Assembly: GCF_009725985.1 (NCBI RefSeq)
Contig: NZ_RCNR01000004.1
Coordinates: 1 to 64,000, forward strand
Length of the DNA: 64,000 nt
Source of the DNA: Zobellia amurskyensis
GTDB lineage: Bacteria > Bacteroidota > Bacteroidia > Flavobacteriales > Flavobacteriaceae
Direction: 5' to 3'
Part shown: positions 1 to 64,000 of the stretch, piece after piece
How the letters are laid out: each line of letters starts with the position of its first letter
Numbering within the stretch: position 1 is the first letter of the stretch
The notes under the pieces: model-generated
Databases searched by the model: none
What the model was told of the DNA's origin: nothing
What the model saw: only the letters and a program-made list of their open reading frames with translations
Position numbers and translations under genes: made by a program

Positions 1-116
1 ATAAAACCCTCCCACATTTCCAGAACGGATGGGTCCATGGTAACCTCTTGCTCCGTTTTAGTTTCGCCTTTACAGCTGGCCAGAATCAGAAAGACGATTA
101 GGATGAGGTGTTTCAT
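1..116 (-). CDS. Lipoprotein, N-terminal fragment (cut by window edge)
   Basis: The ATG is at 116-114 and the frame stays open to base 1, giving the first 38 residues. The N-terminus is a hydrophobic signal (MKHLILIVFLILASC) ending in a lipobox with the lipidated cysteine at residue 15, followed by a polar KGETKTEQE linker. That is a typical Bacteroidota lipoprotein start. The functional domain lies outside the window, so no function can be assigned. Confidence 0.7.
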   Translation of the reverse strand, partial: MKHLILIVFLILASCKGETKTEQEVTMDPSVLEMWEGF

Positions 117-261
117 GGTTTTGGATGAATTTCTTGGAAATTGGGTTATTAGTATCACAGCTGATAGTTGTTATCAGGGTAAATATGTGATTAGTTATCG
201 TTCATCTTCAAGCTTAGGTTTATATCTAAACCGTATTATTTGTTTTTTAAAATAGGTGCTA

Positions 262-1146
262 TTATTTAAATTCCTCGTCAATTTCTATAAGCATTTCTCC
301 CAAGTCATTGAATTGATATTTTAGTGCATCAATCATTAATTCTAACTCCAATTTATCTTCGATTTTATTCTGAATAAGATCACGATTCAACCTTTCGAAC
401 AAATAATCGATTCTCTCTGTGGTAAACTCAATTCCTGATAGTGCCGTTAAAGTTGAATATCTTTCTATGATTCCTTTTTTAATATTATTATAAGTCTCTA
501 AAATGTGATTAAAATTAACTTCTGCTAAGTCATAATCACGATGAATATTTTCATAAAGTTTGGAAAATTTATAGCTCAATGTTCTAGGGATTAAATCAAT
601 AAGTTTCTCCGCTTTAAATTTATTTTTATGATTATCTAAATCAGATTTTAATCTATTCATTGTTTTGTTTAGAATTTTAATTAACAATTTGTTTTGTATA
701 TCAATACATGATAAAATGTTAATGTCGGCTATTTTAGCTTTTTCACCTGTTTTAGGGAAATAAGAAAACAATGTAAATCCTTCTTTTTTTACTGAATAAC
801 GGCCAATATGATGAAATGATTTTCCATTCATTCTATCTGTTGGATGTCCAATTGAATTATTTCGCTTCTCTCTAATTACGTATAATTCTGGATACTCTTC
901 TTTAAAATTTATATCTTTTTCGAATAAAGCTCTACTTAAATTTTTTAGAGAATCCTGTTGAAGGTTTAGTGCTTGTAGTATTCCGTAAATGTATAAATAT
1001 CCTTTTTCGTTTGTACTGAAGTCAGGTAGGTTAATGTAGTCATTTATTGCAATTTGTGAATCTTCTATCACATCCATTGAAGACCATAGTTTATTCCACT
1101 TAATTTTATCTTTAAAGAGTAACTCTTTTGCCAAGGATGGTTGCAT
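262..1146 (-). CDS. Hypothetical protein with a HEPN-like RN(x4)H motif
   Basis: The product has 294 residues, no signal peptide and no membrane segment, and appears almost wholly alpha-helical. Around residue 94 it reads REKRNNSIGHPTDR, an R-N-x4-H-P arrangement that resembles the catalytic motif of HEPN ribonucleases and HEPN-like proteins of defence and toxin systems. The family assignment is an inference from this one motif plus the helical character. The gene is very A+T rich, even for this genome, and stands alone between a lipoprotein gene and a 314-base intergenic stretch, so recent acquisition is possible. The ATG at 1146 is the only plausible long start. Confidence 0.6.
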   Translation of the reverse strand: MQPSLAKELLFKDKIKWNKLWSSMDVIEDSQIAINDYINLPDFSTNEKGYLYIYGILQALNLQQDSLKNLSRALFEKDINFKEEYPELYVIREKRNNSIGHPTDRMNGKSFHHIGRYSVKKEGFTLFSYFPKTGEKAKIADINILSCIDIQNKLLIKILNKTMNRLKSDLDNHKNKFKAEKLIDLIPRTLSYKFSKLYENIHRDYDLAEVNFNHILETYNNIKKGIIERYSTLTALSGIEFTTERIDYLFERLNRDLIQNKIEDKLELELMIDALKYQFNDLGEMLIEIDEEFK

Positions 1147-1241
1147 AAATCCCTAATTTCTTTAAAAATAGTTTCGATCATTTTTAGTTGCCAGTAAATT
1201 GTTGTGAGGGATTAATCATATTGATGATTTATTTTCGTCAT

Positions 1242-1271
1242 TGAAAAATACTAGAAATTTCTGACAACTTC
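1242..1271. repeat. 30-nt intergenic repeat, copy 1
   Basis: This stretch matches 6300-6329 at 28 of 30 positions. Its centre is the palindrome AGAAATTTCT. Each copy lies about 100 bases upstream of a minus-strand gene (262-1146 and 5503-6222). The rest of the 1147-1460 gap holds A+T-rich sequence in which I see no further gene or clear terminator. Confidence 0.5.
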
Positions 1272-1460
1272 GCTACGGCAATAAGTTTATCTACGAACAC
1301 ACAAAAGTCAACTATATTTTAAGTTCCGTTTTCTTCCCTACGCCAGGACTATTTTAAGGTTCTAAGGCTTATAGTCAACCTGTATTTTTTACGGTTTTTA
1401 TTTATAGTTATGAATGGAATAAATAATTACATTTACTCGACTTTTAACGTAAAATCTTAC

Positions 1461-2060
1461 ATGAAAAAACTAACTCTCTTTGTTATTGTTTGTGCCTTTT
1501 ATTCTTGTGGTAGTGCCAAATATGATTATTTTTTTGATACGGGAAAGGAGTTGGATTTCAGTACAGGAAAATGGATCATGAATAGAACCGTATCCAACTC
1601 AAAAAAGTTTGATACCCAATTGTATTACAACTCGGTTGAGGATTTCAAAAAAATACTGGGTGATTCATTAATTGAAATACATACGTTAAGAGCGTCAAAA
1701 TTAATAGCTCCTGAAATTAAGTTCAACTTATCGGACTTGGAGCTAAAGGAATTAAGGAAAGCTACGGATTGCGATTACATTATTAACATAGGAGGCAATG
1801 TAATTAGTGATGGTGCTGGCTCAATTGGCTTTGAAGGGGAGACCTCAAGCAACAGAGCTTCGGTATCCGTAGCAATTTATGATCTGAATTTGGGAGAACT
1901 TATTTCTTCTTCTCAAGTGTACGGAAAAACACTCCCCAACCAAGAGCCCATTTTTCCAGATGATAAAAGTGTACCTTCAATAAATCCCAGTCCACATATG
2001 ATTATGCTGAACGGAGCAAGGAAACTCATACATAAATATCAAAAAAATAGGCTCAATTAA
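1461..2060 (+). CDS. Uncharacterised lipoprotein
   Basis: The product has 199 residues when started at the second in-frame ATG (1461). I chose this over the upstream ATG at 1410 because only the shorter form opens with a proper lipoprotein signal (MKKLTLFVIVCAFYSCGS, lipobox cysteine at residue 16). The mature part has no domain I recognise. A stretch ending CDYIINIGGNVISDGAG followed by SVSVAIYDLNLGELISS looks like the beta-rich core of periplasmic lipoproteins that sense or bind at the envelope. It stands alone and converges on the DUF2490 gene. Confidence 0.7.
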   Translation: MKKLTLFVIVCAFYSCGSAKYDYFFDTGKELDFSTGKWIMNRTVSNSKKFDTQLYYNSVEDFKKILGDSLIEIHTLRASKLIAPEIKFNLSDLELKELRKATDCDYIINIGGNVISDGAGSIGFEGETSSNRASVSVAIYDLNLGELISSSQVYGKTLPNQEPIFPDDKSVPSINPSPHMIMLNGARKLIHKYQKNRLN

Positions 2061-2083
2061 ATATCCCGTTAGGAATCGTAATT

Positions 2084-2854
2084 CTAAATATGGAACGGGT
2101 TGTTAATCATAATGTCAAACGCAAGATAATGCACTGCTGTAATATTTTGTTTCCCGATAAGGTCGTTCATATAGCCCAAGTTAAAGGTGAATTTCTGCGA
2201 AGGGAGCGTCATGGAGTAATACAGACAGAACCGTATTTCCTGATATTCAAAAGCGCTCCAGCTGTCGCTTCGGGTAGTGGAAAACATAGCTTCTGCCGTT
2301 GTTGAAATTTTATGTGTTTCCAACGCATTCAGGTTAAAAGCAGCTTTTGCCCGAAAGCGAGAACGAAACTGGGTGTTTTTTGTAGCGGCGCTAAAATCCG
2401 GGTCGTAGAAAAACCGGAGTTCCGGACGATAACTAAATGAATAGTCCATTTTATTCAAAGAATTCATATAGGAAAACCTACCGTACACTCTTAATTCTTG
2501 CCGAGCCTTTGGGGTGTCCAAATCATAAGGAGAGGTGTCTTTATATTTGTTTTGCCAACGATAGCTCAAGGCACCGGAGTACGCCCAGTTTTTTCTGAAC
2601 CGGTTTGTTATTTCTTCGTTTACAACATAAATGGAGGCTTTTTCAAAAGGGTCGTACGCATCAGGGGTACTAATGCGCCCAAGTCCCAAATGGGTAGCGG
2701 AGGTAACGGTTTTTGTTTCATTGAGCTGTTGTTTCAAACCCACCGCAAACCAAGAGGCGGTATTGGCCTCGCCCAATCCCGGTGGGGAAAATTGGGCAAG
2801 GCAGTTTACATTGATAATTGTTCCTAATAGGATAGCTGACCAAATTTTCACCAT
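2084..2854 (-). CDS. DUF2490 family outer-membrane beta-barrel protein
   Basis: The product has 256 residues with an N-terminal signal (MVKIWSAILLGTIINVNCLAQ). The body is made of alternating amphipathic strands such as WAYSGALSYRWQNKY, FSYRPELRFFYDP and FRSRFRAKAAF, with aromatic belts, and ends in a hydrophobic strand. This fits the DUF2490 group of small predicted porin-like barrels of Bacteroidota, whose function is unknown. The start lies 12 bases after the stop of the PepSY-like gene, so the two are probably co-transcribed with the two-component system upstream. Confidence 0.75.
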   Translation of the reverse strand: MVKIWSAILLGTIINVNCLAQFSPPGLGEANTASWFAVGLKQQLNETKTVTSATHLGLGRISTPDAYDPFEKASIYVVNEEITNRFRKNWAYSGALSYRWQNKYKDTSPYDLDTPKARQELRVYGRFSYMNSLNKMDYSFSYRPELRFFYDPDFSAATKNTQFRSRFRAKAAFNLNALETHKISTTAEAMFSTTRSDSWSAFEYQEIRFCLYYSMTLPSQKFTFNLGYMNDLIGKQNITAVHYLAFDIMINNPFHI

Positions 2855-2866
2855 TTCTGAATGATT

Positions 2867-3313
2867 TTAGTCCTCTATTTTGCTAATAAGGGTTCCATCG
2901 GCATCAATAATGGCGTCCCAATCTTGCTTTGTAAAAGCATCCAGTTCTAATTTATAGACCACTTTTTGGTTATCCGTAATGCGTTCCAAATCATCTATGG
3001 AGTACCCTTTAAAATCGGTTTTTATCCTATCCTTAACGGCTTGGGGCAATTCGCTTTTGGCAATATCCTCTTTGTGTTTTACGACATCTCCTTCGGCATT
3101 GTACCATACGTCATGGTCCGTGTTCCAGCCCATTTCAAAATCAACATTATACAGGCTACCATCCATTTCCCATTCTATATCCGATGCGTTTGGAAATTGT
3201 TTGTTGAACTTGTTTACAATAATGGAGGGTACTTGATTTTGTGGGATGTCTTGAGCTTGTAAAATTGAACCCATAACTAATGCTACACCGATACTAAAAA
3301 TTTGTTTGTTCAT
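2867..3313 (-). CDS. PepSY-like periplasmic protein
   Basis: The product has 148 residues with a cleavable signal (MNKQIFSIGVALVMGSILQAQ). Two PepSY-like repeats follow: residues about 30-90 (FNKQFPNASDIEWEMDG, YNVDFEMG) and 95-148 (KTDFKGYSIDDLERI, VYKLELDAF). Proteins of this type are small secreted Bacteroidota proteins of the BLIP-like PepSY group. They often sit beside two-component systems and may be the sensed or regulated envelope component. It lies 66 bases downstream of the kinase on the same strand. Confidence 0.75.
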   Translation of the reverse strand: MNKQIFSIGVALVMGSILQAQDIPQNQVPSIIVNKFNKQFPNASDIEWEMDGSLYNVDFEMGWNTDHDVWYNAEGDVVKHKEDIAKSELPQAVKDRIKTDFKGYSIDDLERITDNQKVVYKLELDAFTKQDWDAIIDADGTLISKIED

Positions 3314-3379
3314 CTTATATCTTTTTTAGATTATAAGACAAAGGAAAGACCCGAATTTGGAAAGACTTGGGAAATGCTT

Positions 3380-4666
3380 TTATGCCGAAGGAAAATCGAT
3401 TTTAAAATTATGCAAACCATCGTGGAAAGCATAGGAAACCTGAAAACCGTATAGCACGGAAATAGCTTTTACAATGGCCAAGCCAAGCCCTGTTCCCTTA
3501 GCGTTGGAATTGGGTTTGTAGAAACGTGTAAAAATTAGATTTTCATCTAGCTTTTGGGGTTGGCCGGTATTACTTATGTTGATTGCCGTCTCTGTTATTT
3601 CTACAGATACATTTCCGTTGGCTATGTTATGGAAAATAGCATTTCTGAGTAAGTTAGAAACCATAACATTGGCCAGGGAAGCATCCATTTGTGCAGCTAA
3701 TTCCGCACTTTCGTTTATGGATAGGCTCACTCCTTTAAAAGATGCTATTTCCTCTAAATCGGTTACACAACTGCGTGCAATTTGGTTAAGGGATACGGTC
3801 TGGTTATCTAAAAACTGTTTGTTCTCTATTTTGGTTAAAAGCAATAACGATTTATTTAGGCGGACCAAACGTTCAATAATCTGCATGACTTCCGCAATGT
3901 TCTCGGCCTGCTCGTTTTGCAGGTTTCCGTTTTCAATCAGCAGTTCTAGTTTATTGGTGGCTATGGCCAAAGGCGTTTGCAGCTCGTGCGAGGCGTTGCC
4001 TATAAATTCCTTTTGGTGTTCGTAGGTTTGGGTAGCGTGCCGTAATAGGGCGTTTACCGCATTCTGTAAATCCGTGAATTCCTTGGTCTTGGTTTTTACT
4101 TGGGGAAGTACTTGGTTTTTTTCTAAGCGGAATTCCTTTAACTGGCTCAAGAAATCATAAAACGGTTTCCAGAGTTTTTTGAGCGCAAAGTTGTTGATGA
4201 ATATAATGCTGATGATCAACGTTAGGTACAACCAAATTACATCAGAAAGAAGCTCTTTTACCAGATCATCTTCTTCTACCATGGAGTTGGCCACTTTTAG
4301 CTCATAGTAGTTCCCGTCTAGCTCAAAAGCGGTAATTAGCATGCGTACAGGTTCGGGTTCGGGTGTTTCATCGTCTTTGTCCTGCATATTCAATACCGTG
4401 TCTAGATAGCGATCTTTTACGGAAAAGGCAGTCTGCTTGTCTATTTGACGAATAGCGAAGAAGCTTTCGTCAAAATAACTTTTGGTGAGTATGGTAGAAT
4501 CCTGTTGCGCATTACGTATAATGAGGCGCTTGGAGTTTTCCAATCCTTCGTCAATACTGCTTTTTATTTCATTGAATAGGCTGAAATAAAAAATGACCGC
4601 CCAGACCGTGATAACGGCCAAGATGGAAAGTGACAGGTATTTTACGGACTGGTTGAGTAGTTTCAT
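3380..4666 (-). CDS. Sensor histidine kinase
   Basis: The product has 428 residues. Membrane segments at about 8-30 and 142-162 enclose a periplasmic sensor of roughly 110 residues. The HisKA helix carries the phospho-acceptor His227 in GNASHELQTPLA. The HATPase domain shows the N box (NLLRNAIFHN) and the G box (GTGLGLAIV). The start overlaps the response-regulator stop by 4 bases (ATGA), so the pair is translationally coupled. The periplasmic ligand is unknown. The adjacent PepSY-like and DUF2490 genes suggest an envelope signal. Confidence 0.92.
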   Translation of the reverse strand: MKLLNQSVKYLSLSILAVITVWAVIFYFSLFNEIKSSIDEGLENSKRLIIRNAQQDSTILTKSYFDESFFAIRQIDKQTAFSVKDRYLDTVLNMQDKDDETPEPEPVRMLITAFELDGNYYELKVANSMVEEDDLVKELLSDVIWLYLTLIISIIFINNFALKKLWKPFYDFLSQLKEFRLEKNQVLPQVKTKTKEFTDLQNAVNALLRHATQTYEHQKEFIGNASHELQTPLAIATNKLELLIENGNLQNEQAENIAEVMQIIERLVRLNKSLLLLTKIENKQFLDNQTVSLNQIARSCVTDLEEIASFKGVSLSINESAELAAQMDASLANVMVSNLLRNAIFHNIANGNVSVEITETAINISNTGQPQKLDENLIFTRFYKPNSNAKGTGLGLAIVKAISVLYGFQVSYAFHDGLHNFKIDFPSA

Positions 4667-5340
4667 TTCTCTACCAATTTGTAGCCAATTCCGTAAACGG
4701 ATTCTATTTCTATATCCGCATGGGCGGATTGCAGTTTTTTTCTCAGGTTTTTAATTTGATAATAGACAAAGTCAAAATTATCCGCTTCATCGGAATTATC
4801 GCCCCAGACGTGCTCCGCCAATGCCGATTTTGTTACCAAGCGGTTTTTGTTGAGCAAAAAATAATTGAGAATATCAAACTCCTTTCGGTTTAGCGGAATG
4901 TTTTGGCGGTCTACCATAAACGTCCGTTCTTTTAGGTCTAACACACTATTGGCGATTTCAATAGTGTCTTTGCCATCTAATTTTTGCCTTCGTAGAACGG
5001 CTTTTACCCTAGCATTGAGTTCGGCCAGGTGAAAGGGCTTGGTAAGATAATCGTCCGCACCAAGTTCCAGTCCTTTAAGCTTGTCATCCAAAGAATCTTT
5101 AGCGGAGATGATAATGACGTTTTCGTTTTTACCTGCTTTTTTGAGTTCCGCCAGAATATTCAATCCATTGCCATTGGGCAGCATAATATCCAAGAGAATA
5201 CAATCGTACTCATAAATAAAGATCTTGTCTATGGCACTATGGTAATCGGAAGCTGTTTCAACAAGAAAATTCTCTTTTTCAAGTGATTCTTTAATGTTAC
5301 CGAGTAACTGGGGTTCGTCTTCTATGGCTAAAATTTTCAC
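4663..5340 (-). CDS. OmpR/PhoB-family response regulator
   Basis: The product has 225 residues. An N-terminal receiver domain has the acidic pair E7/D8, phospho-acceptor Asp51 (CILLDIMLP) and the conserved Lys in DYLTKPF near residue 101. A C-terminal winged helix (about 130-222) ends in VYGIGYKL, typical of OmpR-type DNA binding. It is first in a minus-strand run with the kinase, PepSY-like and DUF2490 genes and is the likely cognate partner of the kinase. Confidence 0.93.
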   Translation of the reverse strand: MKILAIEDEPQLLGNIKESLEKENFLVETASDYHSAIDKIFIYEYDCILLDIMLPNGNGLNILAELKKAGKNENVIIISAKDSLDDKLKGLELGADDYLTKPFHLAELNARVKAVLRRQKLDGKDTIEIANSVLDLKERTFMVDRQNIPLNRKEFDILNYFLLNKNRLVTKSALAEHVWGDNSDEADNFDFVYYQIKNLRKKLQSAHADIEIESVYGIGYKLVEK

Positions 5341-5502
5341 GCCATAAATTTAGTTTAAGATATTGGAAAGATTTGGGAATTGGAGGTTTTTATGATTCAC
5401 GCCTCCACGAAATTGCCAAGCTAAGTCAATGAAAACCGTTATCTAGGCAAAGCTGTTTTGGAATTAAAAAAAGCTCCGTAATGAGGCTTAGCTAATTGTA
5501 TT

Positions 5503-6222
5503 TTAAAACAACCCGAACAGTTTTTTCTTTTTGACTGTATTAGGTCTATCAATATGAAGAATATCTGTTACTTGAAACTTGTCAAACCCATCAAAAAGTG
5601 CTTCAACCCCTTTTTTCATCTTAAGATTTACTTCATCAGTATATATGGGAATCAACGAATAAAAATTAATTGATTTATTCTGAAGCTTTAACGTATGGAA
5701 ATTCTCTCCCAATACAATGGTCGGTAACAACATTATTGTATTTAAGTCCGTGTTCTCTGCAAAAGGTTCTGCGGGATTTCCATTGGGGATCGTGTGCCCA
5801 TAACTTAGCCAGGTGTTATACTCATGAGGAAATCTGGCAAGATATTTTAACCACCGTATGGGCCAATAATTTTTTTCATCTTTAAAGTCTTCATCGGATA
5901 TTTTCCATTCTTCGGGCAGACAGATACTCAGTTCGGCATAATCACAGCCTTCAACTCCATCAGGAGTGTTCATGGGCTTATCGCTCATTCCCGATGTGAC
6001 CAAGGTATGAAATGGCCTTTCCTTTGTTGGCTTCACCCAGTGTACATCAATATGTACCTGATCAGAAACTAGTTCATGGAACACCATGTGAATTTCACCA
6101 ATGTTTTTTTCGATATGATTTGATATTTCCTCTATTGATGGTTCTCCAGATGCGCCTTCAAATTTTTTTTTATCTGTTTCTTTATAGCGGTATATGGGTG
6201 AACCTGATTCTGATTTTTCCAT
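5503..6222 (-). CDS. SUFU (suppressor of fused) domain protein
   Basis: The product has 239 residues, is predicted cytosolic and has no signal peptide. Features of bacterial SUFU-domain proteins are visible: an HTLVTSGMS segment near residue 70, an ELSICLPEEW segment, the RWLKYLARFPHEYNTWLSYGHTIPNG block near 125-150, and a C-terminal FYSLIPIYTDEVNLKMKKG block. SUFU domains bind partner proteins in animals. In bacteria they occur in solitary proteins and in toxin-immunity settings. No toxin gene is visible next to it, so the role is open. The C-terminus is basic (KKKKLFGLF). Confidence 0.8.
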   Translation of the reverse strand: MEKSESGSPIYRYKETDKKKFEGASGEPSIEEISNHIEKNIGEIHMVFHELVSDQVHIDVHWVKPTKERPFHTLVTSGMSDKPMNTPDGVEGCDYAELSICLPEEWKISDEDFKDEKNYWPIRWLKYLARFPHEYNTWLSYGHTIPNGNPAEPFAENTDLNTIMLLPTIVLGENFHTLKLQNKSINFYSLIPIYTDEVNLKMKKGVEALFDGFDKFQVTDILHIDRPNTVKKKKLFGLF

Positions 6223-6299
6223 CTTTTTCCTAAACTAAATGCAACTTATTTATACAGGGGTAAACCACATTAATAAATACATTACAATGATTTGCTAAA

Positions 6300-6329
6300 T
6301 GAAAAATACGAGAAATTTCTGACAATTTC
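6300..6329. repeat. 30-nt intergenic repeat, copy 2
   Basis: This is the partner of 1242-1271 with two mismatches over 30 bases and the same central AGAAATTTCT palindrome. It sits about 80 bases upstream of the SUFU gene start. Confidence 0.5.
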
Positions 6330-6432
6330 AATTAGAGAGTTGTGTTCTCTTTTCTATAAAACTGTTATCCTGATAATTATCATAGTTTGGGTTACAGAGC
6401 ACTATTAAATTTGTGAAATAAATAATCGACCT

Positions 6433-6561
6433 ATGATTTCACAAAATTTACCTCTCGTTAATTATAGCAATGGCATTGTTATGATTGCCATTTTTGCTCT
6501 GGTATGTATTGCATTAGTGGTTATGCTCATACTATTTGTGAATAGTGGCAGAAAAAAATAA
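6433..6561 (+). CDS. Small single-pass membrane protein (42 aa)
   Basis: The ORF runs from ATG 6433 to TAA 6561. Its 42 residues have a polar N-terminus (MISQNLPLVNYSNG), about 24 continuous hydrophobic residues and a positive tail (NSGRKK), so it should insert with the C-terminus inside. A near-consensus -7 element TAAATTTG lies at 6406-6413, 20 bases before the ATG. I do not recognise the family. Small membrane proteins of this size are common companions of stress or envelope functions. It is real or spurious on coding grounds alone, and the promoter position raises my confidence. Confidence 0.5.
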   Translation: MISQNLPLVNYSNGIVMIAIFALVCIALVVMLILFVNSGRKK

Positions 6562-6801
6562 CCTGTATTCTGTTGATTTTGTGCGTTTAAGTTATTTTTT
6601 GTTGCGAATAAGACATAGTTAAAGCATATTTCTTGCAATTTTTGTAAATGTTAAGACAATCATAAAGTCTATGCGTTGTTTTTGCAAGTTATTACTTATA
6701 TTTAGTAGGAATTAGATTACAAGTTGATAGGCTGTTTAGGTTTATCAGTTTTCTAGTTCGGCTAAAACCACCAAATCTTTGTACCAACTGAAACCAAACT
6801 T

Positions 6802-6897
6802 ATGGATGCTATATGGATATATACCGCTCTCGTAATTACAATATTTAGTGTATGGTTGGTGTTCGTTTTCATTATGTATAGAAAGATGAACAAGTAA
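6802..6897 (+). CDS. Small single-pass membrane protein (31 aa)
   Basis: The ORF runs from ATG 6802 to TAA 6897. The 31 residues begin MDAIWIYTALVITIF and end FIMYRKMNK, so there is one hydrophobic helix and a short basic tail. It has the same layout as the 42-residue protein 240 bases upstream. Family unknown. The rest of the 6562-6801 interval holds A+T-rich sequence without a gene I can support. Confidence 0.4.
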   Translation: MDAIWIYTALVITIFSVWLVFVFIMYRKMNK

Positions 6898-6915
6898 TCA
6901 ACGCCTTTAAAGAAC

Positions 6916-8292
6916 CTATTCTTCACCCATTAATTGTACAATTTTATCCGGATTTTTACTCAGATAAGTTTTGATGATGCTTTCTGTTTCCAGCGTATTG
7001 TTTTGGGGAATTAGAAAAGTTTCCAATTCATGGTCTGCCGTTATAGTTTCTTGCCTGTCTATAAAACCATAACCAACATACGTACTATTTTTTACCAAGA
7101 CGAAGGCCTGCTCTTCCGCATTTCGACCTTTTTCCTTAATAACAAAATCTTCTTTTTGAGCCCTAATGTGTTGTAATGCCAGCTGTACTTTTTCATTATA
7201 TAAGTCAATATCCTCTTCTTCCCTACAGATACCATCGCAGGTTTCTATTCGGTAATGGGAACAGCTTTTTACGTTTTCCTGCAGGTGGCAATATTTGGGG
7301 CAAAGCCTAAAGCTTTTACAGATTTCCTCTATGAACAATCGGCAATCCGTAGGGCCATAGAGCGTTAATACGGAGTTGGGCGCCATTTTCAATTTATTAT
7401 AAGCCAGGTGCATGATGCCGTTACGGTCTTCATAGCTGAATATGCCATACGGCTGAATCTTTCTTTTTTGGGCACGGTTAAATTCCGGGTAATGGTGTTT
7501 TATGGCATTGGACTCCATCAAGAGTGCTAAAAGCTCGCTTCCCGAGAGTTCAAAATCTATATCTGCCGTTGCCTGACAGAGCGTTATTTCTTTGGTGGAC
7601 TTATCGTAAAAATGGCTTAGTACGCGTTTTTTAACGTTAATGGCCTTGCCTACGTAAATAATCTTTCCTTTTCCGTTCTTAAAGTAATACACACCGGGTG
7701 TTGACGGTAACTTTTCAAAAGCCTCCTTGGGCAATGCCGAAGGTAAAGTAGCTTCTTGCGAACGGGCATTTAAAAAGGATTTAAAGACTTGTTCGGCACC
7801 ATCTGCGCGCAATAGTTTTTTAAAAAGTAAGGTAGTGGCATGAGCATCTCCACGGGCACGGTGCCTATCCGTTAAAGGAATGTTTAACGAAGAGCATAAT
7901 TTTCCCAAACTATAGCTATGGTAGCCAGGCAACAGTTTACGGGATAAACGAACCGTACAGAGTTTCTTGCGAATAAAATCCAGCCCCAAAAGTTTCAGTT
8001 CATTTTTAATTACATTGTAATCAAAATTCACGCTGTGGGCTACAAAAATGGTGTTTTCGGTAATTTTTAGAATGTCATTCGCAATTTCGTCAAGTGTAGG
8101 AGCATCGCGAACCATATCATCATCAATTCCCGTTAAACGTGTAATGAAATAAGGGATTTCAGCTTGTGGATTCACCAAGGAGGTAAATTCGTCTACAATC
8201 TCATGGCCGTCAAATATGAATATGGAAATTTCGGTAATCTTATTACCCTTAATACCGTTGCCGGTAGTCTCTATGTCTACTATACTGTACAA
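6916..8292 (-). CDS. DEDDh 3'-5' exonuclease fused to a GIY-YIG nuclease domain
   Basis: The product has 458 residues. Residues 1-165 form a DnaQ-type exonuclease with Exo I (DIETTGNG), Exo II (HSVNFDYNVI) and Exo III (HRARGDAHATT). Residues about 190-280 form a UvrC/Cho-type GIY-YIG domain (PGVYYFKNGKGKIIYVGKAI). The C-terminal part has a cysteine-containing region (CPKYCHLQENVKSC). Such fusions are found in many Bacteroidota and are usually annotated as a polymerase III epsilon-like subunit. A role in excision-type DNA repair is inferred from the two nuclease modules. Monocistronic. Confidence 0.88.
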   Translation of the reverse strand: MYSIVDIETTGNGIKGNKITEISIFIFDGHEIVDEFTSLVNPQAEIPYFITRLTGIDDDMVRDAPTLDEIANDILKITENTIFVAHSVNFDYNVIKNELKLLGLDFIRKKLCTVRLSRKLLPGYHSYSLGKLCSSLNIPLTDRHRARGDAHATTLLFKKLLRADGAEQVFKSFLNARSQEATLPSALPKEAFEKLPSTPGVYYFKNGKGKIIYVGKAINVKKRVLSHFYDKSTKEITLCQATADIDFELSGSELLALLMESNAIKHHYPEFNRAQKRKIQPYGIFSYEDRNGIMHLAYNKLKMAPNSVLTLYGPTDCRLFIEEICKSFRLCPKYCHLQENVKSCSHYRIETCDGICREEEDIDLYNEKVQLALQHIRAQKEDFVIKEKGRNAEEQAFVLVKNSTYVGYGFIDRQETITADHELETFLIPQNNTLETESIIKTYLSKNPDKIVQLMGEE

Positions 8293-8487
8293 ATGTGAAT
8301 GTGGTGGAATTGGACTATAAAATTACGCAAACTTCTTTCGGCATTAAAAAGTTTAACGTTAGCGTCAAAAAAGGGTTAAAAACCAAACCGGAAATAGCAT
8401 AAAAACAAGAGTCATTTGGGTTAATCAAACATTGCATAAAGAACAATCTCCACTAGGTTTAAGATTATTTTTACCAAAACGATTCAT

Positions 8488-10005
8488 ATGCCGATCATAG
8501 GACACATTATAAAAGGATTTATTGATGTAAGGGATAAGCTCGCAGGAACCAAAAACCCGGTAGAGGAACAAGAAGCCGTACTTGAGGAGCTCTTAAAAAA
8601 GGCAGAAAATACTGCTTTTGGAAAGCATTATAATTTTAAGGCTATACGCGAATCCAATAATCCTGCAAATGCTTTTGCTGCATCTGTCCCCTATTTTGAT
8701 TATAACAGAATCAATAAGGAGTGGTGGCAGAAACTGCACGATGGAGAAGAAGATGTAACCTGGCCGGGAACACCGGATTATTTTGCTTTGAGTTCAGGAA
8801 CCACAGGTAAGACAAGTAAAAGAATTCCGGTTACCAACGATATGATCGATGCTATCCGGAAAACGGGAGTGGAGCAAGTGTTCGCATTGAGCAATTTTGA
8901 TCTGCCTCCTGATTTTTTTGAGCTTGGTATTCTAATGTTGGGCAGTTCTACGGATTTGAATAAAGTAGAGGACCATGAAGAAGGAGAAATAAGTGGCATA
9001 AGTGCCAGCAATATACCTACGTGGTTCAGGGGCTATTATAAACCCGGTGAAGAGATTTCGGAAATAGAGGATTGGGACGAACGCGTCCAAAAAATAGCGG
9101 AAGAAGCACCCAATTGGGATATTGGCGCATTAAGCGGAATACCTTCTTGGATAGAGTTGATGCTTCAAAAGGTAATTGAATACCATGGTCTTGAACATAT
9201 TCATGAAATTTGGCCCAATCTGCAGGTCTATACTTCTGGCGGAGTGGCATTTGGTCCGTATAAAAAAAGTTTTAATGCATTGCTCGGTAAGCCCATAACC
9301 GTAATAGATACCTATTTGGCTTCGGAAGGGTTTATCGCATTTCAGGCGCGCCCAGAAACCGATGCCATGCAACTTTCTACAGATTCTGGTATTTATTTTG
9401 AATTTGTTCCTTTTGAGCCGGAGTACATTCAACCAGATGGTTCCTTAAGTGACGATGCACCTGCTTTAAAACTTTCGGAAGTTAAGGAAGGTCAGGATTA
9501 TGTACTCATTATAAGCACCGTATCCGGAGCGTGGCGTTACCTTATTGGTGATACCATTGAATTTACCAATGTAGAACGTGCAGAAATCAAAATAACGGGC
9601 AGAACAAAGTTCTTTTTGAATACTGTAGGTTCTCAACTTTCAGTCAATAAATTGGATGATGGTGTGCAGGAGTTAGAAGGGAAATTCGGTATCCGAATTC
9701 CAGAATATACATTGTGTGCGAAACGAATAGATGGTGAATTTTATCACTGTTGGTATTTGGGCACAGAGGATAGTACGGAAGATACCGAGTTGGCCAATGC
9801 TTTGGACGAATCCCTTAAAAATGCCAATAAGAATTATAGGGTTGCCCGTTCTAAGGCACTAAAGGGAGTGAAGGTCGTATCCGTGCCGCCATCTGTATTT
9901 CATGACTGGAACGGAAAGAATAAAAAGAAAGGCGGACAAGTAAAGATGGAACGCGTTATGGGCGAGGAGAAGTTCAAGGAGTGGGAAGCCTTTGTAAACC
10001 CATAA
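8488..10005 (+). CDS. GH3-family acyl-acid-amido synthetase-like protein
   Basis: The product has 505 residues, the full length of bacterial members of the GH3 (auxin-responsive promoter) family of the ANL adenylate-forming superfamily. The nucleotide-binding motif is FALSSGTTGKTSKRIPV (about 98-114). A second motif, YLASEGFIAFQ near 275, matches the GH3 core, and YLIGDTIEF near 350 is the ATP-ribose loop. Plant relatives conjugate amino acids to acyl acids. The bacterial substrate is not known. It stands alone and converges on the metallopeptidase gene. Confidence 0.9.
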   Translation: MPIIGHIIKGFIDVRDKLAGTKNPVEEQEAVLEELLKKAENTAFGKHYNFKAIRESNNPANAFAASVPYFDYNRINKEWWQKLHDGEEDVTWPGTPDYFALSSGTTGKTSKRIPVTNDMIDAIRKTGVEQVFALSNFDLPPDFFELGILMLGSSTDLNKVEDHEEGEISGISASNIPTWFRGYYKPGEEISEIEDWDERVQKIAEEAPNWDIGALSGIPSWIELMLQKVIEYHGLEHIHEIWPNLQVYTSGGVAFGPYKKSFNALLGKPITVIDTYLASEGFIAFQARPETDAMQLSTDSGIYFEFVPFEPEYIQPDGSLSDDAPALKLSEVKEGQDYVLIISTVSGAWRYLIGDTIEFTNVERAEIKITGRTKFFLNTVGSQLSVNKLDDGVQELEGKFGIRIPEYTLCAKRIDGEFYHCWYLGTEDSTEDTELANALDESLKNANKNYRVARSKALKGVKVVSVPPSVFHDWNGKNKKKGGQVKMERVMGEEKFKEWEAFVNP

Positions 10006-10030
10006 GAATCAATCGTAATTTTAAGTAAGC

Positions 10031-10639
10031 CTATTGGCTCTCTTCGGAAGTTTCGTGCTCTTTTACTAAGGTCATTATTTCTTCGGGAGAGAGATAGTAG
10101 CGGCGTATGCGCTCTTTATACTTTTCCTCAATCTCCGCATGATCCAGAATAAAATGTTTCGTTTTTAAAATATAATCGTGCATCCCATGGGCAACTGCAA
10201 AAGTATCTGCTGCACGCTCCGCTTCTTTAATATAGGAGCCGGAAAAGGAATATTTAAGCCCAAACCAGATGAGGTTAAGCGTGCTCCGATCTCTATAATC
10301 CATAACGTGCCCCAGTTCATGGCCCAGCCAACCGATCATAATATCCTTTGGTACATCTTTGGTCAGGAAAACAGTATCTGAAATCTTTATTTTCTCACTT
10401 ATCAAAATAACATAAGCACGCTTCTTTCGCCCCTTAAAAAGGCTGTTGAACTTGGGTTGTGCCCTCATGGTAGATTGCCGGATATTTTTGATGATCTTAA
10501 AAGAAATAGGAGTGTCCTTTAGTTCAGGGTAATGAGATAGCGCAGTTTGTGCCTCTTCTTTAATTACGTCCGGAACAATGTGCTGTGCATTTAATTGAAC
10601 AAAAGCCATGAGGGATATGAATAATTTAAGGTGAATCAA
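10031..10639 (-). CDS. Secreted M48-like zinc metallopeptidase-type protein
   Basis: The product has 202 residues with a signal peptide (MIHLKLFISLMAFVQLNAQ). The zinc motif HELGH occurs at about residue 107 (IGWLGHELGHVMDYRD), and EAERAADTFAVAHGM near 138 supplies the third-ligand glutamate region typical of gluzincins. The protein is short, so it may be a minimal peptidase without extra domains. The periplasmic target is unknown. Confidence 0.75.
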   Translation of the reverse strand: MIHLKLFISLMAFVQLNAQHIVPDVIKEEAQTALSHYPELKDTPISFKIIKNIRQSTMRAQPKFNSLFKGRKKRAYVILISEKIKISDTVFLTKDVPKDIMIGWLGHELGHVMDYRDRSTLNLIWFGLKYSFSGSYIKEAERAADTFAVAHGMHDYILKTKHFILDHAEIEEKYKERIRRYYLSPEEIMTLVKEHETSEESQ

Positions 10640-10823
10640 AATTGAAATAGTAGGTTTTTAAATTAAAGTACGGATAATATATAAAACCCTTTGTTAGTTG
10701 AAAAACCTTTTACCTAACCGGTCAATTATAAATTGGAAAACACACTCATTTTAGGGTTTAAAGGGGCAATTTTAAGTTTTGGGACGATATAGAGTAGTGC
10801 CGTTGCCAAACTAAACACAAACG

Positions 10824-12407
10824 ATGCAAGTAAAACGAACTATAAAAATTTTCTCCCGAGTCATTTTGGTACTGTTGGTGCTTATGGCTTTGGTAGTTCT
10901 TGGGGCTCAGTTAATGGCAAAACAGTCTATAGCTGATTTTCTGAAGACTAAGTTACCTCCACACGTTCAACTAGATTATAAAGATATAGATGTAAATGTG
11001 CTCACAGGAACAGCAAAGTTGAATACCATCAATTTAAAAATTAAGGCATCCGATTCCGTAAAACAGGGAGCAGCTGTAGAAATAAACGCATTGGAAGTGG
11101 TGGGGTTGGGCTATTGGCAATTTGTTATCAATAAAAAAATAACACTTAATAATTTGAACATTGATAGACCGGTTTTAAAGTACTATTTAAAAGAAAAGGA
11201 AACTGATACGGCAAAAACCAAAAAGGACAGTATAGGGCTTTTAAAGTCTATTCATATAGACCGTATAAACGTAATGGATGCTGATGTAAGACTCTATAAG
11301 AATAAAAATGATAGTGTAGCTATGGAACTAGATTCCGTAAACATTGAAATAGATGAGGTTACTACAGATGGAGATCTCATTAATTCAAAAATTCCGATTA
11401 CATATTCAGGATTAAAATTTAAAGGGAAATCACTTTATGCAGATTTAGGTCCTTATGAAGCTTTATATGTAAATGAAATTGATTTAAACGAAGGTAATCT
11501 TCGTATAGTAGACTTAAAACTAAAATCAAAATACAACAAAACTAAACTGTCTTGGCACTTGCATAAAGAGCGCGACTTTATAGATTTGAAAATACCTAAA
11601 GTAAGCTTTGAGAATATTTCATTTGGGTATGCCTCAAACAAATATTGGGTTCATACCGGTACCGGAATGTTGGATGGACCAAAATTAGAAATGTACCGAG
11701 ATAAGTTATTACCCGATGACACCGAGAGAAAAAAATTATACAGTGAAGCAATTCGGAAGCTTCCCATAGAACTGGACGTTCCTGAAATAAAAGTCAATAA
11801 TGGGTCCATTACGTATAGTGAACGGGTAAATAGGGAGGCTACTCCGGGTAAAATTGTCTTTGGAGATGTGAACGCTAAAATACTTCAGATACAGAACGTA
11901 GCCGATAAGAAGGAAGAAACCAGTGTGGAGGCCAAAGCCTTACTTATGAACGAAGCTCCAATTACTTTGAATTGGTCTTTTGACGCCAAAAATAAATCCG
12001 ATGCATTTTTAGCTTCTGGAACCGTGAAGAATTTTAACTCAAAAAATATCAATCCTTTTTTAGAATCCAATTTACGGGTACGTGCTAAAGGCGAAATTCA
12101 GGAACTCTATTTTACAATAAGTGGAGATGCCATATCGTCTAGAGGAGATATGAAAATGAAATACGAGGATTTTGAATTTTCAATATTGAAAAAAGACCGT
12201 TTACGTATAAATAAACTATTGACGGCCATAGGAAAGATATTTGTAAACGATGGGTCCAACACAGATGAAAACGGGTATAGGTACGGCGGCATAGAAGCAC
12301 AAAGAAACCCAACAAAATCCTTTTTCAACTACTTGTGGTTAAATGTTAATGATGGATTAACTTCTACTATTATTGGCAATGGAAAGAATGAAAAGAGAAA
12401 AAAATAA
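10824..12407 (+). CDS. AsmA-like (DUF748-type) periplasmic protein
   Basis: The product has 527 residues. One N-terminal membrane anchor (about 12-33: VILVLLVLMALVVLGAQLM) is followed by a long beta-rich periplasmic part with repeating short strands (LNTINLKIKASD, ITLNNLNIDRPVLKYY, IHIDRINVMDADVRLY). This is the pattern of AsmA/TamB/DUF748 proteins, which form grooves that carry lipids between membranes. The assignment rests on architecture rather than a strict motif. Stand-alone, 184 bases from the divergent metallopeptidase gene. Confidence 0.65.
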   Translation: MQVKRTIKIFSRVILVLLVLMALVVLGAQLMAKQSIADFLKTKLPPHVQLDYKDIDVNVLTGTAKLNTINLKIKASDSVKQGAAVEINALEVVGLGYWQFVINKKITLNNLNIDRPVLKYYLKEKETDTAKTKKDSIGLLKSIHIDRINVMDADVRLYKNKNDSVAMELDSVNIEIDEVTTDGDLINSKIPITYSGLKFKGKSLYADLGPYEALYVNEIDLNEGNLRIVDLKLKSKYNKTKLSWHLHKERDFIDLKIPKVSFENISFGYASNKYWVHTGTGMLDGPKLEMYRDKLLPDDTERKKLYSEAIRKLPIELDVPEIKVNNGSITYSERVNREATPGKIVFGDVNAKILQIQNVADKKEETSVEAKALLMNEAPITLNWSFDAKNKSDAFLASGTVKNFNSKNINPFLESNLRVRAKGEIQELYFTISGDAISSRGDMKMKYEDFEFSILKKDRLRINKLLTAIGKIFVNDGSNTDENGYRYGGIEAQRNPTKSFFNYLWLNVNDGLTSTIIGNGKNEKRKK

Positions 12408-12481
12408 TCTTATAGAGGTAATGAATCTTGTAGGGAACAAGTACTTTGAGGGAAGTTATTTAGGAATTAAAATTCAAGAAA

Positions 12482-12892
12482 ATGGGAGTCATATCAAAAG
12501 ATAAAAAGAAGATAACATTATACTATAATTCAGAAAATTCAATTGGCAAACAGACGTATGCCTATGTTGAATCTGCAGATGAGGATATTCTGGCTATAGA
12601 TATTTCAAAAACAAAAGTAACCGGTACACAGTGGGCAGAAATTGCGCATAGCATGAACGAACCTGTAGGAAGCTTGGTTAATCAAGACCATCCTGATTTT
12701 AAGGAAAAATATGGGGATAAGAAAGTAGATTTGGACGAGCATGATTGGTTACGGGTTTTGGAGAAGTCACCTTCAACCTTAGCGTATCCGGTTGTTATAA
12801 AGGGAGACCGTTTCATCCCTATTCAAAATCCATCTGATTTTGTGAAATTTATGGATGATGACAGTGCTTCAATCAACAAACCTTATAAGTAA
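12482..12892 (+). CDS. ArsC/Spx-like thioredoxin-fold protein lacking cysteine
   Basis: The product has 136 residues. The strand-helix order matches the arsenate reductase (ArsC/Spx) fold: KKITLYYNSENSIGKQTYAYV at the N-terminus, a cis-proline-like PSTLAYPVVIKGDRFIPI segment near 98-115 and the final FVKFM helix. The catalytic Cys of ArsC is replaced within YYNSENSIG, and the protein contains no cysteine at all, so it cannot act as a thiol reductase. A binding or regulatory role is inferred. It lies 74 bases after the AsmA-like gene and could be its operon partner. Confidence 0.75.
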   Translation: MGVISKDKKKITLYYNSENSIGKQTYAYVESADEDILAIDISKTKVTGTQWAEIAHSMNEPVGSLVNQDHPDFKEKYGDKKVDLDEHDWLRVLEKSPSTLAYPVVIKGDRFIPIQNPSDFVKFMDDDSASINKPYK

Positions 12893-12995
12893 TCTTTAAG
12901 AGTAAAAATTGATTTTTTTGCACCAAGGATTAAAATGGCTCATGATTAATTTTAAGTAGTATTAAAATGAAGTTTAATCTCAAAAAATAAAGAAA

Positions 12996-13181
12996 ATGAA
13001 TCAAGAACAATTAGAAGGTAAGTGGAACCAAGTAAAGGGAAAACTTAAACAGAAATATGGAAACCTAACTGACGATGATGTAACGTACTCAGAAGGTAAG
13101 TTTGATGAAATGTTAGGTAGAGTACAGGAAAAAGTTGGAAAAGGAAAAGAAGAATTGAAAGAGGAAATTGCAAGTTGGTAA
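12996..13181 (+). CDS. CsbD family stress protein
   Basis: The product has 61 residues and is highly charged. The N-terminus MNQEQLEGKWNQVKGKLKQKYG is diagnostic of the CsbD family, followed by LTDDDVTYSEGKFDEMLGRVQ. CsbD proteins are small general-stress proteins of unknown mechanism. A strong intrinsic terminator follows at 13212-13240. The neighbouring DUF1328 gene encodes another small stress-associated protein. Confidence 0.93.
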   Translation: MNQEQLEGKWNQVKGKLKQKYGNLTDDDVTYSEGKFDEMLGRVQEKVGKGKEELKEEIASW

Positions 13182-13211
13182 TACACATGCAATAGGAATG
13201 CAAATGAAAAT

Positions 13212-13240
13212 GCCCGAGCTTAAATGCTCGGGCGTTTTTG
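13212..13240 (+). terminator. Intrinsic terminator after csbD-like gene
   Basis: A perfect 8-bp stem GCCCGAGC/GCTCGGGC (13212-13219 and 13226-13233) with a 6-base loop is followed by GTTTTTG. It lies 30 bases after the CsbD stop. Confidence 0.85.
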
Positions 13241-13244
13241 TTTT

Positions 13245-13565
13245 CTACTCCCTATGATAATTTTCATCGGGAACATCCTTAAAGAAAGTAGCCGTATCTA
13301 TATCCGCAGATGGTCCGTAGGCCATAAGAAATGTACCTTTTGAGCCGTCAGTAGTTTCGATTATGTACAGTATAGAAAGGTCATCTGGATTGCTCATACC
13401 TTCGTACCTGAATTCTTTTATAATCGTGATGTCTACAGGTTTATAGTTTTTGTGTGTTTCCAGATTAATCAATACATCATTTTCATATCGATATCTGGCT
13501 GTGTAACCTTTTTTTTCAAATTCATCTATGGCATCTTTTTCATGCTTGGCATATTCTCCGTTCAT
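13245..13565 (-). CDS. Small uncharacterised cytosolic protein
   Basis: The product has 106 residues when started at the ATG at 13565 (MNGEYAKHEKDAIDEF). A longer in-frame start at 13622 would add 19 mostly hydrophobic residues (MKISRMALMPSFFLLKHKI). I prefer the short form because related small Bacteroidota proteins start with a charged helix like this. Motifs include KKGYTARYRYEND and LSILYIIETTDGSKGTFLMAYGPSAD. Similar proteins are sometimes mislabelled phosphoribosylpyrophosphate synthetase, but no PRPP-binding loop is present. Confidence 0.7.
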   Translation of the reverse strand: MNGEYAKHEKDAIDEFEKKGYTARYRYENDVLINLETHKNYKPVDITIIKEFRYEGMSNPDDLSILYIIETTDGSKGTFLMAYGPSADIDTATFFKDVPDENYHRE

Positions 13566-13639
13566 AATCTTATGTTTTAGTAAAAAAAAGGATGGCATTA
13601 ATGCCATCCTAGATATCTTCAATATTATAATAACTGTCT

Positions 13640-13801
13640 TTAAATCTTTTTACGTCCCATTATTAAACTAATAATGAAAAGTATAATAAAGATGAAGAAT
13701 AAGATTTTGGCAATACTAGCGGCACCGGCAGCAATTCCTCCAAATCCGAAGACTCCTGCAATAATGGCTAATATGATAAATATAACTGTCCAACGTAACA
13801 T
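13640..13801 (-). CDS. DUF1328/YtjA-like small membrane protein
   Basis: The product has 53 residues (ATG at 13801, TAA at 13640). It begins [20 protein letters not shown] and continues [19 protein letters not shown] with a basic tail GRKKI. The MLRW start, glycine/alanine-rich centre and two short hydrophobic helices are the hallmark of the DUF1328 (YtjA) family of small inner-membrane proteins seen with CsbD-type stress genes. Confidence 0.9.
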
Positions 13802-13977
13802 ATTTTTTGTGGTTTTATGATTAGTATTAGATTATTCATGATACAATATTTAGCTCGTATCATTTAATGTAAAGGTCCTAAAATGAAGTGGATAGGCTTA
13901 ACTGCATTACATTTTAAAATGTCTTAATAGAAGAGGGGAGAAGTTTTCTACAACAGAGAAAAGCAATTTAGTAGACA

Positions 13978-14017
13978 AAAATAAAGCCGCCTACTCAGAT
14001 AAACCCGAGTAAGCAGC
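13978..14017 (-). terminator. Intrinsic terminator of the kdgK-pfk-kdgA operon
   Basis: Read on the minus strand, arms at 14017-14005 and 13998-13986 form a 13-bp stem. It uses several G-U pairs and is followed by the T-rich run TTTATTTTTG. It lies 44 bases beyond the kdgA stop. The G-U pairs would be mismatches on the other strand, so the terminator faces the kdgA operon. Confidence 0.8.
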
Positions 14018-14060
14018 TAGTAACTTTTATAAATATACCACCGGTTAGTGGCAAGCTGTA

Positions 14061-14729
14061 TTAGCTTCTTAATTTCTTGATTAGGGCTAAAGTCTCACGG
14101 ACTTTAGTTTCTAACCCAGCATAATCCTTATTGGCTAAGATTTCTTTGCTAATAAGCTTAGAACCCATTCCAACGCAAGTTACACCGGCATCGAACCAAC
14201 CTTTTAGGTTAGCCTCATCGGTACTAACACCGCCTGTAGGCATGATGCTTGTCCAAGGTTGAGGTCCTTTAATTCCTTTTACGAATCCAGGTCCGTAAAG
14301 ATCTCCAGGAAACAACTTTACGATTTCACATCCTAGTTCTTCCGCATTATTGATTTCGGTCAAAGATCCACACCCAGGTGACCATAGTACTTTTCTACGG
14401 TTACAAACCACGGCTATATCTTCTCTTAAGGAAGGAGTCACGATAAAATTTGCACCCATCTGCATGTAAAAAGAAGCAGCAGCGGCATCTGTAATAGAAC
14501 CTACGCCCATAATCATACCCGGAAGGTTTTTGATTGCGTATTTGTTCAGTTCAGAAAACACTTCGAAAGCGAAATCGCCACGAGCTGTAAATTCCATTAA
14601 TCTGGCGCCGCCATCATAACAGGCTTGTAATATTTTTTTTCCCAATTCAACGTCTGGGTGATAAAATAAAGGAACCATACCGTTGTCCTTCATAACGTTT
14701 GCTACTTCTATTCTTGAATATTGTGCCAT
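14061..14729 (-). CDS. kdgA: 2-keto-3-deoxy-6-phosphogluconate (KDPG) aldolase
   Basis: The product has 222 residues from the ATG at 14729. The upstream ATG at 14807 would overlap the phosphofructokinase gene by 71 bases, so I rejected it. The TIM-barrel class I aldolase shows the catalytic Glu46 (LMEFTARGD) and Schiff-base Lys138 (EIVKLFPGD, equivalent to the KFFP motif of Eda), plus the phosphate loop PTGGVSTDE near 164-172. It cleaves KDPG to pyruvate and glyceraldehyde-3-phosphate, the last step of alginate monomer catabolism. It is 7 bases after the pfk gene and is the last gene of the LacI-controlled operon. Confidence 0.93.
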   Translation of the reverse strand: MAQYSRIEVANVMKDNGMVPLFYHPDVELGKKILQACYDGGARLMEFTARGDFAFEVFSELNKYAIKNLPGMIMGVGSITDAAAASFYMQMGANFIVTPSLREDIAVVCNRRKVLWSPGCGSLTEINNAEELGCEIVKLFPGDLYGPGFVKGIKGPQPWTSIMPTGGVSTDEANLKGWFDAGVTCVGMGSKLISKEILANKDYAGLETKVRETLALIKKLRS

Positions 14730-14736
14730 AATAATG

Positions 14737-15960
14737 TTATGTTTCTGATAATATTTTATTGAAATCATATCGTTCCGGATCTGGAAGATATGCTTTTGCC
14801 GCGTCATAATCGCCTTCCTCTAAATAATGCATATTTTGAAAGCAGAGACGTGCAAATTCTGAATTTATATCTACTAGGCGAGGGGCTATTTTACCGTCCT
14901 CTCCTTGTAATTCTTCTAAAAATAAAGGAGTTACTTCCCCTCTGGAATTGGCCGTAACAATACAACCGCTAATACCTTGGTCATACAGTTTTTTAACACC
15001 AAGACCCAAAAGGGTACATAGAGTAAGGTCAAAACCAATAGGCCTGCAGCATCTAAGTTCATAACCTAATTCTACCGGTCTACTTTTAATGTTTATACCC
15101 AATTCTTTCAGTTTTACCTGAACGAGCATATTAAAGATGTGAGACTTACTTACATTGCCCAATTCTGGGTGGCCGTGATCGTCATAGGTGAAATTAATAC
15201 CACAGTGGTCCAACTCGCTATCTGGCATAATATGAAAAACACCTTCGCTAACTAGAGCCACGCCGTAGTTAATATTCTCTATTTTCCTTTTTACAATAGA
15301 TGAAATAATCAACCGTACTACCTTATCAAAAGTGATAGCGGTATTGTTGAACATTTCGGGAATGACCATCATTGGAAAATGGCAACTGGTAGCAATTCCA
15401 AATGCCAAATGACCAGCAGAACGTCCCATGGTAGACATGACAAACCAGTTTTGACTGGTACGGGCATCTTCATAGGTAGTGTTACCTATGCGAACGCCTT
15501 CATCCTTTGCCGAGTGAAATCCAAAGGTTGGGTTTCGGTCGGGTAGGGGTAAATCGTTATCTATAGTTTTGGGAACGTGAATATTTGAAATGGAAATATT
15601 CTCTTTGGATAAATATCCTGTAATTCTATTGGCCGTAGAGGCGGTATCATCACCGCCTATACTGACCAATAGTTTTACATTATTATCTGAAAAAAGTTTC
15701 GTATTTATTTTTTCGTCCTTTGGTTTAAATCTGCTCATAATAAGAGTAGACCCACCTCGGCTAAAAATACGATCGGCATGTGCAAAATCGAATTCCTTTA
15801 TTTGTGGTTCTTCGGAAAAAATACCCTTGAATCCTTCATGAAGACCGAGTACACGGTAGCCATCTTTAAGAAATATCTTAGCCACTGTACTAATTACAGC
15901 GTTGATGCCTGGTGCAGGACCTCCACCACAAATAATTAATATTGATTTTTTAGAAGCCAT
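14737..15960 (-). CDS. 6-phosphofructokinase, predicted pyrophosphate-dependent
   Basis: The product has 407 residues of the PfkA family. Key motifs are GGGPAPGINAVI (11-22), GGDD (102-105), PKTIDND (130-136), MGR (178-180) and VALVSEG near 241. In this family an Asp in GGDD and a Lys in PKTIDND mark pyrophosphate-dependent enzymes, whereas ATP enzymes carry GGDGS and GTIDND. The PPi enzyme is reversible. It lies between kdgK and kdgA, 17 bases after kdgK, so it is co-expressed with Entner-Doudoroff-type steps that do not need it for glycolysis. A gluconeogenic role (FBP to F6P) from alginate-derived triose is my inference. Confidence 0.88.
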   Translation of the reverse strand: MASKKSILIICGGGPAPGINAVISTVAKIFLKDGYRVLGLHEGFKGIFSEEPQIKEFDFAHADRIFSRGGSTLIMSRFKPKDEKINTKLFSDNNVKLLVSIGGDDTASTANRITGYLSKENISISNIHVPKTIDNDLPLPDRNPTFGFHSAKDEGVRIGNTTYEDARTSQNWFVMSTMGRSAGHLAFGIATSCHFPMMVIPEMFNNTAITFDKVVRLIISSIVKRKIENINYGVALVSEGVFHIMPDSELDHCGINFTYDDHGHPELGNVSKSHIFNMLVQVKLKELGINIKSRPVELGYELRCCRPIGFDLTLCTLLGLGVKKLYDQGISGCIVTANSRGEVTPLFLEELQGEDGKIAPRLVDINSEFARLCFQNMHYLEEGDYDAAKAYLPDPERYDFNKILSET

Positions 15961-15977
15961 CTTTTTTGCTTTTAAAA

Positions 15978-17018
15978 TTAACGAGCAACTCTTCCTGAAG
16001 CGTCACCGCCCATTAATTTCTCTACCTCACTTACGGTAACTAAGTTGGCATCACCTTTAATAGTATGTTTTAGACAAGAAGCTGCAACGGCAAAATCAAG
16101 TGCGTTTTGATCATCTTCTGGGTATTTCAATAATCCATAGATCAATCCGCCCATGAAAGAATCACCACCACCAACTCTATCAACGATATCGGTAATTTGA
16201 TATTGACGCGTTTCGTACATTTTGGAACCGTCCCATAAAACGCCGGCCCAAGTGTTGTGAGATGCAGAAATAGAACCTCTTAAGGTTGTAATTACTTTTT
16301 TAGCTTTAGGGAACTTTTTCATCATCTGCTTACATACAGATAAGAAAGCTTCGGCTTTAACGTCATGTCCATCTTTATGAACATCCAAACCTTCTGGGTG
16401 AATACCAAAGTGCTTTTCAGCATCTTCTTCGTTTCCTAGAATAATATCACAGTAAGAAGTAAGTTCGGTCATAATAGCTTCTCTATCGCCACCATAATTC
16501 CAAAGCTTAGCTCTGTAATTTAAATCAGTTGAAATAGTGATACCTTTTGCACTGGCCGCTTTAACAGCTTCCAAACAAACATCTGCAGCACCTTGAGAGA
16601 TAGCTGGTGTAATACCTGTCCAATGAAACCATTCTACGCCTTCAAATACAGAATCCCAATCGATCATTCCCGATTCTATTTCTGCAATGGCAGAATGAGC
16701 ACGGTCATAAACAACTTTAGATCCACGGGATACAGCACCAGTTTCTAAGAAATAGATTCCTAGACGGTCACCACCGTAAACTATTTTGTCCGTTCCAACG
16801 CCTCTTTTGCGCATTTCCATTAAAGCACATTCACCAATGTCATTTTTTGGTAAACGGGTTACAAAATCCACAGGAACGCCATAATTTGCTAGGGATACGG
16901 CAACATTTGATTCGCCGCCGCCATAAATTACATCAAAATTATTGGCTTGTGAAAATCTTAAAAATCCTGGAGGTGCTAAACGCAACATTATTTCTCCGAA
17001 GGTGACTACTTTTTTCAT
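15978..17018 (-). CDS. kdgK: 2-keto-3-deoxygluconate (KDG) kinase, PfkB family
   Basis: The product has 346 residues. The ribokinase-fold substrate motif is GGGESNVAVSLANYG (33-47). The PfkB signature 2 is DRVGGGDSFMGG (about 280-291) with catalytic Asp286. It phosphorylates KDG from the SDR reductase to KDPG for the aldolase two genes downstream. It is first in the minus-strand operon kdgK-pfk-kdgA and divergent from lacI. Both LacI operators lie in the 145-base gap between them. Confidence 0.92.
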   Translation of the reverse strand: MKKVVTFGEIMLRLAPPGFLRFSQANNFDVIYGGGESNVAVSLANYGVPVDFVTRLPKNDIGECALMEMRKRGVGTDKIVYGGDRLGIYFLETGAVSRGSKVVYDRAHSAIAEIESGMIDWDSVFEGVEWFHWTGITPAISQGAADVCLEAVKAASAKGITISTDLNYRAKLWNYGGDREAIMTELTSYCDIILGNEEDAEKHFGIHPEGLDVHKDGHDVKAEAFLSVCKQMMKKFPKAKKVITTLRGSISASHNTWAGVLWDGSKMYETRQYQITDIVDRVGGGDSFMGGLIYGLLKYPEDDQNALDFAVAASCLKHTIKGDANLVTVSEVEKLMGGDASGRVAR

Positions 17019-17054
17019 TTGAAATGGTGTTATTTTAAATTGAATTTCTCTTTT

Positions 17055-17070
17055 TGCTTAATCGATTAAC
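17055..17070. promoter_or_regulatory. LacI-type operator, kdgK-proximal
   Basis: The sequence TGCTTAATCGATTAAC contains the perfect 12-bp palindrome TTAATCGATTAA (17058-17069) with the central CG typical of LacI/PurR operators. It lies 37 bases upstream of the kdgK start. An identical palindrome 78 bp away (17136-17147) would allow looping between two dimers. Confidence 0.8.
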
Positions 17071-17104
17071 CTGATTTTTAAAAATAAATCAAAACGTGTT
17101 AGTT

Positions 17105-17147
17105 TTGATTGGCGATTATAAAAATCTATATTTGCTTAATCGATTAA
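17105..17147 (+). promoter_or_regulatory. lacI promoter with overlapping LacI operator
   Basis: A -33 TTG at 17105-17107, a 19-base spacer and a -7 TATATTTG at 17127-17134 match the Bacteroidota consensus TTG-N17..23-TAnnTTTG. The second TTAATCGATTAA palindrome (17136-17147) begins two bases after the -7 box and covers the expected transcription start. Repression by occlusion and autoregulation of lacI are inferred. Confidence 0.8.
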
Positions 17148-17163
17148 ACAAATATAGAAAAAC

Positions 17164-18198
17164 TTGTCGAATAAAAAAAAGACCACCCTAAAAGATATTG
17201 CAAATATCTTGAAATTGTCTACTGCCGCTGTTTCGAAAGCTTTACAAGATGACTCTCGTATTAGTGCAAAGACTAAAGAGGCCGTTAAGAAGGTAGCAAA
17301 GGAATTAAATTATCAACCAAATCATTTGGCAAGTGCGCTACGTAAGGGGAAGAGTAACCTGGTAGGCGTTATTGTACCTAGAACGAATAGCAATTTTTTT
17401 TCTTCGGTAGTTCAAAATATAGAGGAGGTTTTAAATAAGGATGGCTATAATATTATAATCACGCAGTCCAATGAGTCATACAAAAAGGAATGTGATAGTA
17501 TAGATACTTTATTGTTTACACAGGTTGATGGTATTATTGCATCTATGGCCAATGAGACCATTAACTTAGAATATTATGAAAAGATAAAATCTAGAGGTAT
17601 ACCCTTAATTCTATTTGATCGGGGGGAAAATGATTTGAATGTAGATTATATTGGTATTGATGATTACGCTAGTAGTCATATGATCGTGGAACATCTTGTG
17701 GAACAAGGTTGTAAACGAATTGCACATATTGGCGGGTACCAACACACCAGAATATTCAATAATAGAATTAGGGGGTATAAGGATGCCATTAAAAAGCATG
17801 GTTTACCGCTGGATAGTGAGCTTCTATTGGAAAGTAGCCTTACACAGGAAGATGGCCGTAAAAAAATGGAACAGTTGCTAACGTTGGGTACGAGACCGGA
17901 TGCAGTATATATTGCGGGAGATTATGCAGCTTTGGGAGCGCTACAAGTATTACAGGAAAACGCTATTGATGTTCCCAATGAGATTGCATTGGTAGGTTTT
18001 GGGAACGAGCCTTTTACGGCAATGGTTTCCCCAACAATTTCAAGCATTGAGCAGCATAGTATGGAAATAGGTAGGTTAGCCGCACAAACATTTTTGGAGC
18101 ATGTAGCTTCACCTGATGTAAAGCAGACTTTAAACAAGAAAATTTTAAATGCAGAATTGATTGTTAGGGATTCTTCAAATAAAAAAAGCCTTTCTTAA
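17164..18198 (+). CDS. LacI-family transcriptional regulator of the KDG operon
   Basis: The product has 344 residues. It uses a TTG start codon (17164), because no ATG precedes the helix-turn-helix (KKTTLKDIANILKLSTAAVSKAL, residues about 5-27) in this frame. The hinge helix region NHLASALRKGKSNLVGVIVP is followed by a periplasmic-binding-like effector domain (KRIAHIGGYQ, PDAVYIAGDYAALGAL, ALVGFGNEPFTAM). It is divergent from kdgK-pfk-kdgA, with two matching operators in between, and most likely senses a KDG-pathway intermediate. Its 3' end is embedded in an intrinsic terminator. Confidence 0.92.
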   Translation: MSNKKKTTLKDIANILKLSTAAVSKALQDDSRISAKTKEAVKKVAKELNYQPNHLASALRKGKSNLVGVIVPRTNSNFFSSVVQNIEEVLNKDGYNIIITQSNESYKKECDSIDTLLFTQVDGIIASMANETINLEYYEKIKSRGIPLILFDRGENDLNVDYIGIDDYASSHMIVEHLVEQGCKRIAHIGGYQHTRIFNNRIRGYKDAIKKHGLPLDSELLLESSLTQEDGRKKMEQLLTLGTRPDAVYIAGDYAALGALQVLQENAIDVPNEIALVGFGNEPFTAMVSPTISSIEQHSMEIGRLAAQTFLEHVASPDVKQTLNKKILNAELIVRDSSNKKSLS

Positions 18199-18214
18199 GT
18201 AAGAAAGGCTTTTT
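18183..18214 (+). terminator. Intrinsic terminator overlapping the lacI stop
   Basis: A perfect 14-bp inverted repeat (18183-18196 and 18201-18214; core AAGCCTTTCTT) with a 4-base loop and T-run contains the lacI stop codon. The A-run on the other side allows it to terminate the convergent SDR operon as well. Confidence 0.9.
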
Positions 18215-18234
18215 GACTTATTTAAAATAGTTCT

Positions 18235-18996
18235 CTAGATTCCTAAAGCTTGACCCCCACCAATTTGGATAGTCTCTGCTGTAATAAATTTGGCATCTTT
18301 ACTAGCTAAGAAAGATACAACACCAGCTACATCTTCTGGCTGGCCCAATCTACCTAACATAATGCTGTTTGCCCATGAAGCAAAAACTTCTGGTTTAGTC
18401 GCTTTAATCTGTGCGTGAAACGGAGTGTCTATTGTACCTGGAGATACTGCGTTAACTCTAATACCATACTCTGCTAAATCTTTAGCCAATGCTTTAGTGA
18501 TGGTATGAACACCAGCTTTAGAAGTTCCGTAGATACCTGCTCCCGGTCCACCAGCGGTCCAAGCTGCATTAGAAGTATAGTTAATTATAGAAGCATCTTC
18601 TCCTTTTTTAAGGAAAGGGATTGCCGCTCTTGATGCAAAAAATGTTGAGTCAAGATTCAAAGCCATTACAGATCTGTAAAATTCTGTAGTCATTTCTTCA
18701 AATCTAGATCGGCCACCTAGACCACCTGCGTTGTTTACAAGGGTGTCTATTTTTCCGTATTTCTCACCAATAGCTTTAATGTTAGCTGTTACAGCTGTTT
18801 CGTCAGTTACATCAAAACCACGGTATTCTGCGGTGATACCTTCGGCTGTAAGTTCTTTAATTCTATCAGCTCCTGCTGCATCGTCAATACCGTTCAGGAT
18901 TACGGTATAACCATCTTGTCCTAATCGCTTTGCAACTGCAAATCCAATTCCACCTGTTGCTCCTGTTATTACTGCTACTTTTCCTTTTATGCTCAT
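18235..18996 (-). CDS. SDR oxidoreductase, predicted DEH (unsaturated uronate) reductase
   Basis: The product has 253 residues of the classical short-chain dehydrogenase family: TGATGGIGFAVA (11-22) for NAD(P) binding, NNAGG at 88-92, Ser142 and the catalytic Y156-x3-K160 (YGTSK). In alginate loci this gene reduces 4-deoxy-L-erythro-5-hexoseulose uronate to 2-keto-3-deoxygluconate. The role is inferred from context, and the cofactor preference cannot be read reliably. It follows the MFS gene by 23 bases in an operon downstream of gntR copy 1. Confidence 0.9.
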   Translation of the reverse strand: MSIKGKVAVITGATGGIGFAVAKRLGQDGYTVILNGIDDAAGADRIKELTAEGITAEYRGFDVTDETAVTANIKAIGEKYGKIDTLVNNAGGLGGRSRFEEMTTEFYRSVMALNLDSTFFASRAAIPFLKKGEDASIINYTSNAAWTAGGPGAGIYGTSKAGVHTITKALAKDLAEYGIRVNAVSPGTIDTPFHAQIKATKPEVFASWANSIMLGRLGQPEDVAGVVSFLASKDAKFITAETIQIGGGQALGI

Positions 18997-19019
18997 TTTA
19001 GTTGATGTTTTTACTTTTA

Positions 19020-20303
19020 TTAAACTGATTCAATTTCTACTGGTCTTATTCTTTTTATTAATGTAAATATGGACATGACTGCCAATGGCGCTAAAACTGC
19101 AATTACAATAAACGCCGGGGTATATGATACTGATGCTATCATAGGTATTAAAGAGTTCATAATGATTACCGAAACTGCTGCAACGGTACCGGCCAAACCT
19201 GCTAGCGTGCCCACAGACGGACCTCGGAATAAATCACTGGAAATGGTCTGAATGTTGCCAATGGCAAACTGAAAGCCGAATAGTACGACTGCCACTATAT
19301 AGATAAAGGTCATTGGGTTCTTCTCCGTTACTAAGAAAATTATACCTAATAGGCCAGAGAAAATTAGGGCACCACCAATAACGATGGTAATCTTCCTTGC
19401 CGCATCTACTGTTTTTGTTTCCATTAATTTACCGCTGTACCAACCACCAATGATACTTCCGGCCATACCGCCTAAATAGGAAATCCATATTGTAGCTCCG
19501 ATTTCTTCAATACTAAATCCGAATTTAGAATTTAGATAGAGTGGCATCCAGCCTACAAAAAGCCACCATATAGGCTCTATAAAAAAGCGAGACATCAATA
19601 CGCCCCAAGACTCTTTGTAGCTTAATATTTTAGCTACGGATAATCCTTTCTCTTTTTCAGTATCGTCGGTTTCGGAAAAGGCAATTTTATCCGCAAGAAT
19701 CAATTTTTGCTCTTCTTCAGTTATCCACGGATGCTTTTCTGGTTTCGCCTTGTTAATGAATAACCAAGGAATAACCCAAAGTAACCCAATGGCCCCTATG
19801 ATTATGAATGTGGAACGCCATCCGAAATGGCCGTATAAATAGGCGATAAGTACAGGAGCGATAACACTTCCCAATGAAGCTCCGGCATTAAAAATACCTT
19901 GGGCAATAGCCCTTTGCTTTACCGGAAACCACTCACCGTTACTTTTTACTGCACCAGGCCAGTTACCAGCTTCACCTAAACCTAGCATGGCCCTGAAAAA
20001 CGTTAGTGAAATCAACCCTCTAGAAAAAGCATGAAGTATTGAGGCCACGGACCAAACTACAATAGAAACAACAAATCCCATACGGGTACCGATCATATCA
20101 TAAAGCTTACCTGATAAAAACTTACCGGCAGCATATGTGATCATAAATACATTGAGCATAATGGCGTAGTCAGACTCATCCATACCCAAATCTTTACCCA
20201 TCTCAGGCCACATAACACCAAAAGCGGTACGATCAATATAATTTATGACCGTCGCCAAACAAATTAGGGCAATAACCCACCATCTTAAACCTTTGACTTT
20301 CAT
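19020..20303 (-). CDS. MFS transporter, hexuronate/ACS-type
   Basis: The product has 427 residues and about 12 membrane helices. The N-terminus WWVIALICLATVINYIDRTAFGVMWP is characteristic of the anion:cation symporter branch (ExuT/GudP-like), as is RAMLGLGEAGNWPGAVKSNGEWFP near 100-123. It is predicted to bring unsaturated uronate monomers across the inner membrane. It forms an operon with the SDR, 226 bases downstream of gntR copy 1. That gap contains a short ACGGC/GCCGT hairpin at 20437-20450 but no GntR-type operator that I can see. Confidence 0.9.
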   Translation of the reverse strand: MKVKGLRWWVIALICLATVINYIDRTAFGVMWPEMGKDLGMDESDYAIMLNVFMITYAAGKFLSGKLYDMIGTRMGFVVSIVVWSVASILHAFSRGLISLTFFRAMLGLGEAGNWPGAVKSNGEWFPVKQRAIAQGIFNAGASLGSVIAPVLIAYLYGHFGWRSTFIIIGAIGLLWVIPWLFINKAKPEKHPWITEEEQKLILADKIAFSETDDTEKEKGLSVAKILSYKESWGVLMSRFFIEPIWWLFVGWMPLYLNSKFGFSIEEIGATIWISYLGGMAGSIIGGWYSGKLMETKTVDAARKITIVIGGALIFSGLLGIIFLVTEKNPMTFIYIVAVVLFGFQFAIGNIQTISSDLFRGPSVGTLAGLAGTVAAVSVIIMNSLIPMIASVSYTPAFIVIAVLAPLAVMSIFTLIKRIRPVEIESV

Positions 20304-20529
20304 CTTTGTTAATTTAAATTGTTCTTAATATATGGACATAAGAATGGCTGGCCTAGTTTTTGAAAAATAGGAGTTATGCAACTCTAAATGTCTGTATTTA
20401 AATTACTTAAATACTTTTTTTAAATGGGATAGAATGCGTACGGCCCCAGCCGTTTCCTTCATTAGATAAGTAGTTTTTAAGTATTATTTTTTCCTTCAGT
20501 ATTTACAAATTAGGACAAATCGTGCACTT

Positions 20530-21258
20530 TTATCCCTTTTTTGATTTAATTGCTCGGTCTTCGCCATAGATGTAATCATACAGTTTGCTAAAGTGCGCTT
20601 TCATCTTTTCTTTGGCTAATTTTGGATCTTGATTTAAGATGGCCAAATAAATATCTTCGTGTTTTTTAACTTCTGATAAAGCCACATCGCCATCACAGAC
20701 ACGATCTTTATCATAAGCTACTATAATCTCTGGCGTTATCAGTAACATAAGTGTATTAATGGTACTGTTTTTACTAGCCGCCGCTACTGCTAAATGAAAA
20801 AGTAAATCTTCTTCTAGGCAACCTTCACCAGCAATCATCTTTATTTTGTATGCATCAAAGGCAGACTTAATACGCTCTAAGTCTTCATCCGTTCTTCTAA
20901 GGGCCGCTAATTTCACCGTTTTGAGTTCCAACAAAATACGGGTCTCTACTAACGATTTAAAATCTTGTTCCGCTAAACTCAGAATATCATCGATCATTCC
21001 TTTCATGGCAATTTGACCAATGTTGGCAATGAACGTACCGCTTTGCGGTTTGGAATTTAAAATTCCATAAAATTCAAGTTTTTGTATTGCCTCCCTAACG
21101 TTACTTCTACTAACTCCAAATTTTTCAGACAACACTCTCTCGGCAGGCAACTTGTCACCTGGCTCAAGATTTTTGTGATTTATAAGGTCACGAATTTTTG
21201 AAATAATCCCATTTTGGATTTCTCTGTTATCGTGCTTTGTGAGTATTTCTAGTTTCAT
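20530..21258 (-). CDS. FadR-type GntR regulator of the alginate regulon, copy 1
   Basis: The product has 242 residues. The winged helix (about 10-80) includes GDKLPAERVLSEKFGVSRSNVREAIQKLE-type GntR sequence (shown in parts: LPAERVLSEKFGVSRSN, then VREAIQKLEFYGIL). An FCD effector domain follows with metal-binding-type histidines (FHLAVA near 154, KKHEDIY near 201). It is about 88% identical to the regulator at 30680-31408 by my count (29 differences). It has its own promoter and a paired operator between promoter and ATG, and follows susC-susD copy 1. Confidence 0.93.
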   Translation of the reverse strand: MKLEILTKHDNREIQNGIISKIRDLINHKNLEPGDKLPAERVLSEKFGVSRSNVREAIQKLEFYGILNSKPQSGTFIANIGQIAMKGMIDDILSLAEQDFKSLVETRILLELKTVKLAALRRTDEDLERIKSAFDAYKIKMIAGEGCLEEDLLFHLAVAAASKNSTINTLMLLITPEIIVAYDKDRVCDGDVALSEVKKHEDIYLAILNQDPKLAKEKMKAHFSKLYDYIYGEDRAIKSKKG

Positions 21259-21283
21259 AGGGGATAGTAGTATGATGAAAAAT

Positions 21284-21306
21284 TGGTTAACCAGATTGGT
21301 TTGTTA
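21284..21306. promoter_or_regulatory. GntR operator upstream of gntR copy 1
   Basis: TGGTTAACCA (21284-21293), a perfect palindrome, is followed 13 bases on by the degenerate TGGTTTGTTA (21297-21306). This is the same 13-bp phasing as at the susC and PL17 promoters. It lies in the leader, 26 bases before the ATG, which suggests autoregulation by roadblock. Confidence 0.65.
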
Positions 21307-21394
21307 AAATTAATTAAAACAAATGTAGAAAAAAAGTATTTTTTGTTTAAAAAGCTCCATTTCTACAGGGGGCTGGCGATTTTTTTAAATTTTA

Positions 21395-21447
21395 CCGACT
21401 CGTGGTGAGCGAGTCGGCAAAATTACTCTCAATCTAACTCAAAACAA
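21395..21447 (-). promoter_or_regulatory. gntR copy 1 promoter with start-site inverted repeat
   Basis: On the minus strand a TTG (21447-21445), a 19-base spacer and TAATTTTG (21425-21418) match the Bacteroidota promoter exactly. The -7 box directly abuts the 8-bp inverted repeat CCGACTCG-N7-CGAGTCGG (21417-21395). The 34 bases from the -33 region to the repeat are identical in gntR copy 2. The expected transcript would begin inside the first arm and carry a 5'-terminal stem. Confidence 0.75.
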
Positions 21448-21511
21448 CATTCTTTATATTATTAATATTCCCTCTAAGGTTATCTATTTATTTACTTTTT
21501 TAATCAAAGAT

Positions 21512-23044
21512 TTAGTATCCAGGATTCTGGGTCAGGTTAGGGTTTCTTTCTAACTCATCTTCAGGTAAAGGCATTAAGTAATCATCGTCAGTAAAGAATG
21601 GCTTTTCGCCTTCTAATCCAGAAGGACCAAATGCTTGTGCACCAATTTTTCTTCTTGCAATGTCATACCATCTTATGCCCTCAAAGGCAAACTCTAATCT
21701 ACGTTCTTCCAATACATCTTCTACAGTTACCGTTCCAGTAAGGTCTGCAGGTTCGGTACTTTCGCCTACCGTCACTGTGACACCGCCAATTTGAGTGTCA
21801 CCACCTTTTCTAGCTCTAGCTCTAACTTCATTAATGTACATAAGTGCCGATGCATTATCTCCTAATTCTACGGCTGCTTCAGCAGCAATTAGCAATACTT
21901 CCGCATAACGTATCATAGAATAGTTATGACTGGTTGCTCTGGCATTTCCTCTGGCAAATGGCCCGGGAAAACGTGTGTATTTAGCAATGTAGGGCTGGTT
22001 TTTAGCGAACTGGTGACCACTAACAATAAAATTGGTGTAAGGTTCTAAGTTGCCGTCAATAAAGGCACCATCATCCATACTTACCGCTCTTCTGTAGTCC
22101 GCAGGGTTCCATGTTTCATAAACCGCTAGGGCAGGAACGGCAACTGACCATCCGCCGCCGGAATTTCTGTCGTCTCCTCTAATACCTGTCATTGGGGCTA
22201 TTTGGTCATAGGCATTATCAGGTGCTTCAACATTGTTATAATCTAAAGCAAAAATGGGTTCTGGAGACGCATCTATTTTATCCGCATTAAACAGATTTTG
22301 AAAATCTGGGTCTAAAGCTAATCCATAAGCACCGGCATTATCTATAACTTCTTTGGCTTCGTCAAAAGCATTTTGCCATTCGCCCATAGTTAAATACACT
22401 AGAGCTAAATAAGAACTTGCTGCTGATTTAGCGGGTATGGCTCTTGAGGCCTGTGTGTCTGGCAACCAAGCTTTAGCAAATTCTAAGTCTGCAATAATAT
22501 TTTCATAAACTTCTGATGCCGGAGTTTTAGCTAGAGTAGCAATTTGGGTAGTGTTTTCCGGTGTTATTGGCTCGCCTATATAAGGAACATCTCCAAATTG
22601 TCTTACCAAATGAAAATAGTAAAATGCTCTTGCAAAATAAGCTTGTGCCGTTACCGGGTTTTTAGCTTCAACAGGCAAATCTACTTCTTCAGCACCTGCA
22701 ATTGTTAAATTAGCAGCAGCGATTCCTTCATAAGTTTTAGGCCAAAACTCACTGATCATTCCGTTACTTGCTAGCGTGGTTAGTTCATCTTGTTCCACCC
22801 TTCTTGTTTCGTTAGAGGCAAGACCAACCATATCTGAACGTAACATTAGCGCTATAGAAAGCTTCCTTCCCCAGAATTTTTCATTGATAGCTGCTGTAAA
22901 AGCACCATTTGCCGAGGTTTGTATCTCTTTAGTTGATTGAAAGAAACCATCTGGAGACAATACACCTACGGGCTCCTCTTCTAAATCTGAACATCCTATT
23001 ATTGATAATCCTATCAATAAGAATAAATATTTATATGCTTTCAT
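21512..23044 (-). CDS. SusD-like glycan-binding lipoprotein, alginate locus copy 1
   Basis: The product has 510 residues. The signal MKAYKYLFLLIGLSIIGCSDLEEEPVG ends in a lipobox with Cys18, so the mature protein sits on the cell surface. The SusD core is recognisable by ATSHNYSMIRYAEVLLIAAEAAVELG near 378 and VLEERRLEFAFEGIRWYDIARR near 445, and the C-terminus ends NPNLTQNPGY. It works as the lid of the SusC transporter encoded 12 bases upstream and binds alginate oligomers, judging from the locus. Confidence 0.93.
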   Translation of the reverse strand: MKAYKYLFLLIGLSIIGCSDLEEEPVGVLSPDGFFQSTKEIQTSANGAFTAAINEKFWGRKLSIALMLRSDMVGLASNETRRVEQDELTTLASNGMISEFWPKTYEGIAAANLTIAGAEEVDLPVEAKNPVTAQAYFARAFYYFHLVRQFGDVPYIGEPITPENTTQIATLAKTPASEVYENIIADLEFAKAWLPDTQASRAIPAKSAASSYLALVYLTMGEWQNAFDEAKEVIDNAGAYGLALDPDFQNLFNADKIDASPEPIFALDYNNVEAPDNAYDQIAPMTGIRGDDRNSGGGWSVAVPALAVYETWNPADYRRAVSMDDGAFIDGNLEPYTNFIVSGHQFAKNQPYIAKYTRFPGPFARGNARATSHNYSMIRYAEVLLIAAEAAVELGDNASALMYINEVRARARKGGDTQIGGVTVTVGESTEPADLTGTVTVEDVLEERRLEFAFEGIRWYDIARRKIGAQAFGPSGLEGEKPFFTDDDYLMPLPEDELERNPNLTQNPGY

Positions 23045-23056
23045 ATTTATGTTTTT

Positions 23057-26000
23057 TTAAAATTTTAAATTAACGCTAATATTCACCGTTCTTACAGTTG
23101 GGTAATTCCCAAAATCAAATCCTTGAGCGGTATTGCTTGATGTATTGTTATCTCCGTTTGACCCAACGTAGTTTACTTCAGGGTCTAAGCCAGAGTAGTT
23201 TGTAAAAGTCAATAAATTTTGTGCGCTAATAGATAGTCTAAGGTTGTCTAGTCCAAATTTTTCAATGATGTCAGAAGGTATGTTATATCCTAATGCAATA
23301 TTCTTCAGTCTAATATAACTACCGTCTTCTACGAAGCGAGAAGAAATTTCTCTATTACTATTGTTGCCTACACGAGGTTGGTTTGTGTTCGTATTTGAAC
23401 TTGTCCAAGCATTATTGAAATAGTCTCTAGTAGTATTAGCATCTCCATTGTTCAGCTGAACATTAGTCATATTAAATATATCACCTCCTTGCGAACCTTG
23501 GAAAAAGATGCTTAAATCAAGATTTTTATAGCTGAAGTTGTTGGTAAATCCAAAAGTGTAATCTGGATTTGGATTACCAATTGTCGTTCTGTCATCTTCA
23601 GAAATGTCTCCACTATTATCTAAATCAGCAAACAATGGGTCTCCTGCTATACCACCTGATAAAGTAGCTGTTCCTGCTGGTACGGCACCTCCTTGGTATA
23701 CACCTGCGTATTCATATCCCCAGAAAAGGCCAACTTCTTCTCCTACTCTTAAAACATAACTTCTATCGTTACTAAAGTAACTTGGAGCTGCATCAAAGAA
23801 TAAATCGGCATCGTTTATTAACGCAGAGACCTCATTCTTGTTAGCTGATAAGTTAAAGTCTGTAGTCCAACTAAAATTGTCATTAGAAACATTTCTAGTA
23901 CTTAAAGAAATTTCAAATCCTTTGTTATTAATCTCTCCCAGGTTTGTTAAGATTTCATTATTTGAGAATCCAAAATATTCAGGTATACTGTTGTTTCCAA
24001 GAATTAAATCTTTGGTGTCTATATTGTAATAGTCCAATGATAAAGAAACCTTATTGCTGAACAAACCTAAATCTAAACCAAAGTTAGTCTGGTAAGATGA
24101 TTCCCATTTTAAATCTGAGTTAGCAGGTTGCTCCGGTGTAATAGCGTGCACCGTTTGCCCATTGTTAGAAGCATAGATACTTTGGATTTTAGCTAAAGAT
24201 TGGTAAGGGCTAATTGAAGGGTTTCCTGTTACACCATAACTTGCTCTTAATTTTAGGTTAGAAACCGTTTCACTATCTTTTAAGAAGTTTTCGTTAGAAA
24301 TTTTCCAGCCAATAGCACCAGAAGGGAAAATGGCATATTTTTCATTTTCAGAAAAGTTGGAAGCTCCATCTCTTCTTACTGTAGCCGTGATTAAGTATTT
24401 GTCATCATAATCGTAATTCACCCTACCAAATTGAGACTGAATTTCTGTTTCTTCTAAATACGCATCAGGCTGTAATGTATTTAAAACAGTACCTAGTCCA
24501 TAGTAAGAAAAAGCATCTGAAATAATACCTGTACCAGCCACAAAAGACTCATCTGTTTTTGTTTTTTGATAAGAATAACCAGCCAACAAAGTTAAATTTC
24601 CTTTTCCTATTTCATTTTTATAAGTTAAGTAGTTTTCACTCAAGAGGTTTGTTTCTTTGCCGTTGGTAAAGCTAGCTCTGCCTCCTACGCCACCTGCGGT
24701 AATCTTTAATGTTGATGGTTGATAAATTCCTCTGGTTTGATTTCTAGTACTTAAACCAAAGGTTGTTTTGAATGCTAGGTTTTTTAAAATATCATAATTA
24801 GCATAGAAATTTGCTCTGAAATTATCAGTAACAGTTTCATCATCTCTTACCGTTGCAACAGCATACGGGTTATCTACTTCATCTCCTACCTTGTCATTCG
24901 TGGTAAAAGTACCGTCTTCATTATATACACCTTTATCAGGAGCAAAACGCATTGCTAAAGAAATTACATCGTCACCACCTACTGTAACAGAACCGTTAGA
25001 TTGTGTGGCAACTCCATTTTTAGTTCCTCTACTACCAAAAAGATTAAGTCCTAATTTTAATTTGTCAGTTACTTGCGCGTCTAGGTTTGTTAAGAATGTA
25101 GCCCTTTCGAAACCAGAATTAACTAAGATACCATCTTGTTTAAAATAGTTACCGGAAGCATAGAAGTTCATTTTTTCTGTGCCGCCAGAAAAAGAAAGCT
25201 GGTGATTAGAAGTACTACCAGTTGTGTAAATTAAATCTTGCCAATCTGTATTTGCTGATTGTTGCGTGTATATGGCAGGTGCTTCTCCTTCTGTTAATGC
25301 ACGGTTATTATTTACTTGTTGTTGATATGTGGCAAATTCACCTGCATTTAATAAATCTAATCTATTAGCCGTATTTTGAATAGCGTAAGTAGAATTCAGT
25401 TCAACAGTTAATTTACCGCTTCTACCTTTTTTAGTAGTTACTAAAACAACACCGTTTGAACCTCTAGAACCATAAATGGCGGTTGCAGAAGCATCTTTTA
25501 AAACTTCTAAAGATTGAATATCACTTGGTTGAGGCATTGTTGCTCCTACAAAACCATCTACAACAATAAGAGGAGAACTGTTTGCACTAATTGAAGTATT
25601 ACCTCTAATTTTTATGCTGATAGGAGCTCCTGGCTCGCCACCGTTATTTGATTGCACAACCACACCAGCGGCACGACCTTGAAGTGCTTGGGCAGCGTCC
25701 AATACCGGAAATGCATTTAATTCTTCAGATTTAACTGAGGATACAGAACCTGTAATATCACTCTTTTTTCGCGCGCCATACCCTACCACAACAACCTCTT
25801 CCAGAAGGCTTGCGTCTGTTGCAAGGGTGACATTAAGAGTTTCTTGACCGTTAATAGTAACAGTCTTGCTACTAAACCCTAAAGAAGAAAATTCTAGTAC
25901 ATCACCATTGTTAACTGTAATAGAGTAATTACCGTCAAAATCCGTAGAAGTCCCGGTTGTAGTATTTTGAATAACGACGTTAGCCCCAGGAACTGGAACA

Positions 26001-26107
26001 TTGGTGTCATCGATTACTGTACCGGTCAAATTATAACCGTCTTGTGCAAATAGCGATATATTGAAGCACAATAACGCTATAAGTGTTAGTTGAGATTTAA
26101 AATTCAT
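23057..26107 (-). CDS. SusC-like TonB-dependent transporter, alginate locus copy 1
   Basis: The product has 1016 residues. After a signal peptide (ends LFAQ) comes a carboxypeptidase-regulatory-like domain (YNLTGTVIDDTNVPVPGANV), a TonB-box-like EEVVVVGYG near 104, the plug (about 115-230) and a large beta-barrel ending TVRTVNISVNLKF. It imports oligosaccharide across the outer membrane with SusD. The 335-base leader holds the GntR operators and a candidate antisense RNA, as in the second alginate susC at 37527-40631. Confidence 0.94.
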   Translation of the reverse strand: MNFKSQLTLIALLCFNISLFAQDGYNLTGTVIDDTNVPVPGANVVIQNTTTGTSTDFDGNYSITVNNGDVLEFSSLGFSSKTVTINGQETLNVTLATDASLLEEVVVVGYGARKKSDITGSVSSVKSEELNAFPVLDAAQALQGRAAGVVVQSNNGGEPGAPISIKIRGNTSISANSSPLIVVDGFVGATMPQPSDIQSLEVLKDASATAIYGSRGSNGVVLVTTKKGRSGKLTVELNSTYAIQNTANRLDLLNAGEFATYQQQVNNNRALTEGEAPAIYTQQSANTDWQDLIYTTGSTSNHQLSFSGGTEKMNFYASGNYFKQDGILVNSGFERATFLTNLDAQVTDKLKLGLNLFGSRGTKNGVATQSNGSVTVGGDDVISLAMRFAPDKGVYNEDGTFTTNDKVGDEVDNPYAVATVRDDETVTDNFRANFYANYDILKNLAFKTTFGLSTRNQTRGIYQPSTLKITAGGVGGRASFTNGKETNLLSENYLTYKNEIGKGNLTLLAGYSYQKTKTDESFVAGTGIISDAFSYYGLGTVLNTLQPDAYLEETEIQSQFGRVNYDYDDKYLITATVRRDGASNFSENEKYAIFPSGAIGWKISNENFLKDSETVSNLKLRASYGVTGNPSISPYQSLAKIQSIYASNNGQTVHAITPEQPANSDLKWESSYQTNFGLDLGLFSNKVSLSLDYYNIDTKDLILGNNSIPEYFGFSNNEILTNLGEINNKGFEISLSTRNVSNDNFSWTTDFNLSANKNEVSALINDADLFFDAAPSYFSNDRSYVLRVGEEVGLFWGYEYAGVYQGGAVPAGTATLSGGIAGDPLFADLDNSGDISEDDRTTIGNPNPDYTFGFTNNFSYKNLDLSIFFQGSQGGDIFNMTNVQLNNGDANTTRDYFNNAWTSSNTNTNQPRVGNNSNREISSRFVEDGSYIRLKNIALGYNIPSDIIEKFGLDNLRLSISAQNLLTFTNYSGLDPEVNYVGSNGDNNTSSNTAQGFDFGNYPTVRTVNISVNLKF

Positions 26108-26245
26108 TCTGTTTAATGTTAAGTTAGTGATGTTAATCAGTTTAACGGAGGGCGCTTACGCAAGACTTTGTGAAGGTCTTAGTCAATCTTCAATTTACTA
26201 TAATACGGACTCAGTACTGTCCCTTATTTTTTTGTATTTTTGTAA

Positions 26246-26343
26246 TGAGCGTGTATAGTAAAATGTACAAGTTCTTAGTATTACTTTCCTTCAGAAAGAA
26301 GTAATTTTAGTTAAAAGGATGGGCGTGCACCCGTCCTTTTTTT
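26246..26343 (+). ncRNA. Candidate antisense sRNA opposite the susC copy 1 leader
   Basis: On the plus strand a -7 box TATTTTTG (26235-26242) precedes about 98 bases that end in a 7-bp terminator stem (GGATGGG/CCCGTCC, 26317-26336) plus a run of seven T. An internal hairpin ATTACTTT/GAAGTAAT lies at 26280-26305. The same element occurs at 40767-40865. Differences between copies give U-G pairs on this strand but C-A mismatches on the other. No clear -33 TTG is present. Antisense sRNAs opposite susC leaders are known from Bacteroides (DonS), which supports but does not prove this. Confidence 0.6.
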
Positions 26344-26411
26344 ATTTGTATAATTTATATTTTCATAAGGTATTTCTTAAATGATTATTCATCGGAAATT
26401 CTTCTAAAAAT

Positions 26412-26453
26412 TGGTTTTCCATACTGGTTTACCAATTTGGTTTACCAAATATA
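26412..26453 (-). promoter_or_regulatory. susC copy 1 promoter with triple GntR operator
   Basis: Three sites 13 bp apart are present: TGGTTTTCCA (26412-26421), TGGTTTACCA (26425-26434) and TGGTTTACCA (26438-26447). On the minus strand the -7 box TATATTTG (26453-26446) overlaps the first site, so a bound dimer would cover the start region. No TTG is found at the -33 position, only a T/A-rich stretch, which suggests a weak promoter. Confidence 0.75.
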
Positions 26454-26966
26454 TATTAATTGTTTGTTAATTAAAAATTAATATAGAGAAATTTGATAGT
26501 AAATTTTATCTACCTGATATTCTTGGGAAGGTTAATGCACTAAATTACTAAATGGCTATTCTGTAGTTAATAGGGGTGTACCCCCGGATTAAAGTATCTA
26601 AATTTCTTAGTAGCAAACGGTGTTTATGGAAGTGTGAGCGGCTGTAGTGCCAGAGATTTTTCTATTATTTTTTTATATAAAGATTTGGGCCTACAGTTAA
26701 AGTCCAATAAACTTTGTATTTAAATAATGGACAAGGAAAGTTGTATTCGTTGATTTTTACAGCAAAATTACATGTTGTATTTCTATCTTTTTATAGTTTG
26801 AAGTTTTCCCTCTTTGTGAGTTGAATAGTTTAAAGGGAATGACAAAATGGAGCAAGGTTCTATTATTTGCCATTTAAGTTGATGGCCCATTCAAGCATTT
26901 GTTTTCTTGACAACTAATTTGGACTTGTCTTTTTACAAGCCCTTTTAATAAAGGTTATTTATTTCT
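26454..26966. other. Intergenic stretch between susC promoter and Nramp-like gene
   Basis: There are 513 bases without a supportable gene. Near the Nramp stop lies a hairpin GGACTTGT/ACAAGCCC (26921-26942), followed on the plus strand by TTTT. On the minus strand it has no T-run, so I would not call it a firm terminator for the transporter gene. Nothing else was recognised. Confidence 0.5.
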
Positions 26967-28241
26967 TTAGAAATAATCAATTAAAGCAATAACACCATTA
27001 TACGAAATAACACACGAGAAGAACAAAGCGGCGTATAACCCAATATTCAAAAGTAGTTTAGCTTTATACTCCTTCATGAGCTTGGTATTGTTAATGAGTA
27101 AAATAATACCAAGAATAACCAAAGGAAGAACAAAGACATTAAAAACTTGCGAAACAATTTGCATTTCTATTGGGTTGGCTCCAAATACAGGAACAATTAA
27201 AGCGAACAAACAGGCTATTGCTGTTATGACCTTAAATTGCTTGGAACTTGTATCCAATTCCCCAGATTGGTAATCGGAAAGCAAAATGGGGGCAATCAAT
27301 AAACACGGAAAAATTGAAGATAGCCCGGCACTTAAAGTCCCGAAGAAGAAAAGGGTAAGGGCAAATTTACCAGCAACGGGTTCTAACGTGTTAACCATAT
27401 CCAATACTTTAGTAACTGGTTGACCTTCATGAAACAATGCTCCACAGGCTACGGCCATTACCGATGCGCTGATGATAAAAACAAGTGACGCAGCTATAAC
27501 GGCATCTTTTTTCTGTTGTTTTAGGTTTTTTATGGTCCAACCTTTTCCTTTTACAAAAAGAGGTCTTGAAAGAAATGTAGCAGATGCCATGGTAGTACCA
27601 ACAAAGGCAGCAACCATCATACTTCCGCCTTCTACTTGGGGCACAGACGGTATTAAACCTTGAGCCACTTCTATAGGTAGCGGGAAAACCATAAAGAGGG
27701 AAATAAAGAAAGAAAGTCCCATTATGGTAACAAAAATCACAAGTATTTTCTCAAAGAAAATGTACTTTCCAATAAGTAGGAAATGATACATGACAGCAAT
27801 GACAACAATAGCAATCGTAAGAACCAGTTCATACTGGTAATCTGCTAAAGAAGGAAAGTAAATTAAGAATATCTCAAAAATGATATTGGCTGAAATACCT
27901 AGAATACCCATAAGTGAGTTCCATTGACCAAAGGAAATACCTAAAATTATTAGAATGGCGATAGGTTTGCCCCATTTAAGGTGTTTTTTAAAAGCATACA
28001 GGGCCGTTTCCCCGGTTACCAAAGCATAATTACCGTAAGCATACATAAGCATACCCGAAAAAACACAGCTTAAAACCAATACCCATAACAATTGCATGCC
28101 ATAAGTGCTACCAGCCACAATCATAGAGGTGACACTACCCGTACCAATGGTATAACCGATAGCAAAAATGCCAGGTCCAAAAGCAAGAACTAAGGCAAGA
28201 ATTTTTTTAATGAACGATGTTTTAGCTACTGGGTTTTCCAT
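26967..28241 (-). CDS. Nramp-fold transporter without the metal-binding motifs
   Basis: The product has 424 residues with about 11 membrane helices and the overall Nramp (LeuT-fold) pattern (FGPGIFAIGY at 21-30). The helix 1 metal motif DPGN is replaced by TIGTGS (31-36), and the helix 6 MPH motif by TTMASATF (216-223). Both are essential for divalent metal in true Nramp proteins. The substrate is therefore probably not a metal. It is the last gene of a gntR copy 2-PL6-Nramp run, in the place that the MFS transporter holds in the other half of the locus, so an alginate-derived uronate is a reasonable candidate. Confidence 0.82.
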   Translation of the reverse strand: MENPVAKTSFIKKILALVLAFGPGIFAIGYTIGTGSVTSMIVAGSTYGMQLLWVLVLSCVFSGMLMYAYGNYALVTGETALYAFKKHLKWGKPIAILIILGISFGQWNSLMGILGISANIIFEIFLIYFPSLADYQYELVLTIAIVVIAVMYHFLLIGKYIFFEKILVIFVTIMGLSFFISLFMVFPLPIEVAQGLIPSVPQVEGGSMMVAAFVGTTMASATFLSRPLFVKGKGWTIKNLKQQKKDAVIAASLVFIISASVMAVACGALFHEGQPVTKVLDMVNTLEPVAGKFALTLFFFGTLSAGLSSIFPCLLIAPILLSDYQSGELDTSSKQFKVITAIACLFALIVPVFGANPIEMQIVSQVFNVFVLPLVILGIILLINNTKLMKEYKAKLLLNIGLYAALFFSCVISYNGVIALIDYF

Positions 28242-28318
28242 TGTTTGTTATTTGATAAGATGATTCACTTATAATTGGTAATCTTAATTTTGGAGAGCTT
28301 ATGGGTACAATCAAATTA

Positions 28319-30631
28319 TTAATATAATATCTCTAGTTTCTGCTGTTCTTCAACTTTGATTTCTCCTGAATTTATCAATGTATTGTTGCTGTGATAATTA
28401 TTCTTTTCGCCCCATAACACGGCCACAAGTTGTATTGGGTTATTTTTAAATATATTATCGGTTATTGTCACATTGATAATACCTCTCGTTTTAATTAAAA
28501 TATCACTGTTTTCATTTTTACCATTATTCGTAAAGGAGCTATTGGTAATAGACAAAAATCCGCCTATGGTTGATTCATCATAACCGCCACGGTAATAATT
28601 AATAACATTGCTATGCACGTTTTCAAACAAGCATTGGTCAATAAATACCATTTCGGCATTATAATCGCCTTTATTCTCTGCGGCTAGTTCAATACCGTTT
28701 TGGCAGTTTTTTATTTTTGATTTTTTGAAATTGAGGGTGTCAGCAAATGACCCTGGGTAAGCTTTTAAAACAAAATCGAAATTTTCAATCTGACAACCAC
28801 TAACAAACAGGTTGTAAGCCGAAGCCATGTTTTCTTTTAAAGGGGCAAAAGCAGCTAGGTGTTTTCCACCTTTTAATATGACATTCTCTAGTCTCAAAAT
28901 TCCTTTTGGACCCATCTCAAAGGCTACGGAATCTTGATTTTCTGTAAATATTAGTTTTGCTTGATTTTTAGAATCTTTTGAACGAATTGTAACCGCCTTA
29001 TCTATTTTAAGCGAAGCGGGTAGGGGGTATAGTTCATCAGTTAATTCTATTATGTCTCCGGATGCAGCTAGGCTAATTTTTTCAGCCAACATACCTGTTG
29101 TTGCAGTATATATTTTTGGTTCGTTTATTATTCTTTCTGTTGAAAACCACTTTGGACCGTATTTTTTCTTATCAATTGAAACCTCCGCTGCATTAGATAG
29201 GCCGTTTATTGCACCAATACTATTGTTTTCCAATCTAGAAGTCCCAAACATATCATGTTTAATTTTATCAAAATCATACCCAGCAAATACATCTTTTAAA
29301 ATTTGATTTTGTGAATCTTCAGGAGCATATAGCCATTCGTTGATTTTTTTCATTTTTAATACCCCGTTTTGGAAAACCTTATACTCACCGTAATTTTCCG
29401 AAGCATTATCTATGATATTATTCTTAAATAGAATCCCCTCTAGTGTACTATGATTTATTAATGGAGTTTCATCTACCTGCGAATTGTAGATGATATTGTT
29501 TGCTACAGTAGTCCGTATAGGAGGTGCGGAACGAATCTCACTTGGAGGAAGTACATCTGCACTTTCCTCATTTTGTCCAACGCCAATTTGCCAGGGGGAC
29601 TTGCAGTCTACCCAAGTATTATGAGCAATAACTACATCGCTAACTTGTAAGTAGCGATTTAAAGGCGTCATATGAATTCCGTTCATAATGGCAAGAGGCG
29701 CCCTGAATTGTGCACCTTTAATTTTGTAGAAATAATTATTGGTAATCCAATGTCCTGTATTCACTACTCTGATTCCTCCGTAAAAATCGGATTCATCACC
29801 ACCTATAAATAGGTTTCCATCTACAGTAGCATAACTTCCATGTCTTAAGACTAATGAGCCTTCGCACTTATAGAATATATTATTCCTGAATGTGTTGAAG
29901 TTTGTCTTGTCGGAGATAATTTCAACCTCACCATTACATGCCTCAAAATAATTATCCGATATGTTTGCAAAACTAGGTGAGACACGTGTTTTGCTATCTC
30001 CAATGCGAATAGTTTCCGCTCTAGGACCTCCTTTTCTAGGACGTGGGCCAAAATAGTTATTTATGATTTGGTGGTAATTGTTAATATGCTCATTGCCTGT
30101 AAAAAATATGCGTATAGTTTCTCCGTCGTTTGATTTTCCCGATATATAGGAATGGTCTAGTTGGTTGTACTTTCCATAAAATTCTACCCAGCGATCATTT
30201 ACTAATCTATTGGGTTGCGTAAAATCTTTAATTACCGTATTTGTAACCCTACAGTTATAGGCGATACTGTCTTCGCCAATCATATAGCGAATAATTGAAC
30301 CCTTGGGAGAATAACCGTTTCTGAAATATAAACCGTCAACAATGAGATGCTCACCGCCAATGTGAATAAAAGATTCTCCCTCAATAAAGACTTTGCTAGG
30401 AGTTTCTGCACGTAAAGTAATGGGTTGGTCTTTTGTGCCTTTGCCAAAAAATGTGATTTGAGCATCTTTCCAGACTCCATTTGCCATGACAATCTCATCT
30501 CCCGGAGTTGCCTGATGAATTGCTTTTTCTAATTCAAGAGCGTCTTTTACGTAGATACTTTTAAGGGGCAAATTTTCGCCACAAGAAAAAAGCAGAAATA
30601 CAAGGCCTATAAATGGTAGTTTGCTTTTCAT
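28319..30631 (-). CDS. PL6 family alginate lyase (lipoprotein)
   Basis: The product has 770 residues. A lipoprotein signal (LVFLLFSCGEN, Cys17) is followed by a parallel beta-helix with repeated N-N-x-F/I turns. The catalytic pair of PL6 enzymes is visible as Lys242 (IISDKTN) and Arg263 (LVLRHGS), very near the positions in characterised two-domain PL6 enzymes such as AlyGC. A second beta-helical region (about 480-770) makes it a two-domain form. It depolymerises alginate by beta-elimination at the surface or in the periplasm. It starts 48 bases after gntR copy 2. It is often mislabelled chondroitinase B. Confidence 0.9.
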   Translation of the reverse strand: MKSKLPFIGLVFLLFSCGENLPLKSIYVKDALELEKAIHQATPGDEIVMANGVWKDAQITFFGKGTKDQPITLRAETPSKVFIEGESFIHIGGEHLIVDGLYFRNGYSPKGSIIRYMIGEDSIAYNCRVTNTVIKDFTQPNRLVNDRWVEFYGKYNQLDHSYISGKSNDGETIRIFFTGNEHINNYHQIINNYFGPRPRKGGPRAETIRIGDSKTRVSPSFANISDNYFEACNGEVEIISDKTNFNTFRNNIFYKCEGSLVLRHGSYATVDGNLFIGGDESDFYGGIRVVNTGHWITNNYFYKIKGAQFRAPLAIMNGIHMTPLNRYLQVSDVVIAHNTWVDCKSPWQIGVGQNEESADVLPPSEIRSAPPIRTTVANNIIYNSQVDETPLINHSTLEGILFKNNIIDNASENYGEYKVFQNGVLKMKKINEWLYAPEDSQNQILKDVFAGYDFDKIKHDMFGTSRLENNSIGAINGLSNAAEVSIDKKKYGPKWFSTERIINEPKIYTATTGMLAEKISLAASGDIIELTDELYPLPASLKIDKAVTIRSKDSKNQAKLIFTENQDSVAFEMGPKGILRLENVILKGGKHLAAFAPLKENMASAYNLFVSGCQIENFDFVLKAYPGSFADTLNFKKSKIKNCQNGIELAAENKGDYNAEMVFIDQCLFENVHSNVINYYRGGYDESTIGGFLSITNSSFTNNGKNENSDILIKTRGIINVTITDNIFKNNPIQLVAVLWGEKNNYHSNNTLINSGEIKVEEQQKLEILY

Positions 30632-30679
30632 TATATAGCTTTCTCTTCAATATTTATGATTATGAAAAATTGTAAACTT

Positions 30680-31408
30680 TTACCCTTTCTTTAATTTAAC
30701 ATCCTGCTGATCTCCATAAATATAATCGTAAAGCTTTTTGAAATGGGCTTTCATTTTTTCTCTGGCTACTTTTGGGTCTTGATTTAAGATGGCCAAATAA
30801 ATGTCTTCGTGTTTTTTAACTTCCGATAGGGCTACATCACCTTCGCATACACGATCCTTGTCATAGGCAACAATAATCTCTGGGGTTATAAGTAGCATAA
30901 GCGTATTCATGGTGCTGTTCTTGCTTGCAGAAGCTACTGCTAAATGAAAAAGCAAGTCTTCTTCTAAACAGTCTTCGCCGGCAAGCATCTTAACGTTGTA
31001 TGCATCCAAGGCAAATTTTATACGCTTTAAATCTTCGTCCGTTCGTCTAAGGGCCGCTAGTTTTACCGTTTTTAATTCAAGCAAAATCCGGGTTTCTACT
31101 AACGAAACAAAATCTTGTTCTTCTAAGCTGGTAATATCATCGATCATGCCGTTCATGGCAATTTGGCCAATGTTAGCAATGAAAGTTCCGCTTTGTGGTT
31201 TGGAGTTTAGTATACCGTAAAATTCAAGTTTTTGTATGGCTTCGCGTACACTACTTCTGCTGACTCCAAACTTCTCAGATAGTACTCTCTCGGCAGGTAA
31301 TTTGTCACCTGGCTCAAGATTTTTGTAATTAATGAGGTCGCGAATTTTTGAAATAATATCATTTTGTATTTTTCTATTTTCGGTTTTGGTCAGTATTTCT
31401 AGCTTCAT
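30680..31408 (-). CDS. FadR-type GntR regulator of the alginate regulon, copy 2
   Basis: The product has 242 residues and the same architecture as the regulator at 20530-21258. Most differences are conservative or lie in the N-terminal 30 and C-terminal 15 residues. One change falls in the recognition helix (FGVSRSS here, FGVSRSN in copy 1, residue 53), so the two could differ slightly in operator preference. It has the same promoter and leader as copy 1 and heads the PL6-Nramp operon. Effector unknown, presumably KDG, KDPG or an unsaturated uronate. Confidence 0.93.
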   Translation of the reverse strand: MKLEILTKTENRKIQNDIISKIRDLINYKNLEPGDKLPAERVLSEKFGVSRSSVREAIQKLEFYGILNSKPQSGTFIANIGQIAMNGMIDDITSLEEQDFVSLVETRILLELKTVKLAALRRTDEDLKRIKFALDAYNVKMLAGEDCLEEDLLFHLAVASASKNSTMNTLMLLITPEIIVAYDKDRVCEGDVALSEVKKHEDIYLAILNQDPKVAREKMKAHFKKLYDYIYGDQQDVKLKKG

Positions 31409-31435
31409 AGCGCGTGTGCATTTCTGAAAAAAAAA

Positions 31436-31459
31436 TGGTTAAAACAGACTAGTTTATAT
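31436..31459. promoter_or_regulatory. Degenerate GntR operator upstream of gntR copy 2
   Basis: TGGTTAAAAC (31436) and, 14 bases on, TAGTTTATAT (31450) align with the paired site before gntR copy 1 but have lost the CCA halves. Autoregulation of copy 2 may therefore be weak or lost. Confidence 0.35.
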
Positions 31460-31504
31460 AGAGAAACTTAGCTTGTAAAGTGAGTGTAGTATTTTGAAAT
31501 TTTA

Positions 31505-31557
31505 CCGACCCGTGGTGAGCGAGCCGGCAAAATTACTCTCAATCTAACTCAAAACAA
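31505..31557 (-). promoter_or_regulatory. gntR copy 2 promoter with start-site inverted repeat
   Basis: A TTG (31557-31555), a 19-base spacer and TAATTTTG (31535-31528) match copy 1 base for base. The inverted repeat is CCGGCTCG-N7-CGGGTCGG on the minus strand (31527-31505). Its two changes relative to copy 1 turn A-U and C-G pairs into G-U pairs, so a transcript of this strand keeps the stem. Confidence 0.75.
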
Positions 31558-31599
31558 CTCAATTAATAATGTTATAAAATTTAATATTTCCTCTAATAA

Positions 31600-32574
31600 T
31601 CAGTGAGATACTTCTAAGTCATAGTATTTTACCTTGGCGTAACTACCTTGATCACGGCTTTGGAGATAATTGCCAGCTTTGAAGTAATTTTCAAAAATGC
31701 CCCATTTTTCCATATGAATATCTTCAAAGACAACGGAATCGGTTTCGTTTAAAAGGACTTCCAATCTGCCATCTGAAGCAATTACTTCTAGAGTAAATTT
31801 GTTCGTTCCTATTTCAGCAGGAAAAGTGTAACCTTCGTTATCTTCCCAGGCATTGGTATGTAATATTTCCTCATCTGAAAAGTTCAAATCTTTAAGCATC
31901 TTAGTTAGTACTCTGATTTTTCCCTTCTGCCAATAAATTTTTAATATTGGAGGAGCATTGTTATCATCTTCACCTATTAGATCTCGCTGTTCATTCGTAA
32001 GCCTACCGTGTATTTGCATTACCAGCGTTCTGTGATAATCACCGTTTACATCTTTTGTGATTTCAGGTACGGCTAAAGTGCCTTTCATACGGCCTCCTTC
32101 AGCAAAAGTCCAGTTGGTACTATTACTGCCAGGAACCATTTGTTCACGCAATTCAGTTCTTGAGTAAGAAGAATTAGCCGTTGATGAACTTGGCAGTGTA
32201 TAGAATACTAATGTGCCATCTGTTGAGTCGTTATACATGTAGGGCAGTAAACGCTCATCGGTAGCGTAGTCTATTATTTCTGGTGGTTCTACTTCATCAG
32301 GACTGCCTATTGGTAAAGTTACCTTCCAATTGCTTAAGTCGATATTAGGTAGCAGAAATGATTTGTCCGTCTCTTCTTTTTCTTCCTCAATTACTTCTTC
32401 TTCAATAGCCTCCTGTTCAGTTTCTTCTGGCTGAGTTTCCTCTTGTTGAACAATCTCCTGTTCAACTATATCAGAAGAATTATCACAACTCCATAAATTA
32501 AAAACAGCAATCAATACCATGCAATTTTTAAAAAACGCTTGCCTAAAAACTATTAAAATACCCTTAGAAGTCAT
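31600..32574 (-). CDS. PL7 alginate lyase, lipoprotein with acidic linker
   Basis: The product has 324 residues. The signal ends in lipobox Cys30 (FNLWSCDNS). A start at Met19 is also possible and would give a more usual signal length. Residues 35-70 form a very acidic, Glu-rich linker. The beta-jelly-roll PL7 domain follows with its three signatures: SRTELR (138-143), QIH (187-189) and YFKAGNYLQS (297-306), which carry catalytic Arg, Gln, His and Tyr. QIH rather than QVH is usually linked to guluronate-containing substrate. It is predicted surface-exposed and lies 12 bases after the second PL7 gene. Confidence 0.93.
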   Translation of the reverse strand: MTSKGILIVFRQAFFKNCMVLIAVFNLWSCDNSSDIVEQEIVQQEETQPEETEQEAIEEEVIEEEKEETDKSFLLPNIDLSNWKVTLPIGSPDEVEPPEIIDYATDERLLPYMYNDSTDGTLVFYTLPSSSTANSSYSRTELREQMVPGSNSTNWTFAEGGRMKGTLAVPEITKDVNGDYHRTLVMQIHGRLTNEQRDLIGEDDNNAPPILKIYWQKGKIRVLTKMLKDLNFSDEEILHTNAWEDNEGYTFPAEIGTNKFTLEVIASDGRLEVLLNETDSVVFEDIHMEKWGIFENYFKAGNYLQSRDQGSYAKVKYYDLEVSH

Positions 32575-32586
32575 AAAGATTCTTAA

Positions 32587-33498
32587 TTAATGATTTACCT
32601 CTAGTTCGTAAAAACTAACTTTTGCAAAAGACCCTTCATCTCTACTTTGAAAGTAGTTTCCTGCTTTAAAGTAATTTTCGAAAACGCCCCAACGTTTCAT
32701 GTTGGAATCGTCATAAACTGCGAATTCAGTTTTGTTCAATGAAACCACCATTTTTCCAGCGGTAACTTTTACTTCAATCTGAAACTTCCTAAAGCCTACT
32801 TCTTCTTCAAAATTGAAACCTTCATCATCCGTCCAAGCTTCTTCATGTAGTATACCTATTGAATTTACACCGGCATATTTAAGCTTTTTGGTCTTGACCC
32901 TAATTTTTCCGTCCTGCCAATAAATTTTTAATACAGGTGGGGCATTATTGTCTTTTTGTCCAATAAGATCTCGCTGTTTATTGGTTAACCTGCCGTGTAT
33001 TTGCAAGATGATGACTTTGTGATATTTACCATTTTTATCGCGGGAAACATCATCAACAGAAAGTTTTGCTTTTAAAGTCCCTCCTTGTTTAAAAGTCCAG
33101 TTTACATCATCATTACCAGGAACCATTTGCTCTCTAAGTTCCGATCTAGAGTATTTTGTATTTGCTGTAGTAGCTGAGGTAGGGTAGGTGTAAAATATTA
33201 TCGCAGCTTTGGTAGAGTCATTATACATATAAGGCTTTAAGGTCTCATTTGTAGCATAGTCTAAAATCTCTGGCGGCTCAACACTAATGGCCCCTCCTTT
33301 TCCTTTACCCTCTGGTATGGTAACTTTCCAGTTTGTTAAATCAATTTCAGGAAGTTTTACTTTTTTCTTTCTCTTCTTTGATTTCTTAATTTTTATACCC
33401 GATTCTGCAGCGCTACGGTCATTGTTTTGACCAGTAACGCTTACAGATATAAAAATTATTAAAATTGATATTAATATTTCTTTTCGGATATAATTCAT
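32587..33498 (-). CDS. PL7 alginate lyase, secreted, with basic linker
   Basis: The product has 303 residues. The signal peptide has no lipobox (ISVSVTGQN), so the enzyme is probably released or periplasmic. A strongly basic linker (KIKKSKKRKKKVK, 36-48) precedes the PL7 domain with SRSELR, QIHGRL and YFKAGNYFQS. The catalytic domain is closely related to that of the neighbouring PL7 (31600-32574), so the two arose by tandem duplication. It lies 10 bases after the surface glycan-binding protein gene. Confidence 0.93.
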   Translation of the reverse strand: MNYIRKEILISILIIFISVSVTGQNNDRSAAESGIKIKKSKKRKKKVKLPEIDLTNWKVTIPEGKGKGGAISVEPPEILDYATNETLKPYMYNDSTKAAIIFYTYPTSATTANTKYSRSELREQMVPGNDDVNWTFKQGGTLKAKLSVDDVSRDKNGKYHKVIILQIHGRLTNKQRDLIGQKDNNAPPVLKIYWQDGKIRVKTKKLKYAGVNSIGILHEEAWTDDEGFNFEEEVGFRKFQIEVKVTAGKMVVSLNKTEFAVYDDSNMKRWGVFENYFKAGNYFQSRDEGSFAKVSFYELEVNH

Positions 33499-33508
33499 TA
33501 ATAATCAA

Positions 33509-35056
33509 TTATGGAGCCTCGTAAACCTTAACGTTGTCAACCCACCCATCTTTTGGGGTGACCGCATAAAGCCATATTGCAACTTGGCCGCTGTCATTAG
33601 ATGTAAAGGGCACTTGAACAAGTGTACCTACTGTATCCGAGAATTTCCCATCTACTATAGTACCAACATGGCTGCCTAAAGCTGAAGTTTCTGCGGCTAT
33701 AGCATCTGCTCCATCAATGAAGTGACCATCTAATACTACCGCTACCATTCTTCTGCCTCCTACCGGATCATTTCCTTCATCATCCTTTATTGCATATTCA
33801 TATTCTAAGATGTACTCTGTACCCGGAGTTAACGTAAGTGCTTGGTACGCATATCTGCTCTTGTCACTAGCAAATGTTCCTCCCGAAGTACTACTAGACC
33901 ATTTTGCTCCTCTAGTTTTACTCCCGTTAGGTGAGCCGTCATAATTTGTCCATGAACCATCACTACTTCCATTAAAGGCATCTGTGTTTCCGTCCGTATG
34001 AGTAGCGATTTTCCATTGAGCTGTGCTCAAATCAAATCCACCGTTTAGAATTACAGAACTAGAATCTTTGGATAAGTAAATATTATCTACATACAGAGTA
34101 GCATGATCTTTTGCTGTACCTCCTGTTCCCGATTCAAATTTTATTTGATCAATTCTAACGACAGGAGCAGAGAAATCAGTAGCTAGGTCATAACCTAAGC
34201 TAGTCCATTCGCCATCTGATAACTCAATATCATCAAGTACATACTCATCTCCGGTATCATCGTTTACCAAAGTTATTTTCAATTTATCTATACCTTGTGC
34301 AAAAGCGGAATAAACATCAAAATGGATATCTGTGGCACCTATACCATTTGGATTATCATTTGCCGGTGAAGCAAAAGCCTCGGCAACAATAATTGGTTCA
34401 GGTTCGGCTTCTTTTTTAATAGTTGTTCCATCTTCCTCGTATGTAGCTGGCTTACCAAATAAAAAGGTTTTGGCACCATTACCTAATCGAGAATATTGAA
34501 GTATATTATTGTCAGAAGTGGTTGTTACTACCTTATCCGTATCATAATCACTTAGTGCTTCTGCGTACGGAAGAAAACCACCGTCATAATCAATTCCATC
34601 ACTAAATACAGCAAACACATCTGCATGACTTCCAGTTGGTGAGGCAGCAGCCGTTCCAACTACCATTGGTGAATGCGTAACCGTGATTTCATCAGATTTA
34701 GTAATATCGGATTGACCTTCTGCTTTTGCGGTTACAGTTATCGTGTATTCTACCTCTTCTTCTTCGTTAGGGTAGTCATATGATGCAGAACCGCCCTGTT
34801 CTGAAATTGTGATTACATCTGAAGTACTATTTGGATCACCAAAATCTACTACATAAGAATCAACTCCAACCGATACAGGTGTTACTGTAATAAATGTGCC
34901 GTCATCTGCTGATGAGACATCAAAACTGGACAATACACTCATTGTCTCACCTCCCGATGATGCAACTGGGGCTATTGGAGTATAACCATCATCTTCACAA
35001 GACAGTATAAGGCCGGATATTAATAAGGCACTTATTCCTTTATTTATTAAATTCAT
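33509..35056 (-). CDS. Predicted surface glycan-binding lipoprotein (SGBP)
   Basis: The product has 515 residues. The lipobox is LILSCEDDG (Cys20). An N-terminal PKD-like domain (about 40-130: SYVVDFGDPNS, EYTITVTAKAEG) is followed by two beta-sandwich modules. The middle one (about 135-330) contains DIHFDVYSAFAQGIDKLKITLVND, and the C-terminal one (about 335-513) reads ILNGGFDLSTAQWKI and ends WVDNVKVYEAP, like carbohydrate-binding domains. No catalytic motif is present. Sitting between susD and the lyases, it probably holds alginate at the cell surface. Confidence 0.82.
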   Translation of the reverse strand: MNLINKGISALLISGLILSCEDDGYTPIAPVASSGGETMSVLSSFDVSSADDGTFITVTPVSVGVDSYVVDFGDPNSTSDVITISEQGGSASYDYPNEEEEVEYTITVTAKAEGQSDITKSDEITVTHSPMVVGTAAASPTGSHADVFAVFSDGIDYDGGFLPYAEALSDYDTDKVVTTTSDNNILQYSRLGNGAKTFLFGKPATYEEDGTTIKKEAEPEPIIVAEAFASPANDNPNGIGATDIHFDVYSAFAQGIDKLKITLVNDDTGDEYVLDDIELSDGEWTSLGYDLATDFSAPVVRIDQIKFESGTGGTAKDHATLYVDNIYLSKDSSSVILNGGFDLSTAQWKIATHTDGNTDAFNGSSDGSWTNYDGSPNGSKTRGAKWSSSTSGGTFASDKSRYAYQALTLTPGTEYILEYEYAIKDDEGNDPVGGRRMVAVVLDGHFIDGADAIAAETSALGSHVGTIVDGKFSDTVGTLVQVPFTSNDSGQVAIWLYAVTPKDGWVDNVKVYEAP

Positions 35057-35221
35057 AATTTTTTATTTGTTTGTGTTACTATGCTTCTTTGCTGAAATAG
35101 GTTTGTAAACCTTTGTACTATCATCAAAGACAAATACATCTGTCACTCCATTAGATTAGTACAGAATATGATTTTTGAAAACTGATTACCATATTATGTA
35201 CTAATATTTTAATGGGTATGG

Positions 35222-36046
35222 TTATTTAATTCTATCAATACTGATTTTAGAAAATCTAGCTTCGGTACCCGCGTATTCTATATTAAACCTCATGTTTTCT
35301 GTTGCGGCACCTGTAGTTACTCTGTACGATATTGATACATAAGCAGAGGTCTGATCTGTTACAGGAATGTCTTGGTCAAGAAATGCAGGCTCGCTAGCGT
35401 TGTCAGCATCTTCAATTAAAAGTCGACCAGCAGAAGCGCCTGCTGAGCTAGCACTTACGTACCAAAACGTTATTTCATATTCTGCATCTGCAACTACTAA
35501 TATAGTTTGATCAAGAAATTGTGACGAACTACTGATTTTAGCTCCGCCATTACCTTCTGGCGGTGTTGGAGAACCACTAGCGGAATATGTACTTGTACCT
35601 CTTCCTCCGCCCCAAGGTGTTCTTGGGTCACATAAAAAATCCTCACATTCAAACGCCGAGATCAATTCATTTGTAACCACTACATCTAAAGTAACCGACG
35701 AGCTTTCATCATTACCGTCACTAGCAATAAAAGTAACAGGGTATGTACCTTCTCCAGCCTCAAATGTATAGGTGGGATCTTGTTCCGTTGAGGTGGCTCC
35801 ACCCCCAAAATCCCACGAATATTTTGATGCCTCGCTGGAAAGGTCAGTGAAGTATATCTTTCTAAAATCTTCTTGGTCTGCCGTATAGTCAAAATTTGCT
35901 TCTGGAAATACGGTATCTACTTTAGAATTTGCATCCGGTAAATCATCTCTGAAAAGACTATCATCACAACCAACAAATAGACTTGTTGTAACTATACCTA
36001 AGAGCAATAATGATATTTTGCTGAAAATATTTATTTTATTATTCAT
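35222..36046 (-). CDS. PKD-domain lipoprotein, predicted alginate-binding
   Basis: The product has 274 residues. The signal ends TTSLFVGCDDS (lipobox Cys27). A PKD domain spans about 48-130 (YSWDFGGGATSTEQDPTYTF). A C-terminal beta-sandwich (about 135-272) contains DQTILVVADAEYEITFWYVSAS, like a carbohydrate-binding module. It has no enzyme motif. It lies 18 bases after susD copy 2 and 165 bases before the SGBP gene, in one operon, and is likely a second surface binding protein. Confidence 0.82.
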   Translation of the reverse strand: MNNKINIFSKISLLLLGIVTTSLFVGCDDSLFRDDLPDANSKVDTVFPEANFDYTADQEDFRKIYFTDLSSEASKYSWDFGGGATSTEQDPTYTFEAGEGTYPVTFIASDGNDESSSVTLDVVVTNELISAFECEDFLCDPRTPWGGGRGTSTYSASGSPTPPEGNGGAKISSSSQFLDQTILVVADAEYEITFWYVSASSAGASAGRLLIEDADNASEPAFLDQDIPVTDQTSAYVSISYRVTTGAATENMRFNIEYAGTEARFSKISIDRIK

Positions 36047-36064
36047 TGTTTAAGTATTTGAATA

Positions 36065-37510
36065 TTAGTATCCTGGATTTTGGGTTAAAAGCCCACCGCT
36101 TATATTTATTTCTCTAGCCGGGATCGGTAACAATAATTTCCTGGCATCGAATACATAACCCATTTCAGTAGCGTGGGCACTTAAAACTGCATCCGCAACA
36201 CCAAATCTCAACAAATCGAACCATCTTTGGTTTTCAAATGCCAATTCTACTCTTCTTTCAAGTAAAAGGTCCTCTTTTGTAATATTGCTAACAGCATCAG
36301 TTAATCCCGCTCTGTCTCTTACTTTTTGAAAAGAAGTTAAAGCAGCTGAGTTGTTGGTTGATGCTCCTCCGGCCATAATTGCTTCTACGTGCATTAGTAG
36401 CACATCTGCATAGCGTAAAGCAATATAATCGTTACCTGCATCACGAGAACTTCCTCCGTAGGTTGGTGGTGTGGCAGTAACGTCAGATCCCTCAGGTAAG
36501 AACTTTGTCACTTCGGTCGCGTCCGGAAATGTCATGTATGAAACTACCGTTCTATTGCCTCCAGCTAATTCAAAATCTGCGATAAGGTTATCGTTTACGA
36601 TATTTTGACCATCTTCTTGTCCTTGACGTCTGCCTCCAGAAGTAAATTCAGAAGAAAAACTTTGACTTTCAGCGCTATTACCAGTTATATATTGAACGGC
36701 AAAAATAATTTCATCATTCAGTTCAGAATAAAAGACATCGCTAAAATTACTTTCCAGATCAAACGTTCCGCTATTAATAATGGCTTCGCACAATTGTTGT
36801 GCACCTGTGTAATTTGGATTTGACTGAGTTAAGTATACCTTGGCTAAAATACCTTGTGCAGCTGCTCTTGATGCTCTAGATTTTGAAGAGTTATCCAAGA
36901 CAGCAACAGCTTCTTGTAAATCTGCAACAATTTGAGTGTAAACTTGTGCTGCTGGTATCCTTGTAAAAAGAGCTTCATTTTCTGTAGGACCTACAACCGA
37001 AGTTACTAGGGGTATATCACCAAACATACGAACCAACTTAAAATAAGCATAAGCTCTTAGAAACTTAGCTTCTGCGGTATACTTTGCTTGATTACCTGCA
37101 TCTGCAATTTCAATAAAGTTCAAGATGTTATTTGCTCTAAAAATAACTTCATACATAGAGGCATAATAATCTTCAGACTCTACGTTATTGGCATTAACGG
37201 TATATCTATGGAAATCAGCTTTAGAGCCTTCTAGTGTAGCATTTCTTGTATTATCGGTTCTATGTTCGGTTAAAAGATGTTCAAATTGAACGCCTCTGTT
37301 AGAATCACCAATATTACTTACCGTATTCTCATTGACTCCTTGAAGGGCGTCATAAATTCCAACTACTCCAGCTAACACATCAGCGTCAGTTTGGAAGAAT
37401 GCATCTACTGCAACTGCTGTATCTGGCAGTGGATTTAAATATTCCTCAGTATCACAGGAAACAAAAAAGGACACTGTTGCGGCAAAAATTAAATATTTTA
37501 TATGTTTCAT
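36065..37510 (-). CDS. SusD-like glycan-binding lipoprotein, alginate locus copy 2
   Basis: The product has 481 residues from the ATG at 37510. I chose it over the upstream ATG at 37537 because it gives the normal signal MKHIKYLIFAATVSFFVSCDTEEYLNP with lipobox Cys19 and removes an overlap with susC. The core segments YIALRYADVLLMHVEAIMAGG and LLLERRVELAFENQRWFDLLRFG, and the end GGLLTQNPGY, are typical of SusD. It partners the SusC gene 16 bases upstream. Confidence 0.92.
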   Translation of the reverse strand: MKHIKYLIFAATVSFFVSCDTEEYLNPLPDTAVAVDAFFQTDADVLAGVVGIYDALQGVNENTVSNIGDSNRGVQFEHLLTEHRTDNTRNATLEGSKADFHRYTVNANNVESEDYYASMYEVIFRANNILNFIEIADAGNQAKYTAEAKFLRAYAYFKLVRMFGDIPLVTSVVGPTENEALFTRIPAAQVYTQIVADLQEAVAVLDNSSKSRASRAAAQGILAKVYLTQSNPNYTGAQQLCEAIINSGTFDLESNFSDVFYSELNDEIIFAVQYITGNSAESQSFSSEFTSGGRRQGQEDGQNIVNDNLIADFELAGGNRTVVSYMTFPDATEVTKFLPEGSDVTATPPTYGGSSRDAGNDYIALRYADVLLMHVEAIMAGGASTNNSAALTSFQKVRDRAGLTDAVSNITKEDLLLERRVELAFENQRWFDLLRFGVADAVLSAHATEMGYVFDARKLLLPIPAREINISGGLLTQNPGY

Positions 37511-37526
37511 TTTTTGTTTTTTTAGA

Positions 37527-40500
37527 TTAAAAGTCAATGTTTAGACCAAATGTCACCGTTTTGAATATAGGTGTACCTGCTCTTTGTGAACCATATGCTC
37601 TAGGGTTGCTGCCGTCAACATGTTCTGGGTTGAAACCGTGGTAATCATCTGCAGTAAGATAAAGTAGGTTCTGTGCAGTGGCATAAAGCCTTAAGCCGTC
37701 TAAACCTATTTTAGAAGTTACGTCAACAGGAAAGTTATACCCAAGATTTACATTTCTTAACGAAAAATAATCAGAGCTTGCAATAACCTCACTTGTTAAT
37801 ACCTTTTCTTGAATAAAAGATTCATGAGGTACAAGGCCGTCGGCAACTGCTTGTGCTTCACCACCACTACGGGTTCTGTTTCCAAACCAGTTATAGAAAT
37901 ACTGGTCACCAATATTATTTACCTGGCCACCCACGCTTCCTTGAACCATGAAAGAGAAATCAAAATCGCCAAATTTAAATTCATTGGTAAAACTATATAC
38001 CAAATCTGGATAGGGGTCTCCTAGAATTGTTTTGTCCTCATCGGTAATTAATCCATCACCATTTAAATCTTTTACTATAGTATCGTCAGCTTGTCCATTA
38101 ATACGGTTCCAAGGAGAATCAACATAAGTAGTCCTAAAAGAAGGTTCATCATACGCTTCTGTATCAACCACATAACCCCAGAAAGAAGATATAGGTTCTC
38201 CTATTCTATTAATCCATTGAGAGTTTCTGCCGTAATCATCTTCGATTAATGCGTTGTTGGAATCTCCAAAACTTAGTAACTCATTTTTATTGGTAGAAGC
38301 AATAAATGTGCTGTTCCATGAGAATTTTTCGCCAATTATGTTTTTGGTTCTCAGTTCTAGTTCCCATCCTTTGTTTTGTACCTTACCTAAGTTTACGATA
38401 CCATTGTTAAATCCTGTAATGTAAGAAACAGGGTTGTTCAATAGTAACTCATCACTAGTTCTTTGATAATAATCTAAAGACCCTGAAATTCTATTGGTAA
38501 AGAAACCGTAATCTAATCCAACGGAAAATTCTTCAGAAGCTTCCCATTGTAATAAGGCGTTTGCAATGTTACGAGGTGATACACCTGAAGCAATACTTCC
38601 ATCATCTATTGCATTTGAATTTTGTAATAGTGCTAAATAAGGCCATGCATTTACAACATCATCACCAACATTAAAATTCTCAGCACCGGTTAGACCATAA
38701 CTAGCTCTGAACTTTAGGTTGCTTACCTTATCACTGCTAGCTAAGAAGTTTTCTTTTGCTACATTCCAACCTACGGATACTGCAGGGAAATTACCCCACT
38801 TGGAGTCGATACCAAAAACAGAACTTCCATCACGTCTAAAAGAAGCATTGAACAAATATTTTCCTAGGTAAGCATAATTTACTCTGGCGAAATATCCTAT
38901 CTTTTTTAATTCAGTATTGGTTTCAACAGGAATGTCAACTAGGGTAGCGCCTTGGAAGTTTTTTAGCAAATCATTAGAAAATCCACCACCGGTAGTTATA
39001 CTTTCTTCAGATACCCTTTTTTGTATGGTAATACCTCCAAGTAAATTTAAATCATGCTTATCATTAAATGTTTTAGAATAGTTTAGGGTATTATCAGAAA
39101 TTAATCTACTTCTAAATCTATTTCCTAAATAATAAGCGGCTCTACCAGCACCCCCTGCATGGTGCAATGTGCCATCATATCGTGTTCTTTTTCTTTGCTC
39201 AAGAGTTACACCCAATGATGTTCTGGCTGTAAGGCCGTCTGCAATTTCATAACTTAAATAGGTTGACCCAAATAATTTGGTGTTATACTCATAATGCTCT
39301 CGCTCAACATATTGAGCATATGGGTTTGAATCTCCCGAAGTACGAGGTCTACTTGTACTACCATCGCCGTTGATGTCTAAGTTCAATAAATGGTTTTCAT
39401 AGAAATAATCGCCAACACCAACATCTGGGTAAGAACTACGATCTATAAATTGAAGGGATTCTTCAGTATGATAAATAGGTAACCATGGCGATTGACGTAT
39501 TGGATTGTGTATTGAGGTAGGTAAACGTCTTTGCTTAGTATAAGAAGGTGTAGCACTAAGTCCAAATTTTAATTTATCCCCAATTTTAGAATTAACCTTT
39601 AAACTGGCGGTATATAATTTGTAGTCATCTGTTATTACAACACCCTCATCACTCAGGTATCTTAAAGAAGCACTGAACTTAGTGTCTTCTGAACCACCTC
39701 TTGCAGATAGGGAATGGCTTGTAACGGTTCCTCCATCAAAGAAAACATCTTGCCAATCTCTGTCAACACCGGTAGTTGCAACTAAGAGTTGCGCGTATTG
39801 TGTTTCATTGGAAAGAGTTCCTGTTTGCGCTTGTTCAATTGCTGCCCAATCCGCTACACTTTTACTGTAATCTTCACTTTTATGGGCGCTTTTATAACCT
39901 GAGTAAGTTTGGTAACTAAATTTGGTTTTACCCGCCTTACCACTTTTTGTAGTAATTAAAATAACACCGTTAGAACCTTCACTACCATAAATAGCAGCAG
40001 ACGCGGCATCTTTCAATATTTCAAAAGACTCTACATCGTTCATATCAAGATTTCCTAGAAAATCTGAGCTTACGATTATTCCATCGACCACTAATGCTGG
40101 TCCTGAATCAGCCGTTACGGAACCTATACCTCTAATAGTAATAGTAGGGGCTCCACCAGCTTCGGCATTGGTTGCTTGAATGTTAACACCGGAAACTTGA
40201 CCTACAAGAGCATCATCTACCCTTGAAACAGCAATTTGGTCTAAGCTTTCATTGGTAACTTTGGATATAGAACCGGTTAATGTTGATTTCTTTTGTGTAC
40301 CATAACCAACTACAACAACCTCGTCTAGTTGACTGGCGTCTTCTTTCATGGTTATAGATAATTCGGTTTGACCGGTTATCGCTATTGTTTGAGTCACATA
40401 GCCTATGTATGAAAACTGAAGTAAGTCGCCTTCTGAAACATTTATTTGAAATAATCCGTCAAAATCTGTAGAAGTACCCCTGGTGGTATTGGCGATTATA

Positions 40501-40631
40501 ACATTTACTCCTGGTATTGGAACGTTGTCCGCATCGATAACCGTACCTGACAACGAGTAAGTATCTTGTGCGAATAGGGATATATTGAAGCACAATATAG
40601 CTATAAGCGTTAGTTGAGTTTTAAAATTCAT
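37527..40631 (-). CDS. SusC-like TonB-dependent transporter, alginate locus copy 2
   Basis: The product has 1034 residues from the ATG at 40631 (MNFKTQLTLIAILCFNISLFAQ). An in-frame ATG at 40661 would add ten residues before the signal. Domain order is carboxypeptidase-regulatory-like repeat, EVVVVGYGTQKKSTLTGSIS plug start near 110, and a long barrel ending PIFKTVTFGLNIDF. The signal peptide and first domain are closely similar to SusC copy 1, while the barrels differ. The two transporters may therefore take oligomers of different length or M/G content. Confidence 0.93.
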   Translation of the reverse strand: MNFKTQLTLIAILCFNISLFAQDTYSLSGTVIDADNVPIPGVNVIIANTTRGTSTDFDGLFQINVSEGDLLQFSYIGYVTQTIAITGQTELSITMKEDASQLDEVVVVGYGTQKKSTLTGSISKVTNESLDQIAVSRVDDALVGQVSGVNIQATNAEAGGAPTITIRGIGSVTADSGPALVVDGIIVSSDFLGNLDMNDVESFEILKDAASAAIYGSEGSNGVILITTKSGKAGKTKFSYQTYSGYKSAHKSEDYSKSVADWAAIEQAQTGTLSNETQYAQLLVATTGVDRDWQDVFFDGGTVTSHSLSARGGSEDTKFSASLRYLSDEGVVITDDYKLYTASLKVNSKIGDKLKFGLSATPSYTKQRRLPTSIHNPIRQSPWLPIYHTEESLQFIDRSSYPDVGVGDYFYENHLLNLDINGDGSTSRPRTSGDSNPYAQYVEREHYEYNTKLFGSTYLSYEIADGLTARTSLGVTLEQRKRTRYDGTLHHAGGAGRAAYYLGNRFRSRLISDNTLNYSKTFNDKHDLNLLGGITIQKRVSEESITTGGGFSNDLLKNFQGATLVDIPVETNTELKKIGYFARVNYAYLGKYLFNASFRRDGSSVFGIDSKWGNFPAVSVGWNVAKENFLASSDKVSNLKFRASYGLTGAENFNVGDDVVNAWPYLALLQNSNAIDDGSIASGVSPRNIANALLQWEASEEFSVGLDYGFFTNRISGSLDYYQRTSDELLLNNPVSYITGFNNGIVNLGKVQNKGWELELRTKNIIGEKFSWNSTFIASTNKNELLSFGDSNNALIEDDYGRNSQWINRIGEPISSFWGYVVDTEAYDEPSFRTTYVDSPWNRINGQADDTIVKDLNGDGLITDEDKTILGDPYPDLVYSFTNEFKFGDFDFSFMVQGSVGGQVNNIGDQYFYNWFGNRTRSGGEAQAVADGLVPHESFIQEKVLTSEVIASSDYFSLRNVNLGYNFPVDVTSKIGLDGLRLYATAQNLLYLTADDYHGFNPEHVDGSNPRAYGSQRAGTPIFKTVTFGLNIDF

Positions 40632-40766
40632 TTGTGTTAATGTTAAGTTAGTAGTATACATCGGTTTAAGGCCCGACGCCTAAATGAAATTGTGCTAATT
40701 TCATCTAATCTTCAACTTACTATAGCACGTAACTCATTAACGTCCCTGAATTTCGTAATTTTGTAA

Positions 40767-40865
40767 TGAGCGTGTATAGTAAAATGTATGTGTTCGTAGT
40801 ATTACTTCCCTTCAGAATGAAGTAATTTTTGTTAAAAGGATGGGTGTGCGCCCATCCTTTTTTTT
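40767..40865 (+). ncRNA. Candidate antisense sRNA opposite the susC copy 2 leader
   Basis: The -7 box TAATTTTG (40756-40763) on the plus strand precedes about 99 bases with an internal hairpin ATTACTTC-N10-GAAGTAAT (40801-40826) and a terminator GGATGGG/CCCATCC (40839-40857) followed by eight T. The first 30 bases (TAATGAGCGTGTATAG onwards) and the whole 3' half match the copy at 26246-26343. It lies in the same place relative to the susC start and the GntR sites. Confidence 0.6.
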
Positions 40866-40934
40866 ATATGTTTACTTTATACTTTCATAGAGTATTTCTT
40901 TAATTAATATTAGTCAGTGATTCATTTATTTAAT

Positions 40935-40976
40935 TGGTTTCCCATACTGGTTTACCAATTTGGTTTACCAAATATA
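40935..40976 (-). promoter_or_regulatory. susC copy 2 promoter with triple GntR operator
   Basis: Sites TGGTTTCCCA (40935-40944), TGGTTTACCA (40948-40957) and TGGTTTACCA (40961-40970) are 13 bp apart. The minus-strand -7 box TATATTTG (40976-40969) overlaps the first. The arrangement is the same as at 26412-26453. Confidence 0.75.
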
Positions 40977-41842
40977 ACTTAATACTTTGTTAAAAAAAAA
41001 TAATATTAAAAAATTTAGTCTTGAATTTTATGTATCTAATACTTTAGGGAGCTCCAATTTGCTAAATTGGTAATTAAGTGCTTTTGTGGCTTAAGGAAAG
41101 GAAAGTCTGCCATTAATGCCCGCATTAGCTATTATTAAAGGGTGTTTTAATAAGTAATAGTACTGGTAATTTCTATTGTTTTCTGGTGCGGGAATGAACT
41201 GCTATTAGCTATTTTTTATGTATTTAGTCGACAGTAACAGAGTTGTTATTTAGCCATAAGTCTTTTCAAATCAAACTAAAATTATATATCTATATTCCAT
41301 TTTTTGGTAAGAAATTTCATGTGTAATTTGCGCTCAAACGTAGAAGAAATCTCCTTCTTTTAACATTTTCGTTACCTCGTAAATTGTTATCTTAAACTCT
41401 ACTGTATTAGATAGGTTATTTGGGAGTTTTAATGCTCGTGCGTTGGATGAATCTCATCTTTGTCAAGCTTTTTTTGCAAGGTAATTTTGTTTTTCTACGC
41501 CATATTTTGTCTTTAATCATGTCATTTTATCGTTTAACAAGTGTTGGCTTTAATCCGAAAAACGACTAGAATACTTAGGGTGTTTTTTGAAACCTTTTCA
41601 CTTTTTTATACTTCAATAAAATAACTTATTGAATAATTTAATTTTAAAAAATCTTGTATGGATTACTTAATTTATGTTGTCTAATTCTGTATCATTTAAT
41701 AATTCTAGATAAATAGCTAAAATGTTGGTTTCCAATAGAAAATATGCATTAAAATGGTGAAATTTTCTAATTATTTTCTCTCTAATTATTTGAAATAAAT
41801 TATCTTGCTTAGGTAATTATTTTTTAAAACTAAAAACAAAAA
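40977..41842. other. Intergenic stretch upstream of kdgF
   Basis: There are 866 A+T-rich bases without a supportable gene. A single degenerate half-site TGGTTTCCAA occurs at 41726-41735, about 110 bases before kdgF. I see no exact TAnnTTTG box at a proper distance from the kdgF start. The kdgF promoter is therefore not resolved. Confidence 0.5.
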
Positions 41843-42217
41843 ATGAAACGATTTAGTGAAAAGTACATCACCACAAAAGACATGAAATGGGAAGAGCTTG
41901 GTGGAGGAGTATCAAGAAAATTTTTAGGTTACGATAACCAAATCATGATGGTAAAAGTAAAATTTGATAAAGGAGCATTAGGCGCACCACATCAACATTT
42001 TCATACGCAAGCTACCTTTTGTGTTTCAGGTAAATTTGAATTTGAAATAAATGGAGAAAAGAAGATTGTAGAAGCAGGAGATGGTGTGTATATTGAACCT
42101 AATTTATTGCATAGTGCAGTTTGCCTAGAAGAAGGGATTCTGATTGATACATTTAGCCCAGTACGAGAAGATTTTTTAAGTGGTGACGGGGTATCTTATT
42201 TTGGAGATAAAAAGTAA
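41843..42217 (+). CDS. kdgF: KdgF-type cupin, unsaturated uronate ring opening
   Basis: The product has 124 residues as a single cupin. Metal ligands are visible as His50, His52 and Gln56 (PHQHFHTQATF) and His90 (NLLHSAV). The active-site motif FSPVREDF (104-111) is the KdgF hallmark. The enzyme converts 4,5-unsaturated uronates from the lyases to linear 4-deoxy-5-hexoseulose uronate. It is the only plus-strand gene in the middle of the alginate locus and is monocistronic. Confidence 0.93.
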   Translation: MKRFSEKYITTKDMKWEELGGGVSRKFLGYDNQIMMVKVKFDKGALGAPHQHFHTQATFCVSGKFEFEINGEKKIVEAGDGVYIEPNLLHSAVCLEEGILIDTFSPVREDFLSGDGVSYFGDKK

Positions 42218-42313
42218 TAAGAAATATATTTTTAAGTTCACAATGAGAAGTTCAAACCTGTTTTCTTCAATTGTAAAGATTCGGTAAAAATTACTCAGAA
42301 AAAGAACTCATAA

Positions 42314-42378
42314 AATTCTATAATTTGGTTTTCATACTCCTAAATGAAAAAAGGATTTAAAAATCAAATTATAGAATT
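42314..42378. repeat. Nested inverted repeat between kdgF and PL17
   Basis: Perfect 14-base arms AATTCTATAATTTG (42314-42327) and CAAATTATAGAATT (42365-42378) enclose 37 bases. Inside these a second pair TTTTCAT/ATGAAAA occurs. It lies in the 288-base convergent gap between kdgF and the PL17 stop. The arms are A+T-rich and no T-run follows directly, so a terminator role is uncertain. A small mobile-element remnant is also possible. Confidence 0.5.
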
Positions 42379-42505
42379 ATTTCAAAAGCATTAATTGAAG
42401 TTTCATGAGTATTTGAAGCAAATATAAGCCATAATTAATATGGGTTTTGGGGGTGAATCAAAAAGCTCATGTCTTTAATAAAAGTCCACCAAAATTTTCA
42501 TACCC

Positions 42506-44767
42506 TTACTTTTTATTTACATTGATAAATTGGTAAGGTCCCGTCCAACGATATTCCTTGTTCTTAATTTTTAAAATGTGCTCTTTATTGGGCTGTTTGT
42601 CTTCATTTGCCAATACTAGCATAAGTTGATTGCCGTTGGACTTCGTTTCTATTACGACTGCAGTATATTCTTTAGTTTCTACCATAAGTTCTATTTTGGA
42701 AATTGCACTATTCGCATTTACCGAAAACTCTGAAACCGGACTATACTGCCCATGTGATTCCACGACTGAAACGAATGTTGTGTTTTGTGTGTTTTTTCTT
42801 CTGATGATAAGACCGGCATCCCTTCTTAAATTAAATTCGGGATCGTTGGCGCCAATTCGGACAAAATTTAATTCATCACCTTTATCACTTACAGTAGTTA
42901 GCGTATAAAAGTGTCCATTTTCTAACCAGCTGAGTTTGGCGTTATTTTCTTTAGGCTGTCCTTTTCCTTCTAGCCAAAGATGTTGATAGCCATGGTCAGA
43001 ACCTAATGTCTCTAGACTTTTAGGGTTGATAAAATCAAAATTAGTTTTCATAACCTGTCCTTTAAAGTAGAAGGGAAGGTCATATTGGTTCTCGGTAGTA
43101 GATACCACTTTTAGTATATCTAGTAAAAAAGGTTTTTCAAAACCATCGGCTTTTATCAATGCCATGGTGCGTTGCATTTCGGTACCAGGGTATGCATTCT
43201 TTTCTTTGGCACTTACAACTTGTACCTCTGGATTGGAAGTGTCAAAAAAGTAAAGGTCCGAATGGTGTTTGCTACCTACTTCATACTTTCCACCAAAATG
43301 TGAAGTTTCATTTTGAACAAGGGCATTGTGGGCTATTGTTTGTTTGGCCCAGGTCTTATTTTCTTTTAAATAATTACCTCCGCCTTTTTGCTCAATGTTC
43401 ACAAAACGGGCTAATCCATAATCTTGTAATATTTCTGTACCTTTTTCATAAAGTGAAAAAGAGAGTTTGTCATAATGTCCGTGGCTTAGACCTTGAGCGG
43501 CATATTTAAAAACCAAGGTCATGTCTTCATTGCCATATCTTAGTATGCCTACGCCACCTTGTTCACCGTTGGCGCCATCAGTTAAATTAATAGATTTCTT
43601 TTGAAACTTTTCAGCTTTCCCGTCCCTAATACCTATGGCAACGGCTAGACCGGAATCATCTAATAAAACCTGACCTTGTTCTTCTGCGATGCTCAATAAC
43701 TGTGGATTATGACCACCGTAGTGATACGCAATATCAAGAGCAGTAACTACTTCACGAGACTTGTATGACATCCCTTTTTGTGCATCGTTCAATGGGAAGA
43801 ATTCTCCATCCGCATCGGAAAGGTTTATCAATACATCAACGGATTTTAGCAAAACACTATCCTTATGCTCAAAAATCTTTTGCTCAGGCTTTACATTGTG
43901 CAGCGCCTCGGCAAAAATTAGGAAAGGATACATGGCATATCTTTGGTAGTAGGGCCCTTCCGTATAATATCCGTCAGGGGAAAATGGCTCATCTACATTG
44001 GCAAGAAAACCAACTTCCTGACCTTCTATTTTTATAAATCCTCCATCGTTATCCTTTGCTCCAATAGGTAATCCGTCGTCTTCTATTCCGTATAACGCTC
44101 GCTGAATTAATTCATCATCGTCCATTACCAAACCAATCATGCCAACGGCAGCATTGCCCCATGTACTATGGTTGTGAACACGATTATAGAATTGTGGATT
44201 TTCTATGGATATGAAATCTGCAAAAGGTCTGAAAAGATTTTTTTCAAGTTGCTTACGTTCTTTTTTAGATAGATAATCATATACACAATCATAGGCCTGA
44301 CTTACGTAAACCAACCAGTTGGAGTCATTAAGACACTGCCAGAATAATTTACCTCTAGCGTATGAACGCGTTTGCGGATGTACGGGCAAATCTTTGTACA
44401 TAGCTTCATACTGAAACAACATGTCCTTGATGTAGATGGCATATTTTTCATCATCTAAAATCTGATATAATACACCGGCTTTTTGAAGAATCAAAAAGTT
44501 AAGCTTGTGGCGTGAGTGAGTATATCCACCAGAATAATCTTTAGGTATCGGGGTTTCAATTCCTAATGCTATTTCGGCATCTACCTCGGCTTTTACTTTT
44601 TCTAATGTAGCATCAAAAATAGGAACGTTACCTAGTTCCGCTCTTATCTTCTGTACGCCCTCTTTGGTTAAAATTAGGCTTGGGTGCTCCTGTGAACGAC
44701 CACTAAAGGATAGTAGTAGAACACAAATGAAAATTTGCAATGCCGTTATATGTTTAATCATCTTCAT
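42506..44767 (-). CDS. PL17 oligoalginate lyase
   Basis: The product has 753 residues. A signal peptide (about 1-25) is followed by the alpha/alpha-toroid domain and the heparinase II/III-like beta-sandwich. The catalytic region carries Asn199-His200 (RVHNHSTWGNAAVG) and a Tyr in EGPYYQRYAMYPF (270-282), which correspond to the N-H and Tyr of characterised PL17 enzymes. HGHYDKLSFSLYEKG in the second domain is the family motif. It acts exolytically on oligomers to release unsaturated monomer in the periplasm. Transcription comes from a GntR-controlled promoter 330 bases upstream, across a structured leader. Confidence 0.94.
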   Translation of the reverse strand: MKMIKHITALQIFICVLLLSFSGRSQEHPSLILTKEGVQKIRAELGNVPIFDATLEKVKAEVDAEIALGIETPIPKDYSGGYTHSRHKLNFLILQKAGVLYQILDDEKYAIYIKDMLFQYEAMYKDLPVHPQTRSYARGKLFWQCLNDSNWLVYVSQAYDCVYDYLSKKERKQLEKNLFRPFADFISIENPQFYNRVHNHSTWGNAAVGMIGLVMDDDELIQRALYGIEDDGLPIGAKDNDGGFIKIEGQEVGFLANVDEPFSPDGYYTEGPYYQRYAMYPFLIFAEALHNVKPEQKIFEHKDSVLLKSVDVLINLSDADGEFFPLNDAQKGMSYKSREVVTALDIAYHYGGHNPQLLSIAEEQGQVLLDDSGLAVAIGIRDGKAEKFQKKSINLTDGANGEQGGVGILRYGNEDMTLVFKYAAQGLSHGHYDKLSFSLYEKGTEILQDYGLARFVNIEQKGGGNYLKENKTWAKQTIAHNALVQNETSHFGGKYEVGSKHHSDLYFFDTSNPEVQVVSAKEKNAYPGTEMQRTMALIKADGFEKPFLLDILKVVSTTENQYDLPFYFKGQVMKTNFDFINPKSLETLGSDHGYQHLWLEGKGQPKENNAKLSWLENGHFYTLTTVSDKGDELNFVRIGANDPEFNLRRDAGLIIRRKNTQNTTFVSVVESHGQYSPVSEFSVNANSAISKIELMVETKEYTAVVIETKSNGNQLMLVLANEDKQPNKEHILKIKNKEYRWTGPYQFINVNKK

Positions 44768-44892
44768 GTTTAATTAAGTAATTGTCCTCAATCATATTTT
44801 TACACTACTTCCTGTCAAAGCAAAGTTACTGTCGTAGTTGTAAGATGAAACTTTGATGAATATAGAAGCCATTATTGTTTTCATGTAATTAA

Positions 44893-44972
44893 TTTGGTCG
44901 CCAGTCATCTCGGTATTTTCCATATTCTTCAGGGTTTTACTCCTGACGGTATAATGGATTCACTGGCGACCA
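44893..44972 (-). promoter_or_regulatory. Structured element in the PL17 mRNA leader
   Basis: Perfect 12-base arms TTGGTCGCCAGT (44893-44904) and ACTGGCGACCAA (44961-44972) enclose a second stem TCAGG/CCTGA (44928-44932 and 44941-44945) flanked by CCAT/ATGG. Nearer the gene, CAAAGTT (44821-44827) and the adjacent TCAAAG (44815-44820) can each pair with the same AACTTTGA (44849-44856), so two forms are possible. This looks like a cis-regulatory RNA. No known riboswitch class was recognised. The rest of 44768-45081 is leader without a gene. Confidence 0.55.
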
Positions 44973-45081
44973 AGTGCATGTTAATGGCTTTACAATCTTT
45001 AGAATATCTGTTTTTCTGCATCCTATTGGAATGCGTCATTGAGTAAAATGGCGAGACGTATAATATCTACTTACGAACAAC

Positions 45082-45132
45082 TGGTTAACCAAATTGGTTT
45101 ACCAAAAATAGAAATATTTTTTTATTAAGCAA
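45082..45132 (-). promoter_or_regulatory. PL17 promoter with paired GntR operator
   Basis: TGGTTAACCA (45082-45091) and TGGTTTACCA (45095-45104) are 13 bp apart. On the minus strand TTG (45132-45130), a 19-base spacer and TATTTTTG (45110-45103) form a full-consensus promoter whose -7 box overlaps the operator. Confidence 0.82.
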
Positions 45133-45187
45133 ATTATGAGGTAATTATATGTTCGATTTAACCTGTTGGCGATTTGAAATAAACGGT

Positions 45188-45688
45188 TCAACCATATTTG
45201 CGGGCTAAATATTTTAGAATGGTATCTACCATTTCTTGTTCAGAATAGGAGATGTCTACAGTTAATGCTCTCTTTGGAATTTCTAATAATTGAAAGTCCG
45301 ATTCAAGGGAAGACTCCGTTTGATGTTGTGAGAGACCTTTGTCTAGGCGCTGATTAATTTCATCGTAAGTGCCTTTCATAAAAACCCAGTCAATTGGCAA
45401 ATCCAAATCTTGAGCAAGTTGTAATCGTTGCTCTTTCTTTAAAATAGAACAAGAAACCACGCACCCATTTTTAAGGAACTCCTCCTTAATTAAGGCTGTA
45501 ATGGCTGGTAGCCACGTGCTGGATTCAGCATTGGTGTTTTGTTTATCCGATATCAATTGTTCGCTAAATACAGCATCGGCATCATAAAAAGGAATGTTTA
45601 ATTTTTGGGCAACCTTTTCGCCAACAACACTTTTTCCGCTACCGCAAACACCTACTAAAATAACTATAAATTTGTCTTTTCTCTCCAT
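45188..45688 (-). CDS. Gluconokinase-like P-loop kinase
   Basis: The product has 166 residues. The Walker A motif is GVCGSGKSVVGEKVA (14-28), followed by the acceptor-site segment PFYDADAVF, a CSILKKEQR segment like the CSALK(R/K) motif of GntK, and LLEIPKRALTVDIS near the C-terminus. It belongs to the gluconokinase/shikimate kinase-like fold. Several GntK substrate residues differ, so the sugar acid may not be gluconate. The gene lies under a divergent GntR-controlled promoter, which places it in the alginate regulon. No SD is visible, as is normal in this phylum. Confidence 0.8.
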   Translation of the reverse strand: MERKDKFIVILVGVCGSGKSVVGEKVAQKLNIPFYDADAVFSEQLISDKQNTNAESSTWLPAITALIKEEFLKNGCVVSCSILKKEQRLQLAQDLDLPIDWVFMKGTYDEINQRLDKGLSQHQTESSLESDFQLLEIPKRALTVDISYSEQEMVDTILKYLARKYG

Positions 45689-45701
45689 TTGTTAAATAAT
45701 T

Positions 45702-45751
45702 GGTTTACCAAATTGGTTTACCAAATATAGTTATATTTGACTACTAACAAA
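45702..45751. promoter_or_regulatory. Divergent GntR-controlled promoter region
   Basis: Two perfect TGGTTTACCA sites lie at 45702-45711 and 45715-45724. Minus strand: TTG (45751-45749), 18-base spacer and TATATTTG (45730-45723) drive the kinase gene. Plus strand: TATATTTG at 45733-45740 with TTG at 45714-45716 (16-base spacer, slightly short) could drive the TIM-barrel gene. One operator pair would control both. Confidence 0.78.
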
Positions 45752-45789
45752 ATGTTAAGTGTTAAAACCATTTTTAAAACCAAGAAATT

Positions 45790-46761
45790 ATGGCCAATTA
45801 CAAACCACATGTCAGTCGTAGAAACTTTATTAAAAAGTCTGGTTCTGCAGCCTTGGCAATCCCATTGTTGCCACTAGCGGACCCTTTTTCCTTAACGAGT
45901 AACGTTATTAATGACGGGCCTCAGGTACATCTGTTTTCAAAACACTTGCAATTTTTAAGGTACGATGAAATGGCCAAGGCTGCTGCCAAAATTGGTTTTG
46001 ATGGATTGGATTTGACCGTAAGACCAAAAGGACACGTGCTGCCAGAAAATGTTGAACGTGATTTGCCTAAGGCTATGGAAGCGATGAATAAATATGGTTT
46101 AAAGTCAAAAATGATGACCACCAATGTGCTGGATACTAGTATTGATTTGGACAGGCAGGTTTTAGAAACAGCTAGTAAATTAGGCATAACACATTATAGG
46201 ACCGGGTGGCTGAGTTATCCGGAAAACCGTAGTATTCAAGAGAGTCAAAAAATATATAGGGAACTTTTTAAAAAATTGGAATCTGCGAATAAAGAGTTGG
46301 CTTTAGTAGGCTGTTATCAGAATCATGCGGGTAATCATGTTGGAGCACCTATTTGGGATATGCCTCCTTTCTTACCCTCTCCGGAAAGTACGCATTTGGG
46401 TTGCCAGTATGATATACGTCACGCAGTGGTTGAAGGCGGTATGAGCTGGGAATTGGATTTACGGTACATAGCGCCATATATAAGGAGCATTGTCATAAAA
46501 GATTTTAAATGGGGCATGGAAAATGGTCAATGGAAACCTATTAATACGCCCCTTGGTGAGGGAATGATAGATTTTGGGCACTACTTTTCATTACTCAAAA
46601 AATATAAGATTAATGTGCCTATTTCCCTGCATTTAGAATATGACCTTGGCGGTGCCGAGCATGGCGCAACAGAAATTACCATGGATAAGAAAGTGGTTTT
46701 TGCCAAGATGAAAAAGGATTTGACCTTTCTAAAAGAAACTTGGGATAAAGCGGAATACTAA
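45790..46761 (+). CDS. TIM-barrel sugar isomerase/epimerase-like protein with Tat-type signal
   Basis: The product has 323 residues. The N-terminus has a twin-arginine motif (VSRRNFIKKSG, RR at 10-11) and a hydrophobic stretch, so it is predicted to be exported folded. The body is an AP-endonuclease-2-type TIM barrel: GFDGLDLTVRP near 68, GCQYDIRHAVVEGG with Asp and His near 210, SIVIKDFKW near 237 and HLEYDLGGAEHG near 278, the metal-ligand positions of xylose isomerase-like proteins. The substrate is unknown. It is followed after 21 bases by the RraA-like gene. Confidence 0.85.
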   Translation: MANYKPHVSRRNFIKKSGSAALAIPLLPLADPFSLTSNVINDGPQVHLFSKHLQFLRYDEMAKAAAKIGFDGLDLTVRPKGHVLPENVERDLPKAMEAMNKYGLKSKMMTTNVLDTSIDLDRQVLETASKLGITHYRTGWLSYPENRSIQESQKIYRELFKKLESANKELALVGCYQNHAGNHVGAPIWDMPPFLPSPESTHLGCQYDIRHAVVEGGMSWELDLRYIAPYIRSIVIKDFKWGMENGQWKPINTPLGEGMIDFGHYFSLLKKYKINVPISLHLEYDLGGAEHGATEITMDKKVVFAKMKKDLTFLKETWDKAEY

Positions 46762-46782
46762 AAAACAATAACAGGATTTAAC

Positions 46783-47505
46783 ATGACTGCAAAAAAAGAA
46801 ACTACTACAGAAAAATTAAGAAAGATAAGTACGGCAACTATTGCCACCTGTCTCTTTAAAAAAGGACTTAAGAATCAATTTATACAAAATGTTAAGCCTT
46901 TAAAAAAAGGCAAGCCTACAATGGTCGGTAAAGCTTACACGCTACGTTATATTCCAGCAAGGGAAGATTTAAACCCTATAACCGTTTTTCAAGACCCTAA
47001 GCATTTACAGCGTGTTGCTGTTGAAGAATGTCCAGAAGAGTACGTTATGGTAATAGATAGTAGAAAAGATGCCCGTGCCGCTTCCGCAGGTTCCATACTG
47101 GCTACGCGTCTAATGGTTCGTGGAGTAGAAGGTATTGTAACTGATGGTGGGTTTAGGGATTCTGCTGAAATTTCCGAGCTTAATTTTTCATCCTACCACA
47201 ATAGGCCTTCAGCGCCTACTAATTTAACTTTGCACCAAGCTATTGCTATTAATGAACCCATTGGTTGTGGAGACGTGGCCGTATTTCCAGGAGATTTTAT
47301 TGTAGGTGATGATGATGGGGTAATGGTCATACCTGCGGGCATTGCCGATGAGGTTGCGGATGAATGTACCAAAATGACCCTTTTTGAAGAGTACGTTATG
47401 GGCGAAGTTGAAAAAGGTACATCCATAGTAGGGCTTTATCCATTAACGAATAAAGATCATAAGGATCGTTTTGAAAAATGGAAGGCTTTGAAGAGTAAAG
47501 AATAA
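46783..47505 (+). CDS. RraA-family protein, 4-hydroxy-2-oxoacid aldolase-type
   Basis: The product has 240 residues. The family core ATCLFKKGLKN, GSILATRLMVRGVEGIVTDG and GGFRDSAEISE is visible. The R-D-x2-E pattern of metal-dependent class II HMG/CHA aldolases is present (RDSAE), so it probably has catalytic activity rather than being only an RNase E inhibitor-like fold. It is cotranscribed with the TIM-barrel gene. The pair may handle a keto-acid side product of uronate breakdown (inference). Confidence 0.88.
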   Translation: MTAKKETTTEKLRKISTATIATCLFKKGLKNQFIQNVKPLKKGKPTMVGKAYTLRYIPAREDLNPITVFQDPKHLQRVAVEECPEEYVMVIDSRKDARAASAGSILATRLMVRGVEGIVTDGGFRDSAEISELNFSSYHNRPSAPTNLTLHQAIAINEPIGCGDVAVFPGDFIVGDDDGVMVIPAGIADEVADECTKMTLFEEYVMGEVEKGTSIVGLYPLTNKDHKDRFEKWKALKSKE

Positions 47506-48021
47506 ATATTTTTAGAAAGATAGAATCTAGCAAAAACGAACAACCACTTTATTTGTCTGTTATTAAATTTAGTGAGAAGAATCCATGAGGAGAATTCTTT
47601 GGGCTATACTTTGCTCAAATCTCAAAATATCTACAGAAAGAGCGCTTTTACAAAAGGTGGTTTTTTTTAGTAGCATACCTTAAAAAATACACTCATTTCC
47701 ATAAGCAAATCACAGCTGTTTTTCTACCTAGAAAATGTGTCATCAAAATTTAGGGTAGCCTGTATTTAGTAAGGTAATTCATTGTAATATTTATAAGAAT
47801 TACCGCTATTCGGATTTATCAATTATATATTTTAAAAAAAAGGTTAAATTGTAGTAGCATATAATCAAAAAAATAGCGGATTATTAACTTATTGCTAAAG
47901 GTTACTTAACACTAGCGGGTGTCAAAATAAATAGTTTTGCGGCTTGCTAAAATGGAGTCATATGTAATGGCTCAATTGAATCAGTATTGATATTTTCTTA
48001 CTAACCCAACACTCAACTTTT
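47506..48021 (+). promoter_or_regulatory. Intergenic stretch with candidate promoter for susC copy 3
   Basis: There are 516 bases without a supportable gene. A -7 match TAGTTTTG lies at 47932-47939, about 80 bases before susC copy 3, without a clear -33 TTG. No TGGTTTACCA site and no antisense-RNA-like element is present, unlike the two alginate susC leaders. Confidence 0.45.
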
Positions 48022-51000
48022 ATGAATTTCAAAAACCGATTTTCCAAAATCATCTGTGCTTCCGTATGGTTGGTTACCTGGGCTGGATTTAGTTCCACTC
48101 CTTCCCACTCCTTATTTCCAGAGCCCGATGAAACAACATTTCTCAATTTGAGAAATAATTTAAAACCCGTACAGCAGTCTATTTCTGGGACTGTTACCGA
48201 TGAAACCGGTGCGCCTTTGCCCGGAGCAACAGTATTAGAAAAAGGTACAACCAATGGTACCACAACAGACTTTGATGGTAACTATATTATTGATGTTGCC
48301 CAAAATGCTGTTCTTGAAGTTTCTTATCTGGGGTATTCAACAAAAGAAATTTCAGTAAACGGGCAAGCAACTATTAATGCTCAATTGGAGCCAGATGCCA
48401 CTCAGTTAGAAGATGTGGTTGTGGTTGGTTATGGTACGCAAAAAAGGTCTGATGTTACCGGTTCTATTGCTTCCGTTAAGAGTGAAGACTTTAATAAAGG
48501 GGTAGTGACCAACCCAGGTGAGCTTCTACAAGGGAAGATTGCTGGTGTAAATGTTACTTCAGTTAGCGGTGAGCCAGGGGCTTCACAGAATATCGTTATC
48601 CGTGGTGTTGGTAGTTTTAGATCAGGTACGACGCCGTTATTTGTTATTGACGGTTTTGTAATCGATAATACATCAACAGGGGTAGCGTCCAATCCTTTAA
48701 ATTTTATTAATCCACAGGATATAGAATCTATGGATGTATTAAAGGATGCTTCTGCAGCTGCAATTTATGGTGCTAGAGCCGCAAATGGTGTAATTGTCAT
48801 AACCACCAAAAAAGGTAAAGCAGGTAAAAGTGAAATGAATTTATCTGTTTCTACCGCATTTTCTACACTAACCAACCAGATGGATATTTTTGGTTCGGAT
48901 GAGTTTAGAAGACAAGTTCCCGCTGCTGGTGGTACACTTGTAGATGGTGGTGCCAATACAGATTGGCAAGATGAGCTCACTAGAACTGGGATTACCAAAA
49001 ACGTAAACTTCTCTATGAGTGGTGGTGGTGCTGATAAGTTTTCTTACTATGCTTCGGTTGGTGTAAATGATCAACAAGGTATTTTTGAGAACAGTTCTTT
49101 AAAAAGATACTCAGGTCGTTTGAACTTAAATCAAAAAGCTTTTGATGGTCGTTTAAATGTCGATTTTAATATGACGGCTTCAAGAATCCTGAACAATAGG
49201 CCAGAGGCTAGTGCCATAGTAACAGATATGTTGGAGTTGAACCCAACCGTTCCGGTATACACGAACGGGGTTCCAACGGTTCTTGACGATAACCGATTAA
49301 ATCCTATTGTTCGCAATCAGATTTATTTAGATGAGGCCAATAGCAACAGAATCCTGGCTAATATTGCGCCATCTGTAGAAATTATAAAAGGGCTGACCTA
49401 CAGGTTAAATCTTGGCGTAGATTATTCTTCTACAAACCGGGATGAACAGCAAGCCCCCTATGCCTTGCTAGAAGATTTTAACCAAGGAACTTTAAACTCT
49501 AGGGTAATTACGAATCAAAATACTTTGGTTGAAAATACATTGAACTACACGTTCAGTAAAGGAGATCATAATGTTACCTTTTTGGTGGGGCATTCGTATC
49601 AAGAGGTACTTCTACAGCAAAAAATATTTGAATTGGAGAGTTTTGCTACAAATGATATTGAACCTAGGTACCAAGATCAAATTAGTAGTCAAGAATTTCC
49701 AACGAGTTTGTTTTCTAAAGCGGAAAAGAATGAGCTAGAGTCTTATTTTGGAAGGTTAAATTATGGTTATAAAGATAAGTACCTGTTAACGGCAACTATG
49801 CGTGCAGATGGTTCTTCTAGATTTGGAGAAAATAATAAATACGGGTACTTCCCTTCTGTAGCTTTAGGGTGGAATATAAGTAAAGAGAACTTTTTGGCAG
49901 AGAGCAGTATTGTCAATAACTTGAAATTAAGAGCAAGTTGGGGACAGACCGGTAATCAAGAGGGTATTGATAACAAGGTGTCTTTGGCAAGTTATACAGA
50001 TAGTAAAGCAGATAATGATACCTACCCTTTAGATGATGGCGCTACTACTTTAGATGGTTACCCGTTTGGTACGGTACCTGCACGTACGGCTAACCCAAAC
50101 CTTAAATGGGAAGTAGCCACATCCACAAATATTGGTCTAGATTTTGGTCTGTTCAACAACAGGTTAACGGGTACTTTTGATTATTTTAAAAAAGTAACAA
50201 CGGATGTAGTGATGTTCGCAAATCGTGTTGACCCTATACAACCAACCGAGAAAATTTGGACGAATCTAGAGAATTTAGAAATCCATAACTCTGGTGTTGA
50301 ATTTGCTTTGGATTATAGAGCAGTTATCGGATCAGACTTTACAATGAACATTGGTGGTAACGTTTCTTTTATCGATAATGAGGTTAAAGATTCCCCATTT
50401 GCAATTATAACCACAGGGTCGGCACAGGGTGCGGGCCAAACGGGTGCAACTATAAATGGTTACCTGAACAACCAGCCAATAGGAACTTTTTACGTGAAAG
50501 AGTTTGTTGGGATAGGTGAGGACGGAAAAAACCTGTTTAGGGATGTTAATGGCGATGGTGAAATTTTGGATGATGACCGTATTGCCGCCGGTAGTGCACT
50601 ACCAGATGTTTTGTACGCATTCTATTTGAAGTTCGATTATAAGAATTTTGACCTAGGTCTTAATTTTAATGGGGTGTCCGGTAATAAAATTTACAATCAC
50701 ACAGCCATGTCTTCTTTCTCTAAAGGCCAATTGAGTAGAAATTTGAATACTACGGATTTTGCTATTCAGTATCCTGCTGAAGATGTAAGTAATTCAAATG
50801 AGGTTTCTACTCGCTATTTAGAAGATGGTAGTTTCTTACGATTGAACAATGCCACTTTAGGGTATAACCTTTTGGCAGATAAAATTGGGTTGGATGATTA
50901 TGTAAATAACATCCGTTTCACGCTAACAGGACAAAACTTGTTTTTGATTACTGATTACACAGGCTATAATCCAGAAGTAAATACAGGTGAAGCAATAGAC

Positions 51001-51081
51001 GGTATTCAGACTTTTGGTATCGATAGATATACCTACCCTTCTCCAAGAACAATATTGGTTGGTTTAAACGTAACCTTTTAA
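48022..51081 (+). CDS. SusC-like TonB-dependent transporter, third locus
   Basis: The product has 1019 residues. A signal-like N-terminus (about 1-32) and spacer precede the carboxypeptidase-regulatory-like domain (ISGTVTDETGAPLPGATV), the EDVVVVGYGTQKRSDVTGSI plug start near 132 and the barrel ending SPRTILVGLNVTF. Its N-terminal domain differs from the two alginate SusC proteins, and it lacks their GntR sites. It therefore probably serves another substrate. Confidence 0.93.
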   Translation: MNFKNRFSKIICASVWLVTWAGFSSTPSHSLFPEPDETTFLNLRNNLKPVQQSISGTVTDETGAPLPGATVLEKGTTNGTTTDFDGNYIIDVAQNAVLEVSYLGYSTKEISVNGQATINAQLEPDATQLEDVVVVGYGTQKRSDVTGSIASVKSEDFNKGVVTNPGELLQGKIAGVNVTSVSGEPGASQNIVIRGVGSFRSGTTPLFVIDGFVIDNTSTGVASNPLNFINPQDIESMDVLKDASAAAIYGARAANGVIVITTKKGKAGKSEMNLSVSTAFSTLTNQMDIFGSDEFRRQVPAAGGTLVDGGANTDWQDELTRTGITKNVNFSMSGGGADKFSYYASVGVNDQQGIFENSSLKRYSGRLNLNQKAFDGRLNVDFNMTASRILNNRPEASAIVTDMLELNPTVPVYTNGVPTVLDDNRLNPIVRNQIYLDEANSNRILANIAPSVEIIKGLTYRLNLGVDYSSTNRDEQQAPYALLEDFNQGTLNSRVITNQNTLVENTLNYTFSKGDHNVTFLVGHSYQEVLLQQKIFELESFATNDIEPRYQDQISSQEFPTSLFSKAEKNELESYFGRLNYGYKDKYLLTATMRADGSSRFGENNKYGYFPSVALGWNISKENFLAESSIVNNLKLRASWGQTGNQEGIDNKVSLASYTDSKADNDTYPLDDGATTLDGYPFGTVPARTANPNLKWEVATSTNIGLDFGLFNNRLTGTFDYFKKVTTDVVMFANRVDPIQPTEKIWTNLENLEIHNSGVEFALDYRAVIGSDFTMNIGGNVSFIDNEVKDSPFAIITTGSAQGAGQTGATINGYLNNQPIGTFYVKEFVGIGEDGKNLFRDVNGDGEILDDDRIAAGSALPDVLYAFYLKFDYKNFDLGLNFNGVSGNKIYNHTAMSSFSKGQLSRNLNTTDFAIQYPAEDVSNSNEVSTRYLEDGSFLRLNNATLGYNLLADKIGLDDYVNNIRFTLTGQNLFLITDYTGYNPEVNTGEAIDGIQTFGIDRYTYPSPRTILVGLNVTF

Positions 51082-51096
51082 AAAAACAGCTTTAAA

Positions 51097-52854
51097 ATGA
51101 AAAATAAATTTATAATAGCATCCTTGTTCCTTGTCTCTTTTTTGAATTGGAACTGTACGGATTTAGACGAAGAGCTTTTGGACGAGTCTTTAACGGGCGC
51201 CGAAGCTGAAGTAGTAAGTGGAGCAATTGCCCCAGCTTACGGTTATATTTCATGGACGTGGAGACACACCAATTACTATGGGTTACAATTAATACCTTCC
51301 GATGAGGCGATTCTTCCTTATCGTGGTGGTTCTGACTGGTTTGATGGCGGAAAATTTTTAGCGGCACACAGTCATAATTTCACGCCTACCAATGATTTGG
51401 TGTCTAGTGCATGGAATGAACTTACAACTAATATATCAAGAACGTTATCGGCCATTGAGGTATTGACACCGCTTGCGGAAGAAGGTAATGCTGAAGCCGC
51501 CGGAGCATTATATGAGATGAAGGCACTTAGGGCCTATCTAAATATGTTGCTGTTGGATAGCTGGGGAATCGTACTTAAAAAAGAATCTGCCGGAGAGCTT
51601 TCAGAAGTACTAAGAACACAAGATGCCATAGATTATATTGAGAGCGAATTGTTATCTGTTGTTGATGTTATCAATACAGATAAAGGTCCAGGTAGAATAA
51701 CACAATCCGCTGTTTGGGGGTTTTTGGCCCGGTTGAATCTTAATGCTGCGGTATATCGTGATCCTTACGGAACACCTAGCTTCACGCAAACAGATATGGA
51801 TGAGGTAATTACATACACGAATAATATCATCAATTCTGGAAACTTTTCTCTTTCACCGGAATACTTTGAATTGTTTGATGATGAAAACCATACCAACCCA
51901 GAACTTATTTTTGCATTGGATCAACGTGGCGTATTGAACAGGGAACATATGAGATGGGCGTACTGGTCTATTGCAGGTTCTATGTTTCCAAGACCGGAGT
52001 GGCCAAGTGCAGATGGAACGGATGGTCCTGCAATTACATCGGATTTTTACCAGACTTGGGTAGATGCGTACGGAGCGGTAGACCCAGCAGAGGCAGATAG
52101 TAGGTTTTACAAAAAGAACACAATTGTTCCCGAGGCTCAATTAGCGGATTTTGAAGGCCGTGAAAAATTACTGTCAACCGAAACAGAGAATAGTTTCTTT
52201 TGTGTTCAAGATATTGCTTTTGAAATAGACAGAGGTATTTTACGTGGTATTCAATGGGGTCCAAGAAAGGGAGACGACGGTCAGTTTCTTACGTGTGATG
52301 ACGGTACCATTAAAATTTTGCCCATAAGACAAACCAAAGGAAATGGTCCTGCAAGAGATGTTGGGTATGTTGATCATACTTTAACGATTGACTTTACCAA
52401 TGAAGGCTCGTTACATAACACAGGATACCGTCCTGCTAAATTTCAGTTTAGCCGTACTTCTCCCAATGGTAATAGTAATAGTAGTGTAGATATTGTTTTG
52501 ATGCGTTTAGCCGAGATTTACCTCATGAGAGCAGAAGCCAAATTGAGAAATGGTGATAGTGGAGGTGCTTTAGCGGATGTTAATGTGGTAAGGACCTCAA
52601 GAACGGCTCGCCCAGAACAAACTGCAGCGGCATTAAGTACTATGGATACGGATATTTTGTTCCGTGAGCGTGGTTTTGAATTGTACTGGGAAGGTTTCAG
52701 AAGAACGGACCAAATCCGTTTTGGTAAATACGAAGACTCTTGGACGGATAAAACCGATACTGATGTAAACCATAGATTGTTTCCTATTCCTCAAAGCGCT
52801 GTTGATGCTGCTTCTGGTATAGATGGCTTTTTACAACAGAATACAGGATATTAA
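51097..52854 (+). CDS. SusD-like glycan-binding lipoprotein, third locus
   Basis: The product has 585 residues, somewhat longer than the two alginate SusD proteins. The signal ends SFLNWNCTDLDEE (lipobox Cys20). The SusD core SVDIVLMRLAEIYLMRAEAKLRNG near 470 and ILFRERGFELYWEGFRRTDQIRFG near 528 are clear, and the C-terminus ends FLQQNTGY. It follows susC by 15 bases and is followed by a strong terminator. Confidence 0.93.
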   Translation: MKNKFIIASLFLVSFLNWNCTDLDEELLDESLTGAEAEVVSGAIAPAYGYISWTWRHTNYYGLQLIPSDEAILPYRGGSDWFDGGKFLAAHSHNFTPTNDLVSSAWNELTTNISRTLSAIEVLTPLAEEGNAEAAGALYEMKALRAYLNMLLLDSWGIVLKKESAGELSEVLRTQDAIDYIESELLSVVDVINTDKGPGRITQSAVWGFLARLNLNAAVYRDPYGTPSFTQTDMDEVITYTNNIINSGNFSLSPEYFELFDDENHTNPELIFALDQRGVLNREHMRWAYWSIAGSMFPRPEWPSADGTDGPAITSDFYQTWVDAYGAVDPAEADSRFYKKNTIVPEAQLADFEGREKLLSTETENSFFCVQDIAFEIDRGILRGIQWGPRKGDDGQFLTCDDGTIKILPIRQTKGNGPARDVGYVDHTLTIDFTNEGSLHNTGYRPAKFQFSRTSPNGNSNSSVDIVLMRLAEIYLMRAEAKLRNGDSGGALADVNVVRTSRTARPEQTAAALSTMDTDILFRERGFELYWEGFRRTDQIRFGKYEDSWTDKTDTDVNHRLFPIPQSAVDAASGIDGFLQQNTGY

Positions 52855-52879
52855 AACCAATAGAACGGGAATATTTAAA

Positions 52880-52914
52880 AACGGCAAGAAATATACTTTC
52901 TTGCCGTTTTTTTA
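52880..52914 (+). terminator. Intrinsic terminator after susD copy 3
   Basis: An 11-bp stem ACGGCAAGAAA/TTTCTTGCCGT (52881-52891 and 52897-52907) is followed by seven T. It separates susC-susD from the phosphodiesterase gene, so read-through or a separate promoter is needed for the latter. Confidence 0.9.
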
Positions 52915-52979
52915 TGGATGTATACTTCAACAATGCTAAATAAATTAAAAGGGTTAAATTACTCGCTTATCTCAGCTTT

Positions 52980-54056
52980 ATGAAAATAGGTTACACTTTA
53001 GTAGTATTGATTACATCTGTGTTATTTTTTACTAATCCAATGGATAAGAAAAATACAGAAGAAACCAGGTTGAACAACGTTCAGGTTATTGGTAGTCACA
53101 ATAGTTATAAGATAGCAATAGAGAAACCGTTATTTGAATATTTGCTGAAAAAGGAACCTAAACTAAGGAGTTTGGAATATGATCATATTCCGTTATCCGC
53201 TCAATTGGACTTAGGACTTCGTAGCCTGGAGCTTGATGTGTTTCATGACCCAAAAGGAGGACATTATTCAAACCCTAAAGGACAGGAGGTTATAAAATCT
53301 ATGGGGTTAGAGCCTAAACCTTTTGATGTAGAACAACAGTTGGAAACACCTGGTCTAAAAATATTTCACGTTCAAGAGATAGATTTTAGAAGCCATCAAT
53401 TGCTCTTTAAAGAAGCTTTGCGGGAATTAAAAGCGTGGTCTACTAATAATTTGGGGCATACTCCAATTATCATTACCATCAATACTAAAGATAGCGAAGT
53501 GCCGGAAACAAGAAAGCCATTACCGTTTGATACTCGGGCCTTACAAAATTTGAATGCAGAAATAAGGGAAATATTTTCGGAAGAACATCTAATAACACCA
53601 GATTTTGTAAAGGGTGATTTCAATACGGTGGAAGAGGCGGTTTTAAAACAAGGTTGGCCTTTATTGAACAAAGTGCAGAATCGATTTTTATTCGTTTTGG
53701 ATGAAGGTGGGGAAAAAATGGAAAGCTACCTATCCAGTTTTCCTAATTTAAAAGGTGCTGCATTATTCGTGAATAAAGAAGAGGGAAGCCCAACGGCTGC
53801 TTTTAGGATTATAAACAATCCGGTAGAGAATTTCGAGAAAATTCAAAAATTAGTCGCTTTAGGCTACATGGTCCGTACACGTGCAGATGCAGATACCAAA
53901 GAAGCAAGAACAAATGATTACAGTAGGTTTGAAAAAGCAAAGGCCTCCGGAGCTCAGGTAATCACTACGGATTATTATATTCCCAGTACTTTTTTTAAAT
54001 CGGATTATAAAGTGAGTTTTGAAAATGATGTCTATGAAAGAATAATGGGTCATTAA
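52980..54056 (+). CDS. Phosphatidylinositol-specific phospholipase C-like protein (PI-PLC C1 type)
   Basis: The product has 358 residues with a signal or membrane anchor at about 1-20. The PI-PLC TIM-barrel signature is VIGSHNSYK (36-44, catalytic His40). SLELDVFHDPKGG near 82 supplies metal-site residues, and the second catalytic His lies in KIFHVQEIDFR near 128. Bacterial members of this C1-like group are thought to be Ca-dependent. It is predicted to cleave a phosphodiester in an inositol phospholipid or glycerophospho-compound outside the cytosol. It precedes the metallophosphatase gene by 2 bases. Confidence 0.85.
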   Translation: MKIGYTLVVLITSVLFFTNPMDKKNTEETRLNNVQVIGSHNSYKIAIEKPLFEYLLKKEPKLRSLEYDHIPLSAQLDLGLRSLELDVFHDPKGGHYSNPKGQEVIKSMGLEPKPFDVEQQLETPGLKIFHVQEIDFRSHQLLFKEALRELKAWSTNNLGHTPIIITINTKDSEVPETRKPLPFDTRALQNLNAEIREIFSEEHLITPDFVKGDFNTVEEAVLKQGWPLLNKVQNRFLFVLDEGGEKMESYLSSFPNLKGAALFVNKEEGSPTAAFRIINNPVENFEKIQKLVALGYMVRTRADADTKEARTNDYSRFEKAKASGAQVITTDYYIPSTFFKSDYKVSFENDVYERIMGH

Positions 54057-54058
54057 AA

Positions 54059-55888
54059 ATGATAAGAAATTTAACTTTATATCTAGTACTTTTTGCTTTC
54101 TGTGCCTGTAAATCACAGCAACTTCAACCAGAGGAAAAACAGTCTTCAACAGAAATTAAAATCGCCTTTATGGCAGATGTTCATTTTGCGGATGTCTATC
54201 CGGATCTGGAGGAGAGCCATTTTAAGGGAATCTATGATACGATTCAAAATAAAGGCCGGCTGATTAGAACCATGAATGCACAATTGCATTCTACACGGTT
54301 ATTTAATGAGAACTATTTTGCGTTTTTTGCCGCCCTTGATGATGCGGTAGCCAAAGGAATTAAAACCATTGCCTTGCCTGGGGATTTTAGTGATGATGGC
54401 CAACCGTTGCATATTAAAGGCTTAAGAAAAATACTTGACCGTTACGCAAAAGAACACGGAATTTCTTTTTTTCTCATCAATGGAAATCATGACCCTACAA
54501 CCCCTTTTGGTGATCAAGGAGGGAAAGCAGATTTTTTAGGAGCTAACGGCAAAGCACAACCACTCATGAGTGAGGTGGGTAAATATAGAGCGAATGCAGC
54601 GTATCAAAACCCGACTCAAGTAGTTGCGGATTTGAAAGAATGGGGCTATGCAGATATGGTTAAGGAGTTGCGTAACCATGGATTTTTTCCACAGGAGAAT
54701 TATCTTTTTTGGTCTACTCCGTTTTCAGAATATACCTGTGAAGATTATACTTTTAAAAAGGCCGAAAAAGCTTCCGAATTAGAGCGTAGAAAGTATTCTT
54801 TGGATACTACTGATGTATTTTTGCCAGATGTTAGTTATTTGGTTGAACCCGTAGACGGACTTTGGTTGTTGGCTTTGGATGCCAATGTATATCTCCCAAA
54901 AGAAAATGGTGGTTTTAGCGGTGCGGGAATTGGTTATAACGAAGTGTTGACGCATAAAAAACACCTCATCCGCTGGACGGAAAAAGTAGTCAAAGAAGCC
55001 AGCAGACATGGTAAGACCGTAATTGCTTTTAGTCATTACCCCATGATAGATTTTAATGATGGCGCTTCCGGAGAAATTAAGGGGCTTTTTGGAGAGGGTG
55101 CTTTTCAAGCCTATAGAATACCAACGGAATTGGTAGGGCAAACTTTTGCTGATATTGGGCTTAAGGTTCATGTAGGCGGTCATATGCATTTAAACGATAC
55201 CGGGAAGATAACCACAGATTTGGGAAATGTGTTGGTGAATATTCAGAGCCCGTCGTTAGCGGCCTATGTTCCCGCCTATAAAATACTTACCATAGAAAAT
55301 GAGCACGAGCTAAATATTGAAACTGTAGTTCTGGATAAGGTAAAAGGATATGATACGTTTTTTGATTCGTATGAGAAGGAATACGATTTTCTAGAATCAA
55401 AATCTGCGGATAGATTATGGGAGAAAGGTATTCTTTCTTCCCCTTCGTATTTGGAGTATACCAAAATACATTTGCAAGAACTCGTACGGCTTCGGTTTAT
55501 GCCCGATGATTGGCCAAAAGAATTAACTGAGCAGCTGTTAGGCTTTAATGGTTGGGAATTATTGATGGCATCAGGTTACGAACAAAACCTAAAGTTTGAA
55601 TTACAACAAGAAGGCCTTGCCAAAAAAGATTTCGAAAATTGGGAAGGCGCAGACCTTATCGTTGATTTTTATAAGTTTAAAAACGGAGATGAGCTTGCTA
55701 AAAGAGATATTGATTTGGAGCGTTTAAAGGCCTATAAGTTTTTAATGGGCCAGTGGTCCCAAAAGGATGAAATTGGCGCTCAGTTTCTGTTAAAACAATT
55801 CGCATCCATATTTAAAAAGCAAATGGAAGGCGAGCCCTCCGCAAATTTTAGCATCGACTTAAAAACAGGGGAATTGAATCGTTATTGA
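54059..55888 (+). CDS. Calcineurin-like metallophosphoesterase lipoprotein
   Basis: The product has 609 residues. The lipobox is FCACKSQ (Cys17). Phosphoesterase motifs appear in order: MADVHFADV (Asp40, His42), LPGDFSDDG, NGNHDP near 142, AFSHYPM near 325 and GGHMHLND near 379. A helical C-terminal region of about 200 residues has no recognised domain. It is translationally close to the PI-PLC gene and would remove phosphate from the PI-PLC product at the cell surface. Confidence 0.9.
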   Translation: MIRNLTLYLVLFAFCACKSQQLQPEEKQSSTEIKIAFMADVHFADVYPDLEESHFKGIYDTIQNKGRLIRTMNAQLHSTRLFNENYFAFFAALDDAVAKGIKTIALPGDFSDDGQPLHIKGLRKILDRYAKEHGISFFLINGNHDPTTPFGDQGGKADFLGANGKAQPLMSEVGKYRANAAYQNPTQVVADLKEWGYADMVKELRNHGFFPQENYLFWSTPFSEYTCEDYTFKKAEKASELERRKYSLDTTDVFLPDVSYLVEPVDGLWLLALDANVYLPKENGGFSGAGIGYNEVLTHKKHLIRWTEKVVKEASRHGKTVIAFSHYPMIDFNDGASGEIKGLFGEGAFQAYRIPTELVGQTFADIGLKVHVGGHMHLNDTGKITTDLGNVLVNIQSPSLAAYVPAYKILTIENEHELNIETVVLDKVKGYDTFFDSYEKEYDFLESKSADRLWEKGILSSPSYLEYTKIHLQELVRLRFMPDDWPKELTEQLLGFNGWELLMASGYEQNLKFELQQEGLAKKDFENWEGADLIVDFYKFKNGDELAKRDIDLERLKAYKFLMGQWSQKDEIGAQFLLKQFASIFKKQMEGEPSANFSIDLKTGELNRY

Positions 55889-55890
55889 TT

Positions 55891-56475
55891 TTATTTGAAC
55901 ATTTTAAGTGCGGGTATGAACTTGGCTTTCTTTGATTGCGATATTCGTATGGTGTTTAAGAGAATCACGACTATGTTGTAAAGGTAAAGTAGTGCAACGG
56001 GTATATACAGGAACATTATATTCATTGGCGATACTCTGTGTATTATGCCACTCCACATTCCTGAAACCAAAGAAATGATATATAGGAAGAATAGTATAGT
56101 CCAAGTTATTTCAAAATTTAAAATGGATTTGCCCAGTTCATTTACATGTTTGACTTTATCCCGTTTTAGAATCCAGAAAATAAGGGGAAGAATTATACCC
56201 AGGATAGGAAAAAGAAGAAACCCTATTGCGGAAAAACTCATTAAGGTTAAATACCCTTTATCTTCCTGTATTTTCCAATCAATCATGTCATCAGGAGATG
56301 TGTTTAGAGCAATGGCCAGCCTTTTCAAAGAATCCCCTCTAGGAACAGTTTCATTGTTTTCAATTCTCTGCACGGTTCTTAGACTAAGACCGGATTTTTC
56401 GGATAATACCTCTTGGGTCATTCCCTGTTGATTTCTCATTTCTTTTACCCTCTTAGATAAATTTTCATCTTTCAT
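55891..56475 (-). CDS. XRE-type regulator with C-terminal DUF4870-like membrane domain
   Basis: The product has 194 residues. The Cro/CI helix-turn-helix (about 5-60) reads GMTQEVLSEKSGLSLRTVQRIEN. The C-terminal part has about four membrane segments (LMSFSAIGFLLFPILGIILP, FEITWTILFFLYIISLV, IMFLYIPVALLYLYNIVVIL), as in DUF4870 proteins. A membrane-tethered regulator is inferred. It converges on the phosphoesterase gene, with only 2 bases between stops. The 273-base region upstream shows no other gene. Confidence 0.85.
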   Translation of the reverse strand: MKDENLSKRVKEMRNQQGMTQEVLSEKSGLSLRTVQRIENNETVPRGDSLKRLAIALNTSPDDMIDWKIQEDKGYLTLMSFSAIGFLLFPILGIILPLIFWILKRDKVKHVNELGKSILNFEITWTILFFLYIISLVSGMWSGIIHRVSPMNIMFLYIPVALLYLYNIVVILLNTIRISQSKKAKFIPALKMFK

Positions 56476-56748
56476 TTTGTAAGATTTAATTTGGTGTAAA
56501 AGTATTTAGAATCAGATTTTAATGTTGCGTCTTAATTACGACATTTAGCCGTCATTTCTGTCGCAGCGCATCAAAATGGGAGCTAGAAGGCTTAAATTAT
56601 AAATAATTCGATTAGAATTTAACAAAGGATACGGTTTTTTCTATAAAGTGACAGGTCTGTTTATCCTTTTGGACATATCTAATTACAACGTAAATAATAC
56701 AGAGCCTATTTTATTTTCTGTTTGTAAACACAACTAGGAGCAGCAAAA

Positions 56749-57900
56749 TTAATTCACTAGCTCCCGAGTACGAATGGAAGGAACTTCTTTCTTTTTGTAT
56801 TTACGCCCATACCACAATAAAATACCGGTAACGGGCAATGTAGCGGTAAGTAAGCTTACCAGAAACGCAATGATTTTTCCGGGAATACCACCTATAGATC
56901 CAATGTGAATGTCATAGGTCATCCGAACAATCTTATCCGGTATTTGTGCATTTTTATATTTGCCGTAGACACTTGCTGTTTCTATTTCTTCAAGAGTATT
57001 CTGGTCAAAAAAGCGAAAGTCTGCATCATAAAAAAGGCCATCGCTATTAGAAACTTCTACATAAATACTTTCATCTGCCGTAGTGGGGTAATGTAGTTCA
57101 TAGGCTGTTGCTTCAGGGGATTCCTTCATTAATTTTACAATCAGATTATCCCATGGTTTGGCGGTCGTGTCTTCAGAAGTTTCACTGATATTTTTGGGGA
57201 TATTGAATGCGGCTTCCTTTTCGCCACCAGTAGCAGAATAAACCCCATACATGAGCCATTTGTAGGACATCATAGAACCCGTAAAAGCCAATATTAAAGC
57301 TAGGGAGCAGACGTAAAAACCAATAATGGAATGTAAGTCAAAGTTTTTACGTTTCCAGCGGGTTGTTTTCTTCCAGTCAAATTTTAGACGTTGTTTTAGG
57401 TTCTTCCGTTTTTTAGGTAACCAAAGAATAAAGCCGGAAATAATAATGAGGATAAAAATAAGAATGGAGGCACCCACAACCTGTTCGCCAATTTCCTTGG
57501 GTAACCATAAGCGTATATGACCTTTTAGAATAAAAGCAAAGAAACCGGTAAGGTGATTGTCTACTTGTATAACCTCTCCGGAATAGGGGTTTAAAAATAC
57601 ACTTTGATAAAATTCAGGTTCTGCATCGTAAAAAATAACCTCTATGGCATCATCGGCTTTTTTGAAGAGTGTACCATGAACGTGATTGTCGGGAAATACT
57701 TCTTTAGCATACTCCTTTGCTTGGGTGGGCGTTAAAATAGGTTGGTTCTGGGGAACCACTTTTTTGTATTGGTCATACGTGCTTTCAATTTCTTCCCTAA
57801 ATGCCCAACAACAACCGGTAATGGCTACAATAAAGACTACAACTCCGGTAACCAGGCCTAATATTTTGTGCAGCGTAAGTATATGTTTTTTTAGTGCCAT
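56749..57900 (-). CDS. PepSY-associated membrane protein (iron-uptake linked)
   Basis: The product has 383 residues from the ATG at 57900 (MALKKHILTLHKILGLVTG). I prefer it to the ATG at 57921 because the HK-L-G start of helix 1 is the family pattern. Four membrane helices include GVVVFIVAITGCCWAF, FILIIISGFILWLPK and the HSIIGFYVCSLALILAFTGSM segment with a conserved His. A PepSY periplasmic part lies between. These proteins are usual partners of TonB siderophore receptors and may reduce iron at the inner membrane. It follows the receptor by 51 bases. Confidence 0.88.
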   Translation of the reverse strand: MALKKHILTLHKILGLVTGVVVFIVAITGCCWAFREEIESTYDQYKKVVPQNQPILTPTQAKEYAKEVFPDNHVHGTLFKKADDAIEVIFYDAEPEFYQSVFLNPYSGEVIQVDNHLTGFFAFILKGHIRLWLPKEIGEQVVGASILIFILIIISGFILWLPKKRKNLKQRLKFDWKKTTRWKRKNFDLHSIIGFYVCSLALILAFTGSMMSYKWLMYGVYSATGGEKEAAFNIPKNISETSEDTTAKPWDNLIVKLMKESPEATAYELHYPTTADESIYVEVSNSDGLFYDADFRFFDQNTLEEIETASVYGKYKNAQIPDKIVRMTYDIHIGSIGGIPGKIIAFLVSLLTATLPVTGILLWYGRKYKKKEVPSIRTRELVN

Positions 57901-57917
57901 AGGATAAAAAGAATAAA

Positions 57918-57935
57918 GCAACCCGTACGAGTTGC
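57918..57935 (-). terminator. Weak hairpin between TonB receptor and PepSY gene
   Basis: On the minus strand GCAACTC-GTAC-GGGTTGC forms a 7-bp stem with a tetraloop, followed by TTTATTCTTTTT. Lying between two genes of one operon, it may lower expression of the downstream PepSY gene rather than stop transcription. Confidence 0.55.
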
Positions 57936-57951
57936 CTTTATGAATTATACG

Positions 57952-60351
57952 TTAAAATTTAAAACTGAAAGTGCCTAGAAGTACTCTTCTTTGCTGTGGA
58001 GTTACGGTACTCCATCCAGAATAATAAGATGTATCTGCTAGGTTATTCCCTTTAATACTAAATCTATACTTGTCTGTTTCATAATAGACAGAAGCATTAA
58101 AAACGGTATAAGAAGGAATGTAAAAACTTCCGGTGGTGGCTTTATAGTCAACCATGGTATCATATTCCGAAGCGCCATTAAAACCAGCTCCTACACCAAA
58201 GTTTTTTAGAAACTTGTAATCGGTCCAGAAATTGTAGGTTATATCCGGGCCAGATTCACCATACCTATTCCCAACTAGTTCCATTGCAGAAGGAGAATCT
58301 GTAATTTCAGAATCGTTATAACTAAAACCAGTATGTATATGTAATCCTTCTATAGGGTTTGCGTTTACTTCAAGTTCAATACCTTGGCTATTTATGGCTA
58401 AATCTTGTGTTTGTGTTGCCCAGTAATATTTGTTATCTACGTTTATGTTATAATAGCTTAGTGTAGCTTCTAATTTATTGTGGAATAAATTAGATTTCAC
58501 CCCAACTTCTAATTGGTTTGCTTCTTCAACATCATAGGATTGCAATGAGGTTTCACCTGTTGAAAAGTCGGTGATATATTGCGGATTTACATAAGAAAAT
58601 CCATTCTGATAATTAGCAAAAACGGATAGTTGATCTAGAATCGGTTGGAAAACAATACCAAACTTTGGAGAGAAAGTAGACTCCGTATATTCGGTGTCAT
58701 CGTCATCTGTAATATTTACATCACCTTCATAATCAAAACGGTCATAACGAACACTTGCCATTACGGATAAAGAAGGTAGAATATGGATAACATCTGAAAT
58801 ATAGGCTCCAAATACATTTTGACGTACATCAGAATCTAAATTTCCTAAACCAGATAAAGCAGTACTTAAATTTTCGGCATTGATTGCCGGCTCACCAAAT
58901 ATTAAGTCGCCTTGTAGGTTTATAGAATGTAGGTACCCCCAATTAGAGCTGTTGTCTATTATTTTAGAATCTAAGTAATCTAGACCCACTAATAATTTAT
59001 TCTCTAAATCTCCTAAATGAAAGGTTCCATTAAAGTTTTGCTGTAGGTTTAAAGTCTTTGTTCTAGAATCTGTGTCTTGTGCATACAAGCTAAAATTTTC
59101 TGTACCTATGGGAGCTGCTGGATCTGTATAATCTGCCGTGTTCCATAAATAGGTATAGTAACCTAAAGATTTTGCCAATCCGCCTGCAATTAGGGTTTGA
59201 GAAGACCAATTGTCCGTTATTTTCCAAGCAATTTCTCCTCTATAATTCTGGGTGATATTATCTATGGTAACATCGTTATTGGTAAAGGATAAATTGGTGT
59301 CATAATTTAAATCAGCAATAGAATTAAACGCTATGGGACTTGATCTGTTTAAGAATAGGAACGTTTCATTGGTTTGCTCATTCCCGGATGCTTCATAGGA
59401 GAAGTTCAAGGATAGGTTGTTGTTAACCTTGTACGAAAGCGATGGCGCTATAAAAACCGACTTCTTAAAACCCGCATCTTGAAAGCTGTTGTCTTTTTGA
59501 AAACCACCATTTAAACGAAACGATAATTTTTCGCCATCAGAAATATTTACATCTACATTTAGTTTTGCAAAATCATTGGAACCTCCAGATAAGGTGATTT
59601 CTCCTCCGGTGCTGTTGTAGGGTTTTTTGGTAACAATATTTATTAACCCTCCATAAGAGGTAACTGAACTCCCAAATAAAGTTCCGGAAGGACCTTTTAT
59701 GACTTCAACACGTTCTACATTAGAAGGATTTATAAATCCGTTTGTAATACCGGCAACGCCATTTACCAATTGTGGTTGCACTGCAAAACCACGACTGGAA
59801 TAATATCCTGCACCATCGCCACTTCTACCTGTAGAGGACCATAATTGTGTAATACCCGCAGCATTTACTAAAGCATCCTGGAAGGTGTTAACGGATTGAG
59901 AGATAAGTAATTGATTGGTGATTGTGTTGTAAACCTGTGGGTTCTCTATATTTTTTAAAGGCATTTTGGAAACATACGCCGTTTGCTTTCTTGAGAATTT
60001 GTTCCGTCGTTCTGCTTCAACTATTACTTCGCTTAGGATTTCATTTCCTTCGTAAAGCACAATCTCGGGTAAGGAAATATTTTGGTCGTTAGAAACAGAA
60101 AATGTAATTTCCTTGGTTTTGAACCCCATATAGGAGAGAGAAAGTATGTAATCTCCGTTGGTAAGATGATTGAATTCAAAAGCACCTTGTTCGTTTGTTT
60201 GCGTTCCGGTATTTGTATTTTTTAGGAGAACGTTTACGCCAAAAAGAGGCATTTTGGTGTTATCCGTTACTTTTCCATTTACGGTTGTTTCTTGTGAAAA
60301 ACCAATTTGGGACAGAAATAATAGCACTACGGCTGATACAAAATATTTCAT
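57952..60351 (-). CDS. TonB-dependent siderophore receptor
   Basis: The product has 799 residues. A signal peptide (ends GFSQ) is followed by a carboxypeptidase-regulatory-like domain (TTVNGKVTDNTKMPLFGVNV), then SEVIVEAERR near 105, a plug with NVERVEVIKGPSGTLFGSS near 210 and a barrel ending RRVLLGTFSFKF. The plug motif and the length are those of FecA/FhuA-type siderophore receptors rather than SusC. The downstream PepSY gene supports iron uptake. The ligand cannot be read. Confidence 0.9.
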   Translation of the reverse strand: MKYFVSAVVLLFLSQIGFSQETTVNGKVTDNTKMPLFGVNVLLKNTNTGTQTNEQGAFEFNHLTNGDYILSLSYMGFKTKEITFSVSNDQNISLPEIVLYEGNEILSEVIVEAERRNKFSRKQTAYVSKMPLKNIENPQVYNTITNQLLISQSVNTFQDALVNAAGITQLWSSTGRSGDGAGYYSSRGFAVQPQLVNGVAGITNGFINPSNVERVEVIKGPSGTLFGSSVTSYGGLINIVTKKPYNSTGGEITLSGGSNDFAKLNVDVNISDGEKLSFRLNGGFQKDNSFQDAGFKKSVFIAPSLSYKVNNNLSLNFSYEASGNEQTNETFLFLNRSSPIAFNSIADLNYDTNLSFTNNDVTIDNITQNYRGEIAWKITDNWSSQTLIAGGLAKSLGYYTYLWNTADYTDPAAPIGTENFSLYAQDTDSRTKTLNLQQNFNGTFHLGDLENKLLVGLDYLDSKIIDNSSNWGYLHSINLQGDLIFGEPAINAENLSTALSGLGNLDSDVRQNVFGAYISDVIHILPSLSVMASVRYDRFDYEGDVNITDDDDTEYTESTFSPKFGIVFQPILDQLSVFANYQNGFSYVNPQYITDFSTGETSLQSYDVEEANQLEVGVKSNLFHNKLEATLSYYNINVDNKYYWATQTQDLAINSQGIELEVNANPIEGLHIHTGFSYNDSEITDSPSAMELVGNRYGESGPDITYNFWTDYKFLKNFGVGAGFNGASEYDTMVDYKATTGSFYIPSYTVFNASVYYETDKYRFSIKGNNLADTSYYSGWSTVTPQQRRVLLGTFSFKF

Positions 60352-60389
60352 TATGTTTATCTAGACTGAATATGAATAATAAATTTCGA

Positions 60390-60420
60390 CAAATGTATCT
60401 ATGCAGCCTTAATCTGCCAA
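60390..60420 (-). promoter_or_regulatory. Promoter of the TonB receptor operon
   Basis: On the minus strand TTG (60420-60418), a 20-base spacer and TACATTTG (60397-60390) fit the Bacteroidota consensus, 39 bases before the receptor ATG. I could not define a Fur box with confidence. Confidence 0.7.
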
Positions 60421-61078
60421 ATTATTCATAATAAATCTAAATAATAAATTTTAACTCCCTGATTGCTTGCTGTTGCGTGAGGTTTTGCTCCTGAAATTAT
60501 TGCTATTTGTAGAGATTGAAATCGGTTTTTAATTGTATTATGTGTAGAGTGGAGGTATAGTTATTTAAGAAAGGCAGAAAAAATTCACGGGTTCAATTAA
60601 AACTTCTTCTATCATTTCTGAAGCAAAATGAATGTTTTTGGTAAAACGGTATGTTCTATTTATGAGTAGATAATTGATCAAAGCCATCCTTTTTGATAGA
60701 AAAACCTTGAATGGTTTGAATAAAATCTGCCATTTGTACGTAAATTCATACCATTTGTACATTTTAAAACTCCGTATAAACAGTTGATTGTTAGATTTAT
60801 GTAAGTAATGTGGCTTGATTGAAGCGAGGTTGCCTTTTGCATCTTACTCCAGATACAATCAAAGGTTACTATTGGCTTATGCTAGCAGGAAATTGAATCA
60901 TTTTTTCCTCTTTAATAGTCAATTTCCACATATCTAATATCAGTTAGATGTATCCATTTATTCCTGATTTCCAATAAGGTATCTCGGATAGTTCCCCCCT
61001 GTAAAAACTATAGAATGTTTTTGATGCTCTCATCTGTGGGCATGTCATATTGAACTTGTATCAATAATCTTTATCAAC
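60421..61078. other. Intergenic stretch before the protease/amidase cluster
   Basis: There are 658 bases with no gene I can support. A 65-codon minus-strand frame at 60565-60762 shows no family motif and is treated as chance. I found no clear promoter for the protease gene at 61079. Confidence 0.45.
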
Positions 61079-61834
61079 ATGGGAGATGTAATTACGATTG
61101 AATTAGAAAAGGAGCTTGTTTTTCATAAACTGGTTGACGAAAATCAGGAAATAAACGAGACAGAAATAACCAGCGAATCATGGATCGAGCGCAATGAAGA
61201 TTTAACGAACGAAAGCGTTTGTGGAATTGATCAGCGCCAGAAGGTATTGGCAACGCAACAAATGCCCTATATGGCTATTTGTAAGTTGTATATGAAGGCT
61301 AAAAACGGACTCAATTATGTGGGTTCCGGGTGGCTAGTGGCAGGAAACATTTTGTATACGGCCGGGCATTGTGTTTATAATGAGAGTAGTGGAGGATGGA
61401 AATCTTCTATGATAGTCATACCTGGAAAGTGCGGTTTGTCCGAACCTTATGGTAGATATGAGGCAATTGAACTTATGGCCACCAGAGGTTGGATTGATAA
61501 CGCTTCTCCAAGATATGACATGGGTGCTATTAAATTAAGCAAAGACGTTTGCCACAATAGTTTTATAACTCCGGCAATGGAAGACCCTAATGTTGCGGAA
61601 ATCTGTGGATATCCGGCAGATCGAGACAATGGTCTGTTTCAGTACAAAATGTCCGATAATCTTGTAAAAAGACAAGGTAGGTTTCTTTATCAAGCAGATA
61701 CGTTTGGTGGGCAAAGTGGGAGCCCGCTGTTGAGAAATAGATGTATTGGAGTGGGTATTCACAATTACGGTGGTTGCCCCAATAAATCCTCTGATCTGTA
61801 TCAAGAATTTATAGATGGTGTTGCCAGTTGGTAA
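61079..61834 (+). CDS. Trypsin/V8-like serine protease without signal peptide
   Basis: The product has 251 residues. The catalytic triad is His97 (ILYTAGHCVY), Asp147 (PRYDMGAIKL) and Ser213 (GGQSGSPLL), in the V8/S1B style. The first 50 residues are acidic with no hydrophobic signal, so the protein is either cytosolic or exported by a non-Sec route. It is followed by an amidase gene with no obvious promoter between, and then by a second trypsin-like protease. Confidence 0.9.
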   Translation: MGDVITIELEKELVFHKLVDENQEINETEITSESWIERNEDLTNESVCGIDQRQKVLATQQMPYMAICKLYMKAKNGLNYVGSGWLVAGNILYTAGHCVYNESSGGWKSSMIVIPGKCGLSEPYGRYEAIELMATRGWIDNASPRYDMGAIKLSKDVCHNSFITPAMEDPNVAEICGYPADRDNGLFQYKMSDNLVKRQGRFLYQADTFGGQSGSPLLRNRCIGVGIHNYGGCPNKSSDLYQEFIDGVASW

Positions 61835-61874
61835 AACCATACGGGAACACGTTTCAAAATCTAAAAATGAAAAG

Positions 61875-62891
61875 ATGAAAACATTGCGCAAAGGCAGCAT
61901 GAATAGCTCCGTTTCATTCTTAAAAAACCTATTGAGTAGGTCTGGATATCCTGTGGAAATTTCACCAAACTTCGACAAAAGAACACATGAAAAGGTGGCT
62001 CAGTTTCAAAGGGCTAATTTTCTTGATGTAGATGGCATTGTGGGTAAAAATACGTGGCAAAAGTTAATGTTGGCTGGCTATAAATTTAATTGGGGTGCTA
62101 CTAATTATATTCTTGAGGACGATGAGTTTATGAATGACTATACCGAAAAAGATACCATTTACTTGCACCATACCGCAGGCCTCCACAGACCTGATTATAC
62201 CATTGGTTGGTGGGAAAATGATAATAAACCGGGAACGCTAAATAGGGTTGGGACATCTTTTGTCATTGGTAGAAAATCATTGGAGAACGACGATATGTTT
62301 GACGGGGTAACCTACAGGGCTTTTAATGAAATGTTCTGGGCCCACCATTTGGGAACGAGATTGAAGAACAATACATTACTCAACAAGAAATCTATAGGTA
62401 TAGAAATTTGTTCACTGGGTCCGCTCCAGAAAAGTAGTGAGGGGAAATTCTACTTTCAGGCTAACTCAAAAACAATTGAGGTACCCGAGTCAGAGGTTTG
62501 TCAATTGAATACGCCTTGGAGAGGGTATCAATATTTTCAAAAATACACCGATAAGCAAATCAAGGAATGTGAGCGATTGATACTCACGCTGGCTACAATT
62601 TTTGACATTCCCGTAAAAAACCTCAAATACGATAGTTCTTGGTTTGATATAAGCGAAGAAGCCCAAAACGGAGCACCGGGAGTGTGGACGCATTGTAATG
62701 TGAGAACCGATAAAACGGACTGCTTTCCGCAACCCGAGTTCATAGCCATGTTAAACGGACTTTATTCTGCATATCAAGATTTTGAATTGGATTATTCTGA
62801 ATTTGAATCTATGGCTGTGGGAGCACCCAATCAATTGAGTAAAGAAGTATTGGAGCATTATGCGGAAGATTTAGAGTTGATTGAAAATTAA
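61875..62891 (+). CDS. Peptidoglycan-binding domain plus N-acetylmuramoyl-L-alanine amidase (Amidase_2)
   Basis: The product has 338 residues from ATG 61875. The ATG at 61815 would overlap the protease gene by 20 bases and add an unhelpful leader. Residues 1-65 form a PG_binding_1 domain (VAQFQRANFLDVDGIVGKNTWQKLM). An Amidase_2 fold follows with LHHTAG, SIGIEICSLG and THCNVRTDKTDC, giving the likely zinc ligands His, His and Cys/Asp. No signal peptide is present, which is unusual for a wall hydrolase. The C-terminal 50 residues are acidic and unrecognised. Confidence 0.88.
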   Translation: MKTLRKGSMNSSVSFLKNLLSRSGYPVEISPNFDKRTHEKVAQFQRANFLDVDGIVGKNTWQKLMLAGYKFNWGATNYILEDDEFMNDYTEKDTIYLHHTAGLHRPDYTIGWWENDNKPGTLNRVGTSFVIGRKSLENDDMFDGVTYRAFNEMFWAHHLGTRLKNNTLLNKKSIGIEICSLGPLQKSSEGKFYFQANSKTIEVPESEVCQLNTPWRGYQYFQKYTDKQIKECERLILTLATIFDIPVKNLKYDSSWFDISEEAQNGAPGVWTHCNVRTDKTDCFPQPEFIAMLNGLYSAYQDFELDYSEFESMAVGAPNQLSKEVLEHYAEDLELIEN

Positions 62892-62918
62892 AAATAATCA
62901 TTTGTAACGCTGTATATC

Positions 62919-64000
62919 ATGGATGATAAATTAAGGGAGTTGGCCGAGAATGCATATTCTAATTATTCCAGTGTCTTGGGTGATATAGACCGAATAAAAA
63001 CGGATATTACCCATGTTCGTCAAGGAAAACTGGAATTATCTGAAATTCAAACGGATACAGAGCGATTGAACAACCGGATCAATCGAGAAGGTACTGCAGA
63101 ACTTCAAGCCTTGGAACGCATTAACGGTGAAGCCAATTTTCAGGATATCCGAATCATTCAACGTATAGTAGAGCTGTCTAGGGCGGTGGGTAGAATAACT
63201 ACCAATTCTAGGTTGGGCAACACAGGTTACGGTACAGGTTTTTTAATTGCCCCTAACTTGATGCTTACCAACAATCACGTATTGGGCACTGCAGAGGTGG
63301 CGGCAAATTCTACTATTCAATTTAACTACGAACTAGACCAAAAGGGAAACCCTAATAAATCTGAAAGTTTTAACCTCCTTCCGGAGGAATTCTTTGTTAC
63401 CTCTCATTATAAAAAAGATGCTGGCGACCCTTATAGTGGACTTGATTTTACGATAGTAGCAGTAGAAAAAATTTCCAATGAGGGAACACCTTTAAGTAAT
63501 TTTCCTGTTGCTCGGTTAGATAAAAAATTGGGTAAAATCATAGACGGTGAAAATTGCGCCATTGTGCAACATCCAAAAGGCGATTACAAAAAAATCGTCA
63601 TGAAAGACATTCGTATGTTAGTGCTAAAAGATGACTTCCTCATTTATGAATCGGATACACTTCCAGGTTCATCGGGCAGTATGGTTTTGGGCCTTGGTAC
63701 GGGTGAAGTGGTAGCTCTACATCATAGTGCGGTACCTAGAAAAAATAGACATGGACAATGGCTAAGAAAAGATGGGTCCGTAGTACAACCTGGAGACCCT
63801 GATAATATGATAGACTGGATGGGGAACGAAGGCATTCGCATTAGCAGTATTCTAAATATGATTGCAAGAATCCCGGTACCCGATACAATGAAGTCTTATA
63901 AAACAGCTCTGGTCGGGACTTTGCAACCGGATAAAAGCCCGGTGATAATTTCTACTGAAAACAAGACAGTAACATCCAATCACTATCCTATGAACCATTC
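62919..64000 (+). CDS. Coiled-coil trypsin-like serine protease (cut by window end)
   Basis: An open frame from ATG 62919 runs to the window end (360 codons seen). Residues about 5-75 are predicted coiled coil (LRELAENAYSNYSSVLG, LSEIQTDTERLNNRINREG). A trypsin-like domain follows with His120 (MLTNNHVLG), Asp176 (GLDFTIVAV) and Ser252 (PGSSGSMV). No signal peptide is present. The C-terminus begins to diverge (ARIPVPDTMKSYKTALVG) before the cut, so a further domain may follow. It is 27 bases after the amidase and clearly co-transcribed. Confidence 0.85.
   Translation, partial: MDDKLRELAENAYSNYSSVLGDIDRIKTDITHVRQGKLELSEIQTDTERLNNRINREGTAELQALERINGEANFQDIRIIQRIVELSRAVGRITTNSRLGNTGYGTGFLIAPNLMLTNNHVLGTAEVAANSTIQFNYELDQKGNPNKSESFNLLPEEFFVTSHYKKDAGDPYSGLDFTIVAVEKISNEGTPLSNFPVARLDKKLGKIIDGENCAIVQHPKGDYKKIVMKDIRMLVLKDDFLIYESDTLPGSSGSMVLGLGTGEVVALHHSAVPRKNRHGQWLRKDGSVVQPGDPDNMIDWMGNEGIRISSILNMIARIPVPDTMKSYKTALVGTLQPDKSPVIISTENKTVTSNHYPMNH

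Follow-up and report, generated by a model that had tools for sequence, protein, structure and literature searches.

A conserved putative antisense RNA in the susC leaders of alginate utilization loci of Flavobacteriaceae

Results

An antisense element lies in both susC leaders of the alginate locus

The window, by which we mean the whole 64,000-nucleotide stretch of Zobellia amurskyensis DNA analyzed here, holds an alginate utilization locus. Its genes comprise two susCD pairs, two PL7 lyases, one PL17 lyase, one chondroitinase-B/PL6-like enzyme, a KdgF-type cupin and two AusR-like GntR/FCD regulators; the names KdgF and AusR are assigned to these genes from context. For copy 1, susC transcription is predicted to start near 26441 and the ORF begins at 26107. 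The leader of about 335 bases proposed in an earlier account made from the letters alone (the sequence-only reading) therefore holds.

In both susC leaders, the strand opposite susC bears a -7 box (TAnnTTTG), three hairpins and a terminator with a U-tract (Table 1). The sequence-only reading had described the box, an internal hairpin, a terminator with seven T and a transcript of about 98 nt opposite the copy-1 leader. We found each of these, with predicted lengths of 97 and 98 nt, as well as a third, 5' hairpin that it had missed. The RNA ends are predictions: the 3' end is the end of the T-run, and the 5' end was set from the box, which lies at -12 to -5 relative to the RNA start according to PMC9723704. 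No plus-strand ORF of at least 100 aa occurs between 18198 and 41843, so the element terminators end no such gene.

The first hairpin differs in its letters between genera, yet a hairpin is present there in most of the folds among those listed. In hairpin 2, the TTACTTC/GAAGTAA stem is nearly invariant among the aligned copies, and the loop starts with CC in 65 of 75. The predicted RNA is 85-116 nt long in 71 of these 75 copies, namely those having a box within one mismatch.

Table 1. Features of the alginate locus in window coordinates, with the places of a second RNA family elsewhere in the same genome.
Feature	Positions	Strand	Basis
GntR/FCD regulator, AusR-like (second copy at 30680-31408)	20530-21258	-	
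susC copy 1, presumptive target gene	23057-26107	-	CarbopepD_reg_2 and Plug domains
Copy-1 antisense -7 box, TATTTTTG	26235-26242	+	sequence
Predicted antisense RNA of copy 1, 97 nt, on the strand opposite the susC leader	26247-26343	+	fold z -5.9; covariance model R1, E 1e-15
Hairpin 1 (5' hairpin), copy 1	26247-26274	+	predicted fold
Hairpin 2, copy 1 (TTACTTY/GAAGTAA stem, C-rich loop)	26280-26305	+	alignment, pair tally
Intrinsic terminator, copy 1, seven T; directed away from susC, towards the susC promoter	26313-26343	+	
Presumed AusR operator: three repeats resembling GGTTTACC that overlap the predicted start of susC transcription	26413-26446		
susC copy-1 -7 box TATATTTG	26446-26453	-	
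susC copy 2, presumptive target gene (start homologous to that of copy 1 near 40631)	37527-40661	-	domain match
Copy-2 antisense -7 box, TAATTTTG	40756-40763	+	
Copy-2 antisense RNA, predicted 98 nt	40768-40865	+	fold z -6.1; covariance model R1, E 1.5e-16
Hairpin 1, copy 2	40768-40795	+	predicted fold
Hairpin 2, copy 2	40801-40826	+	fold, pair tally
Terminator, copy 2, eight T	40834-40865	+	fold, pair tally
Presumed AusR operator of copy 2: repeats resembling GGTTTACC	40936-40969		
susC copy-2 -7 box TATATTTG	40969-40976	-	
Second-family predicted RNAs, own genome, outside the window (the family also at loci L309-L371)	C7:96053-96129, C17:80240-80320, C54:11590-11664, C76:5183-5260		

Base-pair changes in the stems favor the antisense strand

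Compared with dinucleotide shuffles, the antisense folds of copies 1 and 2 were markedly stable (z -5.9 and -6.1), with none of 200 shuffles equal. The minus-strand fold was weaker for copy 1 (z -2.5) and equally good for copy 2 (z -6.2). Base changes also bear on the strand, since wherever one strand pairs G with U, its complement has C facing A. The sequence-only reading had rested its choice of strand on two differences between the window copies, a U.G (copy 1) vs U-A (copy 2) pair in the terminator stem and a U.G vs C-G pair in hairpin 2. Both are present. It overlooked a third, the pair closing the terminator loop, which read on the antisense strand is C.A in copy 1 and U.G in copy 2. Because this difference goes the opposite way, the two window copies alone are not decisive on strand.

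With more copies aligned, the stem changes did favor the antisense strand over that of susC, as had been anticipated. A scripted pair tally of all 35 copies found by blastn, covering 17 positions, gave 34 G.U and 0 C.A stem cells on the antisense strand; including the outer pair of hairpin 2, which is frayed, makes this 37 and 1. This indicates that selection acts on the antisense RNA. Two positions next to the loops behave differently: the terminator loop-closing pair is C.A in 25, G.U in 3 and Watson-Crick in 6 of 34 copies, and the position just inside hairpin 2 is C.A in 21 of 35 and another mismatch in the remaining 14. At both, the antisense C.A would pair as U.G on the sense strand. These positions are best read as loop, not stem.

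In the wider set of 75 distinct model-aligned rows, whose alignment leans towards the model, there were 77 G.U and 11 C.A cells; C.A outnumbered G.U in six rows, four of which (L101, L103, L111 and L112) look decayed. On a tree of SusC N-termini (71 taxa), the alignment requires a minimum of 61 G.U changes, 24 of which fall at a single pair, against a minimum of 10 C.A changes. The antisense strand was the more stable in 59 of the 75 copies, the sense strand in 15, and one was a tie.

These counts bear on the possibility that the structure belongs to the susC mRNA, as a protein-binding site, a processing site or a riboswitch-like leader. The hairpins do form on the sense strand, where both loop-closing positions are U.G. 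However, the stem cells (34 vs 0) and the tree (at least 61 vs 10 changes) favor the antisense strand, to which the long T-run and the -7 box also belong, and there is no Rfam match. We rejected a sense-strand leader element on the G.U/C.A counts and regard it as very unlikely.

Covariation was assessed in 23 copies, because the alignment of all 35 placed the 3' arm of short-loop variants wrongly and 12 rows were excluded from the resulting covariance model, R1. In these copies, 98.3% of cells pair, both partners have changed in 17 cells, and the alignment has a covariation score of 0.171; none of 500 shuffles reached any of these values. The other two of the five measures were unremarkable: two-sided change is seen at 3 pairs (32 of 500 shuffles), and there are 12 further pair types (495 of 500 shuffles). 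Taking strand, stability and covariation together, we conclude that the predicted antisense RNA is the selected product.

Two further readings of hairpin 2 fared poorly. Half-sites that hardly vary (TTACTTC/GAAGTAA) would suit a DNA inverted repeat serving as a second operator, but the spacer between them is 6-12 nt, and 20 in one copy, which breaks the helical phase, and a G.U bias has no meaning in DNA. Rejected on spacer variation, this reading is extremely improbable. We give equally little credence to a short coding RNA for a peptide such as MFLVLLPFRMK. A frame of 10-13 codons ends in the GAAGTAA stem in W1 and W2 (window copies 1 and 2) and in several close relatives; across the 75-copy set, though, a frame of 9-20 aa occurs in 35 copies, in differing registers, is longer or open in 9 and is lacking in 31. 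The peptide reading was rejected for this want of conservation. In the window, the 13-codon frames through hairpin 2 (MYKFLVLLSFRKK and MYVFVVLLPFRMK) lie at 26263-26304 and 40784-40825.

The element is conserved upstream of susC in many Flavobacteriaceae

A blastn search with the copy-2 element (E <= 0.001) gave matches in 35 of 299 Flavobacteriaceae genomes, 33 of which carry the true element; the only match in each of genomes G047 and G076 was false when read. Among individual rows, L043, L044 and L045 were dropped as false and L046 as a repeat of L020. At E <= 0.01, R1, built from the 23 copies, had matches in 103 of the 397 family genomes searched. The covariance search within Flavobacteriaceae that the sequence-only reading had put forward as a check thus recovered the same element upstream of other susC genes. 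Within its own genome, R1 found both alginate copies at E <= 1e-15, the rest being echoes or chance matches at E >= 0.026. A third susC of the window (48022-51081) is without an R1 element.

We inspected 40 R1 matches, mostly weaker ones. Twenty-two lie antisense upstream of a SusC N-terminus, five of them at E > 1e-4, and two (L097 and L100) are in alginate loci where the stretch holds KdgF but not SusC. The other 16, which have no SusC nearby, resemble ordinary terminators and all have E > 1e-4, were dropped. From a later set of 83 model matches, eight were dropped as opposite-strand or partial echoes. In a sample of the phylum, 16 of 395 genomes matched R1, and matches with E < 1e-4 came solely from Flavobacteriaceae, the window's own family.

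A pattern scan of one named genome per species found 115 places, of which 107 are antisense upstream of SusC, seven lie at a slice edge and one is placed otherwise. They include Zobellia, Maribacter, Arenibacter, Kordia, Aquimarina, Lutibacter, Flagellimonas and other genera; those named are presumably all Flavobacteriaceae. The alginate element is also present in G001, a genome of the same genus as the window. Among the pattern-scan records are one Cytophaga sp. and one Bacteroidia bacterium.

In 73 inspected loci, SusC was in the stretch in 69 (all but L029, L039, L097 and L100) and KdgF in 63. Not every alginate locus carries the element. A strong KdgF match was found in 88 of 299 genomes, with a sound R1 match in 59 of these and none in 29. 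Eleven of these 29 genomes had SusC in the stretch, with an antisense terminator in four, one that appeared degenerate by eye in another (L180) and none in six; three of these six have short leaders, in which the -7 box is 138-182 nt from susC.

Some loci depart from the usual arrangement. At L029 (same genome as L255) and L097, the leader and antisense RNA precede, in place of susC, an AusR-type regulator gene 67% identical to its window counterpart. L039 and L063 (genome G236, second copy) keep the element and the susC promoter region, but of the susCD pair itself only the final 33 residues of SusD are left, followed by an AusR-type gene. At L101, L103, L111 and L112, the last two being second copies in a genome, the element has a broken terminator or weak stems. 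The antisense RNA thus seems to decay in some susC paralogues.

The antisense and susC promoters differ in their presumed operator repeats

An exact TAnnTTTG lies 30-74 nt before hairpin 2 in 27 of the 35 blastn-found copies, against a mean of 1.2 and a maximum of 6 in 200 mononucleotide shuffles. In the set of 75, the antisense box is exact in 52 and within one mismatch in 71, a lenient count because each copy was scored by its best site over 32 nt. The pattern-scan matches have an exact box in 96 of 115 (those less than 90 nt from a slice edge being unscored) and a T-run in 109 of 115. No -33 element was established.

On the other side, the susC -7 box word TATATTTG is identical in all 35 copies compared. 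GGTnnACC repeats occur on the susC side in 73 of 75 copies and near the antisense promoter in one of 75; these repeats, which include the GGTTTACC-like ones, are presumed to be the AusR operator. Their near-confinement to the susC side suggests that the two promoters are under different control.

Measured in 35 copies, the distance from the element terminator to the susC -7 box is 35-105 nt, a position well suited to shielding the susC promoter. This spacing would fit transcriptional interference or insulation, in which an antisense polymerase fires into the leader and stops before the operator, the RNA being a by-product. Such a by-product leaves unexplained the G.U bias and covariation in hairpin 2 and the terminator stem, as well as the near-invariant TTACTTC/GAAGTAA stem and the C-rich loop. 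We consider this explanation unlikely.

The element resembles DonS-type antisense RNAs of Bacteroides

DonS of Bacteroides was reportedly described by Cao et al. in 2016. In the parts of PMC7366714 and PMC11697453 that were available, DonS and DonS-like RNAs are cis-antisense RNAs of Bacteroides PULs, 78-128 nt long and divergent to susC, and DonS represses its PUL by a mechanism stated there to be unknown. By description, the alginate element is like DonS in being a predicted short, separate RNA divergent to susC. Its predicted sizes of 97 and 98 nt, with an own promoter and terminator, fit the class range of about 78-128 nt, and it is encoded opposite to and divergent from susC in both window copies and in 107 of 115 pattern matches. 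It differs from DonS, as described in the same parts of these sources, in that its PUL is one for alginate with a GntR-type repressor and the PULs of DonS are for mucosal glycans, in lying deep inside a long leader, and in being a conserved three-hairpin RNA across many genera.

The FopS and GibS sRNAs of Bacteroides (RF04319) are a second point of comparison; FopS down-regulates susC operons, according to the available part of PMC11697453. As described there, FopS acts in trans near the start codon through a single-stranded seed, unlike the alginate element, which is cis-antisense in the leader. The FopS model (RF04319) scored 19.3 bits against a cut-off of 56. Across Rfam 15, including Flavo-1, no window match rose above its gathering cut-off, and around both elements there were sub-threshold scores only (E <= 5).

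Flavobacterium psychrophilum, for which antisense RNAs and Rfp sRNAs are described, belongs to the same bacterial family and has the same -7 box; the antisense RNAs were catalogued and compared with those of Bacteroides PULs in the available sections of PMC9723704. The antisense-RNA section and further passages of that paper name no susC-leader antisense RNA. The AusR system of Zobellia galactanivorans concerns the same genus and the same locus type, and the passages available from PMC8286568 and PMC8073546 present AusR as a GntR repressor of most alginate genes, lifted by alginate oligosaccharides. These passages give a protein repressor only and no antisense RNA (PMC8286568, PMC8073546).

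Among the open-licence papers listed, none concerned an antisense RNA of an alginate susC gene; neither Cao 2016 nor Dudek 2020 belongs to that set. Dudek et al. (2020) is said to deal with AusR regulation of the alginate genes in Z. galactanivorans. DonS-type control is already known (PMC7366714, PMC11697453); the alginate-leader RNA, which has no Rfam match, would be a further form of it.

A second putative antisense family occurs at FecR-type susC genes

We scanned the 400 nt upstream of the best 30 of 57 SusC matches in the window's own genome for terminators. Six susC genes had an antisense terminator and four a sense one, with none in five shuffled sets. One of the six antisense terminators is that of alginate copy 1, another (L142) is a hairpin that was counted once on each strand, and two share the stem CGGGAAATG/CATTTTCCG. 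As a pattern, this stem occurs at three places in the genome, each antisense upstream of SusC, and in 24 of 199 family genomes. All 32 pattern loci that were read are antisense to SusC, 30 with a T-run and 19 with an exact box, and the -7 box commonly overlaps the susC start codon. Each of the three own-genome copies sits between susC and a gene that was judged FecR-like by eye. FecR-type susC loci have, we presume, an ECF link.

A second covariance model, R2, was built from 22 of the 32 loci, its terminator stem being fixed by the search pattern. It had matches in 16 of the 345 phylum genomes searched, including two that do not belong to the family, and gave four own-genome matches at E <= 4.1e-5 and one at 0.057. 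Thirty of 31 R2 loci are antisense to SusC, the exception being an opposite-strand echo of another locus. The predicted RNA has two hairpins, the 5' one GTGRTTA/TAATCAC-like, and its letters are unlike those of the alginate family; genome G001 has seven such places. Two more of these susC leaders, L143 (own genome, C19) and L155 (C28), have antisense terminators of other sequence, which are perhaps further families of the same kind.

The arrangement of the second family is like that of DonS, here in a different bacterial family. With it, antisense control of susC looks widespread in Flavobacteriaceae, in support of the broader inference of the sequence-only reading, which had placed a DonS-equivalent device in the alginate locus. 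We think it more likely than not that leader-embedded antisense RNAs form a general layer of nutrient-uptake control in Flavobacteriaceae, with at least two unlike RNA families.

Discussion

With the anatomy, strand, conservation and linkage to susC described above, our preferred reading, at odds of about two in three, is that the element is a cis-antisense sRNA gene with its own -7 box and terminator inside the susC leader, and that it represses susC in the manner of DonS. The comparative evidence agrees with the antisense RNA, strand and DonS-like position proposed from the window letters. The RNA would probably silence susC when alginate is absent.

Under such a mechanism, AusR would hold susC down at its operator in the absence of alginate. 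The sRNA would be made from a housekeeping-type promoter, and as this lacks AusR repeats, its production should continue. Loop-loop contact is a common start of antisense RNA pairing and is established for plasmid copy-number RNAs; here, the C-rich loop of hairpin 2 may first touch the complementary G-rich loop of a leaked susC leader. The two RNAs would then zip up, and the duplex might lead to mRNA cleavage or an early transcription stop. With alginate present, strong susC transcription would outrun and titrate the sRNA, the outcome being a sharp threshold for the susCD operon.

Computed duplex energies of -136 to -174 kcal/mol indicate that either window sRNA can pair with both leaders. The pairing site lies about 140 nt or more from the susC start codon in the window, which makes a direct block of translation unlikely. 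A search by eye for a leader ORF behind the GGAGG-like sense loop and for a downstream sense attenuator found nothing convincing.

The C-rich loop could instead regulate other alginate genes in trans, its position opposite susC being happenstance. Hairpin 2 is conserved beyond what automatic cis complementarity needs, and pairing with the translation start of PL17 (window 44708-44887, minus strand) exceeded shuffles, at z -3.3 with one of 200 shuffled targets equal. However, the PL17 match, from the window only, is weak after 20 gene tests; the other 19 of the 20 gene starts in the window paired no better than shuffles, and the loop-complement pattern had 27 window matches against 26.5 expected. 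The hairpin-2 loop also changes in some genera, and the loci that were read keep the element within alginate loci, in the leader of either susC or AusR. We judge a trans-acting role a little less likely even than transcriptional interference, and return to cis-antisense repression as the preferred reading.

SusC-type transporters decide which polysaccharides marine bacteria eat, and alginate is a main polymer of brown algae. A conserved antisense RNA would add an RNA layer to the control of alginate uptake, which the available passages on the subject tell as a story of the AusR protein repressor. DonS-type control in turn gains a broad comparative alignment, in which the conserved hairpins, the conserved loop and the strand-specific pattern of pairing offer targets for mutation. 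In Zobellia, gene deletion is possible and ausR mutants exist. If leader-embedded antisense RNAs are indeed general in Flavobacteriaceae, then together with DonS they would make antisense control of susC recurrent across the phylum, perhaps with more than one origin.
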